Assembly (NCBI GenBank): GCA_026419195.1
Contig: JANZZV010000003.1
Location: 111,464-175,463 of the forward strand
DNA from: Fervidobacterium sp.
GTDB taxonomy: Bacteria > Thermotogota > Thermotogae > Thermotogales > Fervidobacteriaceae
Direction of reading: 5' to 3'
DNA length: 64,000 nt
Shown piece by piece: positions 1 to 64,000 of this stretch (position 1 is its first letter; the number at the start of each line of letters is the position of its first letter). A program made the translations under genes and the position numbers. The notes under the pieces were generated by a model, which saw nothing but the letters and a program-made list of their open reading frames with translations, had not been told where the DNA came from and ran no database searches.

Positions 1-1074
1 GTTTTTGTTTTTTCAGCTATTCGTATAGGTGTTTTTGAACCATTAACTGGAGCATTCGCAGCTGGAGGTCAACTTACAGTTAGGGGTATCAGACTTGCCA
101 ACGAACTATTTCCAACCGCTATGAAGCAAAAAGTAGAACTTGTCATTCTCGATAACAAAACAGACAAGGTAGAAGCAGCGAATGCAGTTACAAGGCTTAT
201 ACAAGTTTACAACGTAAGTGCTATTATTGGAAGCTATGGTAGCTCTTTGGCAATTCCAGGAAGTGAAGTTGCAAACAGAATGAAGGTTCCCATGGTAGGT
301 TGTTCACCAACCAATCCACTTGTCACAAAAGACAAGGAGTATGTTTTCAGAGTTTGCTTTATCGACCCATTTCAAGGTACTGTTATGGCAAAATTTGCAG
401 TAGAAACACTTAAAGCTAAGACAGCATACATTATTCAAGACATATCTTCTGACTATTCCGTTGGTCTTGCTCATTACTTTAGAAATGCATTTATACAGTT
501 TACCGGTAACTCAAAATCAGTTCTTGGCGTCGCCTCATATCAGGGAGGAGACCAAGATTTCACTGCCCAGCTTACGCTTGCAAAAGCCAAAAATCCCGAT
601 GTTCTCTTCATACCAGCTGGTTCATATGGTGATGCTGCGCTTATCATGAAACAAGCAAGAGAGATGGGTATTAAATCTATATTCCTTGGCGGAGATACTT
701 GGGAAGTTCCAGAGATTATAGATGTTGCAGGAGATGCGGCGGAAGGTGCTTACTTTAGCACGCATTTTGACGAAAAGGTTATGACTACTGAAATGACGAA
801 GAAATTTGTTGAAGCATACAGAAAAAAATACAACGAAGAACCGAATGCATTTGCAGCCTTGGGATTCGATGCCTATCTTGTAATTATTGATGCTATCAAC
901 AGGTCAAAATCATGGAAACCAGAAGATATAAAGAATGCTTTGGCACTTACGAAAAACTTCCAAGGTGCAACTGGAAACATCACATTTGATGAAAACGGAG
1001 ATGCGATAAAAGATGCTATCGTGAAGAAGATTGAAAAAGGTGCGTTTAAATTTGTGACAGTTGTTAAACCGTAA
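1..1074 (+). CDS. Branched-chain amino-acid type ABC transporter binding protein (5' truncated by window)
   Basis: The reading frame is open from base 1, so the gene begins before the window. The visible N-terminus (VFVFSAIRIGVFEPLTG) looks like the end of a signal peptide followed by the first strand of a LivK-type (Peripla_BP_6) periplasmic binding protein. The core DPFQGTVMAKFAV and YQGGDQDFTAQL segments are shared almost unchanged with the next gene, so the two are tandem paralogs of roughly 60% identity by eye. It should capture an amino acid or a related small ligand outside the inner membrane for the permease encoded at 2307-4240. The substrate cannot be told from sequence. Confidence 0.9.
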   Translation, partial: VFVFSAIRIGVFEPLTGAFAAGGQLTVRGIRLANELFPTAMKQKVELVILDNKTDKVEAANAVTRLIQVYNVSAIIGSYGSSLAIPGSEVANRMKVPMVGCSPTNPLVTKDKEYVFRVCFIDPFQGTVMAKFAVETLKAKTAYIIQDISSDYSVGLAHYFRNAFIQFTGNSKSVLGVASYQGGDQDFTAQLTLAKAKNPDVLFIPAGSYGDAALIMKQAREMGIKSIFLGGDTWEVPEIIDVAGDAAEGAYFSTHFDEKVMTTEMTKKFVEAYRKKYNEEPNAFAALGFDAYLVIIDAINRSKSWKPEDIKNALALTKNFQGATGNITFDENGDAIKDAIVKKIEKGAFKFVTVVKP

Positions 1075-1119
1075 TTTTTTTAGACAGTTTTATAAAAATA
1101 ATTAAGGTGGGTGAGAATA

Positions 1120-2241
1120 ATGAAAAGGTGTGTTGTTTTATTGATTCTTTTAGCCAGTATAGTTACGATTTTTGCAGCTAACGAAATAGTAATAGGAGTA
1201 ACTCAGCCACTTACTGGTAATTATGCCATGGGTGGGCAACTTGGCCTTAGAGGTATTGAAATGGCTTACGAAGAGGTCCCATCTGTACTTGGAAGACCTA
1301 TAAAACTTGTAACACTTGATAATAAAAGCGACAAAATAGAAGCTGCAAATGTTGTCACAAGGCTTATAGAACAATTTAAAGTTGTTGCTATACTTGGTAC
1401 ATACTCAAGTGCTCTTGGTATACCAGGTGCTGAAATTGCTAACAAAAATAAGGTTGTTTACATAGCTCCTTCAAACACAAATCCTCTTGTTACAAAGGAT
1501 AAGCCATACGTTTTCAGGGTTTGCTTTATTGATCCATTCCAGGGAACTGTTATGGCAAAGTTTGCAGTCCAAAATCTGAAAGCAAAAACAGCGGCAGTTA
1601 TTTACGACGTGTCCAATGACTACTCTGTTGGTCTTGCGTATTATTTCAGAGATGCATTTATCAAATTGACAGGAAATTCAAAAGCAATACCTGTTTACAT
1701 AGCCTATCAAGGTGGAGACCAAGACTTTACAGCGCAGTTGACAGCTGTCAAAAAAGCAAATCCAGATGTTATATTTATCCCTGCAGGTATCGTTGGAGAT
1801 GCTGCACTAATTGCAAAACAAGCAAGAGAATTAGGACTGAAACAACCATTACTTGGTGGAGATACCTGGGATTTGCCACAGTTAATAGAAATTGGTGGTC
1901 CTGCAGTTGAAGGGGCATATTACAGTACAATGTTTGATGTTAAAGCAGAACTTTCCGATAAGACAAAACCGTTTGTTGAAAAATATAGAAAGAAATATAA
2001 CGAAGATCCGGGATATTTACCTGCTCTTGCTTATGATGCTTACATGGTCTTAATCGACGCAATTAGGAGGGCAAACTCAGATAAACCAGAAGACATAAGA
2101 AAGGCTCTTCTGACAACAAACTATGTAGGTGTTTCTGGTAGAATCAGATTTGACCAAAACAGAGATGCTATAAAAGACGCCGTTATTAAGACCATCAAAA
2201 ATGGAAAATTTGAGTTTGTAACGGTTATAAAAGGCGACTAA
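1120..2241 (+). CDS. livK: Branched-chain amino-acid type ABC transporter binding protein (second copy)
   Basis: This is a complete Peripla_BP_6/LivK-type binding protein of 373 residues with an N-terminal signal peptide (MKRCVVLLILLASIVTIFAA) and then NEIVIGVTQPLTGNYAMGG, the usual first strand and ligand loop. The start is set at ATG 1120 because the ribosome binding site AAGGTGGG (1104-1111) runs into an upstream GTG at 1111, which is too close. It is a paralog of the preceding gene and lies 65 bp before livH, separated by a perfect hairpin. Two binding proteins with one permease suggest that the transporter takes more than one ligand (inference). Confidence 0.92.
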   Translation: MKRCVVLLILLASIVTIFAANEIVIGVTQPLTGNYAMGGQLGLRGIEMAYEEVPSVLGRPIKLVTLDNKSDKIEAANVVTRLIEQFKVVAILGTYSSALGIPGAEIANKNKVVYIAPSNTNPLVTKDKPYVFRVCFIDPFQGTVMAKFAVQNLKAKTAAVIYDVSNDYSVGLAYYFRDAFIKLTGNSKAIPVYIAYQGGDQDFTAQLTAVKKANPDVIFIPAGIVGDAALIAKQARELGLKQPLLGGDTWDLPQLIEIGGPAVEGAYYSTMFDVKAELSDKTKPFVEKYRKKYNEDPGYLPALAYDAYMVLIDAIRRANSDKPEDIRKALLTTNYVGVSGRIRFDQNRDAIKDAVIKTIKNGKFEFVTVIKGD

Positions 2242-2253
2242 TTATTGTTTTTT

Positions 2254-2277
2254 GCGCTACGCCTTTTGGCGTAGCGC
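2254..2277 (+). terminator. Perfect hairpin between livK and livH
   Basis: GCGCTACGCC, a TTTT loop and its exact complement form a 10-bp GC-rich stem. It is followed by ATTTATTAAA, not a clean T-run, so it may be a leaky terminator or a 3' stabiliser that lets the binding-protein mRNA outnumber the permease mRNA. The hairpin is seen directly; the role is inferred. Confidence 0.7.
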
Positions 2278-2306
2278 ATTTATTAAACGATCTTGGGGGT
2301 GTTTAG

Positions 2307-3200
2307 ATGGATATTAATCTTTTTATGCAGCATATGGTCAATGCTATATCACTTGGTTTTGTGTTTGGGTTAGTGGCAGTTGGCTACGCTTTGGTTTACG
2401 GAGTAGTTAAGTTAGTTAATTTTGCGCATGGTGACGTATTCATGATGGCTGCATATTTTATGTTCTATACTTCTTTGATATTTGGTGCTCCGTGGCTCAG
2501 TGCAGTCATTCTTGGTATTGCGTTTACTTCTTTACTTGGTGTGGGTATAGAAAAGGTTGCTTACAAACCTTTAAGAAAATACCCTAGGATAAATTCCCTT
2601 GTTTCCTCTATAGGTATGTCATTTTTACTCCAGAATTTCGCAGTTGTCGTTTTTGGCGGTATACAGAGGTCATTTCCTGTACCAGAACCGATGAAGAAAA
2701 CACTTGTTTTAGGCGAGGTAAGAGTTCAAGCGGTTTCTATTTACACTATTATATTTTCTATTGTTGTTGTGACGCTCCTAACGTTCATTCTACAAAAAAC
2801 AAAAATAGGTCTTGCCATGCGCATACTTTCCAGAGACTTTGATACAGCAAGATTAATGGGAATAAATGTTAATAGAACAATTTCATTTACATTTGCGCTT
2901 GGTTCTGCTTTAGCAGCAGTAAGTGCTGTCTTCTGGGCACTTAGATATCCGCAGATTTTCCCATTTATGGGACAATATCCAGGAAGCCGCGCGTTTATAG
3001 CGGCAGTTGTTGGAGGTATAGGAAGTCTTAAAGGTGCACTAATTGGTGGTTTTGTCTTAGGTATGCTAACGGTACTTCTTCCAGCGTTCTTCCCGGAATA
3101 TTCTGGTTACAGGGAAGCATTCATTTTTGCACTTCTTGTTATTGTGTTAATATTCAAGCCGAATGGTCTTTTTGGTCAAGAGGCAGGTGAAAAAGCGTGA
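2307..3200 (+). CDS. livH: Branched-chain amino-acid ABC transporter permease LivH
   Basis: This is an inner-membrane permease of 297 residues with about eight hydrophobic segments. The stretch ALVYGVVKLVNFAHGDVFMM near residues 28-47 is the hallmark of LivH permeases. It would pair with LivM to form the membrane channel. GGGGGTG at 2295-2301 gives good spacing to ATG 2307. The stop overlaps the livM start by 4 bp, indicating translational coupling. The family is secure; the transported amino acid is not shown by sequence. Confidence 0.95.
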   Translation: MDINLFMQHMVNAISLGFVFGLVAVGYALVYGVVKLVNFAHGDVFMMAAYFMFYTSLIFGAPWLSAVILGIAFTSLLGVGIEKVAYKPLRKYPRINSLVSSIGMSFLLQNFAVVVFGGIQRSFPVPEPMKKTLVLGEVRVQAVSIYTIIFSIVVVTLLTFILQKTKIGLAMRILSRDFDTARLMGINVNRTISFTFALGSALAAVSAVFWALRYPQIFPFMGQYPGSRAFIAAVVGGIGSLKGALIGGFVLGMLTVLLPAFFPEYSGYREAFIFALLVIVLIFKPNGLFGQEAGEKA

Positions 3201-4240
3201 AGCGAACAACACGTGTTTTGCTTAGTGTTTTACTAATCCTGGCTGTTTATGTATTTGTGTTTTTTGCAGAAAGGTTTATGGATCCATTCATAAAAAGAGT
3301 CTTAAATACGGGATTTATATATGTTATCTTGGCAGTTAGCTTAAATCTTATAAATGGATTTACAGGTCAATTTTCGCTTGGTCATGCTGGTTTTATGGCA
3401 ATAGGTGCGTATTCTTCAGCTTTGCTGTACATGTCTGAAGAACAGAAAATATCTAACTTTTTTATGGAGCCGTTAATCTCTCCACTTGATAAAATACAGA
3501 TACCGTTTTTCTGGGCAATTATTGTTGGTGGCTTAATGGCAGCTATTGCTGGATTCATAGTTGGTGCACCGTGTTTGAGAGTAAAGGGAGACTATCTTGC
3601 AATAGTGACGTATGGTTTTTCAGAAATTATACGTTCGCTTTTCAACAACCTTCAGAATATTACAAATGGTCCACTTGGTTTAAAGGGACTTCCAACACAC
3701 ACTAATCTTTGGTGGACCGTTAGTTGGGCAATAATAACTATTATAGTTATCAAAAGAATTGTTGATAGTTCATATGGGAGAGCACTTAAAGCTATCAGAG
3801 ATGATGAAGTTGCCGCTGAAAATCTTGGTATAAATCTTTTTAGACACAAGGTACTTGCTTTCGTAATTGGCGCGTTCTTTGCAGGGATTGCTGGTGGTCT
3901 TCTTGGAAGTTTGTTGATGACTATCGATCCGAATTCATTCAGCATACTTTTTACTTATCAGATAATAACTATAATACTGCTCGGTGGACTTGGTAATATA
4001 ACCGGAAGTGTTATAGTTGGTATTGGATTTGCATTTTTGATGGAAGGTTTAAGATTTGTTGAAATGCCAATGAAAATATTTGGAGTTACTATACCAGGAA
4101 TTCTTGGTATGCGTATGCTAATATTCTCCATACTGCTCATGGTTACAATACTGTTTTTCAGGCAAGGTTTATTTGGCAACAGGGAATTCAGTTGGGAAGG
4201 AATTGCGAAACTCCTTTCCAAAAGGAAGGTGAAACGGTGA
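3197..4240 (+). CDS. livM: Branched-chain amino-acid ABC transporter permease LivM
   Basis: This second permease subunit has 347 residues and many membrane helices. The segment LNLINGFTGQFSLGHAGFMA is the LivM signature, and KAIRDDEVAAENLGIN is the cytoplasmic coupling loop that contacts the ATPase in this family. It starts with GTG 3197, overlapping the livH stop by 4 bp, with AGGTGA just upstream. It ends in TGATG, shared with the livG start. Confidence 0.95.
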   Translation: MKRTTRVLLSVLLILAVYVFVFFAERFMDPFIKRVLNTGFIYVILAVSLNLINGFTGQFSLGHAGFMAIGAYSSALLYMSEEQKISNFFMEPLISPLDKIQIPFFWAIIVGGLMAAIAGFIVGAPCLRVKGDYLAIVTYGFSEIIRSLFNNLQNITNGPLGLKGLPTHTNLWWTVSWAIITIIVIKRIVDSSYGRALKAIRDDEVAAENLGINLFRHKVLAFVIGAFFAGIAGGLLGSLLMTIDPNSFSILFTYQIITIILLGGLGNITGSVIVGIGFAFLMEGLRFVEMPMKIFGVTIPGILGMRMLIFSILLMVTILFFRQGLFGNREFSWEGIAKLLSKRKVKR

Positions 4241-5061
4241 TGGTTCAATCAGTCGAAGTTGGAAATTCAAAAAAATCTCCCACCAAACCAACAGTTTTAA
4301 AGATGGAACACGTTACAAAACGTTTCGGCGGTCTCGTGGCGGTTTCTGATTTTAACCTTGATTTGAAAGAAGGCGAGCTTCTTGGCCTAATAGGGCCAAA
4401 TGGTGCTGGAAAAACGACAGTATTCAACCTAATTACTCACGTTTTTCCCGTAAGTGAAGGAAAAATGGAATTTTACGGTCAAGACATAACTAAATTGAAT
4501 ACTGATAAAATAATAAGACTTGGAGTGGCAAGAACATTTCAAAATATAAGACTCTTCTCCAATATGACGGTTAAAGAGAACATTATGACAGCGTTTCACG
4601 CTCACCTCAAGTCTGATTTGTTTACATCTATTTTTTTCCTACCAAAATATCAAAGAGAAGAAGAATACATCAAAGACAAGACGTGGGAACTTATGAAAGA
4701 AGTTGGTATCGAACATCTTGCTGACTATAAGTCAAGTTCTTTGCCTTATGGGTTACAGAGGAAACTTGAGATAGCGCGTGCACTCGCTACAAATCCAAAG
4801 TTACTATTACTTGATGAGCCAGCAGCTGGTATGAATCCGGATGAAACACTCGAACTTAACCAGCTTATACTCAGAATAAGAGATAAATACAAACTGACAA
4901 TCATTGTTATTGAACACGATATGAAAGTTATAATGAATATATGCGAGCGCATAATAGTTCTTGATCACGGAGTTACAATAGCTGAAGGTACACCTGAGGA
5001 AATCCAAAAGAATCCATTAGTCATAAAAGCTTATTTGGGCGCAGGTGATGAGGATGCTTGA
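4240..5061 (+). CDS. livG: Branched-chain amino-acid ABC transporter ATPase LivG
   Basis: This is a cytoplasmic ATPase subunit with Walker A GPNGAGKTT, the LivG-type signature LPYGLQRKLEIARAL and Walker B LLLLDEPAAGMNP, ending in the usual H-loop IVIEHD. A TTG at 4192 would give a longer protein, but AAGGAAGGTG (4221-4230) fits ATG 4240, which shares one base with the livM stop. This gives 273 residues, slightly longer than the usual 255 or so because of a Ser/Lys/Pro-rich N-terminus before the ABC domain. Confidence 0.94.
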   Translation: MVQSVEVGNSKKSPTKPTVLKMEHVTKRFGGLVAVSDFNLDLKEGELLGLIGPNGAGKTTVFNLITHVFPVSEGKMEFYGQDITKLNTDKIIRLGVARTFQNIRLFSNMTVKENIMTAFHAHLKSDLFTSIFFLPKYQREEEYIKDKTWELMKEVGIEHLADYKSSSLPYGLQRKLEIARALATNPKLLLLDEPAAGMNPDETLELNQLILRIRDKYKLTIIVIEHDMKVIMNICERIIVLDHGVTIAEGTPEEIQKNPLVIKAYLGAGDEDA

Positions 5062-5758
5062 GATTTTGGATTTACATGTACATTACGGTGGTATACACGC
5101 AATTAAGGGTATATCAATGAAAGTGGAAGAAGGTCAAATAATATCTTTGATAGGTGCTAATGGTGCTGGAAAGTCCACTACACTCAGAACAATTTGTGGT
5201 CTTAAAGAAGCAACAAGAGGTAGTATAAAATATAAAGGAACAGAGTTAACAAAACTTGATACGAGTGAAATAGTTAGACTTGGCGTCACAATGGTACCAG
5301 AAGGAAGGCGTGTTTTTTCTAACCTAACAGTCTACGAAAATCTACTTGCAGGAGCGTATCTGAGAAAGGATAAGGAACAAATAAAAAAGGATATTCAGTA
5401 TGTGTTCGAACTTTTTCCCAGATTACAAGAAAGAATAAATCAGCGTGCTGGTACGTTGTCTGGTGGGGAACAGCAAATGTTAGCTATAGGTCGCGCTTTA
5501 ATGTCAAGGCCAAAATTACTGTTGTTTGATGAACCTTCCTTAGGACTTGCACCCGTCATAGTTAAAGAAGTCTTTCAGATGATAAAGAGAATTCACAGTG
5601 AAGGAGTTACGATACTATTGGTGGAACAAAATGCATATGAAGCATTGAAATTATCAGATTATGCATACGTTCTTGAGACAGGTAGGATTGTTTTGCAAGG
5701 TACGGGTAAAGAACTTTTGGAAGATGAGCGAGTTAGAAAAGCATACCTTGGAGGATAA
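5054..5758 (+). CDS. livF: Branched-chain amino-acid ABC transporter ATPase LivF
   Basis: This is the second ATPase subunit, with Walker A GANGAGKST, signature LSGGEQQMLAIGRAL and Walker B LLLFDEPSLGL. It is 234 residues, typical for LivF. Possible starts are GTG 5045, ATG 5048 and ATG 5054; the last is chosen because AGGTGA at 5043-5048 is then about 5 nt upstream and the protein begins MLEILDLHVHYGG as in relatives. It overlaps livG by 8 bp and ends the operon before a strong terminator. Confidence 0.94.
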   Translation: MLEILDLHVHYGGIHAIKGISMKVEEGQIISLIGANGAGKSTTLRTICGLKEATRGSIKYKGTELTKLDTSEIVRLGVTMVPEGRRVFSNLTVYENLLAGAYLRKDKEQIKKDIQYVFELFPRLQERINQRAGTLSGGEQQMLAIGRALMSRPKLLLFDEPSLGLAPVIVKEVFQMIKRIHSEGVTILLVEQNAYEALKLSDYAYVLETGRIVLQGTGKELLEDERVRKAYLGG

Positions 5759-5788
5759 GATCATGTAGAGAGTCATTTCCAATTTTTG

Positions 5789-5818
5789 GCGCGGAGCTCA
5801 AACTCCGTGCTTTTTTTT
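5789..5818 (+). terminator. Intrinsic terminator of the liv operon
   Basis: GCGCGGAG (5789-5796), a 6-nt loop and CTCCGTGC (5803-5810) form an 8-bp stem with one G-T wobble, followed at once by eight T residues. Confidence 0.9.
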
Positions 5819-5822
5819 ATGA

Positions 5823-5828
5823 TATAAT
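5823..5828 (+). promoter_or_regulatory. -10 element before the DNA glycosylase gene
   Basis: A perfect TATAAT sits just after the liv terminator. Transcription would start near 5835, beyond the ATG at 5831, which supports the TTG start at 5849. No good -35 element is visible because that position falls in the terminator stem. Confidence 0.55.
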
Positions 5829-5848
5829 TAATGTTTGAGGTGATAAGC

Positions 5849-6511
5849 TTGGATTTGGAGTTGTTATACAAAAAGCTTCTGGAAGTTCACGGTAAGCTTG
5901 GAAAATGGTGGCCGGGAAGTCCAGAAGAAATAGTTATCTCCGCAATACTTACTCAGAATACAAATTGGAAAAATGTCGAACGAGCAATGGAAAATTTAAA
6001 AGCTAAATGCACTAGCCTTAATGGAAAAGATTTCTTAAAGTGCATTTATAGGTTGAAGAGTAATTTAGCTGAGCTTATAAAACCTGTTGGTTTTTACAAT
6101 TTAAAAGCTCAAAGATTGGTTAATTTGCTTGAATGGCTTAAATCCTACGATTTCTCAATGGAGGAAATCAGTAAAATTGAGCTAAACAAACTCCGAGTCC
6201 AGCTTCTCAAAATAAATGGCGTAGGAGAAGAAACAGCCGATTCTATTATACTATACGCAATAGAAAAACCGGTATTTGTTATAGATGCATACACAAAACG
6301 CTTGTTGAGCAGACTATATAATATAAAGTACAGAAAGTACGATGAGTATAAAGACTTGTTTGAAAGCTCTATTAGCAAAGCTACTGATGTCTACCAAGAA
6401 TATCACGGGTTGATTGTTGATCACTCAAAGAAATACTGCAACTCAAAACCTATGTGTAAAGAATGCAATTTAAGAGATATGTGCATTTATCCGGTACATA
6501 ATCAAGTCTAA
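5849..6511 (+). CDS. Endonuclease III-related HhH-GPD DNA glycosylase
   Basis: This DNA-repair protein carries a helix-hairpin-helix (INGVGEETADSI), the conserved aspartate of the GPD loop (FVIDAYTKR) and a C-terminal four-cysteine cluster for a 4Fe-4S centre. The N-terminal WWPGSPEEIVISAILTQNT is typical of the endonuclease III-related group that includes the 3-methyladenine glycosylase MagIII. The lysine used by true Nth for its lyase step is replaced by Glu in GVGEETAD, so a monofunctional glycosylase is likely. Start TTG 5849 is preferred over ATG 5831 because GAGGTGAT lies 5 nt upstream of it and the TATAAT is too close to 5831. The lesion recognised is unknown. Confidence 0.85.
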   Translation: MDLELLYKKLLEVHGKLGKWWPGSPEEIVISAILTQNTNWKNVERAMENLKAKCTSLNGKDFLKCIYRLKSNLAELIKPVGFYNLKAQRLVNLLEWLKSYDFSMEEISKIELNKLRVQLLKINGVGEETADSIILYAIEKPVFVIDAYTKRLLSRLYNIKYRKYDEYKDLFESSISKATDVYQEYHGLIVDHSKKYCNSKPMCKECNLRDMCIYPVHNQV

Positions 6512-6619
6512 AACAGCAAGTGTTAATCGCAAGTTCACCGAAAAACTCAGAGTAATATTCCAACATATTGATGTTAAAAAGTAGATAATTTAAAAAGCTA
6601 TTAAAATAGCGACTGAATA

Positions 6620-6650
6620 AAAAAGCGAGGGTTTTATCCCTCGCTTTTTA
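6620..6650. terminator. Bidirectional terminator between convergent genes
   Basis: GCGAGGG and CCCTCGC form a stem around a TTTTAT loop, with an A-run on the left and a T-run on the right. It can serve both the glycosylase gene on plus and the binding-protein gene on minus. The 100 bases before it show nothing recognisable. Confidence 0.88.
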
Positions 6651-6657
6651 TGATTAA

Positions 6658-8502
6658 CTATTGTTGCTTGTACAATTCAAAGTAATCATTACCAGGGCGC
6701 ATTGGATTTTCATACCATCCTTTGACCCAAGCTCTCTGTGCTCTAACACCGACAGGTTGGTAAACAGGTATACTTATGTAATTATCTATTGCAAATTTTT
6801 GAATTTGAATGTAAAGTTTCTTTCGTTCATCTGGATCTGCTGAATTTCTTGCTGCCTCAATCAACTCATCAAGGCTCTTTCCTCCAAGTTCTTTTCTTGG
6901 TGTACTGACAAACTTTTTGAAATTGTCTCCCTGTCTTGGAGCATATGTACCTGCTGAGTGGTAGAATGTAAATATAAAATTGTCTGGATCAGGAAAATCA
7001 GCAAGCCAATTGAATATCGGCATCGGCAATTCCGATTTTCTCATCGCATCAAGATAGCTGGGCCAATTTAACGCAACAACATCCACCTTTATTTTTCCTG
7101 GAGCTATCATTTCCATGTACGTTTTAATCATTTCCGCAATTCTTTGTCTCATCATGTTACCAGTATTGTAAGCAACCGTGAATTTCAGACCAACTTTTAA
7201 TGCTTTTCCTTCCCACGCCTTTTCGAGGGCTTTTCTTGCTTCAGCTATGTTAAATCTGTAAAGAGGCAATGTCGGATCAAAACCAAGTAATGTATTAGGC
7301 AACGGCGATGGAATCCTAATACCGTATCCTTTGAGAACATCTCTAATAACCGCGTCATAATTTATTATGTAGGAGACTGCTTTTCTTGCGTTTACGTCAC
7401 TGAAGAAATCCGGTGGCATTCCATTACCATCCCATTTACCACTACCAATGTACTTGCTATTGGGAGATACTGACCAGGAAAACCCAACAGCAACAACCGA
7501 CAAACTGGGTATGTTTTCAATTATTTGAATATCTTTATTACCACGAATTTGATCTAAATATTCTAAAACTATTGCAATATCATCGGCATCACCTTTTTCA
7601 AGCATAAGTTTTCTCGTACCCCATTCGCTTACAGTCATTATGATAACTTTCTTTAACTTCGGTTCGCCTCTCCAGTAATCTTTATTAGCTTCAAGAACAA
7701 CTTTTCTGCTTGTTCTATCCCATTCAATAAGTCTGTAAGGACCTGTACCGATCGCCGTCGCATACAGTGGTGATTTTTCTTTTGGTATGTTTCTATACTT
7801 CCACCACGTATCTGGTTTTCCATCCCAGAGTCCCATTTTGATAGATGTTTCTTTATCAAGGACAGCAGACCAACCAACCGTATGTGCCATTACTGTCAAA
7901 AATGGACCGTACGGTCTGGCAAGTTTGAACACAACATTATCACCTTGAACTTCGATAGCCGGATCTATAACCTTTGTGTAAAGTTCAACAAGCTTATCTC
8001 TGAATTGAGGCAGTGGTTCACCATCTTTGAATATCTCAGCAACAGGTTTGCCAACATAATTGGAGATCATTTCGTTCAGTGAATTAACAGCGAAAATAGC
8101 ATTCCAAAGCATCCACATTGGTCCACCTGTTGGGTCATACAATAATCCTCTTTCAAAAGAATACTCCACATCTTCTGGCGTTAACGGATTACCATTGTGA
8201 AACTTCACACCTTTTCTTATTGGAAAAACATAGGTTTTGCCACCGTCTTTTATTAGTCCATTTTTAACTGTTGGAACTTCCGTCGATAGCCGAGGTTCAA
8301 ATTCTGTAAGACTGTTCTTCTTGTAGGCTATTAGACTTTCGTAAACGTTGTAGATTATTTCACCACTCACAGTATCATACGCCTGATGAATATCAAGTGT
8401 ATCCGGTTCCCCTACACCAGCAGAGACGTAAGTTGTAGGGTCAAACGCAAAGACTGTTACTACGACCACTAGAAATGTTACAAAAAATACTCTTTTTGAC
8501 AT
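6658..8502 (-). CDS. ABC transporter substrate-binding protein, family 5 (oligopeptide/oligosaccharide type)
   Basis: This is an exported binding protein of 614 residues with a signal peptide (MSKRVFFVTFLVVVVTVFAF) and the family 5 pattern: ESLIAYKK, then KGVKFHNGNPLTPEDVEYSFER near residue 95, and TGPYRLIEWDR near 260. In Thermotogota such proteins bind peptides or oligosaccharides. No permease or ATPase genes lie beside it, so it either serves a transporter encoded elsewhere or is expressed alone. AGGGGGGAT lies about 8 nt upstream of the ATG. The ligand is not predictable from the sequence alone. Confidence 0.92.
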   Translation of the reverse strand: MSKRVFFVTFLVVVVTVFAFDPTTYVSAGVGEPDTLDIHQAYDTVSGEIIYNVYESLIAYKKNSLTEFEPRLSTEVPTVKNGLIKDGGKTYVFPIRKGVKFHNGNPLTPEDVEYSFERGLLYDPTGGPMWMLWNAIFAVNSLNEMISNYVGKPVAEIFKDGEPLPQFRDKLVELYTKVIDPAIEVQGDNVVFKLARPYGPFLTVMAHTVGWSAVLDKETSIKMGLWDGKPDTWWKYRNIPKEKSPLYATAIGTGPYRLIEWDRTSRKVVLEANKDYWRGEPKLKKVIIMTVSEWGTRKLMLEKGDADDIAIVLEYLDQIRGNKDIQIIENIPSLSVVAVGFSWSVSPNSKYIGSGKWDGNGMPPDFFSDVNARKAVSYIINYDAVIRDVLKGYGIRIPSPLPNTLLGFDPTLPLYRFNIAEARKALEKAWEGKALKVGLKFTVAYNTGNMMRQRIAEMIKTYMEMIAPGKIKVDVVALNWPSYLDAMRKSELPMPIFNWLADFPDPDNFIFTFYHSAGTYAPRQGDNFKKFVSTPRKELGGKSLDELIEAARNSADPDERKKLYIQIQKFAIDNYISIPVYQPVGVRAQRAWVKGWYENPMRPGNDYFELYKQQ

Positions 8503-8533
8503 CTTTATCCCCCCTTGTAAAAAGTGTCACTAT

Positions 8534-8539
8534 ATTATA
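8534..8539 (-). promoter_or_regulatory. -10 element of the family 5 binding-protein gene
   Basis: Reading on the minus strand, TATAAT lies 32 bp before the start codon in the 91-bp gap after proC. The -35 region is weak. It implies that the binding protein is transcribed separately from the proline operon. Confidence 0.55.
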
Positions 8540-8593
8540 TCACTTTTGAAATAAAATCCAAAATTTTTATTTAATAATTTGTGTAATAAATAG

Positions 8594-9376
8594 CTATAAC
8601 TCTTGGCTTTTTTTGTAAGCTTCGTAAATAGCTGACATAATCGCACCTTTCACTCCGTTTTTCTCTAATTCATACAACCCGCGTATTGTCACACCTCCAG
8701 GCGATGATACAAGATATTTTAGTCTTGAAGGTTCCATGTTTATGTGTTCAAGTAACTTTATCGAACCTTCGAAAGTTCTCAAGACGATATCTCTCGCATA
8801 ATCAGGGTTTACACCTATATTTATCGCACCTTCAATAAAGCTTTCCAGTATAAATGCAACAAATGCCGGTCCGCTACTGTTGAGTACTGTAAACGCATCG
8901 AACTTCTCTTCTTCAAGTTCCATGAGCTCACCAAGTGGAGACATCAATTTTTCAAATTTCTTTCTGTCATCGTTTGATATTGAATCGGTATAGCATACTG
9001 CTGTTATCCCTATAGAAATCTTGGAAGTTATAGTTGGCATAATTCTAATTATTTTGCTTTTCTTTGTGGATTGCGATATATCAGAAATCTTTTTCCCAGC
9101 AGCCGTGCTTACCAATATCTTGTTATTCTCCTCTAAAGGTCTCAATTCTTCGTATACAACGGACGTTTGTTGTGGCTTAACGCATAAGAAAATGTAATCA
9201 GAGCTTTGGTAAACTTCCTTAACGGATGAACAAACTTTTACATTATCGTACCCTTCATACTTTCTAATTTTGTCAACAGAACGATTGTAGATATAAAATT
9301 CGTATTCATCATCTTTGTCAAGTACCTCAAGTATCATGCTACCAATATTTCCCACACCAATTATACCAATTCTCAT
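8594..9376 (-). CDS. proC: Pyrroline-5-carboxylate reductase
   Basis: It catalyses the last step of proline synthesis, the NAD(P)H-dependent reduction of pyrroline-5-carboxylate. The N-terminal Rossmann motif MRIGIIGVGNIGSM and the C-terminal SSPGGVTIRGLYELE, which forms part of the active site in the family, are both present. The length of 260 residues is normal. Its ATG overlaps the proB stop by 4 bp (ATGA), so it is translationally coupled. It is the last gene of the proA-proB-proC operon. Confidence 0.95.
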   Translation of the reverse strand: MRIGIIGVGNIGSMILEVLDKDDEYEFYIYNRSVDKIRKYEGYDNVKVCSSVKEVYQSSDYIFLCVKPQQTSVVYEELRPLEENNKILVSTAAGKKISDISQSTKKSKIIRIMPTITSKISIGITAVCYTDSISNDDRKKFEKLMSPLGELMELEEEKFDAFTVLNSSGPAFVAFILESFIEGAINIGVNPDYARDIVLRTFEGSIKLLEHINMEPSRLKYLVSSPGGVTIRGLYELEKNGVKGAIMSAIYEAYKKSQEL

Positions 9377-10440
9377 AACTTTCCCTCCAATATTGTGTTG
9401 TCAGCGTGGATTACTTCTTCATATGTAAAGATGTCTTCAGGTATTTCATTTGTCTTCATACCTTTAATAACCTCAACCTCATCAGAAGAATAATTAACAA
9501 TCCCCTTTGCAAACAACTTGTCGTTAAAGTAAATCGATACAACATCTCCTTTATCAAATTTCCCTTCTACTTTCAGTATACCAACTGGCAGCAAGCTTTT
9601 TCTCTTGGACATAGCTTCAAATGCCCCATCGTTTACGTATATCCTACCTTTAGGTTTGCTAATATACTTCAACCAAGAAAGTCTTTTGGAAAGCCTCCTA
9701 CCACTTTGAACTACAAACCTCGTCCCAGGATTTTCACCATTCAATACCCTTAGTATATTCCCAAGCTCATTACCGTTTATTATGTAAGTTTTAATACCAC
9801 TTTCTGCGGCCATCCTTCCAGCAATTATCTTTGAATCTATTCCTCCGCTTCCAAATGATGTCTTTTCAAGTTTCGCAATCTTTACTTGATCAAAACCCAC
9901 AACATATTCTTTTACAATCTCTCCATTCTCACCAATAACACCATCCACCGACGTTAAAAGTAACAGATAATCTGCTCCCCAGCATATCGAAAACATAGCA
10001 GAAAGTATATCATTATCGCCTAATTTTATCTCTTCAACAGCTACTGTATCATTTTCGTTTATTATGGGAATGACCTTAAAATTTTCCAAACCTATTAACG
10101 TGTTTCTCAAATTAAGAAATCTTGTCCTATCAGAAAAATCATCTCGAGTTAGAAGAATCTGTGCAACTTTCCTGTTGTAAAAACTGAATGCATTTTCATA
10201 TATATTCATAAGCTGCACTTGACCAACTGCACAAAGTGCTTGTTTTGAAACCATATCATGTGTATCTATCTTTAAAACTTTACGGCCACTGGCCGCAGCA
10301 CCGGATGTAACAATCGCCACTCTGTGTTTATTATTAAGGAGTTTGTTTACCGTGGCGACCATTTCAATAATGTACTCCTTTTTTATACCACCTTGCCCTA
10401 CTAAGAGATTACTACCCACCTTTAAAACAACTTTTGCCAC
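9373..10440 (-). CDS. proB: Glutamate 5-kinase with PUA domain
   Basis: It phosphorylates glutamate with ATP to start proline synthesis. The amino-acid kinase domain begins VVLKVGSNLLVG and holds NENDTVAVEEIKLGDNDILSA near residues 123-143, which binds substrate and nucleotide. A C-terminal PUA domain (about residues 265-350) is present, as in the full-length 355-residue family, where it affects proline feedback. The start is GTG 10440 with AGGGGGT about 8 nt upstream. It lies 4 bp after proA. Confidence 0.95.
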   Translation of the reverse strand: MAKVVLKVGSNLLVGQGGIKKEYIIEMVATVNKLLNNKHRVAIVTSGAAASGRKVLKIDTHDMVSKQALCAVGQVQLMNIYENAFSFYNRKVAQILLTRDDFSDRTRFLNLRNTLIGLENFKVIPIINENDTVAVEEIKLGDNDILSAMFSICWGADYLLLLTSVDGVIGENGEIVKEYVVGFDQVKIAKLEKTSFGSGGIDSKIIAGRMAAESGIKTYIINGNELGNILRVLNGENPGTRFVVQSGRRLSKRLSWLKYISKPKGRIYVNDGAFEAMSKRKSLLPVGILKVEGKFDKGDVVSIYFNDKLFAKGIVNYSSDEVEVIKGMKTNEIPEDIFTYEEVIHADNTILEGKL

Positions 10441-10444
10441 GTTT

Positions 10445-11692
10445 TTACCCCCTTACATGATAGTCACCAAAAATAATGAATTTTGTAGTTGTTAATTCTC
10501 TCAACCCTACCGGTCCTCTTGCGTGTAATTTTTGTGTGCTTATACCTATCTCTGCTCCCATCCCAAATTGTCCACCATCTGTAAACCTGGTCGAGGCATT
10601 TACATAGACCGCTGCTGAGTTTACTAAATTTAGAAATTTCATGGCGTTTGAGTAATTTTCTGTTAAGATAGCCTCTGAATGACTTGTGGAATACTTTCTT
10701 ATATGTTCTATTGCCTCATCAATAGATTCAACAACTTTAACCGAAACAATTAAATCTAAATACTCTGTCTCCCAGTCTTGGTCCGTTGCTGGAATGCAAT
10801 TTATAACCTGACATGTCTTTTCACAACCTCTGATTTCAACGTTTTTTGTGTCAAACAGATTCTTTAATTCAGGTAAAAATCTTGAAGCTATGTTCTTATG
10901 AACTAAAATAGTTTCCACAGCGTTACATGTACCTGGTCTTTGAGTTTTGGCATTGTCGACAACTCTAAGAGATTTTTCAATATCCGCACTTTCATCAACA
11001 AATATGTGACATACACCAGCTCCCGTTTCCAGTACTGGAACAGTTGAGTTTTTGACAACATAATCTATCAGTCCTTTCCCACCGCGTGGAACAACTAGAT
11101 CTATTAATCCGTTCTGTTTAATAATGTAGTCAACAACACTGCGATCTGTTGATTCAACAAGTTCAACAGCATATTCTGGAATAAACGATTCTTTTAACGC
11201 CTCTTTTATAACTTTTAATATGAATTTATTAGTGTTCAACGCATCAGAACCACCTTTTAATAGTATGCTATTACCAGATTTGAGTGCAAGAGCAGTAGTT
11301 TCAACTGTAACATTTGGTCTTGATTCGTAGATAATAGCTATGACACCTAATGGTACCCGTACCTTATAAATTCTCAAACCATCTTCTCTTGTGTAAGAAT
11401 CGACAACTTCGCCAACAGGATCTTTTAAACTTGCCACAGTATAACATGCGTTTATCATCTCGTCTATCCTTTTATCATTTAACCTAAGTCTATCGATTAG
11501 TGATTCACGAAGGCCTGCTACCTTTGCAACTTCAACATCTTTGGAATTTTCCAAGATTATCTCTTTCCGATATTTCTCGATCTTTTCGGCAATTATTTTC
11601 AAAGCTTTGTTCTTTTCTTTTGTGTTTATTGAAGATAAAATTACCGAAGCGTCTCTTAACCTAAGAAGTTTTTGAGCCAATTCATTGTACAC
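10445..11692 (-). CDS. proA: Gamma-glutamyl phosphate reductase
   Basis: It reduces glutamyl phosphate to glutamate semialdehyde with NADPH, the second step of proline synthesis. It belongs to the aldehyde dehydrogenase superfamily; the catalytic cysteine lies in RPGTCNAVETILVH, and FTDGGQFGMGAEIGISTQKLHARGP is the usual C-terminal family block. The length of 415 residues is normal. It starts with GTG 11692 behind a strong AAAGGAGGG site and is the first gene of the proline operon, divergent from hppA. Confidence 0.95.
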   Translation of the reverse strand: MYNELAQKLLRLRDASVILSSINTKEKNKALKIIAEKIEKYRKEIILENSKDVEVAKVAGLRESLIDRLRLNDKRIDEMINACYTVASLKDPVGEVVDSYTREDGLRIYKVRVPLGVIAIIYESRPNVTVETTALALKSGNSILLKGGSDALNTNKFILKVIKEALKESFIPEYAVELVESTDRSVVDYIIKQNGLIDLVVPRGGKGLIDYVVKNSTVPVLETGAGVCHIFVDESADIEKSLRVVDNAKTQRPGTCNAVETILVHKNIASRFLPELKNLFDTKNVEIRGCEKTCQVINCIPATDQDWETEYLDLIVSVKVVESIDEAIEHIRKYSTSHSEAILTENYSNAMKFLNLVNSAAVYVNASTRFTDGGQFGMGAEIGISTQKLHARGPVGLRELTTTKFIIFGDYHVRG

Positions 11693-11735
11693 GATTTATC
11701 CCTCCTTTGAGTTTCTAGTATTAACTTTTTCGCAT

Positions 11736-11741
11736 ATTATA
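11736..11741 (-). promoter_or_regulatory. Extended -10 element of the proABC operon
   Basis: On the minus strand the sequence reads ATGGTATAATATG. It includes a perfect TATAAT preceded by TGG, an extended -10, 44 bp before the proA start. No consensus -35 is visible. It faces the hppA promoter 36 bp away. Confidence 0.65.
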
Positions 11742-11776
11742 CCATAAATATGAATAATTTTATAACTTAAGTATGG

Positions 11777-11782
11777 TATAAT
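11777..11782 (+). promoter_or_regulatory. Extended -10 element of hppA
   Basis: ATGGTATAATATACC holds a perfect TATAAT with an upstream TGG and lies in a small dyad (GGTAT...ATACC). It is 52 bp before the hppA start. Confidence 0.65.
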
Positions 11783-11833
11783 ATACCAAAAGTCTCATCG
11801 AACGTTATCTTCTTTGCAAAGGAGGGGAGAACT

Positions 11834-13987
11834 ATGGAACTACTTTTCTTTTTTGTTCCGTTTGTGGGGCTTTTGGTGGTTTATATTAACTTCTCGGCTA
11901 TGCTTAAAAAACCTGAAGGTACAGACCTAATGAAAGAGATTTCGTCTTTAATTCGTCGTGGTGCCGACACATTTATTAACCATGAGTACAGAACCGTACT
12001 TACGTATGCTATCGTTATTGCCGTTGTTCTATCAATATTAACAGCATGGTATGTCGGTGTTGCCTTTTTAGTTGGAGCAGCGATGAGTTCACTTGCTGGA
12101 TACATTGGAATGAAGGCTGCTACAAGGGCGAACGCAAGGGTAACCGAACAAGCAAGGTTAACAAAACAAATAGGTAAAGCTTTAAAAGTCGCATTCCAAG
12201 GTGGCTCTGTTATGGGAATATCTGTAGCAAGCTTGGCTTTGTTAGGTTTGAACATTGTTATACTACTTTTTAAACATCAACTTGAACAGAGTTCTATGAT
12301 ACTTGTTCAAAATCGGATTGGTGTAAGTTTCATACCTTTTGCAATGACAATATCAGGCTACGCACTCGGTTGCTCAATAGTCGCTATGTTTGACAGGGTA
12401 GGGGGAGGAGTTTACACAAAAGCGGCTGACATGGCTGCAGATCTTGTTGGTAAGACCGAATTAAAGCTACCAGAGGATGATCCGAGAAATCCAGCAACTA
12501 TCGCTGATAATGTAGGTGACAACGTGGGAGATGTTGCCGGACTTGGCGCAGATCTTTTAGAAAGTTACATGGGTGCAATACTGTCAGTTATAGTTTTAGC
12601 GTGCTATACATTTGTGCTTTCTGGACAAAAATACTATGATGTTCTTCTAAATTTGGTGTATTACCCTGTTGGTTTTGCAGCTGTTGGTTTAATATCGTGC
12701 ATCGTAGGAATTCTGTTCGTCATACTAAAAAAATCTTCAGATAAACCTCATGCAGAATTAAACTATTCGCTGATAATATCAGCGTTACTAACAATTATTG
12801 GTAACTATTTCTTCACTGATATTATCCTAAACAAACCAAATTACCAAGAAGCGTTGGTACTATACGGTTTTAGATTTGGACCATTTTCCGCATTCTTTGC
12901 CGCAATAATAGGTATATTTGCTGGAATAATCATTGGTTTGCTCGCGGAATATTACACTTCAGATAACTTTACCCCAACAAAAAGGCTGAGTTATAAATCG
13001 ATCGATGGAACGGGGATGGTTATAAGCGGTGGGATGGCACTTGGTATGAAAAGCACATTTTTACCATGTTTGGTTCTTTTCTTTTCAATATATCTTGCCG
13101 ATAGACTCTCTGGTCTTTATGGTGTTGCTATGGCTGCAGTAGGAATGTTATCGTTTGTTGGAACATCTGTAACTGTGGATTCATACGGACCCATAGCGGA
13201 TAATGCAGGTGGTATTAGTGAAATGGCTGGACTTGAACCTGAGGTTAGGCATATAACCGATAGACTTGACATGGTTGGAAATACAACAGCTGCTATAGGA
13301 AAAGGATTTGCAATAGGTTCGGCATCACTTGCTGCATTATCACTTTTTGCATCTTACATGTTCTCACAAACTACACCTGGTGAATATGTTAAAAGTATAC
13401 AAGAATTGCTTAATTTAAATATAATAAACTCAAGGACACTTGGTGGAGCTGTTTTGGGTGCTTCATTACCTTACCTTTTCAGTGGAATATTGATAGAAGC
13501 AGTTGTCAAATCAGCTGGAAAGATGGTTGAAGAAATAAGAAGACAAGTGAAAGAAAAACCAGGTATTCTCGATGGAAAAGAGAAGCCTGATTATGAAAAA
13601 TGTATAGCTATTAGCGCTGATGGGGCTTTACGTGAGATGGTGTTACCAGCCATGATATCTATCGCCACTCCGCTTATATCTGGTTTCCTTTTTGGTGTTC
13701 AATTTGTTGGTGGATTACTTGTTGGTACAACGCTTAGTGGTATCATGCTTGCGTTATACACAGCTAACGCAGGAGGGGCTTGGGACAACGCAAAAAAACA
13801 TCTTGAGCAAGGTAAAATCAAAGGCTTAGGAAAGGGATCACCTGAACATGCAGCACTCGTTGTGGGCGATACTGTGGGTGATCCGTTGAAAGATACCGTT
13901 GGTCCAAGTTTGGATATACTGATAAAAATAATGGCTGTTGTATCGTTAATCTTTGCTCCCTTATTTGAAAGATTCAGTATCTTGTAA
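11834..13987 (+). CDS. hppA: Membrane-bound, K+-dependent ion-pumping pyrophosphatase
   Basis: It couples pyrophosphate hydrolysis to ion export across the inner membrane. The 717-residue protein has about 16 membrane helices and the conserved loops GGGVYTKAADMAADLVGKTE, EDDPRNPATIADNVGDNVGD and, near the C-terminus, GDTVGDPLKDTVGPSLD, which bind Mg-pyrophosphate. GNTTAAIGKGFAIGS has Ala where K+-independent pumps have Lys, so K+ dependence is predicted. The T. maritima enzyme of this group pumps Na+, so Na+ is the likely ion (inference). AAAGGAGGGG precedes ATG 11834. Confidence 0.95.
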   Translation: MELLFFFVPFVGLLVVYINFSAMLKKPEGTDLMKEISSLIRRGADTFINHEYRTVLTYAIVIAVVLSILTAWYVGVAFLVGAAMSSLAGYIGMKAATRANARVTEQARLTKQIGKALKVAFQGGSVMGISVASLALLGLNIVILLFKHQLEQSSMILVQNRIGVSFIPFAMTISGYALGCSIVAMFDRVGGGVYTKAADMAADLVGKTELKLPEDDPRNPATIADNVGDNVGDVAGLGADLLESYMGAILSVIVLACYTFVLSGQKYYDVLLNLVYYPVGFAAVGLISCIVGILFVILKKSSDKPHAELNYSLIISALLTIIGNYFFTDIILNKPNYQEALVLYGFRFGPFSAFFAAIIGIFAGIIIGLLAEYYTSDNFTPTKRLSYKSIDGTGMVISGGMALGMKSTFLPCLVLFFSIYLADRLSGLYGVAMAAVGMLSFVGTSVTVDSYGPIADNAGGISEMAGLEPEVRHITDRLDMVGNTTAAIGKGFAIGSASLAALSLFASYMFSQTTPGEYVKSIQELLNLNIINSRTLGGAVLGASLPYLFSGILIEAVVKSAGKMVEEIRRQVKEKPGILDGKEKPDYEKCIAISADGALREMVLPAMISIATPLISGFLFGVQFVGGLLVGTTLSGIMLALYTANAGGAWDNAKKHLEQGKIKGLGKGSPEHAALVVGDTVGDPLKDTVGPSLDILIKIMAVVSLIFAPLFERFSIL

Positions 13988-14049
13988 CATTTTCTTTCAA
14001 GCAACGGACATTGAAACACTTGAAATAAGAGAAAAGTATGGTAAAATGA

Positions 14050-14055
14050 TATAAT
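14050..14055 (+). promoter_or_regulatory. -10 element of tRNA-Pro
   Basis: TATAAT lies 22 bp before the mature tRNA start. A clear -35 at the usual spacing is not visible. Confidence 0.5.
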
Positions 14056-14077
14056 AGCAGACAAAAAATAATCAAAT

Positions 14078-14154
14078 CGGGGTGTAGCGCAGGTGGCTAG
14101 CGCGCTTGCATGGGGCGCAAGAGGTCGCTGGTTCAAGTCCAGTCACCCCGACCA
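14078..14154 (+). tRNA. tRNA-Pro (anticodon GGG)
   Basis: The 77-nt sequence folds fully. Acceptor CGGGGTG pairs with CACCCCG; the D stem is GCGC/GCGC; anticodon stem CTTGC/GCAAG encloses a 7-nt loop with GGG at 14112-14114; the T arm is GCTGG-TTCAAGT-CCAGT. CCA is encoded. The anticodon GGG reads CCC and CCU proline codons. Confidence 0.96.
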
Positions 14155-14156
14155 AA

Positions 14157-14197
14157 ATCGGACTTCGAATCGAGATTCGGAGTCCGATTTTTTTTTT
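14157..14197 (+). terminator. Intrinsic terminator after tRNA-Pro
   Basis: ATCGGACTTCGAAT pairs with ATTCGGAGTCCGAT with one mismatch around a 3-nt loop, and a run of ten T residues follows. It lies 3 nt after the tRNA CCA. The remaining bases up to murD (14198-14366) show no further feature. Confidence 0.92.
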
Positions 14198-14366
14198 ACG
14201 TTAACAAACCAAGATCTACAAGGAGTTTGAAAAAGTCCAATGTTGTTTTGGAAATATAACTTTTTATTAAACAAAGAATTATCATGAATGATAAAATATA
14301 TTCCAGAAAGGATAAACAAGCTAGGGTTGGTATTAGCAATTTTTAACAAAGAGGAGTGTGACATTT

Positions 14367-15635
14367 GTGAAATATGCGCTATTAGGTTTCGGATTAAGTA
14401 ATAAGTACGCAGCAAAGTTTTTGATGAAAATTGGTGAAGAGATCTTTGTTAGCGAAGGTGGGAAACTTTCGCAAGACGATAAAAAATTCCTTGATGAAAA
14501 CAAAATACCATACGAAGAAGGAGAAAATTCCGAAAAAATTCTTCAAGCAGAGGTAATATTAACCAGTCCAAGTGTACCTCACAACCATCCTGTACTTGTC
14601 AAAGCTCAACAGCTAGGAAAATACGTTGATACCGAGATAACGTACTTTATGAAATACTTAGACTGGAACCCAAAAATCATCGCCGTCACCGGCTCGGTAG
14701 GCAAAAGTACAACAGTTGCAATGATAAATCACTTAATTTCAAAATTTTCATCGTCTCAAATCTCTGGAAATTTTGGAATTCCGATTGCACAAGTATTATT
14801 AGAGGGAAAAAAGCCAGGTTATATAGTTGTTGAAATAAGTAGTTTTCAATTGTATTGGACACCCTATTTCAAACCTCATGTTGCCGTCATAACAAACATC
14901 TATCCAAATCATCTTGACTGGCATCCAACGATGGAACATTACGCAAACTCAAAAATGAAAATTGCGAAATTTCAGGATAAACAAGACTATTTTATCTACA
15001 ATCCAAAAGATACTGAAACACTCAAAAGAATTCAATACGTACAAGCAACAAAAGTACCTTTTATCGCAGATTTTGAATTTGAAGAAATCCCATTCCACAT
15101 ACGCACAAGACAGAATGTCGAAAACATAGCCGCTGCAAAGACAGTTATTAACGTACTCAACTTACAATTTAATATGAACATGCTTGAAGATTTTGTCCCA
15201 CTTCCACACAGAATGGAATATTGTGGGACAATAAACGGTGCACATTACTACAACGACTCGAAAGCGACAAATGCGGCTGCAGTTGTTAAAGCTCTTGAAA
15301 ACTTCGACAAGAATCTCTTTCTTATAATCGCTGGCAAAGGAAAAAATGAAGATTACACTGTTTTAGCTGATAAAATAAAAGAAAAATGTAAACACGTGGC
15401 AATAATCGGTCCCATAGCTGATTCAATCGAACCTTACCTAAAAGAAAGGAATGTGAATTACAAAAGGTATTCTGATATTGAGCAAGCAGTAAGAGAAATA
15501 TCTCAGATAGCAAGAGAAGGAGATTTCGTACTTTTGGGACCGGCTGGTGCAAGCTACGACGCGTACAAAAACTTCGAAGAAAGAGGCAACCACTACAAAA
15601 AAATAGTTAAAGAAATTCAAGATGCTTTTTCTTAA
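14367..15635 (+). CDS. murD: UDP-N-acetylmuramoylalanine-D-glutamate ligase
   Basis: This cytoplasmic peptidoglycan precursor enzyme adds an acidic residue to UDP-MurNAc-L-Ala. It shows the Rossmann-like N-domain (MKYALLGFGLSNKYAAKF), the ATP-binding loop VTGSVGKSTTVAMI, the central NIYPNHLDWHPTMEHY metal/ATP region and the C-domain motif YNDSKATNAAA. The length (422 residues) is slightly below the usual 430-450. Start GTG 14367 is chosen because GAGGAG at 14351-14356 is 10 nt away, while GTG 14358 is only 1 nt after it. It stands alone, with no other mur genes beside it. Confidence 0.92.
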   Translation: MKYALLGFGLSNKYAAKFLMKIGEEIFVSEGGKLSQDDKKFLDENKIPYEEGENSEKILQAEVILTSPSVPHNHPVLVKAQQLGKYVDTEITYFMKYLDWNPKIIAVTGSVGKSTTVAMINHLISKFSSSQISGNFGIPIAQVLLEGKKPGYIVVEISSFQLYWTPYFKPHVAVITNIYPNHLDWHPTMEHYANSKMKIAKFQDKQDYFIYNPKDTETLKRIQYVQATKVPFIADFEFEEIPFHIRTRQNVENIAAAKTVINVLNLQFNMNMLEDFVPLPHRMEYCGTINGAHYYNDSKATNAAAVVKALENFDKNLFLIIAGKGKNEDYTVLADKIKEKCKHVAIIGPIADSIEPYLKERNVNYKRYSDIEQAVREISQIAREGDFVLLGPAGASYDAYKNFEERGNHYKKIVKEIQDAFS

Positions 15636-15704
15636 GGGTCTGAAGTAAAGCTTAATCGTGAATATGCCTTAGAATTTGGACAAAAATAGAGAGGAGGACT
15701 TTTC

Positions 15705-17069
15705 ATGATAGGTTATGAAATATTCATACGTTCGTTCGCAGATTCAAACGATGACGGAATAGGTGATTTTAGGGGTATTGCACAGAAGGTAGATTACTTT
15801 AAAATGTTGGGAGTCGATCTTATCTGGCTAACTCCGCATTTCAAATCTCCAAGTTATCATGGATACGATATTATTGACTATTTTGACACTAACAGTACGT
15901 TTGGTTCTTTGGAAGATTTCAGATACATGGTTGATACACTCCATGCAAATGGAATAAAGCTGATAATAGACTTACCACTTAACCATGTTTCAGACAGACA
16001 TCCTTGGTTCAAAGCTGCCATGAATGGTGAAAAGCCTTATGTGGACTATTTTCTCTGGGTACAACCTCATTTTAACACAGCAGAGAAAAGACACTGGGAT
16101 GAGGAATTGCTTTGGCACAACAGAAATGGAAAATGGTACTATGGTGTTTTCGGTGGTTCTTCACCAGATCTGAACTATGAAAATCCGGAAGTTGTGGAAA
16201 AGTCACTAGAAATTGTTGAATTCTGGCTCAAACAAGGTGTTGATGGTTTTAGATTCGATGCAGCAAAACATATATATGACTACGACATAGAAGAAGGGAC
16301 GTTCAGATACAAACACGACAAGAATGTAAATTATTGGCAACTCGTAATGGATAAGGCACGTTCTGTTAAAGGTGCGGAGGTGTTCGCTGTTACAGAAGTC
16401 TGGGATGACCCTGAGATAGTTGACAGATACGCTAAAACTATAGGTTGTTCTTTCAACTTTTACTTTACAGAAGCGATAAGGGAATCGATGCAACATGGCG
16501 CTGTGTACAAAATTGTTGACTGTTTCCAAAGAACTCTTACAAAGAAGCCGTACAAGCCAAGTAATTTCACAGGCAACCATGACATGCACAGATTAGCTCA
16601 ATTGCTACCACAAGAAGAGCAAAGAAAGGTATTCTTCGGTTTGCTGATGACAACTCCTGGTGTCCCATTCATCTATTATGGTGATGAACTTGGAATGAAA
16701 GGCATGTACGATTCAACCTTTACAGAAGATGTAATCGAACCATTCCCTTGGTACGCTTCATTGTCTGGTGAAGGACAAACATTTTGGAAGGCAGTAAGAT
16801 TCAACAGAGCATTTACAGGCGTTGCTGTTGAAGAACAAATAAATAGAGAGACAAGTCTTTTGAAAGAAGTAATAAATTGGACAAACTTTAGAAAAGAAAA
16901 TCCATGGCTTGAAAACGCCTGGATCGAGAATGTTACACATAATACTTTCACAATCGCTTACACGGTCACTGATGGCTTACACGGTATAAGGGTTTATGTG
17001 AACATATCTGGGCATCGAGAGAATTTCGAAGGTATTTCATTAAAACCTTACGAAGTAAAAGTTATGTGA
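15705..17069 (+). CDS. GH13 alpha-amylase family glycoside hydrolase (cytoplasmic)
   Basis: This is a 454-residue (beta/alpha)8 barrel of family GH13 with all conserved regions: DLPLNHVS (I), GFRFDAAKH with the nucleophile Asp (II), VFAVTEVWD with the acid/base Glu (III) and FTGNHD (IV). There is no signal peptide, so it acts inside the cell on maltodextrins or similar alpha-glucans. It starts MIGYEIFIRSFADSNDDGIGDFRG, like Thermotoga intracellular amylases and maltodextrin glucosidases. Whether it is an alpha-amylase, alpha-glucosidase or transferase cannot be decided from sequence. AGAGGAGGAC precedes the ATG. Confidence 0.9.
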   Translation: MIGYEIFIRSFADSNDDGIGDFRGIAQKVDYFKMLGVDLIWLTPHFKSPSYHGYDIIDYFDTNSTFGSLEDFRYMVDTLHANGIKLIIDLPLNHVSDRHPWFKAAMNGEKPYVDYFLWVQPHFNTAEKRHWDEELLWHNRNGKWYYGVFGGSSPDLNYENPEVVEKSLEIVEFWLKQGVDGFRFDAAKHIYDYDIEEGTFRYKHDKNVNYWQLVMDKARSVKGAEVFAVTEVWDDPEIVDRYAKTIGCSFNFYFTEAIRESMQHGAVYKIVDCFQRTLTKKPYKPSNFTGNHDMHRLAQLLPQEEQRKVFFGLLMTTPGVPFIYYGDELGMKGMYDSTFTEDVIEPFPWYASLSGEGQTFWKAVRFNRAFTGVAVEEQINRETSLLKEVINWTNFRKENPWLENAWIENVTHNTFTIAYTVTDGLHGIRVYVNISGHRENFEGISLKPYEVKVM

Positions 17070-17084
17070 TCTACTACGTGAAAG

Positions 17085-18477
<1,393 letters not shown>

Positions 18478-18481
18478 AAAC

Positions 18482-18511
18482 AAAAAGCCTGGTGTTTCAC
18501 CAGGCTTTTTT
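18482..18511 (+). terminator. Intrinsic terminator of eno
   Basis: AAGCCTGGTG, a TTT loop and CACCAGGCTT form a perfect stem, followed by a T-run, 4 bp after the eno stop. Confidence 0.93.
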
Positions 18512-18531
18512 AGTTTAAATGTAGACAATCG

Positions 18532-18572
18532 AAAAAACACACTCCCTCAAAATTTGAGGGAGTGTGTTTTTT
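18532..18572. terminator. Bidirectional terminator between eno and ompB-like gene
   Basis: A near-perfect palindrome (CACACTCCCTCAAA and its complement) is flanked by six A residues on the left and six T residues on the right. It ends the minus-strand ompB-like gene and backs up the eno terminator. Confidence 0.9.
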
Positions 18573-18585
18573 AATTCTAACCAAA

Positions 18586-19935
18586 TTAGAATTTTACTGA
18601 GTAAACAAGTTTAGCATTCCATGTTGGTTCCGTCAAGAAGGTCCAACCAGCAGAGTCATCTCCTGTTAATGTTCCGAAGAAGCCTGTAAGTCTTACATTG
18701 CTTGTGAGTTGGTAAGAAGCAGAAACGTTGTATCCATTCTTTGTAGTTGTCATCCTATAGTTGCCTGTGAGTGTCAAAACATCAACCTTTGCCGTAGCTT
18801 GCACATGAATGTAATCGAAAACATTTAGTGTTGTTACGTCTTTCCAGAAAGCTTTTGCTGTTAAGCTGAACATTTCAACTGCAAGATCACCTTGAGCATA
18901 AAGTTCGTATTTCTTTGTATTATCGAGTACATCAGAATTATTCGTTTTTACGTAAAGGGTAATAGGTGCAAAGACAGCTTTTACTGAAAGTTCATCTAGA
19001 GGAAGTGTAAGCTTTGATGATGAAAAGTTGTATTTTGGCGTAACCTTAACTTTTGGTGTTACTGGTCCAAATGCTTGACTGTATGTAACAGCTGCTTGTA
19101 CATATTTATCTCCTAAAATGTTATTAGACATATAATCAAGTTCGGTAATATTTTCAGCGAATTTAACAGTTGGTTTTATTTCTAAACCAGCAACTGGTGT
19201 AAGTGAACCTGAAAGAATGAAATCGTAAGCTGTTTCCATTCCAGATGCGCCTGCAACCATACCTCCAAAAACTGTAAGATCTGGTTTAAAGAAACCAAGA
19301 TCAAGTTTGCCTTTCACTTCAGCACCAAATTCATGTGTTGTAGGAAGAGTACTCGTTCTGTATATACCACCAACTACATTAAATCCTGCAATTGGATACT
19401 TAACAAGAACCATATCGCTAAAGTATGCATCATTCGATGGTTCCGGATCTTTTCTGTCGATATAGTACACTTCTAAGCCAGCAATCGTTGGGAATGTGAG
19501 TTTAAGCGTATCTGAAAAGTCAGCATTGAAAGCTGAACCAGTCCATGTTACCGTCCCATCAGCATTATAAATCCTACCGGTGAAATAATCACTTACAAAA
19601 ATTTTTGGAACACTGTAAAGTGCATCGAAATAAGGTGTTTTAAAAGATATAGTTCTGAGTGAGAAATTAACTCCAATAGAAGTACCAGATGATGGATAAC
19701 CATAAGTTAATCCAAAAGTTACACCTGCTGACGTTACGGATGTTGGTGATAGTGAAAGCGAAACCGTTGCATCTAATGGTGCTGTACCACTTATGTCAAT
19801 CCCCTTGCTGTCTACCACAAGTTCGAATGTTGCCGTTCCTGAAAACGAAATCTTTGTGCCTTGTGAAAATGTTGCTTCACCTGCAAAAACGAACAATGCC
19901 AAAACGAGTAATAAACTTACCAAAAACTTTTTCAT
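18586..19935 (-). CDS. Outer-membrane beta-barrel protein, OmpB-like (toga porin candidate)
   Basis: The 449-residue protein has a signal peptide (MKKFLVSLLLVLALFVFAGEA) and then repeated alternating hydrophobic strands rich in Tyr, Thr and Ser, ending in KLVYSVKF with a C-terminal Phe as in outer-membrane barrels. It lies 107 bp downstream of a clear Omp-alpha gene, the same arrangement as ompA1-ompB in Thermotoga maritima. I infer a porin-like component of the toga. GGAGGAGGGAG gives very strong translation initiation, suiting an abundant envelope protein. Sequence similarity to known OmpB was not tested. Confidence 0.75.
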   Translation of the reverse strand: MKKFLVSLLLVLALFVFAGEATFSQGTKISFSGTATFELVVDSKGIDISGTAPLDATVSLSLSPTSVTSAGVTFGLTYGYPSSGTSIGVNFSLRTISFKTPYFDALYSVPKIFVSDYFTGRIYNADGTVTWTGSAFNADFSDTLKLTFPTIAGLEVYYIDRKDPEPSNDAYFSDMVLVKYPIAGFNVVGGIYRTSTLPTTHEFGAEVKGKLDLGFFKPDLTVFGGMVAGASGMETAYDFILSGSLTPVAGLEIKPTVKFAENITELDYMSNNILGDKYVQAAVTYSQAFGPVTPKVKVTPKYNFSSSKLTLPLDELSVKAVFAPITLYVKTNNSDVLDNTKKYELYAQGDLAVEMFSLTAKAFWKDVTTLNVFDYIHVQATAKVDVLTLTGNYRMTTTKNGYNVSASYQLTSNVRLTGFFGTLTGDDSAGWTFLTEPTWNAKLVYSVKF

Positions 19936-20042
19936 AATCCTTCTCCCTCCTCCTGTGAGTTTGAAAAAATTTCATTTGGAACATAACGCTTTGTTTTCAA
20001 ACTTCTGTTTTTTCATCCCCCCTTATTTTTGTTGATTATCAA

Positions 20043-21779
20043 TTAGAACCATTCAAAGACTTTACCTAAGGCAATGATACCTATTATCAACCCACTGATA
20101 CCAGTAACTAACCCCCAAGTTGCAATTGTTTGTGCTTGTTCTAATTCTTTCTTCGTTGCAGAAGATTTTTCAACTTCTGAAAGTTTTTTGTTAATTTCCT
20201 CTACGTCAGATTTATCAGCCTTAACTTCTTCGACAACTTGCGTTAAACTTGCAACCTGATCTTCTAACAACCCTAATCTCATGCTCAAGTTTTCTATTTT
20301 CTCACTCATTTCATTTTTGAAGTTTACCACAAAATTGTCAAGTTTGTCAAGTTTTTCTCTAAGTTGGTTGATTTCTTCTTGTTGTCCCATAACAACTTCG
20401 GATAACATTACCGTTTTTTGATCTATAGTTTTGTAAATATCTTCAAACACTTCTTTGTTGGACTGCTCATGTTCACTTATAATTGTTTTAAGTTCGGTTA
20501 TAGATGCTTTACATGATTCTTCTATGTTGGAAATTAGTGTCTTAAGTTGTTCTGCAACAACATCTGTATAAGCCTTCATGGATTCCTCAGTATTCGCAAT
20601 TTCTTCTGAAAGTCCGTATACTAAGCTTCTTATAGCCGGTAAACCTGTGGAAATTGTGCTTTCTACATTAAGTACTCTTATCTCAACCTCGTCAAGTCTT
20701 GAGTTAAGTTGCGCAATTTCTTCTTGCTGACCAAGAATAGCTTCAGATAATGTCGCTACTTTCTGTTCGATGGTTTTGTATATGTCTTCAAACCTTTCGT
20801 TGTTTGATAATTCGTGTTCTTCCATTAGTGCTCTTAGCTCTTCTGAAATGACATCCGTGTAAGCTTTCATCGATGCTTCAGTGTCTGCAAGTTCCTCTGA
20901 AAGTCCATAGATCAATGTTCTTAACGCCGGCAAACCAGTATTTAACGTGCTCTCTATGTTTAGTATTCTTGTTTCAAGTTCATCAAGTCTTGCCGTGAGC
21001 GTTGCTTCAAGTAACGTTAAATCTTCTCGAAGTGAGAGAACTGCATCTGAAAGTGTATTATAAATATTTGCTATTGTTTCGTTTGTGTCTTCAATCTTGG
21101 ATTGCAGCATTTCAAGTTGTGACTTTAGCTCATCCACTTTTGCCGAGAGTTCCGAAATAGCTTTTGATAGTTCATCACTTTTTGCACTCGTTTTTTTGTC
21201 AAGATCTGCTATTTGTTTCCTCAAAAGGTAATCCACATCACCAAGTTGAGCCGCAAGACCACTCAGTATTTCGCTTAAACCCGCAATATCGTTTTTGAGC
21301 GTCGATAAGTCAATTTCAGAAGTGTTACCTTCTTCGTCTGTGTAAACAAATTTATCTTGTAGCTGTGTAGTAATATCGAACAATTTTATGATATCTTGAT
21401 CGTGAAGTTGAAGCGTCAATTTTATGTTTTGAATTTCCGTTTCAATCTCATTAACTCTTTTGCTAAAGTCGTTACTACTTGCTTCAAGAGTGTTTTGAAG
21501 TCTTTTAATAATCTGGAGTAATGAATCTATCTGAGCTTGTTTGTCTTTCAGTGAAAGTTCGACGTAATCAAGTGTTCTTGAAATTAATAAAGCTGACTGA
21601 TATCTCGTGACAGCTTCATCACCGCGGAATGTACCATCCGGAAAGCCTGTTATAATACCAATCTGCTCAAGCCTTGAAACATAACTTTCTGCCCAATGTC
21701 CTCTTGGGACATCTCTAAAAGCCGCCATTGATACAAAAGCAAAGAGTATCACACTTAGTATTACTAAAAGTTTTTTCAT
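20043..21779 (-). CDS. Omp-alpha type SLH / coiled-coil outer envelope spacer protein
   Basis: Signal peptide (about 1-19), one SLH domain (FRDVPRGHWAESYVSRLEQIGIITGFPDG, near residues 21-75), a coiled-coil rod of about 470 residues and a C-terminal membrane anchor (LVTGISGLIIGIIALGKVFEWF) give exactly the Omp-alpha plan of Thermotoga. In that model the SLH domain holds the cell wall and the rod spans the periplasm to the outer membrane. The rod contains a module repeated twice (NTGLPALRTLIYGLSEELA and STGLPAIRSLVYGLSEEIA, with following YTDV and FEDIYKTI blocks). It has its own promoter and is followed by the ompB-like gene. Confidence 0.9.
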   Translation of the reverse strand: MKKLLVILSVILFAFVSMAAFRDVPRGHWAESYVSRLEQIGIITGFPDGTFRGDEAVTRYQSALLISRTLDYVELSLKDKQAQIDSLLQIIKRLQNTLEASSNDFSKRVNEIETEIQNIKLTLQLHDQDIIKLFDITTQLQDKFVYTDEEGNTSEIDLSTLKNDIAGLSEILSGLAAQLGDVDYLLRKQIADLDKKTSAKSDELSKAISELSAKVDELKSQLEMLQSKIEDTNETIANIYNTLSDAVLSLREDLTLLEATLTARLDELETRILNIESTLNTGLPALRTLIYGLSEELADTEASMKAYTDVISEELRALMEEHELSNNERFEDIYKTIEQKVATLSEAILGQQEEIAQLNSRLDEVEIRVLNVESTISTGLPAIRSLVYGLSEEIANTEESMKAYTDVVAEQLKTLISNIEESCKASITELKTIISEHEQSNKEVFEDIYKTIDQKTVMLSEVVMGQQEEINQLREKLDKLDNFVVNFKNEMSEKIENLSMRLGLLEDQVASLTQVVEEVKADKSDVEEINKKLSEVEKSSATKKELEQAQTIATWGLVTGISGLIIGIIALGKVFEWF

Positions 21780-21842
21780 AGTCTTTACCCCCTTTTTAAT
21801 TGGTTTTTAATGCACTTGATTTGACAATATACTTACACGCTA

Positions 21843-21871
21843 ATTATACCACAAAATATTGCTAAAATCAA
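21843..21871 (-). promoter_or_regulatory. Promoter of the Omp-alpha gene
   Basis: On the minus strand, -35 TTGATT, a 17-bp spacer and TATAAT preceded by GTGG (extended -10). The leader is about 55 nt with AAGGGGGT before the ATG. Confidence 0.8.
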
Positions 21872-21916
21872 AACTTGAATGCTTATTTCCAAAATATTTT
21901 CACCTGCTATACAGAA

Positions 21917-23113
21917 TCAATTTACCAAGATTTTGATAAATTGACGCTTTCCGATTCTTAATATGTGGGGCTCTTTTATTTCTACAACAACTTTAAAATT
22001 GTCGATACGATTGTTATCCAAATAAACTCCACCTTGTGCGATTAGTCTTTTAATTTCGCTTCTTGTACCAATCCCAAGTTTGTCAAGCAAATCTACTATG
22101 TTGTAACTACCCGTTTGTATTTTTACCTCTGGCATTTCATCCGGAATTTCTTTCTTTTGAAATACCGTAACAAAGTACTCTTCCGCTTCTTTGGCTCTCT
22201 CCTCTCCGTGAAATTGTTTGACCAATTCTTTTGCAAGCCACATTTTGTAATCCCTTGGATTTACCAGCTTTTCGTTGATTTTTTTCTCCATATCGGCAAC
22301 TGTGTGTTCGTCAACATCTATTAGCAGTTTCGCGTATTTTACAATAAGTTCATCAGGTATAGACATTACTTTGCCGTACATGTCTTTTGGTTCGTCGGTA
22401 AAACCGATGTAATTATTGTAACTTTTACTCATTTTTAATTTTCCGTCTGTTCCTTCAATGATTGGCATTGTCAGAACTATCTGAGGCTTTAATCCATGCT
22501 CTTCTTGTATCTTTCTACCAACCATTAAGTTAAAAAGTTGATCAGTTCCTCCAAGTTCCACATCTGCCTGAACGGCAACAGAATCGTAAGCTTGGGCGAG
22601 AGGATACAAGAACTCAGCGATGCTAATTGGTGTTCCTTCTGAATATCTCTTGGCGAAATCTTCTCTTTCAAGCATCCTTGCAACTGTGTATTTACCAGCA
22701 AGTTTTACTACATCAGCAAAGGTCATACTGCCAAGCCATTCATTATTGTATCTGATTTCTGTTTTGTTTTTGTCAAGGATCATAAAAGCCTGGTTGGCAT
22801 AACTTTTTGCATTTTCAATTACTTCTTCCCTTGAAAGCATTGGTCTTGTAGTACTTCTTCCGGAAGGATCACCGATCATTGCTGTGAAGTCACCTATTAT
22901 CAATATAACATGGTGCCCCAAATCTTGAAATTGCTTGAGTTTTCTTAACACTACTGCATGCCCAAGATGTAAATCCGGTCTTGAAGGATCAACTCCAAGT
23001 TTAACTCTCAAAGGTCTGCCTTCTTTTAATCGTTCAAGTAATTCTTCTTCTGAAATCAGATCAACGCAGTTTCTCTTTAAGATCTCGATTTGCTTTTCTG
23101 GACTGAGTTCCAT
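21917..23113 (-). CDS. tyrS: Tyrosyl-tRNA synthetase
   Basis: This class I synthetase charges tRNA-Tyr. It has the HIGH-type motif RPDLHLGHAVVLRK, the KMSKS loop GKLKMSKSYNNYIGF and a C-terminal S4-like RNA-binding domain (IGTRSEIKRLIAQGGVYLDNNRI). At 398 residues it belongs to the TyrZ-like bacterial subgroup. It lies 59 bp after secG and probably shares its transcript. No terminator is visible before the Omp-alpha promoter. Confidence 0.95.
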   Translation of the reverse strand: MELSPEKQIEILKRNCVDLISEEELLERLKEGRPLRVKLGVDPSRPDLHLGHAVVLRKLKQFQDLGHHVILIIGDFTAMIGDPSGRSTTRPMLSREEVIENAKSYANQAFMILDKNKTEIRYNNEWLGSMTFADVVKLAGKYTVARMLEREDFAKRYSEGTPISIAEFLYPLAQAYDSVAVQADVELGGTDQLFNLMVGRKIQEEHGLKPQIVLTMPIIEGTDGKLKMSKSYNNYIGFTDEPKDMYGKVMSIPDELIVKYAKLLIDVDEHTVADMEKKINEKLVNPRDYKMWLAKELVKQFHGEERAKEAEEYFVTVFQKKEIPDEMPEVKIQTGSYNIVDLLDKLGIGTRSEIKRLIAQGGVYLDNNRIDNFKVVVEIKEPHILRIGKRQFIKILVN

Positions 23114-23172
23114 TTGCTATTCCTCCGTAAAAAGCTACCAGATTCGGAATTTGAGAACTCCCGGTTTTTCAA

Positions 23173-23406
23173 TTATCTTGAAAGAATCCACGATGTCAAA
23201 AAACACATAGCAAAGAAAGCAACAGCAAGCGCCACGGTAATTTTTCCAGATGTATCAAGTCCTTTTTTCCTCCCAAACATTGTGTAAGCCGCACCACTTC
23301 CAAAAGCACCACCGAGCTCCGCAAATTTGCTCATTTCCAGGAGCACCATCCATATAAGTCCAGCTGCAATTACAGTGTGTACAATGATGAGTATAACCGC
23401 CAACAT
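23173..23406 (-). CDS. secG: Protein-export membrane protein SecG
   Basis: This small subunit of the SecYEG translocon has two membrane helices (residues 3-24 and 53-74) joined by a loop rich in Gly with GSGAAYTMFGRKKGLDT, the typical SecG linker. Start ATG 23406 is preferred: GGAGGTG at 23416-23422 (minus) is 9 nt away, while the longer GTG start at 23418 overlaps that site. The protein is then 77 residues, normal for SecG. Confidence 0.9.
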   Translation of the reverse strand: MLAVILIIVHTVIAAGLIWMVLLEMSKFAELGGAFGSGAAYTMFGRKKGLDTSGKITVALAVAFFAMCFLTSWILSR

Positions 23407-23466
23407 TTTACAAAACACCTCCGAAGTTTTTGATTTTTGATAAAAGTGCGTTGACCTTGCTTGAAT

Positions 23467-23496
23467 ATTATATCATAGGATTAAGCAGTTGTGCAA
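23467..23496 (-). promoter_or_regulatory. Promoter of secG-tyrS
   Basis: On the minus strand, -35 TTGCAC, an 18-bp spacer and -10 TATAAT, about 60 bp before the secG start. Confidence 0.72.
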
Positions 23497-23534
23497 TAAG
23501 ATTTATTAAGTATTTATGCGTACGATAAAAGATC

Positions 23535-26500
23535 TCAACCAAAAAGCAAGGTCTGATCAGTTTCAGGTAAATTTTCAAGTATACCCATTCGCTTCAGGAC
23601 CTCTACTTGGGCTTTTGTAACACGAGCTCGAGTTATTAGATCTTCCACGGATGTATACATTTTCTCGTTTCTTTTTTCGACGATAGAAACCGCCACATTG
23701 TCACCTATACCGTGAATTTTATTGAATGGTATAATTAAATCTTTTCCGTCTATGATAAATCTCTTTGAATCACTTTTTCTAAGATCCGGTTTTTTGAACC
23801 CAAATCCCCTTAGTAACATTTCAAGGGCTGCTTGAAGGACTTTTTCTTCATTTTTCTCTTTCACATCTTTTTTCATATTATTTGAAAGTTCTGAAAGTCT
23901 TCTTTTTATAGCTTCTTTACCTTTGAGTATAAATTCAGCATCAAATTCATCGCCTTTAGTAGAAAAGTACGCAGCATAAAATGCTAGTGGATAGTGGACT
24001 TTAAAGTACGCAATTCTAAAGGCCATACTCACATATGCAACTGCATGCGCTTTTGGGAAAAGATACTTTATCTTCTGGCATGATTCGATGAACCATTCTG
24101 GAACGTTGTGCTCTTTCATTATTTTGACTTCTTCTTCTTTCAATCCCTTGCCTTTACGTACGTTTTCCATTATTTTAAATGCCATCGCTGGTGGTACACC
24201 TTTGTGAATTAAGTAAATCATTATATCGTCTCGGCAGGAAATAACTTCCGAAAGTGTAGCAATCTTTTTATTTATAAGTGTTTGAGCATTACCAAGCCAT
24301 ACATCCGTTCCGTGTGAAAGCCCAGATATTCTCACAAGTTCTGCAAAGGTTTTAGGTCTTGTTTCTTTAAGCATGCCCATGACAAAATCTGTACCGAATT
24401 CGGGTATACCTATTGTGCCAACGTCAGTACCCAATTCTTCAGGATCTATGTTCAATACTTTGACAGATGAGAATATGCTGATCGTTTTTTTATCATCCAT
24501 AGGTACCGTCATTGGATCTACGCCACTGTATTCGTAAAGCAGTCTTATCATTGTGGGATCATCGTGCCCGAGTGCATCAAGTTTCACTAAGTCATCGTGT
24601 ATTGATTCATAAGCAAAATGAGTAGTGTAAACCCCAGATTTCTTATCGTTTGCAGGATGTTGGAACGGCGTAAAATCATGTATGTCATAATCATGCGGTA
24701 CAATCATAAGTCCGCCAGGGTGTTGACCCGTGGTTCGTTTTACACCAGTTACGTACATGGCAAGCCTTTCTTGTTCTGCAGGGTTTAATGGATTGACTAC
24801 ATTTCCATTTTTATCTTCCATGTACGCTTTTACGTAACCAATAGCGCTCTTGTCTGCGATTGTGCTTATTGTACCTGCACGAAACACTTTTGATTTACCA
24901 AATAGTTCTTCTATAAATCTGTGGGCTTGTTCTTGATATTCACCCGAAAAATTCAGATCTATATCGGGTACTTTGTCTCCTTCAAACCCCATAAAAACTT
25001 CAAAAGGTATATCTTGTCCAGCTTTTTCAAGCTTTGCGCCGCATCTTGGACAACGCTTATCAGGTAAATCGTATCCTGAACCTACTTCATCATGTAGCTC
25101 AAAATATTTGCAGTCAGGGCAGCGATAATGTGCAGGCAAAGGGTTAACTTCAGTTATACCTACAAGATGAGCTACAAACGAAGAACCAACAGAACCTCTT
25201 GAACCTACTACATAACCATCATCACCTGCTTTTTTAACTATCAAGTGAGCTATCATGTAAAGCACTGCATAACCATGACCTATGATACTGTTTAGCTCCT
25301 TTTCAATGCGGTTTTGAACAAGTTCAGGTAACGGGTCTCCATAAAGTTGATAAGCCTTTTCGTATGTCATTGCTCTCAACTTTTCATCTGCGCCTTCTAT
25401 TTTTGGGGGATGTAGTCTTTTCTCAAGTGGTTGTAGATCTTCTATAATTTGGACTATCTTCTTAGGATTGTGTAAAACAACTTCGTGAGCAATATTCTCA
25501 TCTTCAAATATTTTCAGGGCTGCTTTTATCATTTCTTCGGTTGTTCTTAGATAATAATTCGACTGTGAATCTTGAATATTACTTTGTGGTGCAAGTAGTA
25601 CTTGCCTTGCCTTTATATCCTCAGGGTCTATGAAATGAGCATTTGATACCATAACAACTGGGATATTCAGTTCTTTACCAACCTCATACAAAAGCTTGTA
25701 AGCTTCTTTCGCTTCTTGCAGTGTAAATTCTTCAGAAGATATTGTATCAAGCGGCATTATTTCTATGTAATCATAGAACTTTACAGCTTCCGTGAGTGCT
25801 CCTCTGTCTTTCTGAAGAGCTAATTCAAATATCTCGGAATTTGAACAACCTGTACCAATCAATAATCCTTCTCTGTTTTTTTCCAACTCGGATTTCAATA
25901 CTTGCGGTACTACAAAGAACGTCTCCGTGTGAGACTTGGAAATGAGTTTGTATAAATTCTTCAGTCCTGTTTTGTTTTGAACAAGAACAGTAACATGATG
26001 AGGATGTTTGGTTAGTGGATCGATATTCTCAACGAGTTTATTGAGCCTTTCAAATGTTGTAATTGACTTTTTCTTCGCAAGCTCAATGAGTTTCCAAAAG
26101 ACACCTGCGGTTATCCTTGCGTCATCCAATGCTCGATGATGTTGAAACGTTCCAAGATCAAAGTGGTCTACAAGTTTATCGAGAGAAAAGGATTTTAATC
26201 TGTTTCTTAATAAAGATTGCGACAATCTAAGTGTGTCTATGTAAGGGGGGTTAAATTCAATTCCGTGCCTTGCGAAAACATTTCTCAAAAATGAAACATC
26301 AAAATCAGCGTTATGGGCAACAATTACACAACCATGTAAGAAATCAAGAAGTTTGTCCAAAACTTCGGCTATACCCGGTGCGTTCTCAAGCATTTGCTCA
26401 GTTATACCTGTAATTTCAAGGCTTTTTTTATTGACCTTCGAAGGCTTCACAAATGTATGAAATTCCTGGATTATTTTTCCTTGGTAGGTTTTTACAGCAC

Positions 26501-27710
26501 CTACTTCCATTATTTCATCATTTCTTGGGTTTAATCCTGTTGTCTCAAGATCGATCACAACATAAGTTGCATCTTCTATATTTCCATCGATCTGGTTTAT
26601 CATTATTTTCTTTGGATCAATTGCAAGGTAAAGTTCTGCGCCAAAAATAGGTTTGATTCCCAGAGATTTCGCAAGATCGTAAAACTCTGGAATACTTTGC
26701 ACATTACCGTGTTCGGTAATTGCTATCGCATCCCAGCCCCAATTTTTGGCTGTTTTTACGTATTCGAAAATATCCATCACACTATCTAAGTCACTCATTT
26801 TTGTATGTGCGTGCAGTTCCACACGTTTTTCAAAAGCCTTATCAACACGATCAAGTGACGGGATTTCATTAAAGTTGTCTATTCTTAGAAAAGGACTACC
26901 ATTCTTGTCTGGAAGAATTGTACCTGTGAATATATACCAATTCCCAACCGAAATTTTTTCTTCAGCAAGTTGTACCTTGGAATTGAATACTTTAAGAGTA
27001 AATGAATCTTTTTTGTCTGTAATGTATATGTTCAAAAGTTCATCGCTTATTTTATCAATTTTGAAAACTTTTCCGTACATCTTTACTTTTCTCTTTGAAT
27101 TAGATGCGCTTGGAATCCTTGACGGTGAATAAATACTTTTGATCACTTCGTGTATGTTATCTTTGATTTCTCCGTGATCCTTTGTTAAAAGATCGCTTTC
27201 TACGTTTGAATTTTTTTGGATGTTAGAAAGCTGAATAAGGTTTAAGTTATTAACATCCGAATTTTCATTAGCATCTGTCTCGATAGTTGTTTGCACAACT
27301 TCCACAAGATAATCTTGGAACGGAAGGTTTGGTTTTATTTTTTTTAATTTCTTAAGTACATGTGTTTTTGCAAATTCTCCTATTGCGTAAATTTTAAGTA
27401 CATTGTCTCTTATTTCTATCCTCTCTATGTATTTACCTGAGCCATTGAGCTGTTCGTAAACAAATTTTTCAAGATTATCTTTTCCAAGTTCCGAATCTGA
27501 TTCAATGACAACATCTACGTACGCTCCTGTAAATTTGCTCAAACTGGTTTTAAAAACCTCAATATCACCTTTAAACTTCTCAACAAAGAAGGTAATCGCT
27601 TCTCTCTTTTTGTCGTATACAACCTTTTTTAATATACCATTCGCATTGTGTATACCTATCTTGCTGGCAATGGTTTTCAAATCTTTTTCCGTCTTAAACA
27701 CATAGATCAT
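23535..27710 (-). CDS. polC: DNA polymerase III alpha subunit, PolC type
   Basis: This is the replicative polymerase with built-in proofreading. Domain order from the N-terminus: N-terminal domain, OB fold (about 200-290), PHP domain start (VELHAHTKMSDLDSVMD), inserted 3'-5' exonuclease (YVVIDLETTGLNPRNDEIMEVGA ending HHRALDDARIT), the rest of PHP, then the polymerase with a CPDC/CPRC zinc ribbon and the catalytic aspartates in PDIDLNFSG. ATG 27710 with AGGTGG just upstream gives MIYVFKTEK; a longer frame reaching 27743 overlaps ruvC and has no good binding site. The length of 1391 residues suits PolC. Confidence 0.96.
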   Translation of the reverse strand: MIYVFKTEKDLKTIASKIGIHNANGILKKVVYDKKREAITFFVEKFKGDIEVFKTSLSKFTGAYVDVVIESDSELGKDNLEKFVYEQLNGSGKYIERIEIRDNVLKIYAIGEFAKTHVLKKLKKIKPNLPFQDYLVEVVQTTIETDANENSDVNNLNLIQLSNIQKNSNVESDLLTKDHGEIKDNIHEVIKSIYSPSRIPSASNSKRKVKMYGKVFKIDKISDELLNIYITDKKDSFTLKVFNSKVQLAEEKISVGNWYIFTGTILPDKNGSPFLRIDNFNEIPSLDRVDKAFEKRVELHAHTKMSDLDSVMDIFEYVKTAKNWGWDAIAITEHGNVQSIPEFYDLAKSLGIKPIFGAELYLAIDPKKIMINQIDGNIEDATYVVIDLETTGLNPRNDEIMEVGAVKTYQGKIIQEFHTFVKPSKVNKKSLEITGITEQMLENAPGIAEVLDKLLDFLHGCVIVAHNADFDVSFLRNVFARHGIEFNPPYIDTLRLSQSLLRNRLKSFSLDKLVDHFDLGTFQHHRALDDARITAGVFWKLIELAKKKSITTFERLNKLVENIDPLTKHPHHVTVLVQNKTGLKNLYKLISKSHTETFFVVPQVLKSELEKNREGLLIGTGCSNSEIFELALQKDRGALTEAVKFYDYIEIMPLDTISSEEFTLQEAKEAYKLLYEVGKELNIPVVMVSNAHFIDPEDIKARQVLLAPQSNIQDSQSNYYLRTTEEMIKAALKIFEDENIAHEVVLHNPKKIVQIIEDLQPLEKRLHPPKIEGADEKLRAMTYEKAYQLYGDPLPELVQNRIEKELNSIIGHGYAVLYMIAHLIVKKAGDDGYVVGSRGSVGSSFVAHLVGITEVNPLPAHYRCPDCKYFELHDEVGSGYDLPDKRCPRCGAKLEKAGQDIPFEVFMGFEGDKVPDIDLNFSGEYQEQAHRFIEELFGKSKVFRAGTISTIADKSAIGYVKAYMEDKNGNVVNPLNPAEQERLAMYVTGVKRTTGQHPGGLMIVPHDYDIHDFTPFQHPANDKKSGVYTTHFAYESIHDDLVKLDALGHDDPTMIRLLYEYSGVDPMTVPMDDKKTISIFSSVKVLNIDPEELGTDVGTIGIPEFGTDFVMGMLKETRPKTFAELVRISGLSHGTDVWLGNAQTLINKKIATLSEVISCRDDIMIYLIHKGVPPAMAFKIMENVRKGKGLKEEEVKIMKEHNVPEWFIESCQKIKYLFPKAHAVAYVSMAFRIAYFKVHYPLAFYAAYFSTKGDEFDAEFILKGKEAIKRRLSELSNNMKKDVKEKNEEKVLQAALEMLLRGFGFKKPDLRKSDSKRFIIDGKDLIIPFNKIHGIGDNVAVSIVEKRNEKMYTSVEDLITRARVTKAQVEVLKRMGILENLPETDQTLLFG

Positions 27711-27739
27711 ATAACCACCTCTGAATCTTGGGAAAATCC

Positions 27740-28231
27740 TCAAATTCTTTGACTAAAGTTCTGTTCACTCAAAACGGCGGCACACCAAGCGATAGCAAGT
27801 GCATCAGCTGCATCGTCTGGCTTTGGCAATTCTTGGAGTTTCAATAAGATTTTCATTATCTTTTGTATTTGTGCTTTCTCAGCACGTCCATAACCAGTTA
27901 CAGTAAGCTTAACTTGGTGAGGTGTAAACTCAACAAACGGTATCTTGGAATGTTTGACGGCAAGTAAAATAACCCCACGCGCTTCACCGACATATATAGC
28001 GGTTTTGACATTCTTATAAAAGTATAAACTTTCAACTGCCACAAGATTTGGTGAATAGTTTTCTATAATTTCTAAAATTTGACTGTATATAAAATCTAAT
28101 CTGTTTTCAAAATTTTCTCCTTTTTCTGTTATTACGACACCATGATCTATGTGCGAAATTTTGTTGCCCTTCTTTTCGATTATCCCATATCCTACAATCC
28201 CATATCCTGGATCTATACCAAGAATCCTCAT
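27740..28231 (-). CDS. ruvC: Holliday junction endonuclease RuvC
   Basis: It resolves recombination intermediates. The four acidic active-site residues can be seen in ILGIDPG, AVESLYF and [11 protein letters not shown]. The 163-residue length is normal. It lies 29 bp before polC in the same direction, so the two are probably co-transcribed. RuvA and RuvB are not nearby. A GGAGG site lies just upstream of the ATG. Confidence 0.95.
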
Positions 28232-28272
28232 GTACTTCCTCCGGAAATTCCAAAGTCACAACCTGATTATCG

Positions 28273-28278
28273 ATTATA
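28273..28278 (-). promoter_or_regulatory. -10 element of ruvC-polC
   Basis: TATAAT on the minus strand lies 42 bp before ruvC. There is no consensus -35; instead three AATGTTAA copies lie upstream at 28298-28329. Confidence 0.55.
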
Positions 28279-28297
28279 CTACATAAGCCACAGCAAT

Positions 28298-28329
28298 AAT
28301 GTTAAGATTGTAAATGTTAACAATGTTAA
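28298..28329. repeat. Three copies of AATGTTAA upstream of ruvC
   Basis: AATGTTAA occurs at 28298-28305, 28313-28320 and 28322-28329, in the gap between queA and ruvC and about 20 to 50 bp upstream of the ruvC -10 element. The spacing suggests a possible operator; no known binding protein is implied. Confidence 0.6.
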
Positions 28330-28330
28330 C

Positions 28331-29368
28331 TTAATGTATGAACATGGCATCACCAAATGAGAAAAATCTGTACCTTTCTTGCACTGCTATGTTGTAAGCT
28401 TTCATGGTTAACTCATATCCTGCAAATGCACTAACAAGCATTATTAGAGACGATTTTGGCAAGTGAAAATTAGTTATTAACGCATCCACCATTTTAAACT
28501 CAAAGGGCGGGTAGATAAAAATACCTGTTTTGCCTGAATAAGAACTTGCTTCAGGTAATCTTGCAATTGTTTCAAGCGTTCTAACTGTTGTTGTTCCAAC
28601 TGCTATAACTCGTTTTCCTTCATTCTTAACCTTTTTTATTGCCTCCACTGCCTCTTGGGGTACTAAATAATATTCCTCATGCATTTTATGCTGCCTTATA
28701 TCTTCAACTTTAACAGGTCTAAATGTTCCGATTCCCACATGAAGTACTATTTCTGCAAATCTAACTCCGCGGGTTTTCAGTTCATTTATTAAATTTTCTG
28801 TAAAATGCAATCCTGCCGTTGGTGCAGCAACACTTCCTTCATGCTTTGCGTAGATGGTTTGGTATCTTTCAAGGTCTACATTTTCGTTTTTAATGTAATG
28901 CGGCAATGGAACAGTTCCAAATGAGAATATCTCATGATCTTCACGCTCAGTAAATTCCACTATTCTTGTACCCTCTTCTGCACGAGATAAACATTTGGCA
29001 AACAGTTTTCTACCATCTTTTTCAAAAAATATTTCACTTCCTTCTTTAACTGCTTTACCAGGTTTGACAAGACACTTCCATTGCCCACAACCAACCTTTT
29101 CAAGCAAAAGTAATTCAACATTTCCACCGGTTACTTTTTTTCCAAGAAGTCTTGCGGGAATAACTTTTGTAGAATTGAATACCAACAAATCTCCACTGCT
29201 AATGTAGTGCACAATGTCTTTAAATATTTTGTGCTCTATATTGCCAGTTTTTCTATCAATTATCATTAATCTTGAATGATCTCTTGGTTCTATGGGAGAC
29301 TGGGCAATTAGTTCGTTTGGAAGGTAGTAATCATAAGTTTCAAGCTTGTTAAGATCTATATTTCTCAT
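28331..29368 (-). CDS. queA: S-adenosylmethionine:tRNA ribosyltransferase-isomerase
   Basis: It makes epoxyqueuosine in tRNA by moving the ribosyl part of SAM to the 7-deazaguanine base. The protein starts YDYYLPNELIAQSPIEPRDHSRLM and holds FNSTKVIPARLLG, VAAPTAGLHFTE and LITNFHLPKSSLIMLVSAF, all family blocks. The length of 345 residues is normal. GAGGTGAT precedes the ATG. It lies downstream of rpsO behind a hairpin. No other queuosine genes are in the window. Confidence 0.96.
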   Translation of the reverse strand: MRNIDLNKLETYDYYLPNELIAQSPIEPRDHSRLMIIDRKTGNIEHKIFKDIVHYISSGDLLVFNSTKVIPARLLGKKVTGGNVELLLLEKVGCGQWKCLVKPGKAVKEGSEIFFEKDGRKLFAKCLSRAEEGTRIVEFTEREDHEIFSFGTVPLPHYIKNENVDLERYQTIYAKHEGSVAAPTAGLHFTENLINELKTRGVRFAEIVLHVGIGTFRPVKVEDIRQHKMHEEYYLVPQEAVEAIKKVKNEGKRVIAVGTTTVRTLETIARLPEASSYSGKTGIFIYPPFEFKMVDALITNFHLPKSSLIMLVSAFAGYELTMKAYNIAVQERYRFFSFGDAMFIH

Positions 29369-29406
29369 TTATATCACCTCACTTGTGATTAACTGTTTTC
29401 AAAATT

Positions 29407-29429
29407 AAAGGGCGGCTACACCGCCCTTT
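29407..29429 (-). terminator. Hairpin after rpsO
   Basis: AAAGGGCGG and CCGCCCTTT pair around a 5-nt loop. On the minus strand the run TTTAATTTT follows, so this is a moderate terminator between rpsO and queA. Confidence 0.75.
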
Positions 29430-29456
29430 ATTCAAGAACTTTAAGTTCTAAAAGAT

Positions 29457-29711
29457 TTATTTTCTCAAAGAAAGCTTTTCAAGAAGTTGTTTGTAGAGCT
29501 CGGGATCTTTTCTCATAAGATACTTCAATATTTTTCTTCTTCTCCCAACCATTTTCATAAGTCCACGTCTGGAATGATAATCTTTTGGATGGTTCTTAAG
29601 ATGTTCTGTCAAATGTCTTATACGTGCTGTTAGGAGCGCAATTTGAACAGCTGTACTACCGGTATCTGTATCGTGGATCTGAAACTCTTTGATAATATCT
29701 TCCTTGTTCAT
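29457..29711 (-). CDS. rpsO: Ribosomal protein S15
   Basis: This small-subunit protein binds 16S rRNA and helps form the subunit bridge. Its 84 residues include the full S15 pattern: [45 protein letters not shown] and [17 protein letters not shown]. It has a near-consensus promoter and a 67-nt structured leader that could be the target of S15 autoregulation. pnp is not adjacent in this window. Confidence 0.97.
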
Positions 29712-29784
29712 ATCCTACACCTCCATCAACGTTGTCCACTTGCCAAGTAGAGGCTAAGCCTACAACCGAGCAAGGGCATGATAA

Positions 29785-29813
29785 ATCATATAATAAAACC
29801 CGACGGTTGTCAA
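29785..29813 (-). promoter_or_regulatory. Promoter of rpsO
   Basis: On the minus strand, a perfect -35 TTGACA, a 17-bp spacer and -10 TATGAT. This is the best -35 in the window, fitting a ribosomal protein gene. Confidence 0.85.
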
Positions 29814-29924
29814 GTAAACTTATTACAAGTGCCTAAAACAAATGTATTTTATAGCTTTTTGCACATAAGCAATGCTATGTTCTAAATTCACGCTCATAAA
29901 CTCTTTTGAAAAAGAAAAAAACAT

Positions 29925-29954
29925 TTGCAAAACCTTATTCCAAAGTGCTATAAT
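29925..29954 (+). promoter_or_regulatory. Promoter of the SLH-less Omp-alpha-like gene
   Basis: -35 TTGCAA, an 18-bp spacer and TATAAT (29949-29954), giving a leader of about 105 nt. The rest of the 355-bp gap between rpsO and this gene holds only the two divergent promoters; I see no small gene in it. Confidence 0.7.
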
Positions 29955-30066
29955 ATAAAGCAGGATATAAAATCGAGGTTGTTCTTTCGAAATTTTAAGC
30001 TACAAAATCGCATTGTGGCATTTACCTAAGGTATTCAATCACACTTTTCAAAAGGGAGGGAAAGTT

Positions 30067-31269
30067 ATGAAAAAACTGGGGATTATTCTTGCGGTTGTTT
30101 TTCTTGGTTTAATGACTTTTGCACAAACCGATCTTAGCAGTATTATCAACAGGATAGAACTACTTGAAGAATATGCAAATATGATCTACGATGCTGTAGG
30201 AACAAAGCTAGCTATTGAAGATTTTGACGAGTACGTTGCTCAAATGGAGGAAAGAATTTCAGCACTTGAAATTGATGTTTTGAACATCAAAAGTAGCATT
30301 ATGACAGGTATGCCTGCGCTTAGGGACATGCTTTATGAACTTTCTTCAAATCTTTCAAATGTTGAAGCAAGACTTACATCGTATGTAGAAGTTGCAATCG
30401 GCTCACTGAAAGAAGAACTTGGAAATCTCATGCAAACAGATTGGACAAGCGTGATCGAAGATTTGAAGGTTACACTCGACATTCATGATAGCGACATTCT
30501 TAAGATTTATGAAACACTTGGTACACTTTCTGAACAAGTTAGTGCGTTGAGTGAAATGCTTGCTGGTCAAGAAGAATTATTAAGGAATGTTGAAGCTTTG
30601 GCTCTCAAAGTTAACATGCACGATCAAGATGTAGTTAATATATATGATAATTTATCTGCAAAAGCAGACAGAGAGCAAGTTGATATGCTTGAAGCCTCAA
30701 TCACAGAGCTTTATGATTCGATAAATGGTTTAAACGAAATTCTTACTGGTTTAGCGGCGCAGATCGGAGATACTGATTATTTACTTAGAAAGCAAATCTC
30801 TGATCTTGAAAAGAATATCAACACAAAACTCGGCGATTACGTTACAAAAACTGCTCTTGAAGAAAAGCTAAGTAGTATTTACGGAACTATAGATGATCTC
30901 AAGGTTACACTCGACATCCACGATAGTGATATACTTAAAATTTATGAAACGCTTGGCACATTATCAGATCAGCTTGCAATCTTGAGCGAAGCATATGCCA
31001 ATCACGAAGAGAAACTTCAGAAACTCGTAAACAGGAATGAACTTTTAGAAGAATATGTAAATATGGTTTACGATGTCGTAAATACAAAACTTTCTCAAGA
31101 AGATTTTGAAAGCGCTAACGAAGCGACAAACAAGAAAATTGAAGAAACTAACAAGAAAATTGAAGAAACTAAGGTAGAGATAAATAAAAAGATTGATAAT
31201 GTAAACTTGGTTGCATGGTTGGGTCTCATACTTGGTACTGTTGCACTTGTGATTTCATTCGTGAAATAG
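30067..31269 (+). CDS. Omp-alpha-like coiled-coil envelope protein without SLH domain
   Basis: The protein has a signal peptide (MKKLGIILAVVFLGLMTFA), a coiled-coil rod and a C-terminal membrane segment (LVAWLGLILGTVALVISFVK), but no SLH domain. It shares modules with the Omp-alpha protein at 20043-21779, including LTGLAAQIGDTDYLLRKQI and the TGMPALR-type unit. It also carries its own duplication: LKVTLDIHDSDILKIYETLG occurs twice. Just before the anchor NKKIEET is doubled by a perfect 21-bp repeat. ATG 30067 follows AAAAGGGAGGG; an upstream in-frame extension lacks a ribosome site. It is probably a periplasmic spacer anchored in the outer membrane (inference). Confidence 0.8.
   Translation: MKKLGIILAVVFLGLMTFAQTDLSSIINRIELLEEYANMIYDAVGTKLAIEDFDEYVAQMEERISALEIDVLNIKSSIMTGMPALRDMLYELSSNLSNVEARLTSYVEVAIGSLKEELGNLMQTDWTSVIEDLKVTLDIHDSDILKIYETLGTLSEQVSALSEMLAGQEELLRNVEALALKVNMHDQDVVNIYDNLSAKADREQVDMLEASITELYDSINGLNEILTGLAAQIGDTDYLLRKQISDLEKNINTKLGDYVTKTALEEKLSSIYGTIDDLKVTLDIHDSDILKIYETLGTLSDQLAILSEAYANHEEKLQKLVNRNELLEEYVNMVYDVVNTKLSQEDFESANEATNKKIEETNKKIEETKVEINKKIDNVNLVAWLGLILGTVALVISFVK
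31129..31170 (+). repeat. Perfect 21-bp tandem repeat inside the rod gene
   Basis: Two identical adjacent 21-bp units (31129-31149 and 31150-31170) encode NKKIEET twice, one coiled-coil heptad each, just before the C-terminal membrane anchor. Confidence 0.9.
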
Positions 31270-31284
31270 AAAATTAAACATCTT

Positions 31285-31316
31285 AAAAAAGCGGGAGCAA
31301 GATGCTCCCGCTTTTT
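31285..31316 (+). terminator. Terminator of the SLH-less Omp-alpha-like gene
   Basis: GCGGGAGC and GCTCCCGC pair around AAGAT, with six A residues before and a T-run after; it may also serve the convergent flagellar operon. Confidence 0.92.
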
Positions 31317-31329
31317 GATTTTCTTACAT

Positions 31330-31629
31330 TTAAAATTGCATTCTCATTATTTCCCTGTATGCGTCAACGATCCTGTTTCTAACTTCGACTGTTAATCTGA
31401 GCGATATCGAAGCTTTCTCAGCCTCAACAATAAGTTCATGAATATTGCTTATTTTCCCTTTAGCAAAATCATCACTCATTTTCTCGACATTTTTTTGCTG
31501 CTCGTTTACGGATTCCAACGCATCAGATAGCATCTTGCTAAACTCACTATTATCAGTTTTCACTTGTGCCTTCTGAAGTTTTGAAAATTGGTTATTTACC
31601 CCTCCGATTCTTTCTATCATCACTTTCAC
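31330..31629 (-). CDS. fliE: Flagellar hook-basal body protein FliE
   Basis: This small protein joins the MS ring to the rod. Its 99 residues show the FliE pattern: [30 protein letters not shown], then [37 protein letters not shown]. It overlaps the flgC stop by 4 bp and is the last gene of flgB-flgC-fliE. Confidence 0.93.
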
Positions 31630-32042
31630 CTCCCTATTTGCAGGGCAGCGTTTATCATAGCTTTAGTTGTGTTTATAGCTGTTGCGTTTGCTTCGTAAGC
31701 TCTTTGTGCGTTTATCATATCTACCATTTCACGTACAATGTTTACATTTGGAAGTCTTACGTATCCATTTTCGTCAGCGTCCGGATGTGTGGGATCGTAA
31801 ATAACTCTAAACTCGGATGCATCTTCATATATATTTTTCACCATAACTCCACCATTTTCCTTACGTCCACGAACATTTCTTAAAACTTCTTGAAACACTG
31901 GTACTTTTCTTCTGTACGGTTCTCCTCTTTCTGTTCTTGTTGTCTCCGAATTAGCTATGTTCGTTGATATAATCTCTATCCTAAATCTTTGAGCAGACAA
32001 ACCTGTTGATGATATATTCATTATATTGAATTCGCTTTGCAT
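31626..32042 (-). CDS. flgC: Flagellar basal-body rod protein FlgC
   Basis: This proximal rod protein has the N-terminal rod signature [24 protein letters not shown] and the C-terminal block [31 protein letters not shown]. The chosen start ATG 32042 follows AAGGGGGT at good spacing; a longer in-frame version to 32075 has no ribosome site. The 138-residue length is normal. Confidence 0.95.
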
Positions 32043-32116
32043 AAGGAAACCCCCTTGACCATTTATAAAGTGCAAAATACAAAAACGTTCTTAAATACTT
32101 GCTTTTAATTTTCAAG

Positions 32117-32512
32117 CTACCTTGTGTTTCTTAGTACTGTGTTGTATCTATCTATATTGTTACTCATGAGTCTGGAAAGTGTTTGGTATCTAAGAGCATC
32201 TTTTATCATCTCCGTCATTTCCATGTCTATATCAACATTGTTCTTATCGTTTGTGATCGACGTATTGGATTGGATAACCTCTTTTGCAACTACGGTTTTG
32301 GTCATCGATGGTAGGTGCTTCTCATTTGTTCGTTTCATCTGAAGCTTCATTTTTGATTCTTGTAAGTACTCTTCAAAAGCGACGTACTTTCTTTTATAAC
32401 CTGGCGTTTCGGCATTTGCAATATTTTGTGCGTGCAATTCTTGCCTTTTCAGCTGAACATCAAGAGCTGTTTTTAAAGTTTCAAAATTTGAGTTGAAAAT
32501 GGAATTTGCCAT
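32117..32512 (-). CDS. flgB: Flagellar basal-body rod protein FlgB
   Basis: This proximal rod protein starts the flagellar operon. The pattern LDVQLKRQELHAQNIANAETPGYKRKYVAFEEYL near residues 18-50 is the flagellar rod signature, and VDIDMEMTEMIKDALRYQTLSRLM is the C-terminal helix. GGAGGT lies 9 nt before the ATG. The gap to flgC is 74 bp. The upstream gap holds only a weak minus-strand promoter (TTGTAG, 18 bp, TAGAAT). Confidence 0.94.
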   Translation of the reverse strand: MANSIFNSNFETLKTALDVQLKRQELHAQNIANAETPGYKRKYVAFEEYLQESKMKLQMKRTNEKHLPSMTKTVVAKEVIQSNTSITNDKNNVDIDMEMTEMIKDALRYQTLSRLMSNNIDRYNTVLRNTR

Positions 32513-32684
32513 CTTTCAGCTACCTCCAACGATCAGATGAAAATTCATCATTAAATATATTCTATCACAGATTGTTCAATTCCTACAAGCTATTTTCTCT
32601 AAGATGAACGAAAAGGTAATACATTTGGTCTAATTTAACGATGACAGTTTAAATTTTGTTTTTCACTTATCTGGAGGTGGGAGT

Positions 32685-35198
32685 ATGAAAAGATTGTGTG
32701 TGACTTTTTTGGTCATCTTGTTGATGCTCGGTATATTTTCGTGCGGCTTGAGAATCCCTGAGAAAATTCCAGAAAAGGTCTCTGTCAATTACACGAAGAA
32801 CCTTGAATTTCCGATAACAACGTTTGATTTCAAGATGAGTCAGCTATTAGACAATTTGATAAGCGGTGTTGGAAACAGTCAGTTCAAAATCCTGAAAGAG
32901 AGTCCAATGAGATTGCAATATGCTACGGATGTTTCTTATTCACCAGGTACTATTCTGAAAGACGTAAAGGAACAGATAAAGAGTAATCTTTTGAGCTTTA
33001 GCGAGAGTTTTAGTTTTAAACTTGACACAGAAGGTTTCTTAACAAACCTTCAAGGTACGGTATCGCTACCACAAATGCCCAGTCAAGACCAGGAAAGTAT
33101 CATCGATATTTCTGAAGTAAGCATAAATAATTTAATCTTAGCTAACAACATTCCAATTTTGATGGGACCGAACGATAGTCTATCGCTTGGGGATTTACTG
33201 GCTTCGTTACCGTTTGACGAAGCTAATTTCAAAGAATGTACAATTGAATTGTCCTTCTCCGGTATTGGAGGCTCAAATCTTGGTATTATAATCGATGGTA
33301 CCGAGAGACCTTTTAATACTAAGATATCGTTATTCATCAAGAAAACATCATCTTTTATTCTGAAAAATAAAAGCTCAAACACCGTATCAGGGAATTTAAC
33401 TTTAAAATTTACGAATTTGAAGCTAAATTACTTCAAAAATTTGAAGGTGTCGGATGTTACATCCGATGGGAAGATAACCATAAATATTCCATCGCAAAAT
33501 GTCTCAATTGCATCGGGTAATTGGCTCTTAAAACTTGGTGGAAAGATAATAGAAAAGATCATTATTCCAGGATTTTCTGGTAGTATAACACAAACGATTA
33601 ACTTGAAAAGCGGAAGCGTTAACCTCGGGAGTCAATCTTCCAATAGTTTGTTGGTTGAGGTTCCAGTAAACGAGGTTTACTTCAAAGTTGGAGAAGGAAT
33701 ACAAGTTAGCGGTAATGTCCAACTATCTGGAATTGTCAGTGCAGATCTTAGATCTGAAAAACCAAAGGTAAAGGTAACACCAAACATAACTGTAAAAGCT
33801 GTGAAGAATTTTGAATTTACAGTGGATGTACCCAAACCAGATGTGGTTCAATCTATTAGCTTTACAAGCGATAGTGGGTACATGGTCGTTAATTTCACCG
33901 GTCTAGCATTAAAAGAAGCTACAACAACTTTTGGTGAGACAATAAAAGATTCGAAAGTGAAAGTCAGCTTCAAAGGAGTTTCTTTGCCAGAGCAGATTAA
34001 AGTGGTCCTTGAAGCAGATGTAACTTCCAGTAACATATCTTACCAAGCAAGTTTGCCGAGCGGTCAAACTATAAAGATAGCAAGTGCCGTTGTGGATAGT
34101 TCACTCATAGCGGATAAAAAGGTTGATATCCAATATCCAATACCTGATTTTGTCAAAACCATCGTCAATTCACTCGATGCAAACATCGCTGTGAAAATAA
34201 GATACAAAATCAGAGGTATAAATGGATTAAAGATGAACATATCTTCGAACTTCTTCGAAGTAGGCACTGGCGAAGTTACTTTCAACGATACAAGTGGCAG
34301 CGAAAAAACTCATATTCTTTCTGCTAACAAAAATATCAATTTTAGTACATTTAATAAATTCGAACTAAAAATAGAACCTTCTTTAAGTAATAACATAACC
34401 TTATCAAATGTTGACTTAAACGAAGGTGCTTATATTATATTTACACCAGAGATAGATACCTTTAATATAAGTAACGTATCTATAAAAGAGCAACAATATC
34501 AATTCGATAATTTGGCAACGTTAAACTTAGATCAGTTGTTTGCCAACAATCTGGAATTCTTAAAAGAATTTGATTACGAGATATCAGCTAAGGTCAAGTT
34601 CGATATCACCAATTCAACAATACCTGCAACTGTTGTATTGAATGTCTCCGGAACAAATGTTGTCATTAATAAAGGTGAAGAGAAAGACATTGGAGATCTT
34701 ATAGAAAACTTCATAAAACAAGGAGGAATATTACAAATTAGTGCGAAAATAAAAACAAAAGAAGGTGTTTTAAACGAAAATAGCGAGATAAAACTTAGCT
34801 TAAACCTCGATGTGCCGTTCTCTTTAACAGCAAAAGGTAAAGATATCATTGTAAATAGTGGACCGGTTAACCAAGATCTTAGCATATTAAAACAGATATC
34901 AAATATTGTCCAAAAAGCAGAACTTAAATTCAAGACATGGAATAACACAACAGGGTTAAGTGTGAGATTGAAGCTCAAAGAAGGGACAACCGAAATTTTG
35001 AATACGGACATTTCTAGTGCTCACCCAGTGATTACTTTAACAAAAGAACAAATGCAGAGGCTCGGTAGTGGTGGAATAAGCTACGAAATAATAGTACCGA
35101 AAGACCAAAAAGTGTCTTTAAACTATACAGGAAAGCTCGCAATGGCACCTTATATAGCTGTTGAACTAAGTGTAGCCACGGAAGTTAAGTTAAAATAA
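32685..35198 (+). CDS. Large beta-rich putative lipoprotein, unrecognised
   Basis: I do not recognise this 837-residue protein. The N-terminus MKRLCVTFLVILLMLGIFSCG has a lipoprotein signal with Cys at residue 20. The rest has no membrane helix and is made of many short alternating hydrophobic/polar stretches such as ISFTSDSGYMVVNFTGLAL and KVKVSFKGVSLPEQIKVVLEADV, which suggests repeated beta strands. An envelope location is therefore likely. It is followed 15 bp later by a secreted beta-rich protein and the pair look like an operon. GGAGGTGGGAG precedes ATG 32685. Confidence 0.75.
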   Translation: MKRLCVTFLVILLMLGIFSCGLRIPEKIPEKVSVNYTKNLEFPITTFDFKMSQLLDNLISGVGNSQFKILKESPMRLQYATDVSYSPGTILKDVKEQIKSNLLSFSESFSFKLDTEGFLTNLQGTVSLPQMPSQDQESIIDISEVSINNLILANNIPILMGPNDSLSLGDLLASLPFDEANFKECTIELSFSGIGGSNLGIIIDGTERPFNTKISLFIKKTSSFILKNKSSNTVSGNLTLKFTNLKLNYFKNLKVSDVTSDGKITINIPSQNVSIASGNWLLKLGGKIIEKIIIPGFSGSITQTINLKSGSVNLGSQSSNSLLVEVPVNEVYFKVGEGIQVSGNVQLSGIVSADLRSEKPKVKVTPNITVKAVKNFEFTVDVPKPDVVQSISFTSDSGYMVVNFTGLALKEATTTFGETIKDSKVKVSFKGVSLPEQIKVVLEADVTSSNISYQASLPSGQTIKIASAVVDSSLIADKKVDIQYPIPDFVKTIVNSLDANIAVKIRYKIRGINGLKMNISSNFFEVGTGEVTFNDTSGSEKTHILSANKNINFSTFNKFELKIEPSLSNNITLSNVDLNEGAYIIFTPEIDTFNISNVSIKEQQYQFDNLATLNLDQLFANNLEFLKEFDYEISAKVKFDITNSTIPATVVLNVSGTNVVINKGEEKDIGDLIENFIKQGGILQISAKIKTKEGVLNENSEIKLSLNLDVPFSLTAKGKDIIVNSGPVNQDLSILKQISNIVQKAELKFKTWNNTTGLSVRLKLKEGTTEILNTDISSAHPVITLTKEQMQRLGSGGISYEIIVPKDQKVSLNYTGKLAMAPYIAVELSVATEVKLK

Positions 35199-35213
35199 GG
35201 AAGGTGAATGAAC

Positions 35214-36446
35214 ATGAGAAAAACAGTCTTGATTTTTGTGGTTTTGTTGAGTATATATGCACTTGGTACAGTCTTGGGTCCTTTTGGAATACTTGGTAAT
35301 CCTGCTTTACTAAAAGAAGACGGGACGTTTTTACTTAAAATTTCACCTATTGTTGATCTGCAATTTTTCCAAAATCTTTTGACACTTGATAATATAAATG
35401 CTATTTTGAATGAAGAAGAGATACTTATTAATCCAAACACCATGGGACATGTCATACAAAATGGGATAAAATTTTCACTTCCTGTTAATATCACTGCTTA
35501 TGCTCACTTGAATCTCCTCGGTCTAAGACTTGTACCCTATGTTACTGTTGATGGAATGATTAATATGAGCCTTCCAAAAACATTTTCTCAAATACTGTTT
35601 GACAATGAGCCAAAGGTTGAAACAAACCTTGAAAGCACTATTCAAAACTTTGCAAAATCAGATATAAAACTATCGATTGGTGGTAATGTGTTACTTGGTG
35701 ATTTATTTGTTAATGCTAATTTCTTCATACCCGTTGCGTACAGCTATGCACAAAACACTTACGCACATGCAAAATACACTTCATCGGCAACTCCTACGTA
35801 TGCAAATTTGAATGTTGATGCAAAGCTAAGCTTGTTGAGTACAATCGATATTCAAAATTTTGGTAACAATTTGCAAGATCCGGAGAAACTGCTTGAGCAG
35901 GTTCAGAAGTTAATTGAAAAAGATGCAGGAATTAACCTTGGATTCGGATACGGTAATCGAAATTTTGGATTTGCTATAAAAGATATAACAGTTAAACCTG
36001 CAAAAGTAAATTACGGTTTGGAATTTGCAATGAACGCTTATGCTAAGTATCAAGCAGAGGCAACAGATATAACTTTTGATGCAACATACACAGTATCTCA
36101 ACCCATTTTCTTTAAACTACTTAATCCTATCGAGATAATGGACAATGTAAAAATTACAGCATACTACAAAAACGATGGGTTCATAATGTGGGGAATTTCA
36201 GGAGTATACGCACTTAACGGAGATTGGGCTGCAAAGATTTACGCTGGATTGAATCTGTCAATCCTAAAAGCTTACTATGCCCTAGGAATGTTCCCAACTT
36301 TCTATTCACATACAATCGGAGTAGGATTCAATGTTGGTCTGTTGAATGGTGATTTACAGTTGACGGCAACAACGAATGATTTAAACTTAATGGGTTCAAC
36401 GACCCCAGGTATAGGTGTATCTCTTAGACTGGCTGGCGGATTGTAA
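35214..36446 (+). CDS. Secreted beta-rich protein, possible outer-membrane barrel
   Basis: This 410-residue protein is unrecognised. It has a signal peptide (MRKTVLIFVVLLSIYALG) followed by VLGPFGILGNPALLKEDGTF, a pattern like the start of outer-membrane barrels in which 'NPA' follows the signal, and many amphipathic strands ending GIGVSLRLAGGL. ATG 35214 is chosen because AAGGAAGGTG ends only 2 nt before ATG 35208. It is in an apparent operon with the lipoprotein upstream, so the two may work together in the outer envelope (inference). Confidence 0.7.
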   Translation: MRKTVLIFVVLLSIYALGTVLGPFGILGNPALLKEDGTFLLKISPIVDLQFFQNLLTLDNINAILNEEEILINPNTMGHVIQNGIKFSLPVNITAYAHLNLLGLRLVPYVTVDGMINMSLPKTFSQILFDNEPKVETNLESTIQNFAKSDIKLSIGGNVLLGDLFVNANFFIPVAYSYAQNTYAHAKYTSSATPTYANLNVDAKLSLLSTIDIQNFGNNLQDPEKLLEQVQKLIEKDAGINLGFGYGNRNFGFAIKDITVKPAKVNYGLEFAMNAYAKYQAEATDITFDATYTVSQPIFFKLLNPIEIMDNVKITAYYKNDGFIMWGISGVYALNGDWAAKIYAGLNLSILKAYYALGMFPTFYSHTIGVGFNVGLLNGDLQLTATTNDLNLMGSTTPGIGVSLRLAGGL

Positions 36447-36478
36447 TCTTTTCGCTCTTTAAAAACATTTATCTATGG

Positions 36479-36484
36479 TATAAT
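36479..36484 (+). promoter_or_regulatory. Extended -10 element before mutL
   Basis: CTATGGTATAAT, a perfect -10 with an upstream TGG. Transcription would start near 36491, a few bases before a stable hairpin. Confidence 0.6.
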
Positions 36485-36496
36485 TTTTGTACAACT

Positions 36497-36519
36497 GAAA
36501 GCCCCTTCGTGGGGCTTTC
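36497..36519 (+). other. Hairpin in the mutL leader
   Basis: GAAAGCCCC and GGGGCTTTC form a 9-bp stem closed by TTCGT. It is followed by AATTTAATTTTTG, so it may terminate the upstream pair of genes, or cap the 5' end of the mutL mRNA made from the -10 at 36479. Confidence 0.7.
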
Positions 36520-36545
36520 AATTTAATTTTTGAAAAAAGGGAGGT

Positions 36546-38321
36546 ATGCATACGTCAGAACGCATCAGAAGATTGAATAGTGATATTATTTCCAAAATAG
36601 CCGCTGGTGAAGTTGTGGTTAATCCTTCTTCCGTTGTTAAGGAGCTTGTGGAAAACAGCCTTGATGCAACAGCTACAAGTATAGAGGTACAGATAAGAAA
36701 TGGTGGAAAATCTTATATAAAGGTCTCGGATAACGGGATTGGCATGTCGAAGGAAGATTTGATCTTGGCAATAGAACGTTACACAACGAGTAAGATATCC
36801 TCAATAGAGGATATTTATAGTCTTTATTCTTACGGATTCAGAGGAGAGGCCTTGGCTTCTATTGTCGAAGTCTCCAGAACCGTAATTACGACATCAGATG
36901 GTTTAAGTGCACACAGATTGGAAGCTGTAGCAGGAAAGATTGTTAAGTTAACGGAGACTCATCGTGAAAGAGGTACAACAGTTGAAGTTTACGATTTATT
37001 TTTTAATATTCCTGCTCGCAGGAAATTTTTATCCTCAGAGAAGATAGAGGCAAGGATGGTAACAGAAGTGTTTGAAAAATTCATGTTGATAAGACCAGAT
37101 GTGAAATTTTTGTTGAAAATAAACGACGAAGTTGTATATAGCACAAACCAAAGCAACTTATCCGAAAGATTTTTGCTGATATTTCCAGAAGTAAGGGAAT
37201 TTAGATCAATTCAACAAGATTTTACTCAGGATGTGCTGATCTCAGGTATTATTTCTTCACCGCAATTTACAAGAAAAAATAGAACTGGTCAATTATTTTT
37301 TGTCAATAAGCGTTTTGTTATGGACAATTTATTACATTTATCACTTGAAAGAGGATATGGAGAATCAATTGCCCAAGGTGAACATCCATACGCAGTCGTC
37401 TTTTTGGATGTACCACCAGATAAGATAGACGTTAACATACACCCACAAAAGTTGCAAGTGAAATTTTCTGATCCACAGATCGTTTACAATGAATTGGCAA
37501 GAACTGTGCGTGAAAACATAAGAAAGTTTTCTAGCTATACAATGTTTATCGAGAAACTAGACAAAGGCAGCTTTTCCGAGTCTATAAGATCTACAGAAAG
37601 TGAAAATGTTGCAAATGTGAGAAAAACGTATAATTCATTCGAAACTGAATACAGTGCAGATTTTAAAAACAACCCAAACAAAATTAGCAGTGAAAACTCA
37701 TTTAAAATTTCGGAAACTAAAAGTCTGATCCAACCTGTCTTTTTCCAAGAATCGGATACTTTACCCAGAGAGTTTATAACACTTAAGAACCGATACATAC
37801 TTTTCGAGGAAAATGATGGTATAACTATTTTGGATTTTCATGCAGCGCATGAACGGATAATATACGAAAAACTCAAAGAAAGAAATTTTGACGCTGTTCA
37901 ATTACTTTTAAGTATAAATTTGAGACTTAGTAAGAGTTTACTACAACTTGCGCAAGAACTTTCAAAGGAACTTGAAGAGTTTGGTTTTTTGTTCGGTATT
38001 AAAACATTCGAAGATGGGAGTGGCGAAGTTGAAATACGTCAAATTCCTTCTATTTTGAAAGTAACAGATGCAGCTGAAGTTTTCCTTGAAGTTTTAGAAG
38101 AATACAGGATTCCTTTTGAAAAACCAAAGGGATTAACTTATGTACTTGCCTCGAAAGCCTGTAAGGCTGCCGTAAAAACTGGTGATAAGATTTCTCAAAA
38201 TGAGATAAAACAACTCATTCAAGAAATAAGAAACAAAAATTTGCTTACATGTCCACATGGAAGACCAATTATGATGAAAATCCCCTTTTCTCAACTTGAT
38301 AGTTATTTTGAAAGAATTTGA
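36546..38321 (+). CDS. mutL: DNA mismatch repair protein MutL
   Basis: The GHKL ATPase domain shows ELVENSLDA, VSDNGIGM and YGFRGEALASI, followed by the N-terminal linker motif GTTVEVYDLFFNIPARRKFL. The C-terminal half has DFHAAHERIIYE, matching the endonuclease motif DQHAxxExxxxE except that Phe replaces Gln, plus ACKAAVKTGD and CPHGRPIM, so nicking activity is likely. The length of 591 residues is normal. GGGAGG sits only 1 nt before ATG 36546, unusually tight, but no better in-frame start exists. Confidence 0.94.
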   Translation: MHTSERIRRLNSDIISKIAAGEVVVNPSSVVKELVENSLDATATSIEVQIRNGGKSYIKVSDNGIGMSKEDLILAIERYTTSKISSIEDIYSLYSYGFRGEALASIVEVSRTVITTSDGLSAHRLEAVAGKIVKLTETHRERGTTVEVYDLFFNIPARRKFLSSEKIEARMVTEVFEKFMLIRPDVKFLLKINDEVVYSTNQSNLSERFLLIFPEVREFRSIQQDFTQDVLISGIISSPQFTRKNRTGQLFFVNKRFVMDNLLHLSLERGYGESIAQGEHPYAVVFLDVPPDKIDVNIHPQKLQVKFSDPQIVYNELARTVRENIRKFSSYTMFIEKLDKGSFSESIRSTESENVANVRKTYNSFETEYSADFKNNPNKISSENSFKISETKSLIQPVFFQESDTLPREFITLKNRYILFEENDGITILDFHAAHERIIYEKLKERNFDAVQLLLSINLRLSKSLLQLAQELSKELEEFGFLFGIKTFEDGSGEVEIRQIPSILKVTDAAEVFLEVLEEYRIPFEKPKGLTYVLASKACKAAVKTGDKISQNEIKQLIQEIRNKNLLTCPHGRPIMMKIPFSQLDSYFERI

Positions 38322-38345
38322 TAAGTTCGAAAAAAATGAGCAAAC

Positions 38346-38375
38346 TTGACTTGTTTATGGCAATTATTGTATAAT
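38346..38375 (+). promoter_or_regulatory. Promoter of tldD-tldE
   Basis: -35 TTGACT (38346-38351), an 18-bp spacer and TATAAT (38370-38375). The leader is about 120 nt and contains the small inverted repeat TTTAAGT...ACTTAAG near 38431-38449. Confidence 0.8.
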
Positions 38376-38504
38376 ATAGAAAATGTTAGCACTACGAACA
38401 ATACTTACTTATTCATTGTTTGTGTTCCATGTTTAAGTGATGACTTAAGTAATTGAGGTATGGTTTAAACTTATGGTTCATGTGATTATAAGGAGGGATT
38501 TTGC

Positions 38505-39902
38505 GTGCTCGATATGTTTGATAAGAGCTTTGTTGAAGAGATTTTATATACTGTGCTGAAATACGGTGGTGATTTTGCAGAAGTTTTTGTAGAAGACAGA
38601 TATTCAACGAATTTTAGTCTAAAAAATGGCAAGATTGAGTTAGCACAAACTGGAAGAATGTTTGGAATTGGGATAAGAGGATTTCTCGGAGATAAAGCAA
38701 TTTATGGATATACGAACGATTTGTCAAAAGAAAATGTACTCTTGGTTGCAAAGCGTGTTGGTGAAGCGCTTGGCGAAATAAAGGTCCCGGAAGTATTTTT
38801 TGATTTAAGAAAGAAAGAGATTGAAAATAAACACATTGTCTTGTTAAAACCAGAGCAAGTTAGAAAGCAGACCAAAGTTGGGTATATGAAAAAAGCGTAT
38901 GAAGCAGCAAAAAATTATTCCGCATTGATTACTCAAGTAGTTGTAAATTACTGGGATTACGATCAGTATGTTCTTATAGCAAATTCAGAAGGTGTTCACG
39001 TAACGGATAATCGCGTTAGGACAAGGTTGATGATAAATGCAGTTGCTATGAAGGATGGTCAAATGGAATCAGGATTTTATGGACCAGGGGCTGGTATGGG
39101 ACCAGAATTTTTGGAACGAATAGATGTAGAACAAGCAGGTGTAAGAGCTGCACGCATAGCGGTGAGGATGGTTGATGCTCAGCCAGCACCGGCTGGAAAA
39201 ATGACAGTTGTTATCTCTAACGAATTTGGTGGAGTTATATTCCATGAAGCTGTGGGACACGCCCTTGAAGCTTCTTCTGTTGCACGTGGAATGTCTGTTT
39301 TTGCTGGGAAGCTTGGACAAAAGATTGCTGCAGAATGTGTCAGTGCAGTTGACGATGCCACCATACCAAATGCTTGGGGAAGTGCGAATGTAGACGATGA
39401 AGGTACACCAACTCAGAGAAACTTGTTGATAGAAAAAGGTGTTTTAAAAAGCTATTTGATAGATAAACTTGGCTCAAGACGAATGGGAATGCCTTCTACT
39501 GGTAGTGGAAGAAGGCAAGATTATACATTTGCACCTACATCAAGAATGAGTAATACGTTTATACTGCCCGGTGATTATCATCCAGAAGAGATAATTGCAT
39601 CTGTTGAATATGGACTGTATGCCAAAACGATGGGAGGAGGTTCCGTCAATCCAGCAACAGGTGAATTCAATTTTGCTGTAAATGAAGGTTATTTGATAGA
39701 AAATGGTAAAATTACCAGACCGGTGAAAGGTGCAACACTCATTGGAAAAGGTTATGAAATTATTCAAAAAATAGAAATGGTAGGAAACGACGTAGCAAGA
39801 GGTCAAGGTATGTGTGGATCATACAGCGGCAGCATACCTGCTGATGTTGGACAACCAACCATAAAGGTTAAAGAAATAATTGTTGGGGGGCGAAATAAAT
39901 GA
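38505..39902 (+). CDS. tldD: TldD metalloprotease subunit
   Basis: This is the zinc-binding half of the TldD/TldE heterodimer, which digests peptides and processes modified peptides in other bacteria. The metal motif HEAVGHALEAS (HExxxH) is present near residue 248, and the C-terminal FAVNEGYLIENGKITRPVKGATLIG block is typical. The start is GTG 38505 with AGGAGGG about 7 nt upstream. It overlaps the partner gene by 4 bp. Confidence 0.93.
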   Translation: MLDMFDKSFVEEILYTVLKYGGDFAEVFVEDRYSTNFSLKNGKIELAQTGRMFGIGIRGFLGDKAIYGYTNDLSKENVLLVAKRVGEALGEIKVPEVFFDLRKKEIENKHIVLLKPEQVRKQTKVGYMKKAYEAAKNYSALITQVVVNYWDYDQYVLIANSEGVHVTDNRVRTRLMINAVAMKDGQMESGFYGPGAGMGPEFLERIDVEQAGVRAARIAVRMVDAQPAPAGKMTVVISNEFGGVIFHEAVGHALEASSVARGMSVFAGKLGQKIAAECVSAVDDATIPNAWGSANVDDEGTPTQRNLLIEKGVLKSYLIDKLGSRRMGMPSTGSGRRQDYTFAPTSRMSNTFILPGDYHPEEIIASVEYGLYAKTMGGGSVNPATGEFNFAVNEGYLIENGKITRPVKGATLIGKGYEIIQKIEMVGNDVARGQGMCGSYSGSIPADVGQPTIKVKEIIVGGRNK

Positions 39903-41224
39903 AAACAACGAATTTCGAAATTTTCAAAGACAAAATATTTGCACTTGCGAAGGAAAAGAACGTTGAGGTACAGATAAGCTATTCAAAAAATCGAAATTTT
40001 CAAGTTCGATACCAAAACGGTACTATGGATCAATATACTGACGCAGGAAAATTCAAGATAACCGTCTCTGTTTTGAAGGACGGAAAGTTGGGTAGCTCGT
40101 ATACAGAAACATTAGATGCAGCCGAAAGAGTCTTTGAGGATGCATATGAAAACATTTCTATAATCGATAGTGAGGACACTGAATACTTTTACGATGGAAA
40201 GGGAAATTATCCGAACATACAGCCATACAATATGGAATTTGAAAATCTTTCAGTGAGTCAAAGGTTGTCATACGTAGAAAGCGCACATAAGAAAATACGA
40301 GAAAGTGAACTCATCCTAAGTGATATTGCAGTATACGGCGATCAAATGGTTGAATCAAGGATCGTTAATACACTTGGACTTGACGTTGCATTTACCAGCG
40401 GTGGTGGATTCATGTACTCAATGGCAGTTGCAAAAGATACTTCTCCAAGATCTGCTTTCGAATTTATTGTTGGAAAAAAACCCGAACAAATTGATCCATC
40501 TTTTGTTGGTATACGGGCTCGAGATGAAGCAATTGCTTTGATTGGTTCAAGATCAGTGAAGAGTGGCAAATATAGAATTATTTTAAGGAATAATGTTTTT
40601 GCAGATATTCTGGGATTATTTATTCATATGATCAACGCGGATAATGTGCACAAGAATTTATCACCTCTCAAAGGTAAACTTGGAGAAAAAATTGCGGCTG
40701 AGAAGTTAAGTATCAAAGATGTTCCATGCCATCCATTGAGTATAATAGCCTCCCCATTCGATACACAAGGAGTTCCAACGAGAGAAAAATTTATCGTAGA
40801 AAATGGTGTACTTAAGACTTACTTACATAATTTAAAAACTGCAAAAAAGGATGGTGTTGAACCAACTGGAAACGCACAAGGTGCGAGTATTGCACCTATC
40901 AACTTGCTGGTTCAGCCCGGTGAGAAAACTTTCGATCAACTTGTTCAAGCGCTCAATGACGGAGTAATAATTATAGAAGTCGAAGGAATGCATTCCGGAG
41001 CAAATCCTATATCAGGAAACTTCTCACTCGGAGCAAAAGGTTTTAGGGTTGAAAATGGTAAAATAACTACAGGTATCGAACAAATAACTATTTCCGGAAA
41101 TTTCTTAGAACTGTTGCAAAAAGTTGAAGATGTTGGGACAGATCTAATAGCATCTATTGGAAACGGCGGTATCGTTGTACCTTCTGTTTTGATTAGTGAG
41201 ATAGATATAGCAGGGAATGCGTAA
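39899..41224 (+). CDS. pmbA: TldE/PmbA family protein
   Basis: This is the second subunit of the TldD/TldE protease. It shares the fold (FQVRYQNGTMDQYT, then GTPTREKF-like GVPTREKFIVENGVLKTYLHN and GSNPISGNFS-like GANPISGNFSLGAKGFRVENGKIT) but lacks the HExxxH zinc motif, as expected for TldE. The length of 441 residues is normal. It overlaps tldD by 4 bp, which fits a 1:1 complex. Confidence 0.92.
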   Translation: MKTTNFEIFKDKIFALAKEKNVEVQISYSKNRNFQVRYQNGTMDQYTDAGKFKITVSVLKDGKLGSSYTETLDAAERVFEDAYENISIIDSEDTEYFYDGKGNYPNIQPYNMEFENLSVSQRLSYVESAHKKIRESELILSDIAVYGDQMVESRIVNTLGLDVAFTSGGGFMYSMAVAKDTSPRSAFEFIVGKKPEQIDPSFVGIRARDEAIALIGSRSVKSGKYRIILRNNVFADILGLFIHMINADNVHKNLSPLKGKLGEKIAAEKLSIKDVPCHPLSIIASPFDTQGVPTREKFIVENGVLKTYLHNLKTAKKDGVEPTGNAQGASIAPINLLVQPGEKTFDQLVQALNDGVIIIEVEGMHSGANPISGNFSLGAKGFRVENGKITTGIEQITISGNFLELLQKVEDVGTDLIASIGNGGIVVPSVLISEIDIAGNA

Positions 41225-41262
41225 GATTTTAAAATAAGACAAATAAATTAAAGAAATATCAC

Positions 41263-41284
41263 AGGGGCTCATTGCCCCTTTTAT
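41263..41284 (+). terminator. Terminator after pmbA
   Basis: AGGGGC and GCCCCT form a short stem around TCATT, followed by TTTTATTATT. Moderate strength. Confidence 0.7.
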
Positions 41285-41613
41285 TATTCATTTCAGCTTC
41301 CACGAATTTCACCTTAGAACTAATGAGTGTTATAATACTATTAGATACTGAAGAATTTGACATTGTGTGCAACTTCACAAGATGACTGGGCTTATCCTAA
41401 CTCATGAATTATTGTATTGATAATTTGATGCATAAGAGAACAATTTAAGATATTATAAAGTCTAAAAATTTGAAAAGAGCATTCACAAATCACAAGCATG
41501 TGTTGTAAGCAAATTAATAATTAACATAACTATGGTATACTCGTTTGATAAAGTTGGCTAAAAGTGTATAAACATGCAGGTGCTGAAGAAAAAATTGTAA
41601 GGTGGAGGTATGA
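41285..41613. other. Gene-free gap before the VanZ-like gene
   Basis: This 329-bp stretch has no convincing open frame. It contains a TATAAT at 41331-41336 (weak TTTCAC 18 bp upstream) with no gene after it for 280 bp, and the likely promoter of the next gene (TGGTATACT at 41533-41541). It may encode a small RNA, but no clear terminator or strong fold supports this. Confidence 0.4.
41536..41541 (+). promoter_or_regulatory. Extended -10 element before the VanZ-like gene
   Basis: CTATGGTATACT matches the TGGTATAAT pattern seen elsewhere in the window with one change, 72 bp before the start. Confidence 0.5.
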
Positions 41614-42174
41614 ATGAAATATAAGTACTTTACCAGAAATCCAAATAAATTCAGTTTGTTTTTGATATTGACAACAATTTTTATGCTCTGGACTTTTTTA
41701 ATCTTCTATTTTTCATCGAAACCTCCAGAAGTTTCTTCTATGCAATCACACTTTGTATACCGAGTTTTGAAAAAATTGGATAATATGATAGATTTTTCAA
41801 GAACACAAGCATTCCAAAGATTAGAGACAAAAATCAAAATGTGGTGGTTTAAAACCCAATATGTACCCGCAGAAATGCTTATAAGAAAGACTGCGCATTT
41901 TGGTCTCTATTTCATTTTCGGTATTCTATCTTTTTTGTTATTTTATGTCTGGAAGAGAGATGTAGCTATAGCATCGTTACTTGGAGTTTCTCTGCCTGGC
42001 ATTTTAGCAGTCTTTGACGAATATAACCAGCTTTTTTACAACAGGGGTTCTTCCTTAAATGATGTTATGATAGACATTTACGGTGCTTTCTTTGGTGTTG
42101 TTTTGTCATTAATAGTTGGATGGGCTTATAAATTGATCAAGAAATTGGTGGAGCACTATAAAAACTTTCATTAA
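41614..42174 (+). CDS. VanZ-like family membrane protein
   Basis: This 186-residue inner-membrane protein has about four hydrophobic segments. The VanZ-family pattern is present: RKTAHFGLYFIFGILSF near residue 91, then the acidic DEYNQLFYNRGSSLNDVMIDIYGAFFG near residue 132. Family members include the teicoplanin-resistance protein VanZ, but most have no proven role. It is followed 33 bp later by the binding-protein gene and may be in the same transcript. GGTGGAGG precedes the ATG. Confidence 0.85.
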   Translation: MKYKYFTRNPNKFSLFLILTTIFMLWTFLIFYFSSKPPEVSSMQSHFVYRVLKKLDNMIDFSRTQAFQRLETKIKMWWFKTQYVPAEMLIRKTAHFGLYFIFGILSFLLFYVWKRDVAIASLLGVSLPGILAVFDEYNQLFYNRGSSLNDVMIDIYGAFFGVVLSLIVGWAYKLIKKLVEHYKNFH

Positions 42175-42207
42175 GTATATCATATTCCAGAAAAAGAAGG
42201 TGTGGTA

Positions 42208-43656
42208 ATGCAAAAAATTTCTTTGCTTATAATTACCTTAGTTTGTACACTGATAGTTAATACAGAATTTGGTGTGATTTTATACACCTATGGGCACAAC
42301 GTAGCTCCGAAATACTTTATCAAGGATGGAGAAATATATGGATTTTGTAATGATATAATACAAGAGCTAAACAAAGAGCTCAGTTCAAGTAATGTAAGTA
42401 TCAAATACAAATCGAAAAATTTAATGGCAGTTAAGCAGGTGTTTGATAAACTTGAACAAAATGAAATTCAAATAATCGTAGGTGTTGGTTATCTTGAAGA
42501 TAAGGAGGGAAAAGTAGAGTACATTAAGTTTCCCTTATACAGTATTAGAGAATTTTTCACAACAAAAAAAGAATTTGAAGACAAGATAAAAAAGGCTCAA
42601 GTTGTTAAAATAGGTGTTATTGCTGGTAGTCTTCCGTCAAGGAAGTTATCTCTTGTTTTCCGTGGTAGTCAAGTTGTTGAATTTAAGAATTCAGAAGAGC
42701 TCATATTAGCTCTTGAAAAAGGGATTATAGACGTTATCTTCTGGTCTACATTATCACATGGTTATTTCAGCTTGTTGCATCCAGGAAAATATTCAGGCGT
42801 AGAAACTATTGGCGAGAAGTTTTACCATTACGTTGCGGTTAATAAGAATCTTAGTAAATCGGTCGTGGAAAAAATCTACAATGCTGTTAAAAAATTGAAC
42901 GAAAATGGTACGATTGAAAATCTGATAAGAAAATACAAGTTGGATCAATTTGTTTTACCTGGAAACAATGTTGAAATTTTATTTGTAGATTGGAAACCGT
43001 ATGAGTGGTATGATGAAAAAGAGGGAAAATGGAAAGGATTCGACGTAGAGACAGTCAGTCAAGTTTTCAAGAATCTTGGTTTCAAAGTAACCTTTAAAAC
43101 CTTGCCATGGGAAAGATGTCTTGAAGTAATGAAAATTCGTGCATACGATGGTATAATGAGTTTGAGGATCAGCGATGAGAGGAAAGAGTACCTTTTATTT
43201 CCTGACGAACCTTTAAGTACAGGGATCGATGTTCTATTTAAACTTAAGGATAGAAATATACCTTTTGAAGCACTTGAGACAATACCAAAAGATACAGTAT
43301 GTGGATACACACGTGGATATGCTTATGGGGACTGGTTTTGGAATGCACCATTTGTTAAGGAGCCTGTAGACGACGACGTAACAGGTTTTAGATTACTTAA
43401 GAAAGGTAGGTTGGATCTGTTTGTTTGTAACTTAGCGGTTGGTAAGTCGTTAATTAAAGATTTGGGAATGGAAAAAGAAGTTGTCTATTCTAAAAATTTC
43501 TCTGGAAAAATGATATACTATATCGCATTTTCAAAGAACTTTCATGGTAATCATTTGGTGAACATATTCTCTCAAGAACTTAAGAAATTTAAAAAAACAG
43601 ATGTGTACAAACAAATACTTAGCCGTTATGGTTTAAAGTATGAGGACCTCTGGTAA
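42208..43656 (+). CDS. Tandem two-domain family 3 solute-binding protein, putative sensor component
   Basis: The 482-residue protein has a signal peptide and two SBP_bac_3-type domains in a row. The first (about 20-250: ILYTYGHNVAPKYFIKDGEIYGF) is divergent. The second (about 253-482) keeps the classic pattern WKPYEWYDEKEGKWKGFDVETVSQVFKNLG and GIMSLRISDERKEYLLFPDEPL. No ABC permease or ATPase is near; instead a histidine kinase and an HD-GYP regulator follow, so a sensing role is inferred. ATG 42208 lies 5 nt after AGAAGGTG; the GTG at 42202 is part of that site. Confidence 0.82.
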   Translation: MQKISLLIITLVCTLIVNTEFGVILYTYGHNVAPKYFIKDGEIYGFCNDIIQELNKELSSSNVSIKYKSKNLMAVKQVFDKLEQNEIQIIVGVGYLEDKEGKVEYIKFPLYSIREFFTTKKEFEDKIKKAQVVKIGVIAGSLPSRKLSLVFRGSQVVEFKNSEELILALEKGIIDVIFWSTLSHGYFSLLHPGKYSGVETIGEKFYHYVAVNKNLSKSVVEKIYNAVKKLNENGTIENLIRKYKLDQFVLPGNNVEILFVDWKPYEWYDEKEGKWKGFDVETVSQVFKNLGFKVTFKTLPWERCLEVMKIRAYDGIMSLRISDERKEYLLFPDEPLSTGIDVLFKLKDRNIPFEALETIPKDTVCGYTRGYAYGDWFWNAPFVKEPVDDDVTGFRLLKKGRLDLFVCNLAVGKSLIKDLGMEKEVVYSKNFSGKMIYYIAFSKNFHGNHLVNIFSQELKKFKKTDVYKQILSRYGLKYEDLW

Positions 43657-43700
43657 ATTGATTGTTCACCAGTTCTATAAATTCTTGTCGAGGTGATGAG

Positions 43701-45053
43701 ATGGAAAAAAATGAAGAAAGAGAGAAAAATAGATCTGATAAATTCTTGCTTATAAATATTTTTATAGGTATAGCTTTGGCGATTATTTTTATTATATTTG
43801 CATTTAACTATATTGATTCATGGTTTCATGGGCTTGAAAACGTCTTTTTAAGCTTCAATGAATCTTTGGTTTATCCTGCTTGGACATTGAACAAAAACTT
43901 AGTAGATACTATTTTAAAAACTATGATTAAGAAAAAGGACATAGTGTCTATAATTGTGTACGATGATAAAGGTGAAATCTTGGGCAGCGTAATCGAAGAG
44001 AATAATCCCACAATCTTACATTCTATCTTTGGATTGAGAAATAAATATTACGAATCGCGTATGTACTATAAGAGCTTTTTTGTTGGTAAAGTTATCTTTG
44101 GGTATACATACTACGAACCTGTCAAGTCACTTTTTGTTTTTGCTTTAGTATTTGTTACACTTTATTTTGCTATATACATGGCACTTAAAAATTTAGAAAA
44201 AAATGTGAGGTTAAAAGAACTGGTAGCTCAACTCAACGATGCAAACAACGAACTGGAAATCACATTATCAGAATTAGAAGAAACTCAACAAAGGGTAATA
44301 AATTCAGAAAAGATGGCCGTACTTGGAAAGTTAATGGTCAATATTGCACATGACGTCAATACACCGACTGGAATTATATACTCCTCATTAACCGATTTAA
44401 AAAATCGAATGAACAATATTATCTCAAGCTTAGACAGGGAAGAACTTACAGAAGAACAGTTAAGAGACTTTTTAACTGTTAGCGACGAACTCGTAAGTAT
44501 CATGTTAAGAAACGCTCAAAGGATTCGAGAGCTTGTTCAAAGCCTAAAAAGGGTGGCCGTCAATGAAATAACTCAAACTTATGCTACTGTAAGTATGAAG
44601 GATGTCGTTAATGATGTTTTGAACGCTCTCCATCCAAGGTTGAGAAAAACTAAGGTCACTGTTCATACCGACATTCCCGATAATCTTACCGTTCGCACCA
44701 TACCTGGTGCGTGGGCGCAGATATTAATGAATTTAATCGACAATTCAATAATTCATGCATTTGATTACGATAATCCAGGAGAGATAAACATAAAATTTAC
44801 GAATTATGATGATAAACTGATGATGATATTTTCAGATAACGGTAAAGGTATGAGCGAGGAAACAAAAAGAAGAGCGTTTGAACCGTTTTACACAACTGAT
44901 ACAACTGCAGGTACGGGTATAGGGTTGAGCATAGTTTACCAACTTGTTACAGAATTGCTTAAAGGTGAAATAAATTTAGAAAGTCAAGAGGGGGTAGGGA
45001 CAACTTTTAAAATCATCGTTCCTATGTCTCAGGAAAATAATCTTAGTAAATAA
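43701..45053 (+). CDS. Membrane sensor histidine kinase
   Basis: The plan is: membrane helix 1 (about 14-36), an extracytoplasmic domain of about 110 residues, membrane helix 2 (about 140-162), a coiled coil (about 168-205) and a kinase core. The phospho-acceptor is His217 in NIAHDVNTPTG; the ATPase motifs are LMNLIDNSIIHAF, FSDNGKGMS and TGIGLSIVYQL. No HAMP domain is seen. ATG 43701 follows GAGGTGATGAG; a longer frame from 43662 has no ribosome site. It lies between the tandem binding protein and the HD-GYP regulator, its likely input and output. Confidence 0.9.
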   Translation: MEKNEEREKNRSDKFLLINIFIGIALAIIFIIFAFNYIDSWFHGLENVFLSFNESLVYPAWTLNKNLVDTILKTMIKKKDIVSIIVYDDKGEILGSVIEENNPTILHSIFGLRNKYYESRMYYKSFFVGKVIFGYTYYEPVKSLFVFALVFVTLYFAIYMALKNLEKNVRLKELVAQLNDANNELEITLSELEETQQRVINSEKMAVLGKLMVNIAHDVNTPTGIIYSSLTDLKNRMNNIISSLDREELTEEQLRDFLTVSDELVSIMLRNAQRIRELVQSLKRVAVNEITQTYATVSMKDVVNDVLNALHPRLRKTKVTVHTDIPDNLTVRTIPGAWAQILMNLIDNSIIHAFDYDNPGEINIKFTNYDDKLMMIFSDNGKGMSEETKRRAFEPFYTTDTTAGTGIGLSIVYQLVTELLKGEINLESQEGVGTTFKIIVPMSQENNLSK

Positions 45054-45066
45054 ACCGAAAAAATTC

Positions 45067-45092
45067 TAACAACAACATGTAACAACAACATG
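45067..45092 (+). repeat. Perfect 13-bp tandem repeat before the HD-GYP gene
   Basis: TAACAACAACATG occurs twice back to back (45067-45079 and 45080-45092), directly upstream of the ribosome binding site GAGGTGG. It could be a slippage product or an operator. Confidence 0.85.
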
Positions 45093-45107
45093 TGAGGTGG
45101 TGATGAC

Positions 45108-46523
45108 TTGACACCAGACTTCTTGAAAAAGTCACAAAGTGTCAAATCATTTGGTGAACCTTGGAAGGTGCTTATTGTCGATGATGAACCTGATATACAT
45201 GCAATTACATCTGTTATAGCAAAAGATATAATCTTCGAAGGAAGGCCTGTAAGAATTTATAGCGCTTATTCCTCATCAGAAGCCGTCGAAATACTTAAAA
45301 ATGTTTCGGATATCGCTGTTGCAATAATAGACGTAGTTATGGAAAGTAGTGATTCCGGATTAAAGCTTGTACAATTCATAAGAGACGAACTTTCAAACAC
45401 TCAAATTCGTCTTGTAATAAGAACAGGACAACCTGGTTATGCACCTCCAAGGGATATAATACTTAAATACGATATAAACGATTACCGCGAAAAATCTGAG
45501 CTATCAAGCAATGGTCTGTTCACTTTGATAGTTGCAAAATTACGCGAGTACAAGTATATTGTTGCGCTTGATACTCAAAAGAGACTTTTGGAAAGATTAA
45601 ATTTTTACACAACTATATTGTCCAGGAAATTGAGCGAGGCAGAATACATAGATTTAATAACAGAGGTAGCCGACAATGTCTCACTACTATTAAATAATAA
45701 TTTTTCTATTACGCATGATATCCTCTCGAACAAAGACATAAATGAAAACTTGGATAGTCATTTTACTTGGCTTGATGAAACAACCGTAAATATGACATTT
45801 AGAAGTAAAATTAATGAACATGCAAAAGTGAAGATAGAATTTTCAAAGCCTTTTGATGAATTTTACAAAACATTGCTTCAAAATTTTTTCGAAAGATTTG
45901 CGTTGTCAATGGAAAATCATTTGTTGACAAAAGATTTGGTCGAAACACTTTACAAGATAGTTTACGTGATTTCAGAAGTTACTGAGACAAGGTCATTTGA
46001 AACAGGTGAACACGTAAGAAGGATAGGCAAGTTAGCAAAGTTATTAGCAAGTTCGTTCGGATACGGTGAAAACTTTACAGACATGCTTGAGATTGCAGCA
46101 ATGCTTCACGATGTTGGGAAGATAGGTATTCCAGATAGTATCCTAAACAAACCTGCACGGTTGTCTGAAGAGGAATTCAAAGTTATGAAACTACATACAA
46201 TTATAGGTTACAAAATATTATCGGCAGTTGAACACCCGATTTTTCAATTGGCAAGTTCCGTTGCACTAAACCATCACGAAAATTGGGACGGTACAGGTTA
46301 TCCAAATGGCTTAAGAGGTGAAGAAATCCCATTTGAAGCTCGGATCGTTAGTCTGCTTGATGTGTTTGATGCCTTGCTTTCTGACAGAATTTATCGCCCT
46401 GCTTGGAAGGAAGATGAAGTATTGAAGTTCATAAAAGAAAACACAAATACAAAATTTGATCCGAAAGTCTCTAAGATGTTCTTTGACATTTACGAGGAAA
46501 TTCGCAAAATTTATTTCGGATAG
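45108..46523 (+). CDS. Response regulator with HD-GYP phosphodiesterase domain
   Basis: The N-terminal receiver domain (KVLIVDDEPDIHAITS, Asp75 in AIIDVVMESS, then a Lys in DYREKSE) is followed by a middle region like DUF3369 (about 150-290) and an HD-GYP domain (about 300-465). The catalytic motifs AAMLHDVGKIGIPDSILNKP and NHHENWDGTGYPNGLRGEEIP are complete, so hydrolysis of cyclic di-GMP or a related molecule is expected. It starts with TTG 45108 behind GAGGTGGTGATGAC. It sits 54 bp after the histidine kinase, its probable partner. Confidence 0.9.
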   Translation: MTPDFLKKSQSVKSFGEPWKVLIVDDEPDIHAITSVIAKDIIFEGRPVRIYSAYSSSEAVEILKNVSDIAVAIIDVVMESSDSGLKLVQFIRDELSNTQIRLVIRTGQPGYAPPRDIILKYDINDYREKSELSSNGLFTLIVAKLREYKYIVALDTQKRLLERLNFYTTILSRKLSEAEYIDLITEVADNVSLLLNNNFSITHDILSNKDINENLDSHFTWLDETTVNMTFRSKINEHAKVKIEFSKPFDEFYKTLLQNFFERFALSMENHLLTKDLVETLYKIVYVISEVTETRSFETGEHVRRIGKLAKLLASSFGYGENFTDMLEIAAMLHDVGKIGIPDSILNKPARLSEEEFKVMKLHTIIGYKILSAVEHPIFQLASSVALNHHENWDGTGYPNGLRGEEIPFEARIVSLLDVFDALLSDRIYRPAWKEDEVLKFIKENTNTKFDPKVSKMFFDIYEEIRKIYFG

Positions 46524-47228
46524 CTATTTTACTTCGATGAGATCTTTTAATTTCTCATAAGTTTTTTCACCTATTCCTTTTACGTTTTTTATTTCTTCAA
46601 CACTTTTGAATTTTCCGATATTCTTTCTGTAATCTAAAATTGCCCGGGCTTTTGTTGGACCAATCCCAGGTAATTTTTGTAGTTCATCTATATCAGCTGT
46701 GTTTATATCTATTTTTCCGCTGCTAATTTTATCAGTATCAACACCTCCGGTTACATATTTTCCCGTACTTTGATTAGCTTCAGTTTTGGTGATTGTTGAT
46801 AAAGCTTTGTCAGCTTTATTTTCAGTACTTTTTACATTCCCTACTGTGATCCTATCTTTTATTTTTTCGTAAGTTTTAGGTCCTATGCCCGGTACATTTG
46901 TTATATCCTCAGTTTTTAGAAATGGACTTTTGCTTCTGTATTCTAATATCGCTCTTGCCTTTGAAGGACCGATTCCTGGAAGTGTTTGCAATTCTTCCGC
47001 ACTTGCTGTATTTATATCAATTATCGGTGAGCCGTAATTTCTTTTTTGAACCATCTCTGGTTGATTTATGCTTTGAGTATCATTCATATATGCCTCATGA
47101 TTTTTTGGTATGAATAGTACACCGGAAAATACAATGAGTAAGGCAAAGATAAGAAAGAAAATCCGTTCGTTTCTCAACTTTTCATAAACTTCCCTAATCA
47201 ACTCTCCTATCCTTACCACAAAAAACAC
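46524..47228 (-). CDS. ComEA-like membrane protein with two duplicated helix-hairpin-helix units
   Basis: One membrane helix (about 23-42) is followed by two ComEA-type DNA-binding units. Each begins DINTA, with LPGIGPSKARAILEYR in the first and LPGIGPTKARAILDYR in the second, and each ends with a second HhH (VPGIGPKTYEKIKD, VKGIGEKTYEKLKD). A single unit is usual, so this is an internal duplication joined by a Thr/Lys-rich linker. ComEA binds incoming DNA during transformation; a DNA-binding role outside the inner membrane is likely. It is last in a run with 47247-48221 and 48224-49249. Confidence 0.85.
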   Translation of the reverse strand: MFFVVRIGELIREVYEKLRNERIFFLIFALLIVFSGVLFIPKNHEAYMNDTQSINQPEMVQKRNYGSPIIDINTASAEELQTLPGIGPSKARAILEYRSKSPFLKTEDITNVPGIGPKTYEKIKDRITVGNVKSTENKADKALSTITKTEANQSTGKYVTGGVDTDKISSGKIDINTADIDELQKLPGIGPTKARAILDYRKNIGKFKSVEEIKNVKGIGEKTYEKLKDLIEVK

Positions 47229-47246
47229 CTCAAAATTATAGGATAC

Positions 47247-48221
47247 TTAATTGCCGATCTTAGAAACCTTTGCCCCTTTCACATAACCGTATTTTGAAAG
47301 TTCCACCCAATCCTGTGAATAGTAAAAATTCTTAGCCTTTGACTCGGATACAAACAATCCCAAACAGATAATGTAACCTTTTGATGTAGAGATGCTGAAG
47401 GAACTTATGCCAAGTGTTCGAAAATTCACAACAGATTTAAACGCTTCTTTTGACTCCTTCACCGGCTCAGTCATGATAGTATAAACACTTTTGGATGGAT
47501 TCAACTCTGGAGCGATGTTAGACAATGTTAAGACAATATATTTAGAGGTACTTGCTTGATCTATCACATAATTTTGCGTTGATTTAGCAATTTTCAGTGC
47601 GTTTTCCCCATCCACTGTGTATAAATAGATTGAATTTAAAGCGCTAGAAGGAAGATTTTCCGCCATTCTCGAAACCAATAAGTTGTAATCAAATTTCGTG
47701 AGGTCTTTGAGGTATTTGTTTTCTTCAATTTCTTCGATCTGCAGTTTATTTTGCGATTCTTCTGTTTTCAAATCCTCTGTTTTAGATGGTACTAGATTCG
47801 TGGTTGTTGCACCACCAGATGCATTTTGCTGTTCTTTATTCGGCTGGAGTAATATCTTCGATGTTTGAGTAATCTTTTCTTGTGATGTCGTAACATTTCC
47901 TTGTTCTGTTTGTGTTGAGGTTCTGGATATTTTTGTAGGTGTTTCGCTAGATTGTTCTGGCAGTTCTTGGTTAATTTGTTGCATTATAACAAGCGTTTCT
48001 GTTGCGCTTTTAGTTACTTTCTGAGTTACGACATTCTCTTGTGGTGTTATTTCGCGAATTACTACATTGACTTGCGATTTTTGGTACCTCAAATAAAAAG
48101 CATAAATAACAAGTGTTATTGTTGATAAGCTCAAGATTATAATGAGTGTAGATAGTACTTTTAAGTCGAAATCAGTGACACCTTTCCATTTTCTTGAACC
48201 AATTGGTGTTCTTCTTTTCAC
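47247..48221 (-). CDS. Single-pass membrane protein with SPOR-like C-terminus, unrecognised
   Basis: This 324-residue protein is not recognised as a known family member. It has a basic N-terminal cytoplasmic part (MKRRTPIGSRKWKG), one membrane helix (about 24-46), a low-complexity Thr/Gln/Ser linker (about 60-150) and a folded C-terminal part. The end YIICLGLFVSESKAKNFYYSQDWVELSKYGYVKGAKVSKIG resembles a SPOR fold, which binds denuded peptidoglycan, but the match is by eye only. It starts 2 bp after the M42 gene stop. Confidence 0.65.
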   Translation of the reverse strand: MKRRTPIGSRKWKGVTDFDLKVLSTLIIILSLSTITLVIYAFYLRYQKSQVNVVIREITPQENVVTQKVTKSATETLVIMQQINQELPEQSSETPTKISRTSTQTEQGNVTTSQEKITQTSKILLQPNKEQQNASGGATTTNLVPSKTEDLKTEESQNKLQIEEIEENKYLKDLTKFDYNLLVSRMAENLPSSALNSIYLYTVDGENALKIAKSTQNYVIDQASTSKYIVLTLSNIAPELNPSKSVYTIMTEPVKESKEAFKSVVNFRTLGISSFSISTSKGYIICLGLFVSESKAKNFYYSQDWVELSKYGYVKGAKVSKIGN

Positions 48222-48223
48222 TA

Positions 48224-49249
48224 CTATTCAAGCCCCTCTTCACAGTATTTCAGTGTAAGTTCTATGGTTGCTTCTACATCTTGTTTATAAACCATCTCAC
48301 TTGGTGTGTGTATATATCTTGTCGGTATAGAGATAGTTGCGCTGGGTATACCTGCTTTCGTAGCTTGATAACCAGCTGCATCCGTCCCACCAAATATTAG
48401 TACTTCCATTTGATATGGGATGCCGTACTTTTCGGCTAATTCTCTGAGTTTGTCAACAATACGTCTATTACTTATCGAAGCCATGTCTTTAACCTTTATA
48501 CATGCGCCTTTCCCCAATGCCATAGGTACCCTTTTTAATCCTTTGGGTGTGTCACCAACACCCGTTACATCGATCGCTATCGCAACATCGGGTTCTATGT
48601 CATAACCAGCAACATGCGAGCCTATCAAACCAACTTCCTCTTGAACAGCAAAGACTCCATAGATAGTATTCTTTGGAGTTTTAAGTTTTTTAAAAACCTC
48701 TATGATAACTGCGCAGCCGATTCTATCGTCCATAGATTTGCTTATCATATAATCGTTATGTTCATAAAAGTAACTGTCAAAGGTGCCAAATGTACCAATA
48801 GGACAGTATTTTTGAGCTTCTTGTTTTGATTTTGCACCTATGTCAACAAACAACTTTTCAAAAGATAATTTTTGCACATTCGACTGAATTTCATCGAGAC
48901 TTTCTCCTTCAATCCCAACAACACCAACAACTTCTCCAAATCTTATTCTACTCTGATATATTGTATACGGTGAAACACCACCAACTCTGTCTATTTTCAG
49001 AAAACCACAATCATCTATGTTTGTCACAACAACCCCTATCTCATCCATATGTGCATCAAGGAGTATCTTTTTACCACCATTACCTTCTTTCCAAACAATG
49101 AGATTGCCTATCTTGTCTATTTTATAACCATCGATAAAACCTTGTAGCTCTTCTATAATTACACTTGAAATCTCTGATTCACGCCCACTTGGGCTTTTTG
49201 CCATAGTAAGTCTCCTAACAAGTTCTGAAAGATTCTTTGAAAGAGCCAT
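48224..49249 (-). CDS. M42 family metallo-aminopeptidase
   Basis: This cytoplasmic aminopeptidase of the TET/glutamyl-aminopeptidase family (M42) shows its metal and catalytic residues in LLDAHMDEIG, SKSMDDRIG, AVQEEVGLIGSH, AIDVTGVGDTP and PTRYIHTPSEM. The length of 341 residues is normal. Some members were once labelled endoglucanase. It probably forms a large dodecamer that degrades peptides, as relatives do. GGGGGTG lies upstream of the ATG, and a TGGTATAAT promoter on the minus strand lies in the gap. Confidence 0.93.
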   Translation of the reverse strand: MALSKNLSELVRRLTMAKSPSGRESEISSVIIEELQGFIDGYKIDKIGNLIVWKEGNGGKKILLDAHMDEIGVVVTNIDDCGFLKIDRVGGVSPYTIYQSRIRFGEVVGVVGIEGESLDEIQSNVQKLSFEKLFVDIGAKSKQEAQKYCPIGTFGTFDSYFYEHNDYMISKSMDDRIGCAVIIEVFKKLKTPKNTIYGVFAVQEEVGLIGSHVAGYDIEPDVAIAIDVTGVGDTPKGLKRVPMALGKGACIKVKDMASISNRRIVDKLRELAEKYGIPYQMEVLIFGGTDAAGYQATKAGIPSATISIPTRYIHTPSEMVYKQDVEATIELTLKYCEEGLE

Positions 49250-49300
49250 TCGCTACACCCCCAACTGATGTGATTTAATTCACCCGCATTACTAATTATG

Positions 49301-49328
49301 ATTATACCACAACATTTATCATCGACAA
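49301..49328 (-). promoter_or_regulatory. Promoter of the M42 gene run
   Basis: On the minus strand, -35 TTGTCG, a 16-bp spacer and TATAAT preceded by GTGG, an extended -10 element. Confidence 0.65.
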
Positions 49329-49392
49329 ATATATTTAGCAATCTGAAAAGGAATATACACAACAGTTAAACTAAAGAAAGAGAAATTGATGT

Positions 49393-49404
49393 TATAATTA
49401 TAAT
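49393..49404 (+). promoter_or_regulatory. Double -10 element before the radical SAM pair
   Basis: Two adjacent perfect TATAAT hexamers (49393-49398 and 49399-49404), 35-46 bp before the start codon. No clear -35 is seen. Confidence 0.5.
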
Positions 49405-49438
49405 GAGAACAGAAAAATGACGGTTTAGGAGGTCTTAT

Positions 49439-50329
49439 ATGAAAGTAGGATTAGAAGTGTTAAATAAGTGCGAGCTTTGTCCGCGTATGTGCCATGCTGA
49501 TAGAAGGACTCAGCTTGGAATGTGTGGTGTTGGCTATTTTCCAAAGCTGTCAAATGTAGTGCTACACAAAGGGGAAGAACCTCCTCTTTCCGGCGAAAAG
49601 GGCGCCGGTGCTGTTTTCTTCTCTGGTTGCCAAATGAAATGTATTTATTGTCAAAATATGGGTTTTTCACAAAGGGGTGTGGGATTTGAATTAAGCGTTG
49701 AAGAGCTTGCTCATGCGTTCTTGGAAATCCAAAAAGCAGGAGCGAAGACTCTCGATCTAGTAACACCTACCCCTCACTTACCGTGGATTCTCAAGGCACT
49801 CGATATAGTAAAAGATAGTGGATTTAATTTACCGGTGGTGTATAATACGTCAAGTTATGAACGTGTTGAGATTATTAGAAGCTTGAAAGGTTACGTTGAT
49901 ATATACCTTGCAGATATAAGATACACAAATGATGATTATGGCAAGATGTATTCAAAAGTACCAGATTACTGGGCAGTGGCACAAAGAGCAATATTAGAAA
50001 TGTACAATCAAGTAGGTCCTTTTAACGAAAAGAATATGAAAGGACTGATAATACGTATTCTTGTGCTACCTAACGGCGTTAGTGGACATGACAAAGCACT
50101 TGAGTTCATCGCTGGTCTCGATAAGAATATACCTGTCGCTCTCATGTCGCAATACATACCACATTTTTCTGCAAAGAACGACGAATTGATAGGTAGAAAG
50201 ATAACAAAAGAAGAGTACGAAAGTGCACTTGATAGGTTAATAGAACTTGATCTCGACGGCTGGATGCAACTTGATGAAAAAGAAAGGGTCACAACTTTTC
50301 CTGTAAATTGGAGGAAAAAAGAATGTTAA
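49439..50329 (+). CDS. PflA/PflX-like radical SAM protein
   Basis: The protein holds a first cysteine group (CELCPRMCH, then GMCG) near the N-terminus and the radical SAM cluster motif GCQMKCIYCQNMGFSQ (CxxxCxxC) near residue 65. This matches the COG1313/PflX group, related to pyruvate formate-lyase activating enzymes, whose targets are mostly unknown. The length of 296 residues is normal. No glycyl radical enzyme is nearby. It overlaps the next radical SAM gene by 7 bp. TTAGGAGG lies before the start ATG 49439. Confidence 0.87.
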   Translation: MKVGLEVLNKCELCPRMCHADRRTQLGMCGVGYFPKLSNVVLHKGEEPPLSGEKGAGAVFFSGCQMKCIYCQNMGFSQRGVGFELSVEELAHAFLEIQKAGAKTLDLVTPTPHLPWILKALDIVKDSGFNLPVVYNTSSYERVEIIRSLKGYVDIYLADIRYTNDDYGKMYSKVPDYWAVAQRAILEMYNQVGPFNEKNMKGLIIRILVLPNGVSGHDKALEFIAGLDKNIPVALMSQYIPHFSAKNDELIGRKITKEEYESALDRLIELDLDGWMQLDEKERVTTFPVNWRKKEC

Positions 50330-51099
50330 ACATGCAAGTGAAACAACCAGTAGGAATTTTCCCAGCAAATACGTTACCCGTGACCGTTACCAGATCTTGC
50401 CCGCTTAATTGTGCGCACTGTAAAGCTCATTATCTCAAACATATGGTACATGTAGAAAACATTGAAAAATACATTGACAAATACTCCTCTTTTCTAATAA
50501 GTGGTGGAATGTCTTACAGCGGCGAAATACCATTTAAGCCTCATATGGAAAAGCTAAGATCATTAAAAGAAAAGTATAATATAAAGTACAACTTTCACAT
50601 TGGTTTTCCTCAAAAGCCACCGTTTGAAATTGAAAAAGTAGCCGATGTTGTGAGTTTTGATTTTTTTGGTGATGAGAAAGTGCTTGAGGAAGTTTATGGA
50701 CTTAGAAGAGAAACAACGCAAATTTTAGATTCATTGATACCTCTGAATGTAAAGAAAATACCACATGTTACAATTGGAATTTTGTGTGGTAAAATAACAC
50801 ACGAGTACGTAGCTTTAGAAGTGCTTTCAAAGCACTTTAAATCGATTGTCTTGAATGTATTCATTCCAACACCTGGAACGAAATTTGAACACTGCACACC
50901 ACCACCTATTGAGCAGGTGGTTGAAATTTTTGAATATGCAAGCAAAAATTTCGAAAACGTCGTTCTTGGTTGTATGCAACCTAAGGGAGAATACAGAAAA
51001 GCTTTGCAAGAGGCTGTATCAAAGTATACTGATTACATTGTAAAACCTGTCAGTAAAGATTATAAATATAATGGTTGTTGCTCGTTTTATCTGATTTAA
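50323..51099 (+). CDS. Radical SAM protein of unknown function
   Basis: This 258-residue protein has the radical SAM motif CPLNCAHCKAHYLKHM (CxxxCxxC) near residue 22, then a barrel with FLISGGMSYSGEIPFKP and FIPTPGTKFEHCTPPP, and ends with a paired Cys (YNGCCSFYLI). I do not recognise the subfamily. ATG 50323 follows GGAGG by 8 nt and overlaps the previous stop; the TTG at 50308 contains the ribosome site, so it is rejected. Overlap with the PflX-like gene suggests that the two act in one pathway. Confidence 0.82.
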   Translation: MLNMQVKQPVGIFPANTLPVTVTRSCPLNCAHCKAHYLKHMVHVENIEKYIDKYSSFLISGGMSYSGEIPFKPHMEKLRSLKEKYNIKYNFHIGFPQKPPFEIEKVADVVSFDFFGDEKVLEEVYGLRRETTQILDSLIPLNVKKIPHVTIGILCGKITHEYVALEVLSKHFKSIVLNVFIPTPGTKFEHCTPPPIEQVVEIFEYASKNFENVVLGCMQPKGEYRKALQEAVSKYTDYIVKPVSKDYKYNGCCSFYLI

Positions 51100-51170
51100 C
51101 AAATTCTCGAATAGTTAGTTAAATAAAATAAGTTTGAAAATCCTAACTAATCAATCGTGAGGTGTTGTCT

Positions 51171-52208
51171 GTGAAAAAAAATCTACTTGATTTCAATTAC
51201 GAAGAATTGATAGAAGAATTTGGAAAACTTGACCTTGAGCGATTCAGAGTGGATCAAGTTTGGGATTGGATCTACAAAAAGAAGGTTTTTGATTTTGAAG
51301 GAATGACAAATCTTTCTAAGGAGAATAGAAAAATACTTTCAGAGAGATTTTATATCTTTATTCCAGAGCTTTTGGACATACAAATATCAAAAATAGACAA
51401 AACTACAAAGTTTCTTTGGAAACTCGAAGACGGAAATACTATCGAATCTGTTCTGCTTTTTCATCCAGATAGAATAACAGCTTGTATTTCTACACAAGTT
51501 GGTTGTCCGGTGAAATGTGCTTTCTGTGCAACTGGTCAAAGCGGATATGTAAGGAACTTAACTGCTGGCGAGATTGTTTCGCAAGTTATAGCAATGGAAT
51601 CACACAGACATGTCAACATAGGTAACATCGTTTATATGGGTATGGGAGAACCATTGTTGAATTACGCTGAAGTTGTAAAAAGTGTACGAATTTTGAACCA
51701 TAAGAAGGGTAAAAATATCAGTATGAGAAGGATATCAATTTCCACCGTTGGAATTCCTGAAAAGATTATCGATTTAGCAAAAGACTTACCCGAGGTAAAG
51801 CTTGCTATCTCATTACATGCTCCAACAAATTACAAGCGCGACGTCATAGTTCCGATGAACAAGAAATATTCAATTGAAGAAGTAATACATGCTGCAAAGG
51901 AGTATCAAAAACTTACAAAAAACAGGGTTACGTTTGAGTACATAATGATAAAAGAATTCAATGACTATGTTGACGATGCGGAGAAACTTGCTGAATTACT
52001 TAGAGGACTTGGTGCTTATGTCAATCTCATACCGGTCAATCCTGTTTCGTTACAAAGTGATATAAGACTTGAAAGACCGCAACATTGGGCAATAGAAAGG
52101 TTCAAAGAAGTACTTGATAAACATAATATAGAGAATGAAATCAGAAAAGAGAAAGGAACAGACATAGATGCTGCATGTGGACAGTTGAGAAGAAGAAAAG
52201 GTTCATGA
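51171..52208 (+). CDS. rlmN: 23S rRNA (adenine-C2)-methyltransferase RlmN
   Basis: This radical SAM enzyme methylates A2503 of 23S rRNA and A37 of some tRNAs. It has the cluster motif GCPVKCAFCATGQSGYVRNL near residue 116, the GMGEPLLNY SAM-binding loop, and the C-terminal catalytic cysteine in DIDAACGQLRRR. GTG 51171 fits GAGGTG at 51159-51164; an earlier GTG at 51162 overlaps it. Its position before PASTA and rsgA genes resembles the rlmN-prpC-prkC-rsgA order of many Firmicutes. Confidence 0.95.
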   Translation: MKKNLLDFNYEELIEEFGKLDLERFRVDQVWDWIYKKKVFDFEGMTNLSKENRKILSERFYIFIPELLDIQISKIDKTTKFLWKLEDGNTIESVLLFHPDRITACISTQVGCPVKCAFCATGQSGYVRNLTAGEIVSQVIAMESHRHVNIGNIVYMGMGEPLLNYAEVVKSVRILNHKKGKNISMRRISISTVGIPEKIIDLAKDLPEVKLAISLHAPTNYKRDVIVPMNKKYSIEEVIHAAKEYQKLTKNRVTFEYIMIKEFNDYVDDAEKLAELLRGLGAYVNLIPVNPVSLQSDIRLERPQHWAIERFKEVLDKHNIENEIRKEKGTDIDAACGQLRRRKGS

Positions 52209-52274
52209 CGAAACAATCATGATATTAAGCCAAATAGTACATTTACACCCTTTACTATCTATGGAGGTGTTTAT

Positions 52275-53099
52275 GTGATCGTTAGAAGAAGAAAAGTTGA
52301 TAATTCAAAAAATAGGAATTTTCATTTTGGTGGTTTTCTATCATCAGTCTTGGGAAACATAATAATCATATTAACTGCAATCATCACAGGAATTCTAGCT
52401 GGTCTTTTGTTTTTTTACCTATCTATGTATGTCCAGGCAAAGAAGGTCTCCACGATCTTACCAAGTTATATCAACATGGATTCCAAGAAAGCAGAGCAAG
52501 AGCTCAAGAAAATGGGATTCAAAGTTGTGGTTTTGGGTGAAAGTGGTAAAGTTATTAAAATGGACCCTTTGCCTGGTAGAAACGTTAAGCTGGGTAGGGA
52601 AGTTAAACTATTCACTGAAAATATAAAGATGGTGAAGATCGTATTACCAGATTTTAAGTACAGCTGGTATAAAACAGTTGAACGTATAATGAAAGAACTC
52701 AATATCAGTACATCAATAAGAGTAGTTGATTCCAATGAAATATATGGTACTGTTCTTTCTACCTTGCCGGAACCTGGAAAAGAGATAGCATCGTCGCAGA
52801 ATATAATCTTGTATATTTCATCTGGTAAAACTACCACTGAATCATCTCAAAAAGATAATTCTATTTCCGAAGAGCAATTAAGCACCTCAGAAACAACAAG
52901 TACAGTTGATCACCCCGGTGGACCTGTTGAAGTAGTACCTCCTTCTGTTGATTTAAACACTATTCAAAAAATAACACCAAACGATACTAAAACAAAACTT
53001 GATGAATCCCAAAGTAAAGGTACTCCAACAGAATTGCCTTCTTTTGAAGAAAACAAACCTACTAATCCTGAACAATCAATTGAAGGAGGACAGTTTTAA
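52275..53099 (+). CDS. Membrane-anchored PASTA-domain protein without kinase domain
   Basis: The 274-residue protein has a short basic cytoplasmic segment (1-29), one membrane helix (about 30-54), two PASTA domains (about 60-116 and 120-182) and a Ser/Thr/Pro-rich tail. The PASTA pattern is clear in MDSKKAEQELKKMGFKVV with DPLPGRNVKLGREV, and in VLSTLPEPGKEIASSQNIILYISSG. PASTA domains bind cell-wall fragments in PrkC kinases and PBPs; here no catalytic domain is attached. It starts with GTG 52275 after GGAGGTG and its stop overlaps the rsgA start (TAATG). Confidence 0.88.
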   Translation: MIVRRRKVDNSKNRNFHFGGFLSSVLGNIIIILTAIITGILAGLLFFYLSMYVQAKKVSTILPSYINMDSKKAEQELKKMGFKVVVLGESGKVIKMDPLPGRNVKLGREVKLFTENIKMVKIVLPDFKYSWYKTVERIMKELNISTSIRVVDSNEIYGTVLSTLPEPGKEIASSQNIILYISSGKTTTESSQKDNSISEEQLSTSETTSTVDHPGGPVEVVPPSVDLNTIQKITPNDTKTKLDESQSKGTPTELPSFEENKPTNPEQSIEGGQF

Positions 53100-53977
53100 T
53101 GGGAAATAAGGAAGGTAGAAATATTGGAATAGTCGTAAAATTTTATTCACACCTTTTAGTGGTTGAAGATGTTGACACGCAGGAACGTATACTATGCAAA
53201 TTGCGTGGAAAGTTTAAGAAACAAGGCATCAGACCAATTACAGGTGATTTAGTTGAGTACAATAAGGTTATCAATAATGAAGGAGTTGTAGAAAATATAC
53301 TGAATAGAAAAACAGAGTTAAAAAAACCAAGTGTTGCAAACGTTGATCAAGTTGTAATTGTGACAACTCTCGATAAACCAGTAGTCTCGCTCGACATTGT
53401 AGACAGATTCATATTGTTGGTTGAGAATGAAAACTTACCGATAGTTATAGTATTGAATAAGATTGATTTGTTAAGTGACAGGGAAGTAAAGGACTTTGAG
53501 AGCATATACAGTCCGCTTTATCCCGTTGTGAAAACAAGTGCTCTAAGAAAAGCAGGCTTGGAAGAATTGAAAGAATATTTGAAAAATAAAGTGTCGGTCT
53601 TTGCGGGAATGTCAGGAGTTGGAAAAAGCAGCTTGCTAAATTCGATTGAAAGTCATTTGAGATTAAGAACCGGTGAAATATCAGAGAAACTAAGTAGAGG
53701 GAAACACACAACAACTGCCGCTGAACTACTTAAATTGTCATTCGGAGGTTGGGTTGTCGATACTCCAGGATTTGCAAGCTTGGATATCGATGGCATTACT
53801 CCACACAAATTAAGAGAGCTCTTCATAGAGTTTCCAACAGATATGTGTTACTTCCCAGACTGTTTACACGTAGATGAACCAGGATGTTATGTAAAAGAAT
53901 TATTGTCAAAGGGCAAGATAAAAAGTTCAAGATACGAAAGTTATCGAAAATTTCTAAAAGAGATAGAAGAACAATAA
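53099..53977 (+). CDS. rsgA: Ribosome small subunit GTPase RsgA
   Basis: This circularly permuted GTPase checks the maturing 30S subunit. An N-terminal OB fold is followed by the motifs in permuted order: NKID (G4), then AGMSGVGKSSLLNSI (G1) and VDTPGF (G3). The C-terminal zinc site CYFPDCLHVDEPGC is complete. The length of 292 residues is normal. Its start is coupled to the PASTA gene stop. It converges on the GT4 gene with only 22 bp between stops and no visible terminator. Confidence 0.95.
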   Translation: MGNKEGRNIGIVVKFYSHLLVVEDVDTQERILCKLRGKFKKQGIRPITGDLVEYNKVINNEGVVENILNRKTELKKPSVANVDQVVIVTTLDKPVVSLDIVDRFILLVENENLPIVIVLNKIDLLSDREVKDFESIYSPLYPVVKTSALRKAGLEELKEYLKNKVSVFAGMSGVGKSSLLNSIESHLRLRTGEISEKLSRGKHTTTAAELLKLSFGGWVVDTPGFASLDIDGITPHKLRELFIEFPTDMCYFPDCLHVDEPGCYVKELLSKGKIKSSRYESYRKFLKEIEEQ

Positions 53978-53999
53978 AATAAGAGCGAATCTGTTCAAA

Positions 54000-55220
54000 T
54001 TACTCTGTAAAGAGGTTTGTTAACCTTTTGAACAATGCATTTATCTTGATTTGCAATGATGTATTTATAATAGAAGGCATTTTGAAATCCACATAACCCT
54101 GATTTAACGATGCTTTGTAAACTTCTTCGAGTTTGTCCACCATCTTGTTCATAGACCAGTTCTTTTCAACGTAGACTGTTCCTTTTTTACTAAGTTCTTC
54201 TTTATTTTCCATAGCCTTTAATATCGCATTGTAAAACTCGTCCTCATCTATACCTGTAGTTATAGCACCTTCACCGTTGACAAGCACATTTGCAATACCT
54301 TTATACGCAATTGCAACAACGGGAGTACCACTTGCTAAAGCCTCAAGAACAACAAGCCCTTGGGTTTCTGTCAAAGATGAAAAGACAAACAAATCAGATG
54401 CTTTATAATAATCTTTGATCTTTTTATGGGGCACATAACCTGTAAAAACCGTCCTATTCATAATGTTATTTTCTTGAACAAATTCTTCAAGCTCCTTCCT
54501 CTGTGGTCCATCGCCAACAACTAAGAACCAAATTCCCGCATTCTCATGCATAATTCTTTTGACAACTTTGAACAAAAATTCTAAATTTTTTTCTTTTGCA
54601 AGTCTCCCTGCATACATGAGAAGCGTAACGTCTTTTGGAATATTATACATCTTCCTGACATCTACTTCGGGTGGCTTTGAAAATTCTATGGTGTCGATTC
54701 CAGTCGGTATAACTTCTATAGGTCTTTGAACGTTGTATCTCAAAAGCTCGGTTTTGATCTCCTCTGTAGGTGCTATTACAAAGTTTACTTTATTGCAAAA
54801 CCAACGTGAAAACTCCTCAACGGTCTTTCTGTCAGGAGTAAATGGTGGGGGTACATAGTGCCGGTATTCAGTTAACAGCGTATGATAAGTGTGAACATGA
54901 GGAATTTTTAACTCTTTTTGTACCTTTAAAGCTCTTATACCAAGGGCAAGTGGATCATGACTATGAATTATCTCAATTTTGTTTTCTTTTGCGAATTCCA
55001 TGATTTTTAGATGATTTGCAAAAACAATTTTATGCTGCTTTTCCAATAGAAATTTAACACCAGGTACAACAAGAACATGTTTCTCATCGTCAGGCGCTAC
55101 AGGTGCAACTATGTAAACTTCGTGTCCCCTAAGCTCAAGGTACTTTTTCGACAAATGTATAGATGTTGCTACACCGTTTATTTGGGGTAAATAAGTGTCT
55201 GAAACCATTAAAATATTCAT
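54000..55220 (-). CDS. GT4 family glycosyltransferase (glycolipid type)
   Basis: The protein starts MNILMVSDTYLPQINGVATSIH, as in diacylglycerol glucosyltransferases and related GT4 enzymes, and has the donor-site motifs PTGID, YAGRLAKEKNLEFL and TETQGLVVLEALASGTPVVA (EX7E). A role in making envelope glycolipids is likely; a role with another acceptor cannot be excluded. ATG 55220 overlaps the exporter gene stop by 4 bp. It is the last gene of a long minus-strand run. Confidence 0.87.
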   Translation of the reverse strand: MNILMVSDTYLPQINGVATSIHLSKKYLELRGHEVYIVAPVAPDDEKHVLVVPGVKFLLEKQHKIVFANHLKIMEFAKENKIEIIHSHDPLALGIRALKVQKELKIPHVHTYHTLLTEYRHYVPPPFTPDRKTVEEFSRWFCNKVNFVIAPTEEIKTELLRYNVQRPIEVIPTGIDTIEFSKPPEVDVRKMYNIPKDVTLLMYAGRLAKEKNLEFLFKVVKRIMHENAGIWFLVVGDGPQRKELEEFVQENNIMNRTVFTGYVPHKKIKDYYKASDLFVFSSLTETQGLVVLEALASGTPVVAIAYKGIANVLVNGEGAITTGIDEDEFYNAILKAMENKEELSKKGTVYVEKNWSMNKMVDKLEEVYKASLNQGYVDFKMPSIINTSLQIKINALFKRLTNLFTE

Positions 55221-57565
55221 TGATTATCACCTTTTTTCGTGCGTTTTGGATATTTATCAACTGTGTTAAGATACCAAAATAATGAAATAAACAATGTTCC
55301 CAAAAGCCCTGACGATGTTACAAAGCCAAATTCTCTAAGCAATTTACCACGCGCTACCAAGAAACTTGCAAAGGAAGTTACAGTTGTTAAGATAGACATT
55401 ATAACTGCCTTCTCAGTTTTTATGATACTTTCTCTTCCAAACTTAACGCTGTGATCAAGCTCAACTAAACTGTCCACGCCTATTCCCAAGAATATAGGGA
55501 GTACAATGAATGTTATAAAGGTAGTTTTTATCCCAACAAGATAAGAAATTCCAAAAGCTGCTAAGGTATTAAGTGAGGTTAATAACAATATATACCATGC
55601 TTTCTTAAAACTTTTAAAATCTATGAAAAGAACCAAAAACTCGACAACAAAAACAAGTCCAAAAACCCATAAAGTAGAGGCTATCAATTCCTCAATTATA
55701 TTATAGAAAAGTGCTGTGTAACCATAAACTCTGTATCCTCTCAGTGATTCGAAAAATTTTTTAACATTATTGTCTGCCCATATGTCTATTGCTGGTGTTA
55801 CATAAGCAAGTAGATAAGTCTTACCACTAATATCTCTGTAGAATAAACTTGGTATATCCTTTTCCATTAACTTGAATAAATCCTCGGTTGTAGAAATGTT
55901 CTTTATAACATCAACTGTTGAAACAAAACTTTCGTAAAGTCCATACTTTTTAAATATTATCTCAAGTAACGGTACATGTGTGAGTTGTAAAACTTGAAGA
56001 TATATGTTTGTTCTTTCTTCTGCAATCTTTTCTGGATTTTGGATAAACGATAGTATGGAAAAATCTGCAGATATAAGTTTCTTATCTTTGAGCTCTTTTA
56101 ATGTTTTTTCAAGTCGCTGAGTGTTTGACTCAGCTATGACTATATCACTTGTTCCAACAGCTCCAAATTTTTTAGATATAAGATCTGAAGTTACAGTGGA
56201 TTCGGAATCAATTGATATTAAGCTCGAGGTAGTGTAAGAAAAGTTTATTATTGAATACACACCGATTAACGCCATTACAATGGCACTCAAAATGGTCAGT
56301 GTGTACAAAACTTTAGTTCTTCTTACAATGTCGACAAACCTCACATAAGTTTCTCGTTGCCTGGTCTTGAATCTATTTAGCAACTTGTCGTGTGCCAAAG
56401 GAACAAATGTGTTAAAGATGGTAAAGTATATGAATATACCAATGGAAACAGATACTCCCATTTGCTTAATGGCATTCGATGGACTTAACAACATTGTCGC
56501 AAATGCCAGAGCAGTTGTAAGCATAGAAATAAAAGAAGGACGGAAGTTTTCAATAAAAGCATTTACTATACTCTCTCTACTAACCCCTTCAACGTTAAAG
56601 CGTTCTTGTATTCTCGTAACTATGTACATTGCATAGTCTATTCCAAGGCCAAGTAACATAGCGTTAACAAACGTTGTAACTATGTTTAACTCTTTGAGAA
56701 CTAATGCTATCAACCCGAGACTAACTGCCATTGACATTATTAGTCCTGTAAACAACAAAACAAGTTCCAACCAACTACCGAATCCCAATATTAATATTAC
56801 CACTATTCCAACAAGCGAAATAACACTTGTTATCGTAAAATCCTTAGATGCCTGAATATTTGCTTCGTACGTTCCCATGACGCCACCCGTGAATTTTATT
56901 TCAACGTTGTATTTTTTCTCAAAGTTTTTCGAAGTAACTTTCAAAGATTCCACAGCTTGCGTAACAAAACTCACATCTGACATCGGACGAGAAATCGAAA
57001 AATTCATTACAATAAGATCGTTGTCAGGAGAGATAAGATAATATTTTTTAATTCCACTTTTCTTCACAAGTTCATCGAGATAAAAATTCAAATCGTACAA
57101 ACTAGAGCCCAAGTTTCTCCAAAACCGAAAATCGACTAATGTTCTGGGCTCAACACTTAATAAACTTTGGTAATATTTCACACTATCAGATATTGAACCT
57201 TCACTTATAGATAACATACCATATTTAACAAGTGTTTCTGGGTTATCAAAAGGTTCAGCTTGGTTTATATACTTACTCCTTTCGAATAAATCCTTTAGCT
57301 CTTGAGCAATTATATCAGGATTATACTTTTTTACACCAGTTACAGCTATGACAAGTGTGTTGGACGTAACTTTTTCAGAAGTGTATTTAACCATGTCTCG
57401 AAATGTAGGATCATCCTTGGGTGCAAGTCCTGTTATGTCAGCGTTTATTTTTAATCCAAAGGCAGCGTACAAACCCAAACAAGCAGACAGAATAATTAAA
57501 ACTATCAAGACCGTTTTTGAGTTGTTAAGTATGAATTCTACGTACAGCTTTGCAAATTTCTCCAA
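55217..57565 (-). CDS. RND superfamily (MMPL-type) exporter
   Basis: This inner-membrane protein of 782 residues has two halves, each with a large extracytoplasmic loop and about six helices. Signature segments include NAMLLGLGIDYAMYIVTRIQERF in the first half and LPIFLGIGVDSLVELDHSVKFG in the second; the acidic residues there carry the proton pathway in relatives. Such proteins export lipids or hydrophobic molecules. Start TTG 57565 is preferred because GGAGGG lies 9 nt before it and abuts the alternative TTG 57574. Coupling to the GT4 gene suggests a glycolipid substrate (inference). Confidence 0.88.
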   Translation of the reverse strand: MEKFAKLYVEFILNNSKTVLIVLIILSACLGLYAAFGLKINADITGLAPKDDPTFRDMVKYTSEKVTSNTLVIAVTGVKKYNPDIIAQELKDLFERSKYINQAEPFDNPETLVKYGMLSISEGSISDSVKYYQSLLSVEPRTLVDFRFWRNLGSSLYDLNFYLDELVKKSGIKKYYLISPDNDLIVMNFSISRPMSDVSFVTQAVESLKVTSKNFEKKYNVEIKFTGGVMGTYEANIQASKDFTITSVISLVGIVVILILGFGSWLELVLLFTGLIMSMAVSLGLIALVLKELNIVTTFVNAMLLGLGIDYAMYIVTRIQERFNVEGVSRESIVNAFIENFRPSFISMLTTALAFATMLLSPSNAIKQMGVSVSIGIFIYFTIFNTFVPLAHDKLLNRFKTRQRETYVRFVDIVRRTKVLYTLTILSAIVMALIGVYSIINFSYTTSSLISIDSESTVTSDLISKKFGAVGTSDIVIAESNTQRLEKTLKELKDKKLISADFSILSFIQNPEKIAEERTNIYLQVLQLTHVPLLEIIFKKYGLYESFVSTVDVIKNISTTEDLFKLMEKDIPSLFYRDISGKTYLLAYVTPAIDIWADNNVKKFFESLRGYRVYGYTALFYNIIEELIASTLWVFGLVFVVEFLVLFIDFKSFKKAWYILLLTSLNTLAAFGISYLVGIKTTFITFIVLPIFLGIGVDSLVELDHSVKFGRESIIKTEKAVIMSILTTVTSFASFLVARGKLLREFGFVTSSGLLGTLFISLFWYLNTVDKYPKRTKKGDNQ

Positions 57566-57566
57566 T

Positions 57567-57968
57567 TTAGACAACCCTCCATATCAGAAATATTATCAAC
57601 ATTAAGCCGTTGAATATAATTATCGGAAATCTTTTTGAAAAACGTGGTTTTATAAAATTCGAAAGTATATAACATACGACGAAAGAGTAGTGAAAAGAAT
57701 AACCATGCCAACCAATGCGAAATGCAATCGCAGGTGCAAAAGAATATACTATGAGCCTCTGAACTTCTTTGAAAACATCCTTAGCTTCTAAGAATATACT
57801 TGAGAAAAATACAAGCGTCGGAACGTACAGTATGAAAAAATTGAAAATTAAACTGTCAACCATAAAAACATTAAGGTGTAATCTTGCGGCTGACCATGTG
57901 TAAAGTATCACTAAAAATAAGAGCGCAAAAACAGACTTAATCATCTCTGGATAAGCTTTTTTACTCAG
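57567..57968 (-). CDS. Small polytopic membrane protein, unrecognised
   Basis: A protein of about 133 residues with four or so membrane helices (SVFALLFLVILYTWSAA, FNFFILYVPTLVFFSSIF, FHYSFVVCYILSNFI, IIIFNGLMLIIFLIW). The family is not recognised. The open frame runs back to a TTG at 57992, but that codon overlaps a TATAAT and lies before GGAGGG (57980-57985), so it cannot be the start. The likely start is CTG 57968, or ATG 57944. It lies 1 bp before the exporter gene, so it may be an accessory subunit. Confidence 0.6.
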   Translation of the reverse strand: MSKKAYPEMIKSVFALLFLVILYTWSAARLHLNVFMVDSLIFNFFILYVPTLVFFSSIFLEAKDVFKEVQRLIVYSFAPAIAFRIGWHGYSFHYSFVVCYILSNFIKPRFSKRFPIIIFNGLMLIIFLIWRVV

Positions 57969-58008
57969 TCTAAGACACTCCCTCCAGTACAATTATACCT
58001 ATCTATCT

Positions 58009-58551
58009 TTATTTATTATCATTTATTATCTCCACTTTATATTTTTCCGCAATGAGTTTTATCAAATTCTCGTCTGACTTCATGGTTGAAAATGACAAAG
58101 TTCGTCCATTTAAAGCATAATATAGCGCTTCACCAAAAGTAAAACGCGAATCCTTTGAATAATAAATGGAAGGATACCATGTAAAACTTATGTGTTTTAT
58201 TTTAAATGTCACTTCTTCAATTCCAATACCCCACCAATATCGCCACACTTTCTTTATTACTTGCTTTCGTGCCCTTACATCTTGCACCTGAAAGATAATA
58301 TCTTCCAATTCTTTCATATTTTTGATTTTGGTAGGTATACGTTTGTTATATTCTAAGAAAAATAACTGCTTGTTGATTTCGTTAGCTTTTTGTTTTATAA
58401 AGCGCTGATAAGGATTTCTAACAGAAAGAAAGGGAGAAGGTAAGACCTCCTCCTGTGTTATTTCTCTTTTTTGTGAGATGAGCACCAAAAAAAGTATTAA
58501 AAGTATTATTGATAACAAAAAGAAAAATACAGCGTAAAATTCAATCTTCAT
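58009..58551 (-). CDS. Single-pass membrane protein, unrecognised
   Basis: This 180-residue protein has an N-terminal membrane helix (about 7-28) and a soluble part with basic and aromatic segments (VIKKVWRYWWGIGIEEVTF, FTWYPSIYYSKDSRF). I do not recognise the family. The ribosome site is weak. It lies 7 bp after ctpA and 16 bp or more before the next small gene, in the same minus-strand run. Confidence 0.65.
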   Translation of the reverse strand: MKIEFYAVFFFLLSIILLILFLVLISQKREITQEEVLPSPFLSVRNPYQRFIKQKANEINKQLFFLEYNKRIPTKIKNMKELEDIIFQVQDVRARKQVIKKVWRYWWGIGIEEVTFKIKHISFTWYPSIYYSKDSRFTFGEALYYALNGRTLSFSTMKSDENLIKLIAEKYKVEIINDNK

Positions 58552-58558
58552 AAGATCT

Positions 58559-59776
58559 TTATTTCTTTTGGTTCTTAGTTATGTTTTCGAGCGCAGCTTT
58601 GATTACAGGATCGTTTGTGTCTACTTCCATTTCCGTTAGAGTGTAAGCTTTAGCTTCTACTTTCCTTGACGTATTCGTAGATTCTTGAACAGGTATGTTA
58701 GGCTCTATTCCTACTTTGTGTATATCTTTACCTAACGGCGTGAGATAGTGAGCAATTGTAAGAAATACCGTTCCACCATTACTCAATGGGAATCCCCTCT
58801 GAACAGAACCTTTACCAAAGGTCCTTTGTCCAACAAGAATCGCTCTATTATTGTCCTTAAGTGCAGCAGCCACAATTTCCGAAGCTGAAGCAGAACCATT
58901 GTTAACAAGAACTGCTATTGGCACCTTTGGATAGTTGTTTCCTTGACTTACGTATCTATCAGTGATTTTACCATTTCTGTCTTTTACCGATACTATTATC
59001 TTTCCAGCATCAAGGAAATAATTTGCTACTTGGATTGCTACGTCGAGTAATCCTCCAGGATTGTTACGCAGATCTAAGATGAGAGCTTCTATTTGTTGAT
59101 CGTAAAGTCTTTTCAAAGCCTTTTGTAATTCACCCGGCACCGGTTCATTGAATTTTGTTAGTAATATGTATCCTACTTTCCTACCATTGTAATTTGTGAC
59201 GCCGGTTTTGACAGGTATTATTTGTATAATTTCTCTGATTATTTTTACCTCTATGATATCTTTTCCTCTTTTTATAGTAAGTTTAACTTCTGTACCTGGT
59301 TTACCTCTCATCTTGTTAACAGCTTCCATATACTCCATTTCACTAACAGGTTGATCGTTTATACCTATAATCAAGTCACCAGGTTGCAATCCAGCACGCC
59401 ATGCTGGTGTACCGTACATAGGACTGATCACTTTCACAGCTTTATTGTCACTGTCGTAAGTAACCTCTATTCCCAAACCTCCGTACTGTCCTTCCATCTC
59501 TATCTGTTGCTCAGTCATCTGACTAGCAGGATAATAATAACTGAAATCATCGTTGAGTCCTTTGACCATACCGTCTATTGCAGAATCTATCAACTTGTCA
59601 AAGTTGACTTTGTTTATTTCATAATAATGAGCGTTAATCCGGTACAATGTTTCATAGAGTGGTGATAAATAATTCAGAAGTTGTGTATCACTTGCTCCCG
59701 ACAAAATCATACTTGAGGTTACAACAATAATAGCCACGAAAATGTAGGATAAAATACCTTTAACTACATCTTTCAT
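58559..59776 (-). CDS. ctpA: S41 carboxyl-terminal processing protease
   Basis: This secreted or membrane-anchored serine protease has an N-terminal membrane segment (about 7-27), a PDZ domain (about 92-175, GGLGIEVTY to LTIKRGKDII) and the S41 catalytic core. The Ser/Lys pair lies in NNGSASASEIVAAALK and QRTFGKGSVQRGF. The length of 405 residues is normal. It would trim envelope proteins. GAGGTGAAAG precedes ATG 59776. Confidence 0.93.
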   Translation of the reverse strand: MKDVVKGILSYIFVAIIVVTSSMILSGASDTQLLNYLSPLYETLYRINAHYYEINKVNFDKLIDSAIDGMVKGLNDDFSYYYPASQMTEQQIEMEGQYGGLGIEVTYDSDNKAVKVISPMYGTPAWRAGLQPGDLIIGINDQPVSEMEYMEAVNKMRGKPGTEVKLTIKRGKDIIEVKIIREIIQIIPVKTGVTNYNGRKVGYILLTKFNEPVPGELQKALKRLYDQQIEALILDLRNNPGGLLDVAIQVANYFLDAGKIIVSVKDRNGKITDRYVSQGNNYPKVPIAVLVNNGSASASEIVAAALKDNNRAILVGQRTFGKGSVQRGFPLSNGGTVFLTIAHYLTPLGKDIHKVGIEPNIPVQESTNTSRKVEAKAYTLTEMEVDTNDPVIKAALENITKNQKK

Positions 59777-59822
59777 ACTTTCACCTCACCTTATTTATTA
59801 GCTAACCACTTATTTTGATCTT

Positions 59823-60701
59823 CTATTTGATTTTTTGTTCAGTATTTTCGCTACTTTCTGGAGTTTCAACATCTCCAAGAGTGTTAATCTCATCACTTGT
59901 GATTTCACCTACTTTTTGACTGATAAGTTTGTTCACTTTTCTGGCAAAAACAAGAAATGTAGTGTGAGCTACCATTCTGTCTACAGGTCTTAACCTATTA
60001 GGATAAGGTTTATATTGCCTCATCAGAGATTCCCAAACTTCAATATCTATAAATGGAAATTCATACAATCTCTCGAGCACCATCGAGACCTGGTTCGTTG
60101 TTGGGCATATTATTCCGAGCCTTCCACCACCAACAAGTGCTTCCCAACAAATGTGTATGTAATTTTCAGGATCGGGAACATCAAGTAATACAGCATCTAC
60201 ATTTGAATGATCGAACCCTGTGGATATATCTTTCAATTTAATTTCAACACTTTCAATAAGTCCCCATTTTGTCAAATTTTCAACAGCAAGGTTATAAAAT
60301 TCTTCTCTTCTCTCATAGGCATATACTTTACCAGATGGACCTACTAACCTTGCCATCGCAGCACACATTGCTCCACTTCCAACACCCGTATCTATAACTT
60401 TCGTACCCGGCTTGATGTCAAGTTTTAAAAGTATATAACCTGAATCCTTTGGATAGATTATCTGTGTTTTTCTTTTCATTGAGAATATTTCATCTATGTA
60501 CGTTGGATTAAGTATGTAGTAAGACTTTTTTGTCTTTCCTATTGTTATAATATCTCCAAATTCCTTGCCAATTATCGAATCAAACTCAATTACACCAAGA
60601 TGCGTCCCTTTTTTCTCACCTTCCTCAATTTTTACGATGAATTTTTTTCCATCTTCCCCATATAGTAATACCCTGTCGCCAGATTTGATCAACTTTTCCA
60701 C
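59823..60701 (-). CDS. trmI: tRNA (adenine-58-N1)-methyltransferase
   Basis: It makes m1A58 in the T-loop of tRNA, which is important for heat stability in thermophiles. It has the TrmI N-terminal beta domain, the SAM site VIDTGVGSGAMCAAMARLVG near residue 99, and DAVLLDVPDPENYI, plus a tail rich in Glu and Thr. GTG 60701 is listed; a TTG three codons later (60692) would be better spaced from GAGGTG and is a real alternative. It starts 2 bp after the MFS gene stop. Confidence 0.92.
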   Translation of the reverse strand: MEKLIKSGDRVLLYGEDGKKFIVKIEEGEKKGTHLGVIEFDSIIGKEFGDIITIGKTKKSYYILNPTYIDEIFSMKRKTQIIYPKDSGYILLKLDIKPGTKVIDTGVGSGAMCAAMARLVGPSGKVYAYERREEFYNLAVENLTKWGLIESVEIKLKDISTGFDHSNVDAVLLDVPDPENYIHICWEALVGGGRLGIICPTTNQVSMVLERLYEFPFIDIEVWESLMRQYKPYPNRLRPVDRMVAHTTFLVFARKVNKLISQKVGEITSDEINTLGDVETPESSENTEQKIK

Positions 60702-60703
60702 CT

Positions 60704-61951
60704 CTACTTTCTAGCAACTCTTCCAAGTTCCAAAATCAAGATTGAAAATGTAAATACAGAATAAACCAAATTCGCATTCTCCAAACCAGCAAAGTCTATC
60801 GAAATACCAAGGGATAGTATGATAATAAACACCAAAAGAAAAAATTTTAATTTCCTTTCTTCAAACATACTTAGTTTCTCATCAAGGGATTCTCTGTATA
60901 AAATCAGCCTTTCAGCTCTTGATGGAACGATAAATTCTAAGGTTTTTGGAATTGTAATCCCCCATAAAAATCCAATGATAAACTGGAACAATAAAATCAT
61001 TCCCATATTTAAAAAGGATTGTAAGAAATACAAAACAGATAAAAACAACGGCACTGGATAAGACTTTTCGGAAAGAATTTTAACTCTATTTGAACAAATG
61101 TACAAACAGTATGCTAAACCAACTGCAAGTGAAAAGACAAGTTGAGCGATCACAGTATTTTTGAAAGAATAAGAGCTTAGATATTCTACTGTAAATATTT
61201 CATGCGAGAAAATAATGCCAAAGATAATCATATTAACTAAATCTTTCTTTTGTAAATCACTGAACATAAATAAATTTTTAAGATTAAACCTGTATTCACC
61301 TAATTCTGTTTTAGACAGTTTTGTTTTGTATTTCCTATCTTCTATTATAAAAAACGAAACACAAAGAGCAGAAAGCAAAAATACAAAACCGGAAACAGGT
61401 GTCTGTATACCATGAACCACATCTTCAGAATTCAGCATATATACATAGCTAACGATAACACCTATGAATCCCCATAAAAAAACGTGAAATGGTATCAAGA
61501 ATTTAGTTTGGTAAGTAATTTTATCTTTCACCAACCCAAAGAATGCAATAGAGTAGAGTAGTAAGGAAAAATTAAACAAAATAGCTAAACTCAAAATATT
61601 TTTCGTTGAGGCATCTGGATTTTTTTGTATAAAAGCAACTAAGAAAGCTGTAGTAACCGCGAATGAGAGAATGTAAGGAGTTCTTCTTCCGATTGCCGTG
61701 CGTGTTATATCGAAAAGATACCCAAAAAACGGTCCAAGTATGGTAAACATCACCAGCTCTGAAAAGATAGATATGTTCAACAGTGTTGATGATACACGAT
61801 TTTCAACAAGTAACCTTGGAACTGCAAGTGAATACACTGAAAGCATAAAACTTACTCCGAATGAACCAAACGATAAAAGCACGATATCTTTGATTTGAAT
61901 AGCTGAAAATTTTTTGACTTTTTCACGTCTTTGGAATTGCACATTGATCAC
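60704..61951 (-). CDS. MFS-like membrane carrier
   Basis: A 415-residue inner-membrane protein with 11-12 hydrophobic segments. The loop GYLFDITRTAIGRRTPYILS near residues 76-95 is the MFS motif A region (G-x3-D-x2-G-R-R), and a long cytoplasmic part follows the sixth helix. The pattern resembles glycoside/sugar symporters or BtlA-type carriers, but the substrate is unknown. The GTG start overlaps the AMMECR1 gene stop by 4 bp (GTGA). Confidence 0.8.
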   Translation of the reverse strand: MINVQFQRREKVKKFSAIQIKDIVLLSFGSFGVSFMLSVYSLAVPRLLVENRVSSTLLNISIFSELVMFTILGPFFGYLFDITRTAIGRRTPYILSFAVTTAFLVAFIQKNPDASTKNILSLAILFNFSLLLYSIAFFGLVKDKITYQTKFLIPFHVFLWGFIGVIVSYVYMLNSEDVVHGIQTPVSGFVFLLSALCVSFFIIEDRKYKTKLSKTELGEYRFNLKNLFMFSDLQKKDLVNMIIFGIIFSHEIFTVEYLSSYSFKNTVIAQLVFSLAVGLAYCLYICSNRVKILSEKSYPVPLFLSVLYFLQSFLNMGMILLFQFIIGFLWGITIPKTLEFIVPSRAERLILYRESLDEKLSMFEERKLKFFLLVFIIILSLGISIDFAGLENANLVYSVFTFSILILELGRVARK

Positions 61952-62466
61952 CTGTACCTTTCAACAGTGAACTTGAAAATTTCGAATTCGTCATCAAATA
62001 TCCCTGCTTTTAACTTTGCTATTCTTATTTGTTCTTCCACAGTATCAACACCTTCAATGTCTGGTAACAATAAACCCCTCCGCCAACCTTTTTGGATGAT
62101 AATACCGTACTTTTTTGGATCAAGCTCGCCAATACTTTTTACCGCTTCGTAAGGACTTAACACGTCAACATTTACAATAATGTTTGGTAATTCCTCGGGA
62201 TGAACAGGAGAAAATCTTGGATCTCGTGTTGCAGCTGCTATTGCGTTGTCTCTTATTTCGTAAGCCAAATTTTCTCTCACCGGCAAAAACGTTCCTATAC
62301 AGCCACGCAAAGACCCATCGATGTTGTGTAAAGTGACAAATACTCCTGCCCTTTTTTCAAAAAGTTCCTTTGGAAGGTCAGAATGCGGCTCTAATATTTT
62401 ATGGAACTTTACGTAGTTTTCAATAACCTCTATTGCCCATCTCACGTAAGGGTGTTCACCTATCAT
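61948..62466 (-). CDS. AMMECR1 domain protein
   Basis: This 172-residue cytoplasmic protein has the AMMECR1 core, including the invariant SLRGCIGTFLP segment and NAIAAATRDPRFSPVHPEELPNIIVNVDVLSP. In many bacteria and archaea AMMECR1 genes occur with Memo and a PflA-like radical SAM gene (AmmeMemoRadiSam); here the nearest PflA-like gene is 12 kb away and no Memo gene is seen. The biochemical role is not established. GGAGGTG precedes the ATG. Confidence 0.93.
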   Translation of the reverse strand: MIGEHPYVRWAIEVIENYVKFHKILEPHSDLPKELFEKRAGVFVTLHNIDGSLRGCIGTFLPVRENLAYEIRDNAIAAATRDPRFSPVHPEELPNIIVNVDVLSPYEAVKSIGELDPKKYGIIIQKGWRRGLLLPDIEGVDTVEEQIRIAKLKAGIFDDEFEIFKFTVERYR

Positions 62467-62512
62467 ACGTGTACACCTCCTGCAAAGATAACAAATATCA
62501 AAATTTGGCTTT

Positions 62513-63067
62513 TTAATGCTGTCTTTTCATCAGATCGATTATTAGTTGTACCTCTCCTACGCCCATTTTCAAGGTTTTCGCAATATCGACCGGTTCCATA
62601 CCATTAACATACATCTCGAATATCTTCTTTTCGATACCATTTTCATCGTTAGATTCGTAGGTTTTCGACATATCAGAAGTCGAATCGACCGTTGAATTCT
62701 TCTCATTTATAATCATAAAATCATTCGTATTATTTTCTTTCAAGTCAAAAGATCCGCTAACAGGGGTAAAGATACTCGATTCAGTTTTCTGTTCTATACT
62801 TTTAATTTCAAACGTCGAAAGGGCAATGTAATGTTCGTTGAGTTCTTTGATCAATTTTCTAACTTCTTCCATTTTTTTATCTAACTGTTCAATTTTTGAG
62901 TCAACAAACACCCTAACTTTTCCCATTAACTCAACAAGTCGTTCTTCTTCCTCATCAATCTGTGTTCTTTCGTTTTTATGAGATAGATTTTGTAATATGT
63001 AGAGCGCCCATAACAACGTTAAGGAACCTATTGTGGAGAAAAGGACAAGCCAATGCAATATATTCAT
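62513..63067 (-). CDS. Membrane-anchored coiled-coil protein with C-terminal HTH-like end
   Basis: A 184-residue protein with an N-terminal membrane helix (about 5-26), a coiled coil (about 34-80), a variable polar linker and a C-terminal motif KKIFEMYVNGMEPVDIAKTLKMGVGEVQLIIDLMK that reads like a helix-turn-helix. The plan resembles DUF6115 proteins of unknown role, sometimes near flagellar genes. GGAGAAAG precedes the ATG. It lies 1 bp after the next upstream gene. Confidence 0.65.
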   Translation of the reverse strand: MNILHWLVLFSTIGSLTLLWALYILQNLSHKNERTQIDEEEERLVELMGKVRVFVDSKIEQLDKKMEEVRKLIKELNEHYIALSTFEIKSIEQKTESSIFTPVSGSFDLKENNTNDFMIINEKNSTVDSTSDMSKTYESNDENGIEKKIFEMYVNGMEPVDIAKTLKMGVGEVQLIIDLMKRQH

Positions 63068-63646
63068 TTATCTTTCTCCCCTTTTATAACTAACTTTCGG
63101 AAAATACTGAATGTCTTTACCTGACCAGATTACCAAATTTTTATTGTGAGAAGTTGGTGTTGGTTCGATGTGTTCTAAAACCGCATCAGTAGGAATACGA
63201 AATCTCAGATTAGAATTATTAACTGGATTCATCTGTATGTTTCCCATACTTATCGTGTAAATTCCATTCTTTTGTTCAACAAGTCCTTTCAAAGTAACTT
63301 GTTCTGTTATCTCTAAAATTCCTTCTCTTTCTCTCCATCGAAAGCTGATGTCAACTACCGATATACTTCTTCCAATTTCTTTTGATATTTGAGAAAAGTA
63401 TCTCTCAAAAGTTTGCTTTGATGTTTCTTGGTAAGTCTTTATGTATTCGTTCTTCTTATTCTCGTTTTTGAACCTCAGACCACTTATTGTAGTTATGGTC
63501 GCCATATCAGAATATCCTGCATAAACGTCTGAGTCATAAAAAACAACTTCAAAGTTTGGTCTGCGTGTCATAAGTGTAACTATATCTACCAGCAAGAAAA
63601 ATACAACCACAAAAATCAAAATATAAATCATGGTTCTATTTGTCAA
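63068..63646 (-). CDS. Single-pass membrane protein, unrecognised
   Basis: The 192-residue protein has one N-terminal helix (about 6-26) and a soluble part with no family I recognise; WREREGILEITEQVTLKGLVEQKNGIYTISMG suggests a beta-rich fold. It starts with TTG 63646, with GAGGAG upstream, 1 bp after the TrkH-like gene stop; ATG 63631 is the alternative. Tight spacing puts it in one run with its neighbours. Confidence 0.65.
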   Translation of the reverse strand: MTNRTMIYILIFVVVFFLLVDIVTLMTRRPNFEVVFYDSDVYAGYSDMATITTISGLRFKNENKKNEYIKTYQETSKQTFERYFSQISKEIGRSISVVDISFRWREREGILEITEQVTLKGLVEQKNGIYTISMGNIQMNPVNNSNLRFRIPTDAVLEHIEPTPTSHNKNLVIWSGKDIQYFPKVSYKRGER

Positions 63647-63647
63647 G

Positions 63648-64000
63648 TTAATTCAGCTCCTCCCTGGTCAACCTTTTAGATTTCTTCAAAGTCCAGGATT
63701 TGAGTTTATTTCTGAGGTCATCAAAAACCCTTGAAAATGCGTATATTATGATTAAAAATTCAAAACGTCCAGTAAACATTCCGAGTGTGAGTGTCCACAT
63801 AGCACTTAAAGGCATATCAGGCGACGTAACACCACTTGACAAACCAACACCATCCATCGCTGATGCAAACTCAAACATAGATCTTTGCAAATCGTATCCA
63901 TGCAAAGTGAGAATGAAAGAACCAATTATGAACGAAAGTATGTACAAAAACAAAATAAGTAAAGCTTCTTTTATATTCTCCGAGGTAAGTACTAACTGTT
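63648..64000 (-). CDS. TrkH/KtrB-type potassium transporter subunit (C-terminal part, cut by window)
   Basis: The frame is open to the window edge, so only the last 117 residues or so are present. SMFEFASAMDGVGLSSGVTSPDMPLSAMWTLTLGMFTGRFEFLIIIYAF is the final pore repeat of TrkH-family channels, including the filter-like GVGLSSG, followed by the cytoplasmic basic tail. It would import K+ across the inner membrane, possibly with a TrkA/KtrA subunit outside the window. A TTG at 63953 is internal and not a start. Confidence 0.87.
   Translation of the reverse strand, partial: QLVLTSENIKEALLILFLYILSFIIGSFILTLHGYDLQRSMFEFASAMDGVGLSSGVTSPDMPLSAMWTLTLGMFTGRFEFLIIIYAFSRVFDDLRNKLKSWTLKKSKRLTREELN

Follow-up and report, generated by a model that had tools for sequence, protein, structure and literature searches.

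The window, as the whole analysed stretch of 64,000 nucleotides from a Fervidobacterium sp. contig is called here, contains two genes for rod proteins of the Omp-alpha type (Table 1). One encodes OmpA1, which has an SLH domain, and its neighbours match the gene order described for ompA, with tyrS upstream and ompB downstream (PMC3387000). The other, named X here, reads from an ATG codon, preceded by a Shine-Dalgarno-like AGGGAGGG (read by eye), to a TAG codon. X lies outside the tyrS-ompA-ompB order; in a pattern search it adjoins a divergent rpsO gene at all 10 loci, and a fliE-like frame was found at five of them. The region of X has nine promoter-like matches, compared with a mean of 5.8 in shuffled sequence, and the signal peptide was called from sequence and hydrophobicity alone. 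Further downstream, at 32685–36446, two secreted-looking proteins, one of 837 aa that has a lipoprotein-like N-terminus and one of 412 aa, are encoded side by side next to flagellar genes.

Table 1. Features of the X gene and of the OmpA1 locus in the window.
Feature	Position	Strand	Basis
OmpB-type porin	18586..19935	-	weak Porin_4 match, E 0.003, below the Pfam cut-off; gene order
OmpA1 (Omp-alpha) with SLH, module-sharing paralog	20043..21779	-	tyrS-like gene upstream, porin-like gene downstream
Promoter-like site TTGCAA-18-TATAAT, TG before second hexamer	29925..29954	+	consensus match only
X, SLH-less Omp-alpha paralog, 400 aa	30067..31269	+	10 orthologs aligned
Predicted signal peptide, aa 1–19	30067..30123	+	hydrophobic stretch, KD15 2.69; cleavage inferred after TFA
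Module A copy 1, aa 29–54, LLEEYANMIYD	30151..30228	+	E 4e-17
Predicted beta-layer VGT	30196..30204	+	6-residue break before K47; motif logic of PMC4786415
Module C, aa 67–109, TGMPALRDMLYELS	30265..30393	+	E 3e-24; shuffle test
Module B copy 1, aa 133–156, LDIHDSDILKIYETLG, H140 at core d	30463..30534	+	profile, spacing, register
Module B copy 2, aa 180–201, NMHDQDVVNIYDNLSAKAD	30604..30669	+	E 1e-12
Predicted beta-layer KAD, nonad LSAKADREQ	30661..30669	+	motif as in PMC4786415
Module D, aa 219–249, LTGLAAQIGDTDYLLRKQI	30721..30813	+	E 1e-21; shuffle test
Predicted beta-layer YVT (YVTKTALEEK)	30838..30846	+	6-residue break before T262
Module B copy 3, aa 278–301	30898..30969	+	only window X among 10 orthologs
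Module A copy 2, aa 323–348	31033..31110	+	E 6e-17
Predicted beta-layer VNT	31078..31086	+	6-residue break before K341
C-terminal hydrophobic helix, aa 381–399, LVAWLGLILGTVALVISFV	31207..31263	+	KD19 2.53
Terminator-like hairpin followed by T-run	31286..31316	+	consensus match only

No match of X to Pfam or NCBIfam was above the curated cut-offs, and those seen were generic and coiled-coil-like (for Pfam, among the best 25 of 28 families). No solved structure gave a match below E 0.09. An AlphaFold model made from the X alignment is all-helix with a mean pLDDT of 51.6 and a pTM of 0.20, and was set aside as too poor to be used as evidence. The sequence-only reading had described X as an Omp-alpha paralog that keeps the signal peptide, the rod and the C-terminal anchor and has no SLH domain. 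The profiles and the hydrophobicity bear out a protein with a signal peptide, a heptad-rich rod and a C-terminal hydrophobic helix but no SLH domain. A hydrophobic C-terminal helix is found in all 10 X proteins. Pfam gives no SLH match in X at E≤1 among the best 25 of 28 families, and matches the SLH domain of the OmpA1 protein with E 1.6e-9. When an SLH profile built from 13 OmpA1 sequences was run on 10 X proteins and 11 proteins of a second SLH-less family, named Y, the lowest E was 210 (for a set size of 1000 sequences). None of the 44 matches of PF00395 in 12 genomes, nine of which have X and Y, falls within X or Y. A cryptic SLH domain, which had been foreseen as the weak point of the claim, was thus detected neither by Pfam nor by the OmpA1-trained SLH profile.

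Strong relatives of X were found in 10 genomes when 61 genomes, and then 103 of the class, were searched. They are present in 8/9 genomes of the genus of the window and in both genomes of a second genus, that is in 10 of 11, the only one without X being G004, which is 60% complete. The dN/dS values of X are 0.06–0.11 in all four genome pairs, and those of OmpA1, computable for two pairs, are 0.09 and 0.10; X is under purifying selection. Outside this Fervidobacterium-type group the X-related homologs, taken as the 42 distinct open reading frames hit by an X profile with E<1e-3, have an SLH domain in 35/35 genomes opened; these are the full nine from the sister genera plus 26 more (with G021 left out). 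The strongest of these homologs, with E 3e-36 to 1e-36, are OmpA1. In these searches SLH-less rods like X and Y were confined to the Fervidobacterium-type group, and since the outside homologs keep the domain, a loss of SLH in that lineage is the simpler reading of the direction of change.

Family Y is present in all 11 genomes of the two genera, and in the window genome it is encoded on the minus strand of another contig (L056:2580-3722, G000:C5). Its proteins share the rod modules and have no SLH domain, and none of the 10 copies with a complete end has a hydrophobic tail (Y of G009 is cut by the contig end). A CxC motif is located near the N-terminus in 9/11. The Y protein of the window genome has the N-terminus HVHNEECGCE, and its gene lies between purL-like and HD-domain genes (names given by eye).

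The rods are built from four recurring modules, A (LLEEYxNMIYD), B (HDxDIxxIY), C (TGLPALRDxxYELS) and D (GLAAQIGDTDYLLRKQI), which were defined by iterated profiles seeded with the window proteins. Profiles built from 13 OmpA1 proteins match window X with E 1.2e-18 for the TGxPALR unit C, 2.9e-15 for unit D, 1.6e-8, 2.8e-8 and 6.4e-4 for the three copies of the HDxDI unit B, and 7.5e-15 and 8e-13 for the two copies of the LLEEY unit A, and each of the four modules is matched in 10/10 X orthologs. Of 900 shuffled X and Y sequences with preserved heptads, one passes E<1e-3 for C, and none does for A, B or D. The OmpA1 stretches had first been located by profiles seeded from X, so the comparison is not fully independent and serves as a check against coiled-coil chance similarity, not as a blind test. 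With profiles from Fervidobacterium-type OmpA1 only, the shuffle matches of C rise to 2/900. Four OmpA1 proteins of the sister genera, which gave no A unit from which a profile could be built, still match X in 10/10 with B and C and in 9/10 with D, with no match in 900 shuffles. In Y the 13-OmpA1 profiles find A and B in 8/8 proteins, C in 5/8 and D in none of the eight. The segment of GLAAQIGDTDYLLRKQI type and the TGxPALR unit had been claimed as common to X and the SLH protein, and they are recovered here with at most one shuffle match in 900; the alternative, that the two rods would be unlike in a profile search, goes against the match of all four modules in every X. That X is an SLH-less Omp-alpha paralog assembled from the same rod modules is well supported by these sequence comparisons.

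In window X the module order is A-C-B-B-D-B-A-tail. The orthologs generally have A-C-B-B-D-tail, with a final A added in G001, G002, G009 and G013, so that a second, C-terminal A is present in 5/10 X. X of G006 and of G008 begins with two A modules, and in G005 the order is A-D-C-B-B-tail with D moved to the N-terminal side. The spacing is rather constant, with A-C at 42 in 8/10 (49 in G008, with D intervening in G005), B-B at 45 in 8/10, and B-D at 53 in 8/9 of those having that order. In the Fervidobacterium-type genomes OmpA1 has the order SLH-(A)-B-D-(A)-C-tail; that of the window genome has a second C, and D is absent from those of G009 and G013. The order of Y in eight genomes is A-C-B-B-A-(B), where C is incomplete or absent in G000, G005 and G006 and the second A is partial in G007. 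Fewer units are found in the short Y proteins of G001, G002 and G004. Modular growth and shrinkage, as proposed earlier, is thus seen among the X orthologs as gain, loss and one transposition of units, but the unit order differs between X and OmpA1, and the two rods therefore differ in more than their length.

General concerted evolution of the X and OmpA1 rods was considered and rejected, as unit D keeps family-specific residues, namely QIGDTD in 10/10 X and QLGDVD in 7/7 Fervidobacterium-type OmpA1 proteins with the pattern (it was not found in G009 and G013). In the OmpA1 proteins of G003, G007 and G008 (L045, L046, L047) an A-C block of 89 aa groups among the X blocks, with a support of 88/92 in the protein tree and 83/93 in the DNA tree, neither of them starred. 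This suggests, not firmly, one exchange of an A-C block between X and OmpA1 in these genomes.

At least two HDxDI units are present in every X. The duplication of this unit in window X had been called private, and this holds for the third copy among the 10 X proteins; extra copies are also found in Y of the window genome (G000) and of G008. The 24-aa stretches around IHDSDILKIYETLG, at aa 132–155 and 277–300, are identical in protein sequence and differ synonymously in 11/24 codons; such differences in codons without any change of amino acid suggest that the letters of the third B unit are under selection. An OmpA1 protein from the same order, but from a genus that belongs to a different family (L102:1060-2262, G033), has three B units of the DLHEKDIINIY type, indicating that the unit is older than the Fervidobacterium group.

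The heptad register was assigned with a home-made score that uses hydrophobicity only and no motifs, in 34 rods (10 X, 11 Y and 13 OmpA1). Register breaks located at TK or KAD motifs correspond to insertions of 2 or 6 residues in 48/59 cases, against 40/217 elsewhere, in counts that pool orthologs, which are not independent, and with motif patterns that were chosen once the breaks had been inspected. The pattern holds for penalties from 3 to 5, and was found as well in six spread genomes (28/35 at motifs against 19/114 elsewhere), in X alone (24/27 against 11/57) and in the window genome alone (4/6 against 2/23). At the middle penalty 58 of the 104 motif sites carry a break and 46 do not. The KAD motif of window X has a 5-residue break just behind it, and the counterparts in G003, in G005 and in Y of G013 have 2-residue breaks.

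In the account given in PMC4786415, insertions of 2 or 6 residues are the cause of beta-layers in trimers with parallel chains, KAD and [aliphatic]-A-T-K being the motifs. Trimers are predicted for the present rods because that work ties such insertions to beta-layers in trimers (PMC4786415). X is thus probably homotrimeric, with a coiled coil broken by beta-layers. The rod of Omp-alpha from T. maritima was reportedly modelled as four-stranded in 1995, whereas the register analysis predicts a trimer for the family. The histidine of HDxDI falls at core position d in 50/53 units, with the second aspartate at g in the same 50 (47/53 at penalty 5), and both residues are invariant across 13 aligned OmpA1 proteins. 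A buried histidine layer is therefore predicted as a conserved element of the X, Y and OmpA1 rods, and binding of an ion by this layer would be speculation.

With a coiled-coil rise of 0.148 nm per residue the rods of X should be 38–53 nm long (53 nm in the window) and those of OmpA1 49–71 nm, giving a ratio of 0.74–0.92. The lengths of X and OmpA1 are correlated in the nine genomes (r 0.84, p 0.0046), a relation that was noticed post hoc as one of three pairs. Independent contrasts on the TyrS tree give r 0.79 (p 0.012), and without the window genome the values are r 0.69 (p 0.058) and a rank correlation of 0.80 (p 0.017). The length of Y is unrelated to that of OmpA1 (r 0.19) or X (r 0.34) in eight genomes, the contig-cut Y of G009 being dropped.

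X shares with Omp-alpha/OmpA1 of the TM0477 type the signal peptide, the long heptad rod, the four modules and the C-terminal hydrophobic helix, and differs from it in having no SLH domain, a changed module order and a location outside the secG-tyrS-ompA-ompB block. All OmpA homologs identified in a published survey are stated there to have the SLH motif, with one or two homologs per species, those of F. nodosum being Fnod_1724 and Fnod_0047 (PMC3387000), and Omp-alpha is described, with F. nodosum named, as consisting of SLH, stalk and transmembrane helix (PMC9388160). The conserved SLH-less X is a departure from the first of these statements, built from known parts. No title or abstract opening found in open-access searches on the toga, S-layer homology and coiled-coil outer membrane proteins of these bacteria describes SLH-less rods. 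The Deinococcus connectors SlpA and SlpA-like, which join outer membrane and wall, also have a periplasmic coiled-coil stalk, trimeric in SlpA, but SlpA has an SLH domain and an outer membrane beta-barrel, whereas X has no SLH and a predicted helix as its only anchor (PMC9388160). The alpha/beta coiled coils of OMP100 and Tcar0761 have KAD and [aliphatic]-[AG]-T-K motifs at 2- or 6-residue breaks as in X (PMC4786415), but the layers predicted in X are single and scattered, and do not form a run of nonads.

The genomes also encode SLH proteins that we label OmpA2-like, which are secreted and coiled-coil-like and have a hydrophobic tail resembling that of X. Unlike X they keep the SLH domain and have no A–D modules at E<0.01, as found in 7/7 copies scanned (L069, L070, L073, L074, L075, which is incomplete, L077 and L081), indicating that X does not descend from them. 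In the PF00395 search, 8/9 Fervidobacterium-type genomes have an SLH protein with an open frame of 864–1139 aa (L058–L061, L063, L065, L071 and L078), and none of the modules A–D was found in the seven stretches scanned (all except L078).

Our tentative reading, to which we would give somewhat less than an even chance, is that X is an untied trimeric stand-off strut, hung from the outer membrane and derived from a duplicated OmpA1. The OmpA1 gene would have been duplicated in an ancestor of the Fervidobacterium-type bacteria, and one copy would have lost the SLH domain and reordered its rod modules to give X. The protein would be exported and form a homotrimeric coiled coil interrupted by beta-layers, its C-terminal helix would, by homology, hold it in the outer membrane, and the rod would stand in the periplasm, not tied to the wall by a known route. 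OmpA1 should then act as a tether that limits the separation of toga and wall, and X, as an untied rod about 0.8 times as long as the tether, might resist collapse and could stay with the toga where this peels from the wall. In this sense X may be a toga spacer, as had been suggested from the sequence.

The helix could instead hold X in the inner membrane as a type I protein, with the rod pointing outward as a periplasmic post or a trimeric chaperone of toga proteins. The tail of X is more hydrophobic than that of OmpA1 in 9/9 genomes (KD19 difference 0.29–0.55), and Lys or Arg follow the helix in 7/10 X, as the positive-inside rule would favour for such an orientation. The KD19 values of the X tails are 2.31–2.80, but the tails of six OmpA2-like SLH proteins from these genomes are as hydrophobic (2.36–2.80, with 2.05–2.06 in two OmpA2-like proteins of the second genus), and tail hydrophobicity was therefore dropped as a discriminator between the membranes. 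The tail of X is moreover positioned as in OmpA1, with a similar Gly-rich pattern, and OmpA2 of T. maritima, to which the OmpA2-like proteins correspond by our label, was found in toga-enriched extracts (PMC3387000). We regard a place in the inner membrane as unlikely. It is very improbable that X mixes with OmpA1 or Y in hetero-oligomeric rods, diluting the SLH domains per rod. The three families have modules in common, and in G003 and G007 both X and Y are arranged as A-C-B-B at equal spacing (42, 57, 45). According to the profiles, however, C precedes the B units in X and follows B in OmpA1 in all nine genomes with both, and order or spacing differs between X and Y in G000, G005, G006 and G008 and is one residue off in G009 and G013. 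Because of these differences it is in general unlikely that mixed rods form with their chains parallel and in register.

X and Y turned up in Fervidobacterium-type genomes only, and F. pennivorans is reported to have a terminal spheroid of the toga (PMC9861569), so that X might belong to the detached toga of the spheroid as a rod lining without wall contact. The co-occurrence is a single event, since only one clade is involved, and in other Thermotogales, too, the periplasm is large at one end of the cell or at both (PMC5487896); we consider this lining rather improbable. The loss of SLH, the variable length and the rearranged modules could also fit a functionless, decaying remnant of the OmpA1 duplicate. 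Against this, the X frame is open in 10 genomes and lies beside rpsO in each, the dN/dS is 0.06–0.11, and QIGDTD of unit D is kept in 10/10, and such a remnant is strongly disfavoured, with hardly any probability left to it. The untied strut may also be taken further, to a pair in which OmpA1 trimers pull the toga in and X trimers prop it out, with HDxDI as an ion-binding or pH-sensitive lock. As a joint proposal this is quite doubtful; if it were true, a buried histidine layer, with His at d and Asp at e and g, would be repeated along both rods.

Omp-alpha is the classic rod in the question of what fixes the spacing of outer membrane and wall in the diderm cells of Thermotogota. What is new here is that close relatives have SLH-less rods of the Omp-alpha type in common, which are absent from the account of OmpA homologs in the earlier published survey (PMC3387000). 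From one module kit, a single genome encodes rods with both anchors (OmpA1), with one (X) and with none (Y), a set that would allow tethering and spacing to be separated by deletion.
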